Shown: in pieces, positions 1 to 32,964 of the stretch | Layout: each line of letters starts with the position of its first letter | Numbering within the stretch: position 1 is the first letter of the stretch | Source: an uncultured Porphyromonadaceae bacterium | GTDB taxonomy: Bacteria; Bacteroidota; Bacteroidia; Bacteroidales; Muribaculaceae | Assembly: GCA_947174515.1 (NCBI GenBank) | Contig: CAMWJD010000004.1 | Span: 1-32,964, forward strand | Length of the DNA stretch: 32,964 bases | Direction: 5' to 3' | Program-made: the position numbers and the translations under genes | Notes under the pieces: generated by a model | Told to the model about the DNA's origin: nothing | What the model saw: the letters and a program-made list of their open reading frames with translations, nothing else | Database searches by the model: none

Positions 1-1
1 T

Positions 2-70
2 GAATTGAGAATTGAGAATTGAGAATTGAGAATTGAGAATTGAGAATTGAGAATTAAGAATTGAGAATTT
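2..70. repeat. Tandem 7-bp repeat, unit GAATTGA, about 9 copies (one variant GAATTAA), possibly continuing beyond the left edge
   Basis: Direct reading: gaattga units at 2-8, 9-15, 16-22, 23-29, 30-36, 37-43, 44-50, gaattaa 51-57, gaattga 58-64. Confidence 0.95.
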
Positions 71-72
71 TT

Positions 73-99
73 GGTCCAATTAGACTAATTAGCCTAATT
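73..99. repeat. Short 9-bp-period degenerate repeat (ggtccaatt agactaatt agcctaatt)
   Basis: Three consecutive 9-mers ending in caatt/taatt; same type as the tract at 25386-25501. Confidence 0.6.
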
Positions 100-109
100 G
101 GGCATTAAA

Positions 110-2107
110 TTAATCATTGATAATTGATTTCAGGAATTCTTCATCTGCTATAAAAGGCTCTGTGATCATGAAGCCGTTTTCAGCTTGCGTATCGTTCCAT
201 TCCTTGACAGTGGCCATCGCGTTTTCATTGCGTGCCCAACTCCTACGAGCTACGCCTCCCATAACGTCCCAAAGCATTGCCTTTGTCAGAATTTCATCCA
301 CTCTGTCAGATCCGTCGCAAATCATTCCGAAACCACCGTTTATAGCCTTTCCGATTCCCACACCGCCACCGTTGTGGAGTGCAACGAGACTCATTCCGCG
401 TGCACAGTTGCCTGCAAAGCACTGTACTGCCATATCTGCCATTACGTTAGATCCATCTTTGATATTGGATGTTTCACGGAAGGGAGAATCTGTGCCGCTC
501 ACATCATGATGGTCGCGCCCAAGCATTATCGGTCCTACCTCTCCCTTACGAACCATATCATTGAATTTCAAGGCAATCTTCAGGCGACCCATGGCATCCT
601 GATAGAGAATACGAGCTTGCGTGCCAACAACGAGTGCATTCTTTTCTGCATCGCGTATCCATACCCAGTTGTCCATGTCCTGACCGCGTCGATCCTTGGG
701 AATACAATCCATAGCTGCCTTGTCTGTCTTCACCAAGTCTTCGTGTTTTCCGCTGAGGCAAACCCAACGGAAAGGACCGTATCCAAAGTCGAAAAGCATC
801 GGACCCATGATGTCTTCTACATATGATGGCCAGATAAAACCATCTTTCTCATCCACACCATTCTTCGACAATTCTTTAACTCCTGCATCATACATAGCTT
901 TCATGAAGGAGTTGCCATAGTCGAAGAAATATGTGCCGCGATCCACGAGGGTCTTTATTGCTTTGTAATGACGGTGAAGAGTCAAGTCTACAAGACGACG
1001 GAATTCTTCAGGATTATCATGAAGCAGACGAGTACGCTCCTCAAAAGAAAGACCGGCAGGACAATATCCGCCCTCATACACCGCATGGCATGAGGTCTGG
1101 TCACTAAGCAGTTCTATCTTTTTGTTTTCTTTTACCGCATATTCCAGTAAATCTACTATATTTCCATGATATGCAATAGAAAGTGGCTTTTTCTCAACCA
1201 TTGCTTCCTCTGCGAGATGGAATGCTTCGGCAAGATCATCTGTGACCACCTGCACCCATCCCTGATTCTTGCGGGTTGCTATTCTTGATGCATCTACTTC
1301 AGCTACAATTGAGACGGCTCCCGCTATGTCTGCGGCTTTCGGCTGAGCACCGCTCATACCGCCAAGGCCTGAACTTACAAAAAGATGACCACGGAGATCT
1401 CCATCTTGCGGGACTCCGAGTTTCATTCGCCCTGCATTGAGAATGGTGTTGAATGTGCCATGCACGATTCCTTGAGGTCCGATATACATCCAACCTCCGG
1501 CTGTCATCTGTCCATAATTTGCAACTCCCATCTGCATTGCTTCATGCCAGTCGTGGAGATTATCAAACATGCCCACCATCATTGCATTGGTGATAATGAC
1601 CCGTGGAGCTTCCGGACGCGAGGGGAAGAGACCGAGAGGATGGCCTGATTCCACTACAAGAGTCTGGTCTTCAGTCAGGTTTTCAAGATATTTTTTTATA
1701 AGTCGGTATTGAAGCCAGTTTTGGCATACCTGGCCGGTCTCGCCATAAGTGACAAGTTCATATGGATAAAGAGCTATGTCAAAGCAGAGATTATTGTCAA
1801 TCATTACCTGGAAAGCCTTTCCTGCAAGACATTTTCCCTTGTATTCATCGACAGGCTTTGCCTTCAGGTCGCCCTGAGGACGCCAACGATAGGCATATAT
1901 GCGACCACGTGTGCGCAGTTCCTCAAGAAATTCAGGAGCCGCTTTCTCATGAAGTTCCTCCGGAAGATATCGAAGAGCATTCTTAAGTGCCGTTATTGTC
2001 TTATCAGGAGTTAAAGTATAATGACGGTCCGGAGCACGACGGATGCCGTCGACAAATTTGGGATCTTCGGGCCATTCTGCCGAAAGAAGGATTCTATTAT
2101 CTGTCAT
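110..2107 (-). CDS. hutU: Urocanate hydratase
   Basis: 665-aa ORF; family-typical segments such as YGQMTAGGWMYIGPQGIVHGTFNTILNAG, LFVSSGLGGMSGAQPKAADIAG, GRDHHDVSGTDSPFRETSNIKDGSNVMADMA. Confidence 0.97.
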   Translation of the reverse strand: MTDNRILLSAEWPEDPKFVDGIRRAPDRHYTLTPDKTITALKNALRYLPEELHEKAAPEFLEELRTRGRIYAYRWRPQGDLKAKPVDEYKGKCLAGKAFQVMIDNNLCFDIALYPYELVTYGETGQVCQNWLQYRLIKKYLENLTEDQTLVVESGHPLGLFPSRPEAPRVIITNAMMVGMFDNLHDWHEAMQMGVANYGQMTAGGWMYIGPQGIVHGTFNTILNAGRMKLGVPQDGDLRGHLFVSSGLGGMSGAQPKAADIAGAVSIVAEVDASRIATRKNQGWVQVVTDDLAEAFHLAEEAMVEKKPLSIAYHGNIVDLLEYAVKENKKIELLSDQTSCHAVYEGGYCPAGLSFEERTRLLHDNPEEFRRLVDLTLHRHYKAIKTLVDRGTYFFDYGNSFMKAMYDAGVKELSKNGVDEKDGFIWPSYVEDIMGPMLFDFGYGPFRWVCLSGKHEDLVKTDKAAMDCIPKDRRGQDMDNWVWIRDAEKNALVVGTQARILYQDAMGRLKIALKFNDMVRKGEVGPIMLGRDHHDVSGTDSPFRETSNIKDGSNVMADMAVQCFAGNCARGMSLVALHNGGGVGIGKAINGGFGMICDGSDRVDEILTKAMLWDVMGGVARRSWARNENAMATVKEWNDTQAENGFMITEPFIADEEFLKSIIND

Positions 2108-2167
2108 ATATCAGGTCAGTTAGTATCTTATGTATATCTGATTTACTCACAAACTGCGAGTTCACCA

Positions 2168-2201
2168 CAAAATTAATAAAATTTTGCCAAACGAGCACAA
2201 A
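2168..2201 (-). promoter_or_regulatory. Possible Bacteroidetes-type promoter for hutU (TAATTTTG -7 with TTTG 22 nt upstream)
   Basis: Reverse complement reads TTTG-N22-TAATTTTG; spacing slightly longer than the 19-20 nt usually described. Confidence 0.4.
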
Positions 2202-2405
2202 AAACACAAAGAAAAATTTAGGAATGAATGTTTATATCGTCACCATCCACACCCGTCACCAAACTAACACATACCGATCATTAGTCTCAAAGAGGAGGCT
2301 ACTAAAAATAGATTACGGGAAAAATCATTCTCTCTTGAAAATATCATGTAACAATCTGATACGTTTTCTCGTCATTATGATATAACATTGATATTTCTTA
2401 CAGTT

Positions 2406-2903
2406 ATGACCGACGGAGAGTTCAAACGGATAATACTTCCAAATTACCGACAAATGTATGCCACTGCATTTGCGATACTCCGTGACTCAAACGATGCGTC
2501 GGATGCAGTGCAAGACACCGTCTCGGCATTATGGCAGAAACATCAGCGTCTGGAAGCTCCCGAAAATGCACAGTCTTTCTGCAACCGAACGATAAGAAAC
2601 CATTGTATAGATCGGATCCGTCAGAATTCAAACAGATATTTTGAAAAAATAGACAGTTTGTATCAGTATCCATCCGAATCCACTGCAGATTCCGAAGTTT
2701 CCCTATCTTCAACAGCCATCCTTATCATGAATTATCTTACCAAAATAAATATCAGGCACAGGAAAGTTCTAACGCTTAGTATTTTCAGTCAACTTTCCAA
2801 CGATGAGATAAGCGTTGCCACTGGAGAATCCCCCGAAAATGTAAGGGTTATCCTGAGCAGAGGAAGAAAACTTATAAAAGAACTACTGAAAAATGAAAAA
2901 TAA
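2406..2903 (+). CDS. ECF-type RNA polymerase sigma-70 factor
   Basis: ORF from ATG 2406 (MTDGEFKRIILPNYRQMYATAFAILRDSNDASDAVQDTVSALW... region 2; LSNDEISVATGESPENVRVILSRGRKLIKELL region 4 HTH). Confidence 0.93.
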   Translation: MTDGEFKRIILPNYRQMYATAFAILRDSNDASDAVQDTVSALWQKHQRLEAPENAQSFCNRTIRNHCIDRIRQNSNRYFEKIDSLYQYPSESTADSEVSLSSTAILIMNYLTKINIRHRKVLTLSIFSQLSNDEISVATGESPENVRVILSRGRKLIKELLKNEK

Positions 2904-3612
2904 TCTTAATATCGATAATCTGCGACTTCTGCTTCATAAATATTATGAAGGGGAAACGTCACCGGATGAGGAAAAACTCATAGAGTGTTTCTTCGCCGAA
3001 ACCGATGCCGATCTCAACTCTCAGAATATGGCTCTTGATAAAGAACTGTTCTCATCAATAGCTGAGTTGTGCCCCGGGCCTGATGATTGTGACATCCCGG
3101 ATCATCTTGCTGATAGAATTACTGCGATCACAGAGAGTTCAGAAGACTTATTTTCAAGCAAGAATAAAAAGAAATGGAAGATATCTATAACCTATGCAGC
3201 AGTGGCAGCTTGTATATGTGTGGCAGTAACCAACGGCATAAGATGGCTTTCCGCCCCGATAACCGAACCCACTCACAATATGAATCATTTAGCTGCGACA
3301 CCTGCCAAATCTCATACACTTCTTAATGAAGAAAATTCCAAGCATAATGTCATGCCGGAAAAGCCGGTGGCGGAACTCAATCCACCTGCCCCTGAACCTC
3401 GTCAAGTAAAAACTAAAACTGAGAATGTAACAGATCAAAATAATATTAATGAAAACTATGTAGAGATTACAGATCCGGAAGAGGCGGAGAAAATTGTACT
3501 TGAAATCGGCAGACTTTTAGCCGTCAATTCCCAAAAGACAAACGAGGCAATTCAAAATTTAGAGAAAACAATAGGTGAATATAAGGAACTAACTAAATCC
3601 ATATTGAAATGA
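2893..3612 (+). CDS. Putative anti-sigma-factor-like single-pass membrane protein
   Basis: Overlaps the 3' end of the sigma gene; cytosolic acidic N-terminus, one hydrophobic segment (ISITYAAVAACICVAVTNGI), periplasmic C-terminal part; position and topology only. Confidence 0.65.
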   Translation: MKNNLNIDNLRLLLHKYYEGETSPDEEKLIECFFAETDADLNSQNMALDKELFSSIAELCPGPDDCDIPDHLADRITAITESSEDLFSSKNKKKWKISITYAAVAACICVAVTNGIRWLSAPITEPTHNMNHLAATPAKSHTLLNEENSKHNVMPEKPVAELNPPAPEPRQVKTKTENVTDQNNINENYVEITDPEEAEKIVLEIGRLLAVNSQKTNEAIQNLEKTIGEYKELTKSILK

Positions 3613-4088
3613 AAAACTTAAAGAATATAATATTAGCCATCTTCTGTTTGCTGACTGTCAATTGTTCAGCTCAGCGTATGCTTACTGAAGTTGCTTCCAT
3701 GAAGGGCGTGAGTTCCGTCTATATCGGAAAGACAATGTTGAAACTGGCCGGGGCTTCGATGTCTATCACCGGCGACCAATCAGCTATCGACCTGTCAAAG
3801 CTTTTCAAAGATCTCTCATCCATTGAAATAATATCATGTGAGGATAAGAAAATGGCGGATAAAGTGGAAAAGAAATGCAAAAGCATACTGTCTAAACTTC
3901 CGATGGAAGTGATCACGGAAACTACAAGCGACGGACAGAATGTAGAGATATCAGGAGTATTTGATAAAGAGGGCCGTAACCTTGAGATCCTACTCATATC
4001 CGTCACAGGAAATGAAGAAGCCTCCTTTATCCTCTTAAAAGGAAAAATAGACATAGTCACCCTCAACAATGCTATCCTAATAGACTAA
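3609..4088 (+). CDS. DUF4252-like secreted protein
   Basis: 159 aa with signal peptide (MKNLKNIILAIFCLLTVNCSAQ); pattern ASMKGVSSVYIGKTML...EASFILLKGKIDI and operon context after ECF sigma/anti-sigma. Confidence 0.65.
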   Translation: MKNLKNIILAIFCLLTVNCSAQRMLTEVASMKGVSSVYIGKTMLKLAGASMSITGDQSAIDLSKLFKDLSSIEIISCEDKKMADKVEKKCKSILSKLPMEVITETTSDGQNVEISGVFDKEGRNLEILLISVTGNEEASFILLKGKIDIVTLNNAILID

Positions 4089-4101
4089 TTCACTTGACAA
4101 A

Positions 4102-7100
4102 ATGAAAAAGATTACCTTTATCCTGACTCTGCTTTTCAGCAGCTTGATCGCTAATGCCCTGACCGTAGATCAGCTGATCAAATATTATAGGAATATGCCT
4201 GATATTCAATGCGAAGTGATTAAAGGAAAGGAATTGCAGGCTCTCTTGGACAGCGCTTCGACGAATATAGGAAATAAAACTCATCGCACGGCAAAAAAAC
4301 TCATTTTTCTTGGCTTCCTGAATGATGAGGAACAACGGAGTGAACTTTCATCCAAGCTTGAAACACTGGATGATTACAGTATTGCATTTTCATATACGAA
4401 GGATACTCCGGGAACTATCAATCCCCTATTATCTACTATCACCGGACTTGAAACTTCAGTCGCAGTAGAAATATATAGTAAAAATTCTTCTTCAAACGAT
4501 TATTTAAGCAAACCGCTTTTTGTAATATATATATGGGGAATGGTCGGTTTGGCTTATCTGGATGGGAATATAAATCAGGATATCGCCAAAGATTTCGTGG
4601 AAGTTACATTCAACACCAGTTATTCCATCTCTCCTTCACCTGCTCGCAAAAGTGAAAAACAGAGTACACTTAAACGCTTAAACCACCAACTGAGCATCTA
4701 TCCGCAGGAAAAACTTCATGTCGTAACCGACCGTGACCTTTACTGTGGAGGAGACACAATCTGGCTTCGTGCTTTCGTTGTGGATGCGGACACTCACACT
4801 CAGACCGCGATAAGCAAGTATGTTTACGTAGAACTTCTCACACCTTTTGGTTTTGCAGATAAGCGAGTCAAGTTAATGGAACGAGATGGAATCTATGCAG
4901 GCTACATTCCTATAGACGAGGAAATATACGAAGGAGATTACACTCTGTCTGCATATACTGCCTATTCAGAAAACCAAGGGAAAGACTTCTTCTTCCGGAA
5001 ACCCCTCAGAATTATGGCACCTCAAAGTTCAAAATATACAATTGAGTCAAAATTCCTCCCTGCAAAAGATGGAGAAGTAACCGGAAATTTCAAAATCATG
5101 GCTATTGAAGGGAATCCTATCAATTATAAAGTGATGTCCTGGACTATGCCCGACGGCAATACGCTGGAAATGCCCCATGCAGATAATGGATTGAGCAGAA
5201 ATTTCAACCGAAGCAAAGATGAAAAAATTGTACTCGTGAAGTTTGGAGACTACGGTAAATATTTCACGATTGAGTATCCGGTTGAGTCAACAGATATATC
5301 TTTCTATCCGGAAGGCGGGTGGCTAATAGCAAACCAACCCTGTACTGTTGCATTCAAAGCAACTGACGAAAACGGAAAGGGTATCAATGCCTCAGGTGTG
5401 ATCAAAAACAATAGAGGTGATGAAATTGTGAAATTCAGTACTGTCCACAACGGTATGGGAAGCTTTACATTCATCCCTGAAAGCGGAGACACCTATGCAG
5501 CTTACTTTTCAGGACCGGATGGAGCATCACAATCAGTTGAAATTGGATCTCCAAAGGATGGAGCGGCAGCTTTGCGTTACCGTGCAATCGGTTCGAAAGG
5601 CACATTCAGTGTAGCCGGAAGGGACGGAGAGGAACTTGAGCTGGTGGTAGCCCTGCGCGGTGCCGGTATTATATCTGCACCTATATCGGCTACTACCCCA
5701 CTATCATTCGACAAAGACGAGATGCCGGAAGGACTTTATCAGGCATTTCTTGTTTCAAAAAGCGACAATGCGGTGTTAAGCGAACGGTTATTCTTCTTGG
5801 GAGCTGACAGAAAAGCCACTGAAGTATCTGAACTCAGTGCAGACTCCACTACAATAAGTCTACGCATGCCCAAAGGGAATTCTGCAGACTGCACCGTACG
5901 GATCACGAATGGAAACATAACCGGCGCTACCACTGACAACGACATTCGCACACAACTGATGCTCCAGAGTGAACTGAGAGGACGAATTGAGAATCCTTCA
6001 TACTATTTCACAAACAATACTACCGAGGCCGAACGTAATCTCGACCTCCTGATGATGGTGAACGGCTGGAGCCGCTATAATCTCCCTGATGCCATACAAG
6101 GGAAATACGAAGAACCGAAAATTCCTCTGGAAATTGGTCAGGAAATATCCGGCCAGGTTCGTTCACGATGGAAAAACAGCCCTATGGAGGGAGTCTATAT
6201 CAGCGCTATTGCCCCTAAAATGAACTTCGGCACTTTTGCCGAAACTGACAAAAACGGGATGTTTCATATCAACGGCTTCGATTTTCCTGAAGGAACCTCA
6301 TATATATTTAAAGCAATGAATGAAACGGGAGCACTTGAAGCAAACTATGAAATCTATCCTGATGAATTCCCGGAAATTGATGTTTTGCATAATTCCACTT
6401 CTGTGGTGTCAGACGATCAGATAGCCGACTTTTTCAAAGGAAGCCGGTGGACATTACTTGATGAGGTAAATGTTCAGGCTTTTAAGGAAAGTAACGATAA
6501 TATATATGCTAATTTCGTATCTTACTCCAGAAGTGCCGACGATATGAAGATGAGAGGCATATCTTCCGTATGGCAGGCATTAAACGGGTTAGGTGGAATT
6601 TCGGACCACATGGGACATTTAAAATGGAGAAACTCAGAAATAAACTATTATATTGATGGAAAGCTGTTTGATCCCCGGGGCAACGCGACAATGGTGTATG
6701 ACGTGGCCGGACAACCTTCTTCGTGGCGCAGTCAAGCACTTCCCGAAAATATAGGAGGAAGTTCATTTTATGGTCCGACTTTGTCTGAAATTGAAGCGGC
6801 TGTGCCGTTCCAAACAATTGAAAGAATAGACTTCATTCGTCCTGAACATAGCATCGTCTTAGGTCCATCATATGGTGGCGCCGCGGTAGTGATAACGACT
6901 AAAAAAGGAGATAAGGTAAATTGGGAAAGGCAATTCGAATTAAAAGACTATCTCCCACTCGGCTATCAGCATTACAAGGAATACGCAAGTCCATTGCTTT
7001 CTATTGATACAGATGAATATGAATTGCAGTCACATCCGACTTTGCTTTGGATCCCATCTGCCAAATTTGATGAGAACGGGAAATCCATCAATCTGAAATT

Positions 7101-7191
7101 TCCCATAAAATCCAACTATAAAGTCATTATAGAAGGTATTTCCGACAATGGCGATATAATTTCAGAAACATCTTTACTTACGAGGCATTAG
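4102..7191 (+). CDS. Large exported MG2-domain / TonB-plug-like protein with an extra N-terminal domain
   Basis: 1029 aa; signal peptide; MG2-like YPQEKLHVVTDRDLYCGGDTIWLRAFVVDADTHTQTAISKYVYVELL; plug-like C-terminus SVWQALNGLGGIS...INYYIDGKLFDPRG...ERIDFIRPEHSIVLGPSYGGAAVVITTKKG; N-terminal about 170 aa not part of the usual MG2 layout. Confidence 0.8.
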   Translation: MKKITFILTLLFSSLIANALTVDQLIKYYRNMPDIQCEVIKGKELQALLDSASTNIGNKTHRTAKKLIFLGFLNDEEQRSELSSKLETLDDYSIAFSYTKDTPGTINPLLSTITGLETSVAVEIYSKNSSSNDYLSKPLFVIYIWGMVGLAYLDGNINQDIAKDFVEVTFNTSYSISPSPARKSEKQSTLKRLNHQLSIYPQEKLHVVTDRDLYCGGDTIWLRAFVVDADTHTQTAISKYVYVELLTPFGFADKRVKLMERDGIYAGYIPIDEEIYEGDYTLSAYTAYSENQGKDFFFRKPLRIMAPQSSKYTIESKFLPAKDGEVTGNFKIMAIEGNPINYKVMSWTMPDGNTLEMPHADNGLSRNFNRSKDEKIVLVKFGDYGKYFTIEYPVESTDISFYPEGGWLIANQPCTVAFKATDENGKGINASGVIKNNRGDEIVKFSTVHNGMGSFTFIPESGDTYAAYFSGPDGASQSVEIGSPKDGAAALRYRAIGSKGTFSVAGRDGEELELVVALRGAGIISAPISATTPLSFDKDEMPEGLYQAFLVSKSDNAVLSERLFFLGADRKATEVSELSADSTTISLRMPKGNSADCTVRITNGNITGATTDNDIRTQLMLQSELRGRIENPSYYFTNNTTEAERNLDLLMMVNGWSRYNLPDAIQGKYEEPKIPLEIGQEISGQVRSRWKNSPMEGVYISAIAPKMNFGTFAETDKNGMFHINGFDFPEGTSYIFKAMNETGALEANYEIYPDEFPEIDVLHNSTSVVSDDQIADFFKGSRWTLLDEVNVQAFKESNDNIYANFVSYSRSADDMKMRGISSVWQALNGLGGISDHMGHLKWRNSEINYYIDGKLFDPRGNATMVYDVAGQPSSWRSQALPENIGGSSFYGPTLSEIEAAVPFQTIERIDFIRPEHSIVLGPSYGGAAVVITTKKGDKVNWERQFELKDYLPLGYQHYKEYASPLLSIDTDEYELQSHPTLLWIPSAKFDENGKSINLKFPIKSNYKVIIEGISDNGDIISETSLLTRH

Positions 7192-7210
7192 ATCGGTTAG
7201 AAAATAAAAA

Positions 7211-7242
7211 TTTGGTTATGTCGGAAATAAAGATTATCTTTG
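7211..7242 (+). promoter_or_regulatory. Bacteroidetes-type promoter for GH51-trxA (TTTG-N20-TATCTTTG)
   Basis: TTTG at 7211-7214, TATCTTTG at 7235-7242, spacing 20 nt, 26 nt before ATG 7269. Confidence 0.75.
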
Positions 7243-7268
7243 CAATTATAAATTTATAACCGAACGAC

Positions 7269-9254
7269 ATGAAGAACCTAAACTATCTGCTTTCAAGCGT
7301 TGCCGCACTTTCCGTCCTATCTGCCGGCGCGGCTACCAACGACTTTGTTATCAAGACAAACAAGGTAGGCGCTCCTATACAGCCCACCATGTATGGAATC
7401 TTCTTTGAGGATATCAACTTCGGAGCGGATGGAGGGCTTTATGCTGAACTTATTAAAAACCGTTCGTTTGAATTTCCACAAACCTTTATGGGCTGGAATA
7501 TTTTCGGCAACGTGAAAGTGAAAGATGACGGACCTTTTGAGAGAAATCCACATTATGTACGTCTTGGAGACCCGGGACATGCTCATAAACATACAGGTAT
7601 TGAAAATGAAGGTTTCTTCGGTATCGGAGTGGAAAAAGACAAAGAATACCGTTTTTCAGTATGGGCAAGAACAGTAGACGAAGAAAAATCAAAACTCCGT
7701 ATCGAGCTTACTGATCCGGCCAATATGGGTGACCGCCAGGACATAGCGAAGCAAGATATTGAAATAATTGGAAAAGAATGGAAGAAATATTCTGTCATTC
7801 TTAAACCATCCAAAACCGAAGCAAAAGCTCATCTACGAATTTTTCTGACCACTCCTAAATCCGGAGTTGACCTTGAGCACGTGTCCCTCTTCCCGGTTGA
7901 CACATGGAATGGTCACGAAAACGGCATGCGTAAAGACCTTGCACAGAAACTCGCCGACCTCAATCCCGGAGTTTTTCGTTTTCCGGGCGGTTGTATAGTG
8001 GAGGGTACAGACATGGATACTCGTTATCAATGGAAAAACACCGTTGGGCCTGTGGAAAACCGTCCTCTAAACGAAAACCGTTGGCATTACACTTTCCCTC
8101 ATCGTTTTTACCCTGATTATTTCCAGAGCTATGGCCTTGGATTCTACGACTACTTCCTGCTAAGTGAGGAAATAGGAAGCGAACCTCTCCCGATACTCAA
8201 TGTAGGGCTCGTGTGTCAATATCAGAATAATGATCCTCATGCACATGCAGAAGGGGAAGAACTTCAACAGTTTATTGACGATGCGCTCGATCTCGTGGAA
8301 TTTGCTAATGGAAACACCGATACTGAATGGGGTAAACTTCGTGCGGAGATGGGACATCCGGAACCATTTAATCTGAAATATATCGGAATAGGCAACGAAC
8401 AATGGGGTCCGGAATACCCCGAGCGTCTTGAAAAATTCCTTGACGCGATGCGCAAACAACATCCAGAAATCAAGATTATCGGTTCGTCCGGACCTGATTC
8501 GGAAGGCAAGAAATTTGATTATCTTTGGCCAGAGATGACTCGACTGAAAGCTGACCTCGTGGATGAACACTTCTATCGTCCCGAAAAATGGTTTCTTGAG
8601 CAAGGCCGGCGATACGACAAATATGACCGGAAAGGTCCGAAGGTGTTTGCAGGCGAGTATGCTTGCCATGGAAAAGGAAAGAAATGGAATCATTTCAATG
8701 CTGCTCTTCTTGAAGCAGCTTTCATGACAGGACTTGAAAGAAATGCCGATGTAGTGCATATGGCTACGTATGCTCCTCTCTTTGCCCATGTCGAAGGTTG
8801 GCAATGGCGTCCGGATATGATCTGGTTTGACAATCTCAGGAGTTTCCCAACCTCAAGTTACTACGTGCAGCAGCTTTATTCCACAAATAAGGGTGACTTT
8901 GTGCTTCCTCTCACAATGGACGGCAAGACCGTAGCAGGCGATCCGGATCAAAACGGACTCTTTGCAAGTGCCGTATATGATAAGAAAGCGAATACCTACA
9001 TAGTTAAGGTCGCTAATGTATCTGATGATCCACAGGAACTCAACCTGACATTTGACGGAATGAAGAAAACCATACTTTCCGGAGGAAAATCAGTGACATT
9101 ACATTCTGATGTTGAGACTGCAGAAAACAGCCTTGACAATCCCACGCTTATCGCTCCAGAAGAAACACCAATAAATGTCAATGGCAACACATGGTCTACG
9201 ACAATTGGAGCTAAAACATTTGCTGTTTACACATTCAATATAACTAAAAAATAA
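7269..9254 (+). CDS. GH51 family alpha-L-arabinofuranosidase, exported
   Basis: 661 aa; signal peptide; GIFFEDINFGADGGLYAELIKNRSFE, FRFPGGCIVEGTDMDTRYQWKNTVGP, acid/base motif GIGNEQWG, nucleophile region VFAGEYACHG. Confidence 0.93.
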   Translation: MKNLNYLLSSVAALSVLSAGAATNDFVIKTNKVGAPIQPTMYGIFFEDINFGADGGLYAELIKNRSFEFPQTFMGWNIFGNVKVKDDGPFERNPHYVRLGDPGHAHKHTGIENEGFFGIGVEKDKEYRFSVWARTVDEEKSKLRIELTDPANMGDRQDIAKQDIEIIGKEWKKYSVILKPSKTEAKAHLRIFLTTPKSGVDLEHVSLFPVDTWNGHENGMRKDLAQKLADLNPGVFRFPGGCIVEGTDMDTRYQWKNTVGPVENRPLNENRWHYTFPHRFYPDYFQSYGLGFYDYFLLSEEIGSEPLPILNVGLVCQYQNNDPHAHAEGEELQQFIDDALDLVEFANGNTDTEWGKLRAEMGHPEPFNLKYIGIGNEQWGPEYPERLEKFLDAMRKQHPEIKIIGSSGPDSEGKKFDYLWPEMTRLKADLVDEHFYRPEKWFLEQGRRYDKYDRKGPKVFAGEYACHGKGKKWNHFNAALLEAAFMTGLERNADVVHMATYAPLFAHVEGWQWRPDMIWFDNLRSFPTSSYYVQQLYSTNKGDFVLPLTMDGKTVAGDPDQNGLFASAVYDKKANTYIVKVANVSDDPQELNLTFDGMKKTILSGGKSVTLHSDVETAENSLDNPTLIAPEETPINVNGNTWSTTIGAKTFAVYTFNITKK

Positions 9255-9260
9255 ATAATC

Positions 9261-9572
9261 ATGTTGGAATTCAATGACCAGACCGCTCGTGAGGCAATTG
9301 AAAGCGGAAAGCCTGTCGTAATAGATTTTTGGGCTACATGGTGCGGACCTTGCATCAAGCTCGGACCTATCGTGGAGGAACTCGCCGAAAAATATGGCGA
9401 ACAGGTGACTGTAGGAAAACTTAACATAGACGACAACGACGAGATCGCAAGCGAAAATCGCGTTCGTAATATTCCGACAGTACTGTTTTTTAAAGATGGT
9501 GAGGTAAAAGAGCGTTCCGTCGGTCTTGTAAAACTCTCCGATCTGGAGGCTAAACTTCAGACTATCCTGTGA
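9261..9572 (+). CDS. trxA: Thioredoxin
   Basis: 103 aa; VVIDFWATWCGPCIKLGPIVEELA and NIPTVLFFKDGEV; starts 6 nt after the GH51 stop. Confidence 0.96.
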   Translation: MLEFNDQTAREAIESGKPVVIDFWATWCGPCIKLGPIVEELAEKYGEQVTVGKLNIDDNDEIASENRVRNIPTVLFFKDGEVKERSVGLVKLSDLEAKLQTIL

Positions 9573-9589
9573 TAGAGTAAACAGGCATG

Positions 9590-9626
9590 AATAAAGGGAT
9601 GAACTTTTGAAGTTCATCCCTTTATT
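9590..9626. terminator. Terminator hairpin (perfect 17-bp stem, 3-nt loop)
   Basis: aataaagggatgaactt (9590-9606) / aagttcatccctttatt (9610-9626), followed by a T-rich run on +; lies between trxA (+) and the small minus-strand ORF. Confidence 0.9.
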
Positions 9627-9637
9627 TTTACTATTTA

Positions 9638-9760
9638 TCAGAGGTCCTTAACTACAGATTCAGGCATATCGGCTGCCTTCGGATCCACATCTGCAAATGG
9701 TGCATCTTGATTTAATTCAGCATTTGCTTCTTTTACTTCTTCATTAATTGGCTTTTCCAT
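9638..9760 (-). CDS. Unlisted 40-aa acidic small protein (MEKPINEEVKEANAELNQDAPFADVDPKAADMPESVVKDL)
   Basis: Clean ATG-to-TGA ORF between the trxA terminator and the repeat element; below the length cutoff of the supplied track; terminator 12 nt after its stop. Confidence 0.55.
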   Translation of the reverse strand: MEKPINEEVKEANAELNQDAPFADVDPKAADMPESVVKDL

Positions 9761-9785
9761 AGTATTTGATCATAATTTTAATTCC

Positions 9786-9858
9786 TAAGTAGCTCACAGA
9801 AATTAAACGATAATGTAATTCAAGCAGCTTGATATCATTAATTTTTGCGAGCTACTTA
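9786..9858 (+). mobile_element. Short non-autonomous terminal-inverted-repeat element (MITE-like), copy 1, 73 bp
   Basis: Ends TAAGTAGCTCACAGAAATTAA / reverse complement TAAGTAGCTCGCAAAAATTAA (21 bp, 2 mismatches); left 47 bp matches the reverse complement of 19352-19398 with one mismatch. Confidence 0.7.
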
Positions 9859-9922
9859 CTATTTCAACATCTGTTACCCGCAATTAGTTTAAGCCCCCGA
9901 TACCAGAATCCTGATCCTTCAA

Positions 9923-12900
9923 TCATTCTGTCATCACTTTGTATTTGACCGACATTGTGTCGAGGCGATCTATCACGCTTTTGTCGAGCAAAATCTTCTT
10001 GCGGCTGTGAATTTTTATACTTTGCTGTCGCTCCGCATCATACAGGTTGAGATATAGATCTCCTTGCCTGCTATCCTGACGGGATTCAAGCTTGCCGAGA
10101 TACTCAAACAATTCGCTGTCGTTCACATTCCTATCAAGATAAATCATCAATGAATTTGCAACCGACCCTTTGATAGCATCAAGAGAAGAAACTTCTGATA
10201 TCTTCAATTCCATTTCTCCGGGATTGAACATTCGGCCTTGAACCTGACCTTTTATATAGACAGGAAGTCCTGGTTTAAATCTTGGGAAAAGTGTATCATA
10301 ATCCCTGCCGAAAAATGCAAATTCATGTTTTCCACTGAAGTCCTCAAGAGTGACTTTTCCAAAAGGCTGTCCCCTTTTTGTGGTTCTGGTAGAGGTATCG
10401 GTCACCATCCCGCCCAGAGTAAGGACAGCGCCCATCTCATACTTATCTTCCAGATTGTCGCAGTTTGCATTGCATCCATAAGTCAACTCCATATAATATT
10501 CACTCAGAGGATGATCACTAAGATAAATCAGAACGAGTTTTTTTTCTTCTTCAAGAAGACGGAGACGATTCCATGGTTCAAAATCAGGATATGGAGGTCT
10601 GTTTGTCTCAATATTCTCAAATTCGCCAAAAAGGGAAAGTTGGAGGGAATTCTTATCATTTTGGAAATTTTGTCCATATTTGACAAGCATGTCCGCATAA
10701 GTGGTGTCAAACATCGGATGAAGAAGCATTTCCCTTTTTATGCCGAAACTGTCGAAAGCCCCGGCCATCGCAAGCGATTCTATTGCAGCCCGATTACAAC
10801 CTGAAAGATTCACCCGCTCCACAAAATCATAAATATCTTTGTAAGGTCCATCCTTTTTCCTCTCGGCAATGATAGTATTGACGGCATTCTGGCCGACACC
10901 TTTAATCGCACCAAGGCCGAAACGTATCACACCATCCTTGGAAACACCGAATTTCTCGACAGATTCATTGACATCCGGCCCCATTACCTTAAGTCCCATT
11001 CGGATACATTCGTCCATAATCACCTTCAGTTTGTCAGCGGCTCCAAGGTTGCGGCTAAGCACGCCTGCCATATACTCGGCAGGATAGTTAGCCTTAAGAT
11101 ATCCGGTTTGATAAGCAACCCAGCTATAGCATGTGGCATGACTTTTATTGAAAGCATAAGAAGCAAATTTCTCCCAGTCTGCCCAAATCTTTTCAAGCAC
11201 TTCTTCCTTATGGCCGTTTTTCTGACCTTCCGCCATGAACTTCACCTTCAACTTCTGCATCTTGTCGATCTGCTTCTTACCCATAGCCTTACGAAGCATA
11301 TCGCTCTCTCCGCGAGTAAAATTGGCAAGCAGGCGCGACAGAAGCATGACCTGTTCCTGATATACAGTCACACCATATGTTTCCTTTAGATATTTTTCCA
11401 TAATCGGAATATCATATTCTATAGGCTCCTGTCCATGCTTTCTGGCGATAAACGACGGAATATAGTCCATAGGGCCCGGACGATACAGGGCGTTCATGGC
11501 GATAAGATCTTCAAACTTCGAAGGTTGAAGCTGACGCAGATAAGTGCGCATACCCGCCGACTCAAACTGGAATGTCGAAGTGGTGCGACCATCACAATAA
11601 AGCTTGAATGTAGCCGGATCATCCAGAGGGATACTTTCAATATCAAGATCAATACCCTTGGAAGCCTTAATGTTAGCCAGTGTCTCTTTAATTATTGACA
11701 GTGTCTTTAATCCAAGGAAATCCATCTTGATCAATCCCGTGTCTTCAATGATACTCCCCTCATACTGCGTGGTCATCTGCTTAGTGCCGTCAGCGTCAGT
11801 CGCAATAGAGACGGGAACCCAGTCGGAAATCTCATCGCGACATATGATCACGCCACAGGCATGAATACCGGTTCCGCGGATATTTCCTTCCAACTGAGTG
11901 GCATATTTGATTGTATCTCGTATCCTGGGATCAGGATTATGAGTCTCATTTTCAAATTCCTTATTGTATTTCAATACATTCTTAAGATTGATCTTCGGCG
12001 CTTTCCCATTGACTTCGGGCAAGCGGTCAGGCACCAATTTTTTCAACCTGTTAGATTCCGCCACAGACACTTCAAGCACACGAGCCACATCAGCGATAGC
12101 GCTCTTAGTGGCCATAGTCTGGAAGGTGATGATATGAGCTACTTTTTCAGCACCATATTTTTCCGTGACATATTTCAACACCTCATATCGTCCGTCATCA
12201 TCAAAGTCAACGTCGATATCAGGGAGAGAAATACGGTCCGGATTCAAGAATCTCTCGAACAGCAAGTCATATTTAATGGGATCGATTCTTGTGATTCCAA
12301 GGCAGTAAGCCGCCGCCGATCCGGCGGCCGATCCACGTCCCGGACCTATACTGACCCCAAGTTTGTTGCGTCCTGTGTTGATGAAGTCCTGAACAATCAG
12401 GAAGTAGCCCGGAAAGCCCATAGTCTTCATAATATAAAGCTCGAAATTAAGTCGCTCAGCCACTTCCTCCGGCAATGGATCTCCATAAAGTTTCTTTGCT
12501 CCTTCCATCGTCAGCTTCTTAAGATAGTCAGCCTCAAACTTAATACGATACAGCTTATCGTAACCTCCGAGACGTGCGATCTTCTTCTCTCCTTCTTCTC
12601 TTGACAACACTACATTGCCATTCTCATCCTGAGTGAACTCATCATATAGTTCCTCCTCACTAATCCTGCTTCGATATTCTTCTTCCGTTCCAAAATCTGC
12701 CGGAATTTCAAAGAATGGCATGATCGGAGAATGATCAATGGAATAAGATTCAACTTTGTCAAGCACTTCCATTGTGTTGTCGAGAGCCTCAGGAATGTCA
12801 CAGAATATCTTTTCCATCTCTTCAGGAGATTTTAGCCACTCCTGTTTTGTATAATGCAGACGCGCTTCATTGAATGTCTTCTGCATAGATACGCATATCA

Positions 12901-13609
12901 GCCGGTCATGAGCTTCAGCATCATCCTCGTAGGTGAAATGCACGTCATTTGTGGCCACAAGCTTTATGCCATGTTTCTTTGCAAGAGCTATCAGCACCTC
13001 ATTGACTTTACATTGCTCCGGATATACTTCCCTATTTGAATTTTCCTTAAATGTCTCATGCCTTTGAAGTTCCAGATAATAGTCATCGCCGAAGGTATTC
13101 TTATACCAAAGAATTCTCTCTTCAGCCGCCCCTATATTATCATTGAGAATAAATTGCGGCACTTCTCCACCAAGACAGGCACTGCAGATAATCAACCCTT
13201 CTTTATGCGCTTCAAGTTCAACCCTATCCGTACGCGGCTTGAAATACATGCCATCTATCCAAGACTTGCTGACCAGTTTGATCAGATTTTTATATCCCTT
13301 CTGATTTTTGGCAAGCACGATAAGATGATACCCCCTGTCATTTTTATCACGTTTGTCAGTGAGTCGGTCTTTGGCGACATACATCTCACAGCCAATGATA
13401 AGCTTGAATTTCTGATCATCGGGAAGACTTGAATTCTTCTTATTCACATAATTCCACATTTCCTTTACACCAAACATATTCCCATGGTCTGTAAGGGCTA
13501 TTCCTCGCATTCCAAGTTCAATTGATCGGTCTACAAGTTCCTGTATGGATGCCTTGCCGTCAAGAAGGCTATATTGAGAGTGGACATGTAAATGCGTAAA
13601 TTGCGGCAT
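9923..13609 (-). CDS. dnaE: DNA polymerase III subunit alpha
   Basis: 1228 aa; N-terminal PHP (FTHLHVHSQYSLLDGKASIQELV), SIGPGRGSAAGSAAAYCLGITRIDPIKYDLLFERFLNPDRISLPDIDVDFDDDGR, YRPGPMDYIPSFIARKHG, C-terminal OB region. Confidence 0.98.
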   Translation of the reverse strand: MPQFTHLHVHSQYSLLDGKASIQELVDRSIELGMRGIALTDHGNMFGVKEMWNYVNKKNSSLPDDQKFKLIIGCEMYVAKDRLTDKRDKNDRGYHLIVLAKNQKGYKNLIKLVSKSWIDGMYFKPRTDRVELEAHKEGLIICSACLGGEVPQFILNDNIGAAEERILWYKNTFGDDYYLELQRHETFKENSNREVYPEQCKVNEVLIALAKKHGIKLVATNDVHFTYEDDAEAHDRLICVSMQKTFNEARLHYTKQEWLKSPEEMEKIFCDIPEALDNTMEVLDKVESYSIDHSPIMPFFEIPADFGTEEEYRSRISEEELYDEFTQDENGNVVLSREEGEKKIARLGGYDKLYRIKFEADYLKKLTMEGAKKLYGDPLPEEVAERLNFELYIMKTMGFPGYFLIVQDFINTGRNKLGVSIGPGRGSAAGSAAAYCLGITRIDPIKYDLLFERFLNPDRISLPDIDVDFDDDGRYEVLKYVTEKYGAEKVAHIITFQTMATKSAIADVARVLEVSVAESNRLKKLVPDRLPEVNGKAPKINLKNVLKYNKEFENETHNPDPRIRDTIKYATQLEGNIRGTGIHACGVIICRDEISDWVPVSIATDADGTKQMTTQYEGSIIEDTGLIKMDFLGLKTLSIIKETLANIKASKGIDLDIESIPLDDPATFKLYCDGRTTSTFQFESAGMRTYLRQLQPSKFEDLIAMNALYRPGPMDYIPSFIARKHGQEPIEYDIPIMEKYLKETYGVTVYQEQVMLLSRLLANFTRGESDMLRKAMGKKQIDKMQKLKVKFMAEGQKNGHKEEVLEKIWADWEKFASYAFNKSHATCYSWVAYQTGYLKANYPAEYMAGVLSRNLGAADKLKVIMDECIRMGLKVMGPDVNESVEKFGVSKDGVIRFGLGAIKGVGQNAVNTIIAERKKDGPYKDIYDFVERVNLSGCNRAAIESLAMAGAFDSFGIKREMLLHPMFDTTYADMLVKYGQNFQNDKNSLQLSLFGEFENIETNRPPYPDFEPWNRLRLLEEEKKLVLIYLSDHPLSEYYMELTYGCNANCDNLEDKYEMGAVLTLGGMVTDTSTRTTKRGQPFGKVTLEDFSGKHEFAFFGRDYDTLFPRFKPGLPVYIKGQVQGRMFNPGEMELKISEVSSLDAIKGSVANSLMIYLDRNVNDSELFEYLGKLESRQDSRQGDLYLNLYDAERQQSIKIHSRKKILLDKSVIDRLDTMSVKYKVMTE

Positions 13610-13622
13610 ATCTATATCTATA

Positions 13623-13656
13623 ATATTTAGTCTTTTATATTTAATCTTTTATATTT
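13623..13656. repeat. 14-bp-period AT-rich direct repeat in the dnaE upstream spacer
   Basis: atatttagtctttt (13623-13636), atatttaatctttt (13637-13650), atattt (13651-13656). Confidence 0.7.
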
Positions 13657-13661
13657 CCCTT

Positions 13662-14222
13662 TCAGTCGGGCACTCTGCCAAATCCCATGAATGTTCTCAC
13701 ATAATAAGATTGATTGATATCGGAAACGACGACCCCTTTTGAAGTGGATGCGTGTATGAAATTATTATCGTCCACCATAATTCCGACATGTGAAATCCGA
13801 TTCGGATCCTTACCTGTGGCGAAGAAACAAAGATCACCGGGAAGCACATCTTTTTTCTTAAGACTTCTACAAAACTCCGATTGCTTTGCACTATTGCGGG
13901 GAAGCTTTATTCCCGCAATTTTTTCATATATACGCATCACCATTCCTGAGCAATCACAAGCCACACCCTTTTCTTCTCTTCCATAAGCATAGGGTGTGCC
14001 GAGCCATCCGTAAGCTTCCTGCACAATTTTTTTCCTTAACTTCGAGATATCCTTATGAGCATTGTCATTTTTGTCATTACCGGAGGGTCTTTTGTTTAAA
14101 ACCTCAAGTTGCGAGTCATAAAAAGATCTATTAACCTTCTTCTTCGAACTGCAAGAAGTGACGGCCGCGCATAAAAACGCTACCACAAACAGGATAAAAA
14201 ATCTCAGTAATTTTCGTTTCAT
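13662..14222 (-). CDS. NlpC/P60 (C40) family cell-wall peptidase, lipoprotein
   Basis: 186 aa; N-terminal lipobox-like AAVTSCSSKK; catalytic Cys motif VACDCSGMV, HVGIMVDDNNFIHAS. Confidence 0.93.
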   Translation of the reverse strand: MKRKLLRFFILFVVAFLCAAVTSCSSKKKVNRSFYDSQLEVLNKRPSGNDKNDNAHKDISKLRKKIVQEAYGWLGTPYAYGREEKGVACDCSGMVMRIYEKIAGIKLPRNSAKQSEFCRSLKKKDVLPGDLCFFATGKDPNRISHVGIMVDDNNFIHASTSKGVVVSDINQSYYVRTFMGFGRVPD

Positions 14223-14226
14223 AACG

Positions 14227-14257
14227 CAAATTTAGACATTTGAAAGGTTTTTTCAAA
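14227..14257 (-). promoter_or_regulatory. Bacteroidetes-type promoter for the NlpC/P60 gene (TTTG-N19-TAAATTTG)
   Basis: Minus strand: TTTG (14257-14254), 19 nt, TAAATTTG (14234-14227); only 4 nt before the ATG at 14222. Confidence 0.7.
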
Positions 14258-14378
14258 GTATTTTAAGACTTTTTTTAATTAACAACCCACTATATTAAAT
14301 AAAATTAAAAAGATAAACCAAACATCACTATTGGTGTCTTATTTGTTGTTTAATGAATGTAGGCATTAATCCTATTCC

Positions 14379-14396
14379 ACCTCTCACGTGTGAGGT
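14379..14396. promoter_or_regulatory. Near-perfect palindrome ACCTCTCACGTGTGAGGT upstream of the Do-family protease
   Basis: 18 bp, one mismatched pair, centred on CACGTG. Confidence 0.45.
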
Positions 14397-14444
14397 TAGA
14401 TTTCGTAAATTCAATTGAAAATTAAACCAACCAATATACGACAA

Positions 14445-15944
14445 ATGAAAGTAAAGTATCTTGTAGCAGTGACAGCTGCGGCCGTTATGATTCCGGCAGC
14501 GGCCATGGTGTATAACAATACAGTCACAAACACTAATCACACAGAAAATAATCAGCCTGAGTTTATCACAATCTCAAGGGCTCCTTCTTTTGAAACAGAC
14601 TTCACAAAAGCTGCCGAAAGCACTGTCAATTCTGTAGTGTGTATCAAGAGCTTTGTAGACAGAAGCCAACAATATGGTGGTAATCAAGGCTATATGGATC
14701 CCTTCGGAATGTTCGACTTTTTCTTTGGTCCCCAGCAGCGGCAGCAACAGCCTCAGCAAAAGAAAAGTGAACCTGTGCAGAGCGGGTTGGGATCAGGTGT
14801 GATCTTGAGCGAGGATGGATTCATTGTGACAAACAATCACGTTGTGGATGGCGCCGACCGTCTGGAAGTCCTTCTCAACGATAACTCAACATATGATGCC
14901 AGAATAATCGGTACTGACGAATCTACCGACCTTGCCCTTATCAAGATTGATGCAAAGGGACTCAAAGCTATCAAGGTAGGTGATTCGGAGACGTTGCGAC
15001 TTGGAGAGTGGGTTCTTGCTGTCGGCAATCCTTTTGGATTCAACTCTACTGTCACAGCAGGTATCGTAAGCGCAAAGGCGCGTAGTCTTGGAGCTGATTC
15101 CCATAGAAGAAACAAAATGGGCATTGAGGCATTTATCCAGACAGATGCAGCTCTTAATCCGGGTAATTCAGGAGGAGCTCTTGTCAACCTTAACGGAGAG
15201 CTTGTCGGCATCAATGCTGCAATCTACTCAAACACAGGTTCCTATTCCGGTTTCTCTTTTGCAATCCCGACCACGATCATGGCTAAAGTCGTAGCTGACC
15301 TTCGTGAATATGGCACTGTCCAAAGAGCGGTTTTGGGTATTACCGTAGCTGATCTTACGGCTGAAATCGCTAAAGAAAAAGGTATTACGGCCACAAAAGC
15401 AGGTGTTCTTGTAGCCGGAGTAGCAGACAGAAGCACTGCCAAAGAACTTGATCTTAAAGAAGATGACGTCATTGTAGCAATAAATGGCACAGATATTAAA
15501 AATCTCCCTGAACTCCATGAGCAATTGGCTAAATACCGTCCGGGGCAGGAAATCACAGTGTCTTACTATCGCGACAATAAGAAAATCACTAAGAAAGCTA
15601 CCTTGCGCAATACTCAAGGCGACACAGCGATCACCAAGAAAGGCGATTTTTCAGAGGTCGGATGCGCTTTCATGAAGCTTAACAGCGACACTCTTAAAGA
15701 ACTTGGCATCAGCTATGGTGTGAAAGTGACCGGTCTTAAAAATGGACCTTTCAAGAATGCCGGTGTGAAAGAAGGATTCATCATCACTGAAATTAATGAG
15801 CGTCCGGTTAAGTCAAGCGAAGATGTGGAGAATATCTACAATCGAATCATGAAAGATGATTCAAACGAAGACAAAGTTATGATTCTTAAAGGCATCTACA
15901 CAAATGGTAAGAAGGAATACTATGCTGTGAATCTTGCGGAATAA
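14445..15944 (+). CDS. htrA: Do/HtrA family serine endopeptidase with PDZ domains
   Basis: ATG at 14445 (MKVKYLVAVTAAAVM); VTNNHVVDGAD, DLALIKID, TDAALNPGNSGGALVNLNGELVGINAAI, two PDZ-like regions; the track start at 14415 is a TTG. Confidence 0.95.
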   Translation: MKVKYLVAVTAAAVMIPAAAMVYNNTVTNTNHTENNQPEFITISRAPSFETDFTKAAESTVNSVVCIKSFVDRSQQYGGNQGYMDPFGMFDFFFGPQQRQQQPQQKKSEPVQSGLGSGVILSEDGFIVTNNHVVDGADRLEVLLNDNSTYDARIIGTDESTDLALIKIDAKGLKAIKVGDSETLRLGEWVLAVGNPFGFNSTVTAGIVSAKARSLGADSHRRNKMGIEAFIQTDAALNPGNSGGALVNLNGELVGINAAIYSNTGSYSGFSFAIPTTIMAKVVADLREYGTVQRAVLGITVADLTAEIAKEKGITATKAGVLVAGVADRSTAKELDLKEDDVIVAINGTDIKNLPELHEQLAKYRPGQEITVSYYRDNKKITKKATLRNTQGDTAITKKGDFSEVGCAFMKLNSDTLKELGISYGVKVTGLKNGPFKNAGVKEGFIITEINERPVKSSEDVENIYNRIMKDDSNEDKVMILKGIYTNGKKEYYAVNLAE

Positions 15945-15976
15945 TCAATATTTGTTGATTATCTTAACGTAAATAA

Positions 15977-16018
15977 TAAAAGAAACGCTTCTTGCCGAAA
16001 CAAGAGGCGTTTCTTTTA
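15977..16018 (+). terminator. Rho-independent-like terminator after the Do-family protease
   Basis: taaaagaaacgcttcttg (15977-15994) / caagaggcgtttctttta (16001-16018), 18-bp stem with one G-U type mismatch. Confidence 0.85.
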
Positions 16019-16090
16019 CGTTTACTTATTGTACGGGCCAATCAGAATATCTGATTTACCGAGGTGAATTCTGCAGGTTTCAAGTAGAAA

Positions 16091-16122
16091 TTTGTATAAT
16101 CCAAAAATTTTTATTAATTTTG
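16091..16122 (+). promoter_or_regulatory. Bacteroidetes-type promoter for rpoD (TTTG-N20-TAATTTTG)
   Basis: TTTG 16091-16094, TAATTTTG 16115-16122, spacing 20 nt. Confidence 0.7.
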
Positions 16123-16145
16123 CAATAATTTGTGTAAGCTTACAT

Positions 16146-17006
16146 ATGAGACAATTAAAGATAACTAAGTCAATCACCAATCGAGAAAGCGCATCGCTTG
16201 ACAAATACCTACAGGAGATAGGCCGTGAAGAACTTATCTCCGTGGCTGAAGAAGTCGAGCTTGCTCAGCGTATCAAGAAAGGTGACCATGCCGCGCTTGA
16301 AAAACTGACAAAGGCAAACCTGCGTTTTGTCGTGTCAGTTGCAAAGCAGTATCAGAATCAGGGGCTCAGTCTTCCCGACCTTATCAACGAAGGCAATCTG
16401 GGGCTAATAAGGGCAGCTCAAAAATTTGATGAGACAAGAGGTTTTAAATTCATTTCCTACGCTGTTTGGTGGATTCGTCAGTCTATCCTTCAGGCACTCG
16501 CAGAGCAAAGCCGTATCGTTCGTCTCCCACTCAATCAAGTAGGTTCTCTTAACAAGATCAGCAAAGAACTTTCCAAGTTTGAACAGGAAAACGAACGTCG
16601 TCCTTCACCGGAAGAACTCGCGGAACGCCTCGATATACCTGTTGATAAGATTTCCGATACTTTAAAGGTAAGTGGACGTCATATTTCAGTCGACGCTCCA
16701 TTTGTAGAAGGAGAAGACAATTCTCTTCTCGATGTCCTTCCAAACGAAGACAGCCCAAGTGCTGACGCATCTCTTACTCAGGAATCTCTATCTAAGGAAG
16801 TAGACCGCGCACTTCGTCAGCTTTACGACCGTGAACGTGAGATAATCAAAATGTTCTTCGGCATCGGTTGTCAAGAAATGACACTTGAGGAAATCGGAGC
16901 TAAATTCGACCTAACCCGTGAACGAGTGCGTCAGATTAAGGAAAAGGCCATCCGTCGCCTGAAAGGACAGAAAAGCAAGCTCCTCAAGAGCTATCTTGGA
17001 GAGTAA
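16146..17006 (+). CDS. rpoD: Primary RNA polymerase sigma factor (sigma-70)
   Basis: ATG 16146 [114 protein letters not shown]. Confidence 0.96.
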
Positions 17007-17043
17007 AATTCAACTATAAATTTTGATTGAACCATTATATTGA

Positions 17044-17073
17044 AAATGGGCTGTCGCAATCGACAGCCCATTT
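17044..17073. terminator. Bidirectional terminator hairpin between convergent rpoD and the beta-barrel gene
   Basis: aaatgggctgtcg (17044-17056) / cgacagcccattt (17061-17073), perfect 13-bp stem, CAAT loop. Confidence 0.88.
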
Positions 17074-17090
17074 CATTTTATTTTCATAAC

Positions 17091-19172
17091 TCATCGTCCT
17101 CCTGTCTTTGAATGATCCACATTAGCATCAGCATTAATAATCTTGTTTGCACCATGTTTCTGTCGTCCCCATTGCAGATTGTAACTTATATTGATATATA
17201 TCATGCGCATATCAAGACGCATGTGCTGCTCGTTGCGGTTCCACTTACTTAATGACTTGCTCCCCTGATCATATTTTCCAAATGGCATCAATATTCCGGC
17301 ACCAAACTGCCATGATTTCCAGTTATAGCTGAAGTCAATAAGGTTGATGTCTTCTCCCCAGCTGATTTTCTCGCCCCAAAGGTCACGTTGTGCCTTCACA
17401 TATTGGAATACAAGCTGAAAACCCTTGTGCATGAACATCAGTGCCGCATCCCCGCTCCACGCATTATTATATAGTGTGTAATTATTGCCTTTCATTCGTT
17501 CTGCACGAAATTGGATCGTGCCGGAAAACATAAGCCAATCGGGAATGATCTGTATTTGTTCGGAAAGCCAAAAGCTCAGGTTAGACAGTCCCTTGCTGTT
17601 CTCATAAGAGGTGATGAGCCTGTCATTATCCCAATATAGATATGGAGTTATGGCGTCGGGACTTGTAAAAGCCCTTGCACCAAAAGAACCGGATACACGC
17701 TGATTGAACAGATTATGGGAATATCTGAATGTCAGCATATAAGATGAAGATGTTTTCAAGTTTGAATTTCCGATACGCCATTGAAAACCATCAAGCTGCT
17801 GCGGCGCTATGTTGGTTTGCTCTAAAGTAGGGGTAGATTGCCATGATGTGAAGGCAAGTCTGAAATTATGGTTTTGATTAAGGGAATAAGTCGCCGTCGC
17901 TTGCGGTCGCAGATTCCATGAATCGTTTCCCTGATTGGTTTCCGTAAACTTGAAGGATGTATATTGCGCTCCAAGTCCACCTGTAAGTGTTACCTTGTTT
18001 ATGCGTTGGAAATATTCCGCGAAGAAATACACCTTGTCTTGCCTTTGGTGGAAGACCTCTCCCCCAAGATTCTCATACAGCGAACGATTACGGTTGGCGG
18101 TATAAGATGCTCCGGCTGTAAGTTTGGATAAACTCCATTTCTTGATGTAGTCAGCTTCAACGCCATAAGCCTGATTTCGGTCTTTTATATAAGTGCTTAC
18201 GTTTGTTATATAGTCCGTGACATTCTCGTATCGCTCAAGATAGTTGGAATATGAATGACCATTATATAGGGATGCGCTGAAATCAACTACGAGTGTCTGA
18301 CGCCTCGGAAGATGTTGCTCCAGATAAGCGGAAAACTGTGGAGTCGTACCAACTCTACCCGATTCATCACTTAGAAGTAAATCCTTATTCCCGTTACTCA
18401 GTGAAATGAGCCCGTCATATCGGAAAAGATCGGATAATGTCTTGTTAGCAACCAACTGAACATAAAAAACGGTCGTGTCAGGCTTTATATAATTGTAGGA
18501 AAGCCATCCTGAACACATAGAATTATTCAGTTTACCTCCAAGTGGCGTCTCTGTCCTTGTAAGTTCCATGCCATCAGGCCATGTGAAGGTCTCGTCATAA
18601 TCACGATGAGCTTTGATGCCTTCTGTGAGTTTGAAGTAGCCCCCAACTTCCCATTGTGAACGACCTGTGTTGAATTTGGCATTTCCATGATAGGTGCCCC
18701 ATCCGCAGTTGAGCGCGGGTCTTACATTCAGCATAAGGGAACCGCCGACAGTAGGATTCGTGACTATGAAGTTCAACACATAATTTGCACCACCATAACG
18801 AAGGCCCGGATTATCCATCCATTCTACCCGTTTTATGGATTCAGGCAAAAGAGCCTTCACCTGTTCGATCGATGACTCTCTGCCATTTATTCTCACTTGA
18901 ACTGATTGTCCGGCAGAACTTATGGTGCCGAGAGCATCGTTGACATTTAGCGACGGTATCATAAGATTGCGGAGCAACTGCATTCCATTTTTGGAATTGT
19001 CAACCGCACTCTTCGACGGATGGTAAACGTCCATGTCCGCCTTACGTATTACTTTTGGTGCCTCAATTACGATTTCATTGAGTTCTTGATTAACTATCGA
19101 GTCTGATGGTTCCTGTGCATTTGCCAGAAAAGCACAAGTCAACATAAATAATATAGCCGCGGATTTATTCAT
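17091..19172 (-). CDS. TonB-dependent-receptor-like outer-membrane beta-barrel protein
   Basis: Start placed at the Met of MNKSAAILFMLTCAFLANAQ (signal peptide); plug-like QLLRNLMIPSLNV...VQVRINGRESSIEQVKALLPESIKRVEWMDNPGLRYGGANYVLNFI, long beta-barrel-like C-terminus. Confidence 0.88.
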   Translation of the reverse strand: MNKSAAILFMLTCAFLANAQEPSDSIVNQELNEIVIEAPKVIRKADMDVYHPSKSAVDNSKNGMQLLRNLMIPSLNVNDALGTISSAGQSVQVRINGRESSIEQVKALLPESIKRVEWMDNPGLRYGGANYVLNFIVTNPTVGGSLMLNVRPALNCGWGTYHGNAKFNTGRSQWEVGGYFKLTEGIKAHRDYDETFTWPDGMELTRTETPLGGKLNNSMCSGWLSYNYIKPDTTVFYVQLVANKTLSDLFRYDGLISLSNGNKDLLLSDESGRVGTTPQFSAYLEQHLPRRQTLVVDFSASLYNGHSYSNYLERYENVTDYITNVSTYIKDRNQAYGVEADYIKKWSLSKLTAGASYTANRNRSLYENLGGEVFHQRQDKVYFFAEYFQRINKVTLTGGLGAQYTSFKFTETNQGNDSWNLRPQATATYSLNQNHNFRLAFTSWQSTPTLEQTNIAPQQLDGFQWRIGNSNLKTSSSYMLTFRYSHNLFNQRVSGSFGARAFTSPDAITPYLYWDNDRLITSYENSKGLSNLSFWLSEQIQIIPDWLMFSGTIQFRAERMKGNNYTLYNNAWSGDAALMFMHKGFQLVFQYVKAQRDLWGEKISWGEDINLIDFSYNWKSWQFGAGILMPFGKYDQGSKSLSKWNRNEQHMRLDMRMIYINISYNLQWGRQKHGANKIINADANVDHSKTGGR

Positions 19173-19225
19173 AACTGATTTTTTTATTTCCGGTGTAAAG
19201 TTAAACAATCTTTTTCTGACATGCA

Positions 19226-19241
19226 GCACACAAAAGTGTGC
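19226..19241. promoter_or_regulatory. Small perfect inverted repeat GCACAC-AAAA-GTGTGC upstream of the beta-barrel gene
   Basis: 6-bp arms, 4-nt loop, about 55 nt upstream of the ATG at 19172. Confidence 0.4.
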
Positions 19242-19278
19242 ATTTATTCTTGTCTCAAATTTGCATAACAACAGGAAA

Positions 19279-19398
19279 TAAGTAGCTAAGAAAAATTAAA
19301 CGACATATGTTACTAAGTAATCCGATAATGGTCTTGATATGATACATGCGGTCAAGCTGCTTGAATTACATTATCGTTTAATTTCCGTGAGCTACTTA
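19279..19398 (-). mobile_element. Short non-autonomous terminal-inverted-repeat element (MITE-like), copy 2, 120 bp, inverted relative to copy 1
   Basis: Ends TAAGTAGCTAAGAAAAATTAAACGA / reverse complement TAAGTAGCTCACGGAAATTAAACGA (25 bp, 4 mismatches); 47-bp arm shared with copy 1. Confidence 0.7.
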
Positions 19399-20151
19399 TA
19401 GTAATTTATAGTTAGTTGCGTAGGATATTGCCTCTGAAATATTGCTTACCTCCAATTTCTCAAACAGGCGATGACGGGCCGACTTGACGGAATCAACGGC
19501 AAGGTGCGCTTGCTCTGCGATTGCATTGATTGTCAATCCCTGAATGGAAAGCGTCAGAATCTCTTTCTCAGTTTCATTCAATACCTGTGAATTGTGCTTA
19601 TTCCAACGATGGATTTCCATGTCATATTTCCAATATTCCGATTTATCACGACAATACATGGTGATATGGCCGGCTTTTGAGTGCGTGGAAAGCGAAACAA
19701 CCGACAGGCCAAGCCACATGGTTCCGTCAGGTTGAAATGCCAAGCCCGTCAACTTATGGTTGATAAGGATTTTTTCGTGTCCGTTTACAATGTGAAAATC
19801 ATATGATATTGTGTAATTCCCTCTCTCCTCCGGTGGCACCTTATTAATGAAAGAAAAGCCGGCCTTATTAATATCCAACAACATTTTGACTTCATCGTCA
19901 GGCACATGATCAAGATAGAACTGATAACCGAGATCCTTTACCTTCTGTGCATCAATCCCGCACAGGAACAGAGGATTTGGAGAGACGTAAAGAAAATTCT
20001 TTCGGTAATAGTCTATGATATAGACACTTTGGTAAGTGGCATTGGCAAACGCCTCGGCAGTCCGTACATAGGCCTCTGCGAGTCCATAATCCGGTTCACC
20101 GCTCACTGCATTGCCGGAATAGAAGAAGTCCTCAACTTTGTTATTACCCAT
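19396..20151 (-). CDS. LuxR-type helix-turn-helix transcriptional regulator with PAS-like N-terminal domain
   Basis: C-terminal LNETEKEILTLSIQGLTINAIAEQAHLAVDSVKSARHRLFEKLEVSNISEAISYA; N-terminal PAS-like YIIDYYRKNFLYVSPNPLFLCG; start at MGNNK preferred over 20166 because of the promoter position. Confidence 0.85.
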   Translation of the reverse strand: MGNNKVEDFFYSGNAVSGEPDYGLAEAYVRTAEAFANATYQSVYIIDYYRKNFLYVSPNPLFLCGIDAQKVKDLGYQFYLDHVPDDEVKMLLDINKAGFSFINKVPPEERGNYTISYDFHIVNGHEKILINHKLTGLAFQPDGTMWLGLSVVSLSTHSKAGHITMYCRDKSEYWKYDMEIHRWNKHNSQVLNETEKEILTLSIQGLTINAIAEQAHLAVDSVKSARHRLFEKLEVSNISEAISYATNYKLL

Positions 20152-20174
20152 AGTGCGTTGATACATTTAATATG

Positions 20175-20182
20175 CAAAGTTA
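20175..20182 (-). promoter_or_regulatory. Possible -7 element TAACTTTG for the LuxR-type gene
   Basis: Minus strand TAACTTTGCATATTAAATG; no clear TTTG at -33. Confidence 0.4.
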
Positions 20183-20217
20183 AGCGAATTTTTACGAAAA
20201 AAGATATGAAATAAATA

Positions 20218-20244
20218 AAAAATCGCCCATGAGGGGCGATTTTT
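20218..20244. terminator. Terminator hairpin downstream of the M3 peptidase gene
   Basis: aaaaatcgccc (20218-20228) / gggcgattttt (20234-20244), 11-bp stem, 5-nt loop. Confidence 0.85.
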
Positions 20245-20299
20245 ATACATAGGTATATTTTTTTGAGTAATCAGAACTTCGATATCTGACCACTATAAA

Positions 20300-22447
20300 T
20301 TATTTCACAATGCCATCACGCTTCATCATGGCGTCTACAGTTGGTTTCTTACCTCTGAATTCAATATAGAGTTCCATCGGATCAACCGTACCACCCGATT
20401 CAAGCATCTTATGAAATTTATCGGCTGTCTTCTTATCAAAGATTCCATTTTCTTGGAAAGCGGCGAAAGCATCTGCATCAAGAGATTCTGCCCATTTGTA
20501 TCCATAGTATCCGGCTGCGTAGCCACCTGAGAAGATATGTCCGAACTGGGGCGAAGTAAGACAGCCGTCTACAATATCAAAAACCTTAACCGGCTTGATT
20601 GCCTCTCCCTCAAACACTGCGATATCCTGAGTTGCCCTAAGTGGATCTTCAATCATATGATATGCCATGTCAAGATAGCCAAAACCAAGCTGTCGCATAC
20701 AGCGATATGCGGCTCCAAACTGAGATGCAGTCACAAACTTATTTATCAGCTCCTTAGGCATCTTCTTTCCTGTCTTATAATGCTTGGCGAATGTATCAAG
20801 GAATTTCTGCTCTGTCAGATAATTTTCATTAAACTGCGAGAAAAGCTCCACGAAATCATGATAGACGTTAGTGCCGCTTAGACTGCTGTATTTCGCTTGC
20901 GAACTCAATCCATGAATGGCATGCCCGAATTCGTGAAGGAATGTCTCAACTTCTCCGGGGGTCAATAGAACCGGGTCATTCCCAACGGGTTTTGAGAAAT
21001 TCATCACAATAGAGATAACCGGAACATTTCTGTTTCCTTCATCATCCTTAGTTTCAGTATTGAACTCAGTCATCCATGCGCCCGATCCCTTACCCGGACG
21101 ATAATAGAAATCAGTGTATAGCACACCGAGAATCTTTCCATCTTTGTCAAAGACCTCGAATGCCTCCGCATCAGGATGGTATGTAGGAATTGATTTATTT
21201 CGCTTGAAAGTATACCCGTAAAGCTTAGTGGCAAGTCCAAATACACCGTCGATAGTATTATTGAGTTCAAAATATGGCTTCATATCCTCATCATTGAAGG
21301 CATATTTCTCATTTTTCAGTTTATCAAACCAATATGAGTAATCCCAAGGCATAAGCACGAAGTCCGCGCCCTCCTTCTGTCGTGCAAACGCTTGCACTTC
21401 CTCTATCTCCTTGCGCATAGGCTCCGTATAATTATCATTCAGATTGCCTAAGAATTCCATTACAGTCTCCGGATTTGAGGCCATGGTGTGTCCGAGCTTA
21501 TATTCTGCAAAATTCTTATGTCCTAAAAGCTTAGCTATTTCAAGACGTACATTCGCAATATCCTTGAGAATTTCAATATTTGAATACTCCCCTGAAATAT
21601 TGCGTGATCCGTAAAGGCGATATAATTTTTCTCTAAGTTCGCGATTGTCAGAATACTTCATAAACGGTCCATAAGAAGGAGCAAACACCGTGATAAGATA
21701 CAGACCCTCACTATTGTTTTTTCCTTCTTCCGCAAAGGTTGCATCAGCTTCTGCCTTTGCTGCCGTTTTTATTGACTCAGGCAGTCCAGCAGTCTCCGCC
21801 TCGGTGATAAACATCCGGCGAGACTTGTCTTTCATGCCATTAGTGACATTTTGGGAGAATTTCAGATTAAGTTCACTTAGTTCTGAAGTCAACTTGCGGT
21901 ATTTTTCCCTATCTTTACCTTTAAGAGCTGCACCATTGTCGGCGAAAGAAGCATAAGTTTCAGAAATAAGTCTCTTCTCCTCAGGAGTGAGGCCCTCCTC
22001 ATTGTCGCGGTTTTCATACACTTGCTTGATTCTGTTGAAAAGACCTTCATTAAGCAAGATATTGGCACTGTGCTCCGCAAGGAGCGGCGTCACGTTCATC
22101 ATTGCCGTCTGATATGCCTCATCTCCGCAAGCTCCTTCAAGATTGGAGAGCGCAAGCACCGCACGGTTCAGTTCCCAGCTGCTTCTGTCGAGAGCTGCTA
22201 TTGTATTCTCAAAGGTCGGTATCGATCTCTGATTCACAATTGCAGATATAGCCTTATTCTGAAAATCTATGCCTTTCTTTACAGCTGACTCAAGATCTAA
22301 GGCTGTGATTTTATCGAATGGAAGCGTATTGTGTGGAAGTCCCGAAGGAGCCAAGACAGGATTACAGCTGTCATTTATTGCCTGTGCATGAAGTGAACCT
22401 GTTACCATAGCTGTAGCTGCTAACATTGTTAATACTGTTTTTTTCAT
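20300..22447 (-). CDS. dcp: M3 family metallopeptidase (peptidyl-dipeptidase Dcp-like), exported
   Basis: 715 aa; signal peptide; zinc motif FLHEFGHAIHGL; GSGAWMTEF; FSGGYAAGYYGYKWAESLDADAFAAF. Confidence 0.93.
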   Translation of the reverse strand: MKKTVLTMLAATAMVTGSLHAQAINDSCNPVLAPSGLPHNTLPFDKITALDLESAVKKGIDFQNKAISAIVNQRSIPTFENTIAALDRSSWELNRAVLALSNLEGACGDEAYQTAMMNVTPLLAEHSANILLNEGLFNRIKQVYENRDNEEGLTPEEKRLISETYASFADNGAALKGKDREKYRKLTSELSELNLKFSQNVTNGMKDKSRRMFITEAETAGLPESIKTAAKAEADATFAEEGKNNSEGLYLITVFAPSYGPFMKYSDNRELREKLYRLYGSRNISGEYSNIEILKDIANVRLEIAKLLGHKNFAEYKLGHTMASNPETVMEFLGNLNDNYTEPMRKEIEEVQAFARQKEGADFVLMPWDYSYWFDKLKNEKYAFNDEDMKPYFELNNTIDGVFGLATKLYGYTFKRNKSIPTYHPDAEAFEVFDKDGKILGVLYTDFYYRPGKGSGAWMTEFNTETKDDEGNRNVPVISIVMNFSKPVGNDPVLLTPGEVETFLHEFGHAIHGLSSQAKYSSLSGTNVYHDFVELFSQFNENYLTEQKFLDTFAKHYKTGKKMPKELINKFVTASQFGAAYRCMRQLGFGYLDMAYHMIEDPLRATQDIAVFEGEAIKPVKVFDIVDGCLTSPQFGHIFSGGYAAGYYGYKWAESLDADAFAAFQENGIFDKKTADKFHKMLESGGTVDPMELYIEFRGKKPTVDAMMKRDGIVK

Positions 22448-22532
22448 AAATGCAGTTGCGGGAACCCGGAATTTCAGTCCCGGATTCCCGTCTTTCGTGT
22501 TATTATATGTTACTGTTTATTCTTACAAATCA

Positions 22533-25346
22533 TTATTCCGCTGCCGGTTTTCCAACCATTATTACCTCGATCTCGTTCTTACCGTCGTAGACATTCTTAA
22601 GGAACTTGTTGAAGTCATCAAGAGTAAGAGACTGGAGAGCTTCTATATAGCCTTCATGAGTGTTGGCTCCGCGCTCTGCATTCATAATGCAGCCTGTCCA
22701 GTAACTGTTGGTCTTTGAATTGATCTCATACTGCTTGATAGCTGCTTCTTTCACTTTATTAAAGTGATCAGCCTTCGCGCCATTCTTGAGTAAATCGTTG
22801 AGTTCCTTTTCGGCACGAGCCTCAAGGCGTTCGAGTTTTTCTTCTGCAGTCTGATAGAAGTATTGCAGTTGCCAAAGATTAGTCTGGTAATTGAAACCGG
22901 ATCCTACACTGGCACCATATGTGCCACCTTCATCTTCACGGAGAGTCTCAATGAATATCATATCAAGCACCTCGCCCATGAGATCTACCATGATGCCATT
23001 CTTCACGTCCCATTTCAAGTTGGAACCGGAATAGAGATTAAACACTTGAGTAACCGGAGACTCCATAGACTGGTCGAATTTGTCTTCCACTTTTCCACTT
23101 ACCGGCTTGAGGTCAGTCAGCACCTTGGCAGAAGTAGCCTTTCCTTTTGAAGGAAGCGAAGCGATATACTGTTCAAGAACCGGACGCAAAGTCGCTTCAT
23201 CTATGTTGCCTACGAAGATGAAAGTATAGTCAGCTGCATTTTCCAAAGACTTCTTAGCCATCGAAAGCATGTTGCCGTAGTTTGCTTGCTTGAGTACTTC
23301 AACGTCGACGGGCATCATCAAAGGATTATCTCCGTAGACAGCCTTGCTCAGACGCTTGCCGAAGATTGTATTTGGAAGTTTTGATTGGGCTTCATAGATA
23401 GGAATAATCTTGTCAATCTGCGATTGATATGTTGTCTCATCAGGATTCAGTTCAGTGAAATATGCGTAGATCACTTCTGCAAGAGTATTGAAATCCTTTA
23501 CGCTTGAATTTCCTTCAAGCACGTCAGTGTAGCCATTGACGGCATATCCGAGAGAGACAGTCTTTCCTGCAAGATACTTCCTCATGGTGTTGACATCAAA
23601 GTTGCCGAGTTTTGAAAGTTCTACCGCATCATTGATCATCAGCACATCAGCTGCCTGAGCTTTCGAATACATTTGCTTTCCACCGTTACGGAATGCTACT
23701 ACTCTGATTTCGTCTGCCTTGAAGTCGGTGTTCTTAAGGATCACCTTCACCCCGTTGGAAAGAGTGAATTCAGTAGTGCCCATAAGGGGATTGTCAGAGG
23801 AAGATTTTATTGAACCTTTCTTGGGAAGTTTGGCAATTAGAGGTTCCGTGATCACTTCATCCACATATGCCTCATACTCTGCATTGATTGTTCCCTCAAG
23901 AGCAGCAATCATTTCATCTTCCTTCATAGGAGTGATATTATCTTTCAAGGGTTGATTGACTACGATCACCTGATTTTCCGCAGTCAGAAGTTGCTGCCCT
24001 ATTTGATTGTATGCTTCGACAGGAAGCATCGGGATTATTTGCTTGGCAAGTTGAAGTTCTACTTCAATACCGGGAGTAGCCTCATTATCGATAAAATGAC
24101 GTATAAGTTCGCGACCATATGTTTCGCTATATGTCTTGTCTTTCTCATTGAAAGTTTTTTCAAGTGTATTCAAGAGTTCTGCATTTGCTCTTTCAAGTTC
24201 AGAAGAAGAGAAACCGGTCTTGCAGGCACGAGCCACTACACCCATCGCAGCATTATAAGCGGAGAGCACATCATCTTTCGGGACCACTGTAATTTCAAAA
24301 GCATCTTTTGTGGCAGCCACGAGAAATTCTCCCAGCCTCACTTGTGCTCCGGCATAAGGGCACTGGGGATCAAGAGCATATTCGGAAATACGATTTTGAA
24401 GCATATCAATGAAAATATTCTTCATAATAGCATCTGACATATAGCCTTCTACTGAATTTCGCATTTCCCAAGGCATCTTATCCTGCTTGAAATATGTCTG
24501 CACAATAGTCCTGTCAAGTTCAGGATCCTGAAACAGAACAAATATAGGTTCTTTGTTATCGCTGATATCCACATATTCACGAGGAGCGGCATCTTCCGGC
24601 ATCTTGACAGTTGAGAAGAGGTCCTTGACTTTCTTTTCCATTTCTTCCGCATCAAAATCACCGACAATCACAATTCCTTGCTGATCCGGACGATACCATT
24701 TTTTATAGTAGGCTCGAAGCACTTCCGGCTTAAAGTTCATCACTACCTCCATCTTGCCGATTGGCATCTGCTGATACTGATATTCCTTAAAAATCTGAGG
24801 AAGAATCGTAGTGTACATTCTTGTGCCTACGTCATTTCTGGATCGCCATTCTTCGTTGATCACACCCCTCTCTGCATCTATCTCTGATTCTTCAAGCAGA
24901 ATACCGTCGCACCAGTCGCGGATCACAAGAAGAACGCTATCCATCAGAGGCTTGTCTGTTGTGATGACATTGTTGATATTATACACTGTTTCATCGAAAC
25001 CGGTATAAGCGTTGATATCTGCCCCAAAACGGATACCCTTGCTCTGGAGATAATTGAGCATCGCCTTACCGGGATAGTGAGTGATACCATTGAACGCCAT
25101 ATGTTCAAGGAAGTGAGCAAGACCAAGTTGGTCTTGATTTTCAAGAGCGCTACCTACTTTCTGAGCTATGTAGAAGTTTGCTCGTTCTTTAGGTTGCTCA
25201 TTGTGTAAGATGTAATAGGTCAATCCATTCGGAAGCACACCAGTCTTGACCTCAGATTTGAGCGGCAGCGGAGTAATGGGCATCTGCTGCGCAAAAGCAA
25301 CCACAAACATCAGGATGAGGGTTGCCAGACTCGTTAGTCTTTTCAT
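22533..25346 (-). CDS. M16 family (insulinase-like) metallopeptidase, exported
   Basis: 937 aa; signal peptide; inverted zinc motif LAHFLEHMAFNG; two tandem M16-like halves. Confidence 0.94.
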   Translation of the reverse strand: MKRLTSLATLILMFVVAFAQQMPITPLPLKSEVKTGVLPNGLTYYILHNEQPKERANFYIAQKVGSALENQDQLGLAHFLEHMAFNGITHYPGKAMLNYLQSKGIRFGADINAYTGFDETVYNINNVITTDKPLMDSVLLVIRDWCDGILLEESEIDAERGVINEEWRSRNDVGTRMYTTILPQIFKEYQYQQMPIGKMEVVMNFKPEVLRAYYKKWYRPDQQGIVIVGDFDAEEMEKKVKDLFSTVKMPEDAAPREYVDISDNKEPIFVLFQDPELDRTIVQTYFKQDKMPWEMRNSVEGYMSDAIMKNIFIDMLQNRISEYALDPQCPYAGAQVRLGEFLVAATKDAFEITVVPKDDVLSAYNAAMGVVARACKTGFSSSELERANAELLNTLEKTFNEKDKTYSETYGRELIRHFIDNEATPGIEVELQLAKQIIPMLPVEAYNQIGQQLLTAENQVIVVNQPLKDNITPMKEDEMIAALEGTINAEYEAYVDEVITEPLIAKLPKKGSIKSSSDNPLMGTTEFTLSNGVKVILKNTDFKADEIRVVAFRNGGKQMYSKAQAADVLMINDAVELSKLGNFDVNTMRKYLAGKTVSLGYAVNGYTDVLEGNSSVKDFNTLAEVIYAYFTELNPDETTYQSQIDKIIPIYEAQSKLPNTIFGKRLSKAVYGDNPLMMPVDVEVLKQANYGNMLSMAKKSLENAADYTFIFVGNIDEATLRPVLEQYIASLPSKGKATSAKVLTDLKPVSGKVEDKFDQSMESPVTQVFNLYSGSNLKWDVKNGIMVDLMGEVLDMIFIETLREDEGGTYGASVGSGFNYQTNLWQLQYFYQTAEEKLERLEARAEKELNDLLKNGAKADHFNKVKEAAIKQYEINSKTNSYWTGCIMNAERGANTHEGYIEALQSLTLDDFNKFLKNVYDGKNEIEVIMVGKPAAE

Positions 25347-25385
25347 ATTGTTATTATTGTTTAAGAATTATATTTTATTCTTTTT

Positions 25386-25501
25386 AGTCTAATTGTCTTA
25401 TAAGTCCTATTAGTCTTATAAGTGCTATTAGTCCAATTAGATTTATAAGACTTACAAGATTTATAAATCATACAAATCCCATAAGTCCTATATTAAGTTA
25501 G
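25386..25501. repeat. Degenerate 9-bp-period tandem repeat, about 12 units (consensus near AGTCYTATA)
   Basis: Units read directly: agtctaatt gtcttata agtcctatt agtcttata agtgctatt agtccaatt agatttata agacttaca agatttata aatcataca aatcccata agtcctata. Confidence 0.85.
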
Positions 25502-25521
25502 ACGCAAGAACATACAAAAAA

Positions 25522-26064
25522 TTACATTTTTATTATAGTTTTTTGCGTAATTATCATATCCATCGCTACATCGTGAGGCTCAGAGGGTATGCTGTCGAAG
25601 AGTTGAAACTCATATCCAACCCCGATTTTTGTTGCTTTTGACGTCGCAAGAAGTCTGTCATAAAATCCCTTACCCCTTCCAAGACGATTCCCTTTGCGGT
25701 CGAAGGCTACAGCAGGGATTATCATAAGCTCCATGTCATCTACATCCGCACAATCATTGCCTGTAGGCTCTTCTATATGAAAGGATCCGAGCTCCAATCT
25801 TGATTCCTCATATGGAAGAATATCAAGATTCACACCATTTACACGCGGAAGAAAAAATCTCTTCCTGTCACGCCATTTCCTCAGAAACTTTATAGTAGAA
25901 AGCTCATCGGGCAATGAATGATACATCAATATATTCTCAGCCATTATAAAAGCTGCTGTTTTCTCCAATTTCGAAAACACCTCTTCCGCCGCACTCTCCT
26001 TCTCCCTTTCCAAGAGCATCATGCGGAGATCCTTTATCTTTCTGCGAATTTCCGATTTATCCAT
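25522..26064 (-). CDS. 5-formyltetrahydrofolate cyclo-ligase
   Basis: 180 aa; LMIIPAVAFDRKGNRLGRGKGFYDRLL signature. Confidence 0.94.
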   Translation of the reverse strand: MDKSEIRRKIKDLRMMLLEREKESAAEEVFSKLEKTAAFIMAENILMYHSLPDELSTIKFLRKWRDRKRFFLPRVNGVNLDILPYEESRLELGSFHIEEPTGNDCADVDDMELMIIPAVAFDRKGNRLGRGKGFYDRLLATSKATKIGVGYEFQLFDSIPSEPHDVAMDMIITQKTIIKM

Positions 26065-27758
26065 AACTCTTTATTTTCGTGTGTTTTATATAGATTAAGT
26101 TTCTTATTTATCATTTCAGAACCTCCGTCTTTAACGGGCACGAGCGATACTCCGGTCTTTCCGTCCTTCAGCATATCGATCGCTTTCTTGACAGTCACGT
26201 CTTCATGATTCAGCATCTGAATCATTCCGTTATAACCAAGCACGTTGCGGGCTATCTGTGCCTTAAGAAGGTTAAGTATGAGTCCTCGGCTACGATTGAT
26301 ATAATACCATCTTGCCGGCACACCGTTTTGCGCAGCAAAATCTACGAAGCCCTCAAGCAATGTCTGATCGCGCGGAATAATCCGTTCAAGTTCCTCTGTG
26401 GTCTTGACATTCTGAGTAAGACTCCGATATTTTTCCGCCACCCGGAATGCATATTTGGTAATCAGACCCTTATTACTTACATTTACATAATATGATGAGT
26501 ATCCCGTAGTGTCTTCCGGCACGAAGATGTCGGGCATAATGCCCCCGCCTCCATAGACTTTTCTTCCGCCGTTGGTAAGATAAAGTTTACTTTTATCAAG
26601 TTTTATGCTGTCGGCATTATAGAATTCTCCATGTTCGAACCGGTCTATGATATCCATCACATACTTTCCGTCTTCACCTCTTTCATAGGGCTTTTGGATG
26701 CATCTGCCCGACGGAGTATAATATCTCGCCACTGTCAGACGTATCGCGCTGCTGTCGGGAAGCTCTATCTGATGCTGCACAAGACCTTTGCCAAATGAAC
26801 GACGACCTATGACGAGCCCCCTGTCGTTATCTTGAATAGCGCCCGCAAATATTTCTGATGCTGACGCAGAGTATTCATCTATCAAAACTGCAAGAGGAAT
26901 ATTTTGGAAATGTCCGTCGCCATCACTCATGGCTAAGCTGCGGTTTTCACTTAACTTACCGTTTGTGCTGACAATAATACGATCGTCGGGTAGAAATTCA
27001 TTCGCCATCAAGATGACCTGATCAAGAAATCCTCCGGAATTTCCTCTTAAATCAATTATCAGACTCTTGGCACCCTGAGCCTCAAGCTGACGAAGAGCCA
27101 TATAGAATTCTTCAAAAGTATTCCTACCGAATTTTGAAACTTTAAGATAACCTACCCCTTTTTCATGATCAGCAATATAAATAGCGTCTACACTATTTAC
27201 CGGTATATCATCTCTGACAACTTCAAAATCCAATAATTTTTCTGAATTCGAACGTTTTACTTTTAATGACACTTTCGTCCCTTTCGGGCCTCGGAGTGTC
27301 TTGAATACGTTGTCCTGGGTCGCTTTTTTCCCTGTAAGTATCGAATCATTGGCAGCTACTATCTTATCACCGTTCATCAATCCGACTTTTTCAGCAGGGC
27401 CTCCGGCTATCACATCAACCACTACAACGGAATCATTGACTATCTGGAAAGAAACGCCGACTCCCGAAAAATGTCCTTCCATATCCTCATTCGTAGACTT
27501 CAGCTCTTCAGAGGTGAAATAGACGGAATGTGGGTCAAGACCCTGAAGAAGTTCTGGAACCACGGATGCCAGCAATGAATCCACATCGATTTTATCTACA
27601 TATTCATTTTCTATCAAATCGATTATAGTCCTCAACTTGGTTTCAGCCGGCGAAAGACGACTTACGGAAAGATATTTTCCGATAAAGATACCACCGGAAA
27701 GGCCCAAAGCCAATACCAGCGGTATTAATACATATCCTATGTTTCTTTTATTGCTCAT
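26034..27758 (-). CDS. S41 family C-terminal-processing peptidase with PDZ domain
   Basis: 574 aa; N-terminal TM/signal; DPHSVYFT, PDZ GVGVSFQIVNDSVVVVDVIAGGPAEKVGLMNGDKIVA, SLIIDLRGNSGGFL, YSASASEIFAGAIQDNDRGLVIGRRSFGKGLVQ; overlaps the cyclo-ligase start by 31 bp. Confidence 0.95.
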   Translation of the reverse strand: MSNKRNIGYVLIPLVLALGLSGGIFIGKYLSVSRLSPAETKLRTIIDLIENEYVDKIDVDSLLASVVPELLQGLDPHSVYFTSEELKSTNEDMEGHFSGVGVSFQIVNDSVVVVDVIAGGPAEKVGLMNGDKIVAANDSILTGKKATQDNVFKTLRGPKGTKVSLKVKRSNSEKLLDFEVVRDDIPVNSVDAIYIADHEKGVGYLKVSKFGRNTFEEFYMALRQLEAQGAKSLIIDLRGNSGGFLDQVILMANEFLPDDRIIVSTNGKLSENRSLAMSDGDGHFQNIPLAVLIDEYSASASEIFAGAIQDNDRGLVIGRRSFGKGLVQHQIELPDSSAIRLTVARYYTPSGRCIQKPYERGEDGKYVMDIIDRFEHGEFYNADSIKLDKSKLYLTNGGRKVYGGGGIMPDIFVPEDTTGYSSYYVNVSNKGLITKYAFRVAEKYRSLTQNVKTTEELERIIPRDQTLLEGFVDFAAQNGVPARWYYINRSRGLILNLLKAQIARNVLGYNGMIQMLNHEDVTVKKAIDMLKDGKTGVSLVPVKDGGSEMINKKLNLYKTHENKELWINRKFAER

Positions 27759-27763
27759 TAATA

Positions 27764-28207
27764 TTAATCTTTTTCAAGAGGCATATGCACTACTTCAATC
27801 CCGGCTTTCTTAAGCAAATCAAGTCCGTCTTGAATTCTATACAAGTCTGAAAACACTACTCTTTTTATTCCGGACTGTATAATAAGTTTACTACATTCCA
27901 TACATGGTGAGGCAGTGACATATAGCGTAGAGCCTTCGCTTGAATTATTGCTCCTTGCCACTTTTGTGATGGCATTTGCTTCAGCATGCAGCACATATGG
28001 GAATGTCACATTGTTTTCCTCGCATACGTTTGGAAATCCTGATGGAGTGCCATTAAAACCGTCGGAAATAATCATGTTGTCCCTCACTATCAAGGCTCCT
28101 ACTTTTCGACGGACACAATAAGAATTTTCACTCCATATTTGTGCCATGCGCAGATAGCGCTCATCAAGCGAGCGCTGCTTATCTACATTATATATATTGT
28201 CCGGCAT
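27764..28207 (-). CDS. dCMP deaminase / cytidine deaminase-like zinc enzyme
   Basis: 147 aa; HAEANAITKVARSNNSSEGSTLYVTASPCMECSKLIIQSGIKRVVF. Confidence 0.93.
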   Translation of the reverse strand: MPDNIYNVDKQRSLDERYLRMAQIWSENSYCVRRKVGALIVRDNMIISDGFNGTPSGFPNVCEENNVTFPYVLHAEANAITKVARSNNSSEGSTLYVTASPCMECSKLIIQSGIKRVVFSDLYRIQDGLDLLKKAGIEVVHMPLEKD

Positions 28208-28229
28208 AAAAAAGATATTTTGAAGGGGA

Positions 28230-29180
28230 CTATAATTCAGAATGATCCGTTAGAAAATGTTCAGCATCAAGAGCAGCTTTCGCGCCGCTTCCAGCCGCTA
28301 CAATTGCTTGCCGATATCTTGGATCTGCCACATCGCCGGCGGCAAATACGCCTTCTACACTTGTCTCAGTCGTGTCTCCTTTCACTTTAATATATCCCTG
28401 TGCATCAAGCTCAAGCTGCCCCTTAAGGAATTCTGTATTAGGATTATGGCCGATTCCGAGGAAGAATCCGTCGATCTTGATATCAAAGTGATCCTCCTGT
28501 TCGGTTCCTTTTGCTCTTACCACATGAGCACCTTCCACAACTTGATCGCCGAAAAGACCTGTCACATTACATTCAAACAGAATCTCAATATTCGGTGTGT
28601 TAACCACTCTCTTACGCATTACATCGCTGGCTCTCAGGAATGATTTACGCACGATTAAATACACCTTATTGCATAGAGAAGAAAGATAAAGAGCCTCTTC
28701 GCAGGCCGTGTCGCCACCTCCTACGACAGCAACATCCTTTTTGCGGTAAAAGAATCCGTCGCAGACCGCACATGCGCTTACTCCCATTCCCTGATACTTT
28801 ATCTCATCAGGGATACCGAGATATTTTGCACTTGCTCCCGTACTGATTATGACAGTGTTGGCAGTTATCTCCTCGCCATGATCATCTATCGCTATGAACG
28901 GACGTTTTGAAAGATCGATGCTTTCAATATTGCGCGGACGCACTTCAGCACCAAATCTCTCTGCCTGCTTCCGCAACTGATCCATCATCTCCATCCCTCC
29001 TACGCCATCAGGATATCCGGGGAAATTCTCAATTTCAGTGGTCTGGGTAAGCTGACCGCCGGGTTGGTTGCCTTCATAGATCAATGGAGTAAGATTGGCC
29101 CTGCCGGCATAAATCCCGGCTGTATATCCGGCCGGGCCGGATCCTATAACAAGTACTTTTGCAGTAGTCATAATATTCAT
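28230..29180 (-). CDS. trxB: Thioredoxin-disulfide reductase
   Basis: 316 aa; VIGSGPAGYTAGIYAGRANL, redox motif SACAVCDGFFYRKKDVAVVGGGDTACEEALYL, GVFAAGDVADPRYRQAIVAAGSG. Confidence 0.96.
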   Translation of the reverse strand: MNIMTTAKVLVIGSGPAGYTAGIYAGRANLTPLIYEGNQPGGQLTQTTEIENFPGYPDGVGGMEMMDQLRKQAERFGAEVRPRNIESIDLSKRPFIAIDDHGEEITANTVIISTGASAKYLGIPDEIKYQGMGVSACAVCDGFFYRKKDVAVVGGGDTACEEALYLSSLCNKVYLIVRKSFLRASDVMRKRVVNTPNIEILFECNVTGLFGDQVVEGAHVVRAKGTEQEDHFDIKIDGFFLGIGHNPNTEFLKGQLELDAQGYIKVKGDTTETSVEGVFAAGDVADPRYRQAIVAAGSGAKAALDAEHFLTDHSEL

Positions 29181-29300
29181 TTCTTTATTTATGTGCTTTC
29201 AGATAATTTATCAGCAAGCCGTTATTTTTATATTTTCTAAATTTATAACAATCGGAAACGATAATATTTCAGTATATATCGTTTTTTTTCATAAAATTCA

Positions 29301-29921
29301 TTATCTTAGGTCCACAATCTCCGCTTTGGGATATTTTTTCATTGGATATACGAATGTCGCATCCGCAAGTTTTTGTCCGGTTTTGACTTGTGAGATCGAG
29401 ACAGTCACTTTCTGTCCGTTAGATGGGACAATCACAAGCCTTGAAGGGAAAACAGCCCCGTCAGGAATCATCACGTGCACACTTTTATAGCCCAACCTCC
29501 TTGATTTAGGGGTCAACACAATTGTCTTGCTTCCTTTTGTCTGTCCTTTCGCAAACGCAGCCGTGAAGTTGGCGGAATATGAATTGACTATCGAAAGCGG
29601 ATTAGCTTCAGCCACTTCCTGCAGTGTAGGATTCATCAGTGTAGTCTCTGCATTTTTTGCATTATAAGTCCACATACTTTTTCCATCATACCATGTAGAG
29701 GTTGAAGAGGTCTGAAGTGCAAATTTCTTGCCTGCAGCCTGAATGGTACCGGCCACTTTCTGAGATCCGTAATTCAAGGTAAAAGATGCCGTCAAGCCGG
29801 ATGTGCCATTTATGGCAGCTGCCGCTTTCCTTAACAGTCCATCTGCAGTCTCAGCTCCGGTTGCCGAAAATACCGCTCCCAGCATCACTATCAATCCCAA
29901 TATATGTTTTATTCTCATCAT
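29301..29921 (-). CDS. LolA-like outer-membrane lipoprotein carrier family protein
   Basis: 206 aa; signal peptide; GLTASFTLNYGSQKVAGTIQAAGKKFALQTSSTSTWYDGKSMWTYN; adjacent to ftsK. Confidence 0.8.
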   Translation of the reverse strand: MMRIKHILGLIVMLGAVFSATGAETADGLLRKAAAAINGTSGLTASFTLNYGSQKVAGTIQAAGKKFALQTSSTSTWYDGKSMWTYNAKNAETTLMNPTLQEVAEANPLSIVNSYSANFTAAFAKGQTKGSKTIVLTPKSRRLGYKSVHVMIPDGAVFPSRLVIVPSNGQKVTVSISQVKTGQKLADATFVYPMKKYPKAEIVDLR

Positions 29922-29922
29922 T

Positions 29923-29958
29923 AATCTTTAATATTTAATATTTTATATTTTATATTTA
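29923..29958. repeat. AT-rich short repeats (TTAATATTTAATATTTTATATTTTATATTT) in the ftsK-LolA spacer
   Basis: Direct reading; almost pure A/T spacer. Confidence 0.6.
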
Positions 29959-29959
29959 A

Positions 29960-32812
29960 TCACCCCAGCCCAAGAGTCGCCAAAAGGTCTTCAAATGCCA
30001 TACCTTCCATAAGCACACTTCTCGGCTTACCTCCGGTGGCAGGACCCACTACGCCATATGCTTCGAGCTGGTCCATGATTCTTCCTGCTCTGTTATATCC
30101 TATTTCATAACGTCTCTGGACTGCTGATGTGGAAGCCGTTCCACTCATGATTACCTGACGTCCGACTTCCGCAAAAAGAGGGTCAAGTTTTCCCATATTC
30201 GACGGATCTATTTCCTGTGTCTCTCCATCTCCGCCCAACTGTGGTTCAGGAAGGATAAAAGGTCCTTGAGGATATGGCTGCCGAGCAATATAATTACACA
30301 CTTCTTCCACCTCCGGAGTGTCAACAAATGCACACTGAACACGCACCATCTCACCATTATTGCTGATCAGCATATCTCCCCGGCCTATAAGTTGCTGGGC
30401 TCCCGTTGCATCGAGAATTGTCTTTGAGTCTACGCCCGAGCTGACTTTAAATGCAATGCGCACCGGAAAGTTTGCTTTGATCATACCGGTGATGACATTA
30501 GTCGAGGGTCGTTGAGTTGCTATAATCACATGAATACCGACAGCTCGCGCAAGCTGTGCAAGACGAGCGATAGGCAATTCAACTTCTTTTCCGGCTGTCA
30601 TGATCAAATCGGCAAACTCATCGATAATCACTACTATATAAGGCATGAACCGATGTCCTTCTTTCGGATTTAGTTTCTTCTCACGATACTTTTCATTATA
30701 TTCAGACACCTGACGCACAAATGCCTTTTCAAGCAACTTATAACGTTCATCCATTTCCACACAAAGGGAACTCAGAGTAGCTACTACATTCTCCATGTTG
30801 GTGATGATTGGCTGTGGGCTGTCAGGTATCTTTGCAAGATAATAATTTTCGATTTTGGAATACAAGGAAAACTCCACACGCTTAGGATCAACCATCACAA
30901 ACTTCAATTCCTCCGGCCGTTTGGAATAAAGAAGCGACGTGATGATAGCATTAAGTCCGACAGATTTTCCTTGACCCGTAGCACCGGCCACCAACAAATG
31001 AGGCATCTTGGCCAAATCTGCTATATACACATTGTTGGAGATAGTAGATCCGAGAGCTATCGGGAGTTTAAACTTGGAGTCTTGATAGCTCTTTGATTGT
31101 ATGATAGTCCTCATGGATACTGTCTGGGCCTCCTTATTAGCAACTTCAATACCTACTGTGCCCTTACCCGGAATAGGTGCAATGATTCGCACGCCCTTCG
31201 CTGCAAGCGAAAGAGCGAGATCATCAGCGAGATTCCTGATTTTTGCAATTTTCACTCCGGAGTCCGGACGTATCTCATATAATGTCACAGTCGGACCGAC
31301 AGTAGCTTCAATACTCGTGATTGGAATACCGAAATCAAGAAGAGTTTTCCGTATTTTCTCTTTATTTTCTATCTGCTCTTCGGCATCCACAGATATCTTG
31401 TCTGAACCCGGACGAAGAAAGTCTGAGGGCGGGAATTTATATTCATGGGTAAAGAGTCCGGTATCATACGAAGCTCCGGAGTCAACTGATCCTTTTTCAA
31501 TCTGATTCACATTGACCGTCATCACCTCCTCTTTTTCCGGTTCGTTTTCTGCAGATTCATCTTCTTTAGATTCATTTTCTGCAGGGTGAGCTTCAGTCAC
31601 ATCCTGAATTGATGCTTCGACCTCGCGGACAGGCTCGGATGTAACTTCTTTATCAATTTGATTTTCCTTAATCTCGGAAGAAGTGACCGTTTCCTCTACA
31701 GGATTATCACTATTGACTCCGACATATTCGTTATATTCAATTGGCTCTTCAGTAGCTGCAAGCGAATCCGGTTCGTCCATCACCAAATGGGTAAATGTTT
31801 CGGCATCATCATCTTCTTCATCAAATTCCGGAAGATCGAATATCGTGTCCGCATCAGGATCAAATTGCACTTTTTCAATAGAAGGCTGTACCTTATCTTC
31901 TGAATCGTGCATATTTTCATCCTCTGTAAGAATCGAATCGACGGTTTGTGAATCATTATTTTCCACATTGTCGTCAGTCGATCTCTCTTCTACTTCTTTA
32001 AACTGCTTGCGCTTCTCGTCATAAGCACGTTTTTTCTTAATAATCCATTTAATCGCATCGCGCAGACAGATTACTACAAAAATCGCTACGAGCACTATAG
32101 AAATGATGATCGCTCCGCTCCAGCCGATATATCTGTATATAATTTCGTTGACATATCTTCCATGGAATCCACCCCAATTGACATCGGTATCAAGTCCTAT
32201 CGACAACATTCCCACTACTACGCTGAGCGTGATGAAGGCAATGAGCGACTTTATCGTAAAATCAAGTATCTTAAACTTCGGTTTCCCGATCAGAAGTCTC
32301 ATCGACATCAAAATCAACCATACTACAATGACGAAAGCACCTACTCCGAATCCTTGATTGAAAAGCAATTCAGTGAAATGGGCACCGCCTACTCCGGCAT
32401 AATTATCCACCTGCAAGGGAACGTCAGAGGCATTTGTGTCCACAACACTCATGTCTGAAACACATGTTCCCAAATACGAGAAAAATGCTACTCCAAACCA
32501 AAAGCCAAGTCCACCCAAGACAATTCCCGCCACCAGGCGAGTACCCGTGGAATGAAGCCATTCATTTATGGTTTTAAATATAGATCCTTCCATGCTCCTG
32601 TCACTGGCCGAAGATTCTTTTACTTCTTTTTTTTCTTTTGTTTGAGATGTAGAAGTTCCTTTTCCGGAAACACCGGAATTGCCTGATGGTCCGGGACGTC
32701 TCCTTCTTTTAACAGGTTCGGTTTCTACCTGAGGTTGAGTTTCCGCGACGTTAGATTCCTGATTCTCGTCACCGGTCGGTATTTCGGGTGAATAATTATA
32801 GTAATTTTCCAT
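29960..32812 (-). CDS. ftsK: DNA translocase FtsK
   Basis: 950 aa; N-terminal TM segments; long acidic linker; Walker A HLLVAGATGQGKSVGLNAI, VVIIDEFADLIM, C-terminal gamma winged helix STSAVQRRYEIGYNRAGRIMDQLEAYGVVGP. Confidence 0.97.
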   Translation of the reverse strand: MENYYNYSPEIPTGDENQESNVAETQPQVETEPVKRRRRPGPSGNSGVSGKGTSTSQTKEKKEVKESSASDRSMEGSIFKTINEWLHSTGTRLVAGIVLGGLGFWFGVAFFSYLGTCVSDMSVVDTNASDVPLQVDNYAGVGGAHFTELLFNQGFGVGAFVIVVWLILMSMRLLIGKPKFKILDFTIKSLIAFITLSVVVGMLSIGLDTDVNWGGFHGRYVNEIIYRYIGWSGAIIISIVLVAIFVVICLRDAIKWIIKKKRAYDEKRKQFKEVEERSTDDNVENNDSQTVDSILTEDENMHDSEDKVQPSIEKVQFDPDADTIFDLPEFDEEDDDAETFTHLVMDEPDSLAATEEPIEYNEYVGVNSDNPVEETVTSSEIKENQIDKEVTSEPVREVEASIQDVTEAHPAENESKEDESAENEPEKEEVMTVNVNQIEKGSVDSGASYDTGLFTHEYKFPPSDFLRPGSDKISVDAEEQIENKEKIRKTLLDFGIPITSIEATVGPTVTLYEIRPDSGVKIAKIRNLADDLALSLAAKGVRIIAPIPGKGTVGIEVANKEAQTVSMRTIIQSKSYQDSKFKLPIALGSTISNNVYIADLAKMPHLLVAGATGQGKSVGLNAIITSLLYSKRPEELKFVMVDPKRVEFSLYSKIENYYLAKIPDSPQPIITNMENVVATLSSLCVEMDERYKLLEKAFVRQVSEYNEKYREKKLNPKEGHRFMPYIVVIIDEFADLIMTAGKEVELPIARLAQLARAVGIHVIIATQRPSTNVITGMIKANFPVRIAFKVSSGVDSKTILDATGAQQLIGRGDMLISNNGEMVRVQCAFVDTPEVEEVCNYIARQPYPQGPFILPEPQLGGDGETQEIDPSNMGKLDPLFAEVGRQVIMSGTASTSAVQRRYEIGYNRAGRIMDQLEAYGVVGPATGGKPRSVLMEGMAFEDLLATLGLG

Positions 32813-32862
32813 ATTTTGGCAGAGAGATAACGTGTTTCTAAGTTTGTTGAAATATAGGATTG

Positions 32863-32870
32863 CAAAATTA
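32863..32870 (-). promoter_or_regulatory. Possible -7 element TAATTTTG for ftsK
   Basis: Minus strand TAATTTTGCAATCC; no clear -33 TTTG. Confidence 0.4.
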
Positions 32871-32921
32871 GTAAAAAAAAACGGTATTATATAAAAAAAA
32901 ATTGTTAACTTCGCAGTTGAA

Positions 32922-32964
32922 ATGAAACCGACAAGAATTGCAGGAATAGTCGTACTCGCACTTT
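32922..32964 (+). CDS. Start of a CDS truncated by the window edge (MKPTRIAGIVVLAL...)
   Basis: ATG at 32922, open to the window end; signal/TM-like start, divergent from ftsK; product cannot be told. Confidence 0.45.
   Translation, partial: MKPTRIAGIVVLAL

Follow-up and report, generated by a model that had tools for sequence, protein, structure and literature searches.

The described systems closest to the element analysed here are the ERIC repeats (also IRU or RU-1; MITEEc1 in ISfinder, and MITEPlu5 in Photorhabdus), which are small, intergenic, palindromic MITEs with TA at their ends and form a stem-loop over the whole element. ERIC is 127 bp long and carries terminal inverted repeats (TIRs) of the type TATACCC..GGGTATA in enterobacteria. 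The ERIC-like MITEPlu5 is reported to have ends in common with IS630 elements and to use TA targets (PMC6267812). A precedent for the pairing of a MITE with an IS630 element is the RUP repeat of Streptococcus pneumoniae, a non-autonomous 107-bp sequence whose TIRs match the IS630-family insertion sequence (IS) IS630-Spn1 and whose target is TA (PMC2229807). In Yersinia, an effect of ERIC on RNA through RNase E is reported in work cited by PMC2229807 and PMC10969869. In another Bacteroidales species, Porphyromonas gingivalis, the BrickBuilt MITEs have been reported (PMC4596501). Because none of the papers searched combined IS630, MITE and Bacteroidales, the family presented here looks undescribed in that literature.

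The window, the whole stretch of 32,964 nucleotides under analysis, is contig C4 of a metagenome-assembled genome (MAG) of 2,288,158 bases in 201 contigs, which is 79% complete. It contained two copies of the element (Table 1). Copy 1 was flanked by dnaE on one side and by a small conserved ORF on the other. Direct reading confirmed the described 21-bp TIRs of copy 1, with 2 mismatches in 21, and the described matches to copy 2 also held: one difference separated the left 47 bp from the reverse complement of 19352–19398, and the right 21 bp differed at 3 positions from the far arm (19279–19299) of that copy. The derivation that had been drawn from these matches, in which copy 1 was copy 2 with its middle removed, was wrong. 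Copy 1 joined the left 47 bp and the right 27 bp of one subfamily, A, and copy 2 was not its parent, being composed of the left end of a second subfamily, B, and an inverted left end of subfamily A. The small ORF, starting MEKPINEE (approximately 9639–9761, minus strand), lay between thioredoxin and dnaE, and it probably encodes a real protein of about 40 residues because its alignment was kept across congeners.

Table 1. Coordinates of the two element copies in the window and of their parts.
Feature	Position	Strand	Description
Copy 1	9786..9858	+	subfamily A element of ~196 bp, shortened to 73 bp by internal deletion
Left 47 bp of subfamily A in copy 1	9786..9832	+	includes left TIR 9786–9806, read directly as TAAGTAGCTCACAGAAATTAA
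Right 27 bp of subfamily A in copy 1	9832..9858	+	one base in common with the left part; includes right TIR 9838–9858, the reverse complement of TAAGTAGCTCGCAAAAATTAA
Copy 2	19279..19398	+	two left ends joined in a 120-bp chimera that lacks right ends and the central hairpin
Left 73 bp of subfamily B in copy 2	19279..19351	+	TAAGTAGCTAAGAAAAATTAA type; 72/73 identical to L127:971-1167
Inverted left 47 bp of subfamily A in copy 2	19352..19398	-	from sequence comparison
First TAA of copy 2, the luxR-type stop codon	19396..19398	-	luxR-type gene 19396–20166

The repeat was abundant in its own genome. A search with the 73-bp sequence gave 49 matches, the left 47 bp of copy 1 was found 47/47 identical at 14 other places, and the TIR pattern, with up to three mismatches, occurred 122 times against 3 times for the reversed control; the repeat pattern of copy 1 is therefore not a chance resemblance but lies far above the chance level. 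The 122 terminal-repeat ends correspond to about 60 copies, which disposed of the possibility that the two copies in the window were the only ones. Many further copies were present in congeners: 36 of the 61 sampled genomes of the genus had the TIR pattern, which reached 53 matches in another species. The family thus shows these attributes of a MITE: it is short, non-coding, bounded by terminal inverted repeats, dispersed and high in copy number.

In congeners as in the own genome, full-length copies were mostly 185–197 bp long, with 20–21-bp TIRs starting TAAGTAGCT, and the shorter copies were internal deletions of them. In the own genome, subfamily A ended in CTCACAG / CTCGCAA (for example L037:1011-1206) and the 197-bp subfamily B in CTAAG (for example L127:971-1167). 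At the extreme of internal deletion, two 38-bp near-perfect palindromes in genome G013 (L155:964-1001 and L156:1005-1042) consisted of two TIRs back to back. A module of about 46 nt, TTGACTCGTC(N14-20)GGAAACTCGTCGATTTTCAATT, sat inside several MITEs at differing positions (L144:945-1185, L162:775-1015, L152:994-1235, L048:1296-1535, twice in L150, and in L148 and L205); it gave no Rfam match and has the look of another mobile or recombining unit, smaller than the MITEs and nested in them.

Placement and anatomy were read from the stretches around copies. Among the copies listed or fetched, none was contained in an ORF of 90 or more residues, and at the fetched loci many copies began less than 20 bases from a stop or start codon. 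About 21 of the 37 fetched places lay no more than some 150 bases from the end of a contig, which suggests that the assembly is broken by the repeat itself. The exact core pattern was found only in the own genome among 396 Bacteroidota genomes, a sample that held five others of its order. A typical phage element was rejected as an identity, with the core in two viral contigs and the TIR in none. About 40 Bacteroidales-type element ends were also present on JAMPHR01 contigs (L175, L176, L190 and L230) of a MAG labelled Paenibacillus, which is probably mislabelled.

When the two loci were compared with those of congeners, the element was absent from both. At copy 1, the order thioredoxin, small ORF, dnaE was kept without the element; the alignments of genomes G081 and G014 ran through the junction without interruption, and G117, G115 and G078 were consistent with this. 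At copy 2, the luxR-type gene ended in its own stop, with no element, in G022, G031, G098 and G015, and in G022 and G031 this stop was a TAA at the same codon. Because these congeners carry the same genes without the element, both copies are, as judged from these alignments, lineage-specific insertions, and the segment is not conserved at both loci across the family. Filled and empty loci thus occurred for the family, between species and not between strains. Complete copies had TA at both ends. Of the empty sites that had been sought, loci lacking the element were found; base-level empty sites were not recovered, as the spacers of the relatives were too diverged for a TA duplication to be read from them. 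Taking exactly one TA out of the copy 2 locus failed to restore the expected luxR stop codon, so that a later mutation must be assumed.

An IS630-family partner was present in the genus. IS630-type DDE_3 genes were found in G010, G032, G083 and G086, and element-bearing congeners (G010, G032 and G083) were among these carriers. Such genes were not found in the window's own MAG (G000, with its 79% completeness and 201 contigs), nor in G013, G062 and G085, of which G013 and G062 were high-copy for the element. Over the genus, 22 of 111 genomes had IS630-type genes. Two 1110-bp ISs, L373:1382-2491 (from Muribaculaceae bacterium Isolate-036) and L374:1382-2491, were 88.6% identical, and in both an HTH ORF and a DDE ORF lay in different frames, a layout that fits a frameshift-type IS630. 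The window's genus probably includes Isolate-036, because G086 and the congener G104 showed the same IS630 place (C34:19822-20232).

The ends of these ISs matched those of the MITEs. The right end of L373, TAAGTAGCTACTAAAAATTAA, was identical over 21/21 positions to MITE ends of G010 and G013, and the subterminal motifs ATGAACA and ATATGTT matched the two distinct MITE ends in the right orientation. The end of L377, TAAGTAAGTCGTAAAAATTAA, was the MITE end type of G085, so that two different MITE end types matched two different IS630 end types, and further ISs with matching ends were L382, L396 and L397. The family therefore shares its ends with IS630-family ISs (NF033545; DDE_3), as had been anticipated for a full-length element carrying a transposase, and the 1.1-kb ISs are likely its autonomous partner, judging from these ends. 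The MITE itself has no transposase, and none of the four ISs checked had the hairpin core. A TIR-pair search for an element of about 1 kb in G085 and G086 with the pattern TAAGTAAGT returned none because the IS ends differ from it by a few bases; the ISs were found by the family search. Matches to DDE_Tnp_1 (PF01609) in G010, G013, G062 and G086, with none in G000, were set aside as a partner once the IS630 ends had matched.

The full-length copies formed a rod whose pairs covaried strongly. A full-length copy of the own genome had a folding z of -5.97, and RNAalifold on 36 copies gave 49 pairs, 35 of them with two-sided changes. The reverse strand, reading GAAGGAGC...GCGACTGA, folded better in 35 of the 36 copies, at a mean of -69.3 kcal/mol against -56.5 kcal/mol for the other strand. 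Mismatches of the A.C type, which are G.U on the reverse strand, outnumbered G.U by 45 to 19. In 36 diverse cores, covariation was 0.481, compared with 0.149±0.014 in shuffled and 0.10–0.18 in slid alignments; covariation of the TIRs is expected of any MITE. Read as pairs, the apex was G.A A.G A-U G-C G.A A.G G-C C-G, in which the G.A pairs would form as judged from their conserved letters. When named genomes were scanned for CAGTCGCNTANNNNNNTANGCTCCTTC, at least 118 stretches were found, nearly all labelled Bacteroidales among the matches listed, on elements with quite different termini.

These observations are best accounted for by a new ERIC-like, IS630-linked MITE family, very probably moved in trans by an IS630-family transposase at TA. 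Both original descriptions apply, since the element is a non-autonomous MITE-like element (many copies, loci without it in relatives, IS630 ISs with the same ends) and a dispersed structured repeat whose full-length copies form a folded rod with covariation. The original suggestion of IS630-type transposition at TA is supported by the ISs with the same ends in the genus; from those ends we infer mobilisation by IS630 and duplication of the TA. Full-length copies bounded by TIRs would be excised and inserted in trans by a transposase of this family (Tc1/mariner superfamily), supplied by the frameshift-type ISs of about 1.1 kb, and would enter TA dinucleotides in mostly intergenic DNA. The apical hairpin, absent from the four ISs checked, is a separate conserved module. 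The fold would act as RNA on the strand with GAAGGAGC..GCGACTGA, and the best guess by analogy with ERIC is that the hairpin, whether as RNA or as single-stranded DNA, either lets insertions close to gene ends be tolerated or modulates the flanking mRNA. The element is most likely selfish, with a rod and apex that, by the same analogy, would affect RNA near gene ends.

Other origins fitted parts of the evidence. The copies adjoin gene 3' ends and fold well, as an ordinary untranslated-region structure or RNA element of dnaE/thioredoxin and luxR would if inherited vertically, but such inheritance is refuted by congeners that lack the element at these loci, at least five of them for copy 1 and four for copy 2; with about 120 such ends in the genome and no Rfam match for the window or the elements, it is hardly credible. 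A self-propagating structured repeat without a DDE transposase (REP/RAYT-like, or a retro-copied RNA), for which any likeness to IS630 ends would be secondary, is very unlikely, given that the IS630 ISs of the genus match the element in its long TIRs and in its two subterminal regions and that MITE and IS630 end types correspond two to two. It would agree with the covarying whole-element fold and its strand preference, with the IS630 gene not being found in the own MAG, and with a core common to elements of quite different ends.

A further alternative concerns the function of the fold and not the identity of the element. Replication-linked correction of imperfect palindromes is a known mutational process, and the rod and its covariation could be functionless products of such errors; the orientation of the fold relative to neighbouring genes, with no clear bias (20 against 11), agrees with this. 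The strand asymmetry in A.C and G.U cells speaks against it, as does the apex, which was invariant across differing stems and ends even at the non-standard pairs G39 A40, G43 A44, G61 A62 and G65 A66 of alignment A2, an invariance that is partly a selection effect, as the A2 cores were selected by a pattern fixing most apex letters. Alignment A1, with copies chosen by their TIRs alone, had the same apex letters. Some of the internal covariation could stem from palindrome correction during replication, which would hardly account for the conservation of the non-standard letters, and a fold without function is on balance unlikely.

When the IS630-linked MITE family was compared with known systems, the closest likeness was to the central hairpin of ERIC. 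This hairpin (AGGAGC-TTAC-loop-GTAA-GTGACTG) was in register with that of the family, with agreement at 15 of 16 conserved hairpin positions and in both sequence and geometry. An E. coli ERIC copy (L284:301-427) read AGGAGCTTACATAAGTAAGTGACTG on the strand equivalent to that of the family, which was again the better-folding one. With the covariance model R1, built on the Bacteroidales core, the E. coli ERIC hairpin was the sole match at E <= 1, at 15.8 bits and an E of 0.38, which is weak alone; with the apex position matrix, only 3 of 40,000 structure-preserving ERIC shuffles scored as well as ERIC. Among 399 Pseudomonadota genomes, the pattern AGGAGCNTANNNNNNTANGYGACTG occurred in 13 and the control in none, mostly as ERIC-like copies; since ERIC had guided the design of the tolerant form (GYGACTG), these counts are support rather than independent discovery, and the R1 and shuffle tests are fairer.

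The family also differed from described elements. In ERIC, the outer G.A pairs give way to an additional CCCC/GGGG stem, and no clear sequence similarity was established beyond the core. The family was not filed as ERIC because its termini and its length differ; it is ERIC-like in working and in core, but it is not ERIC. RUP differs from it in ends, host and interior, and BrickBuilt, by its description in PMC4596501, is set apart by a minisatellite. Some gammaproteobacterial ERIC-like elements (L327, L330, L339 and L350) had GAAGGAGC..GTGACTGA or CAGC..GCTG instead of the CCCC/GGGG stem, the Bacteroidales-like GAAGGAGC..GTGACTGA being that of L327 and L330, and these elements may be transitional forms linking ERIC to the Bacteroidales type. 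A MAG labelled Gammaproteobacteria (G127; L179 and L315-L317) held an element whose core was of the Bacteroidales type (GCGACTG), in two copies arranged in tandem.

The apical motif, GAAGGAGC-hairpin-GCGACTGA, is thus common to Bacteroidales elements of different termini and, in register, to enterobacterial ERIC. The hairpin, two tandem G.A pairs around A-U/G-C followed by a short stem, may be a mobile structural module that Bacteroidales MITEs and ERIC have both kept because it is recognised by a factor of the host or in a step of transposition, with the two of one origin or the module exchanged between gut phyla; this is put forward tentatively, at somewhat less than an even chance. For the genomes that carry it, the family seems to break assemblies, many contig ends lying inside copies, and it sits a few bases from gene ends, where it can supply stop codons. 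The hairpin in common with ERIC offers a testable handle on why ERIC-type repeats keep one central fold, and it also bears on a common origin of repeats in two gut phyla.
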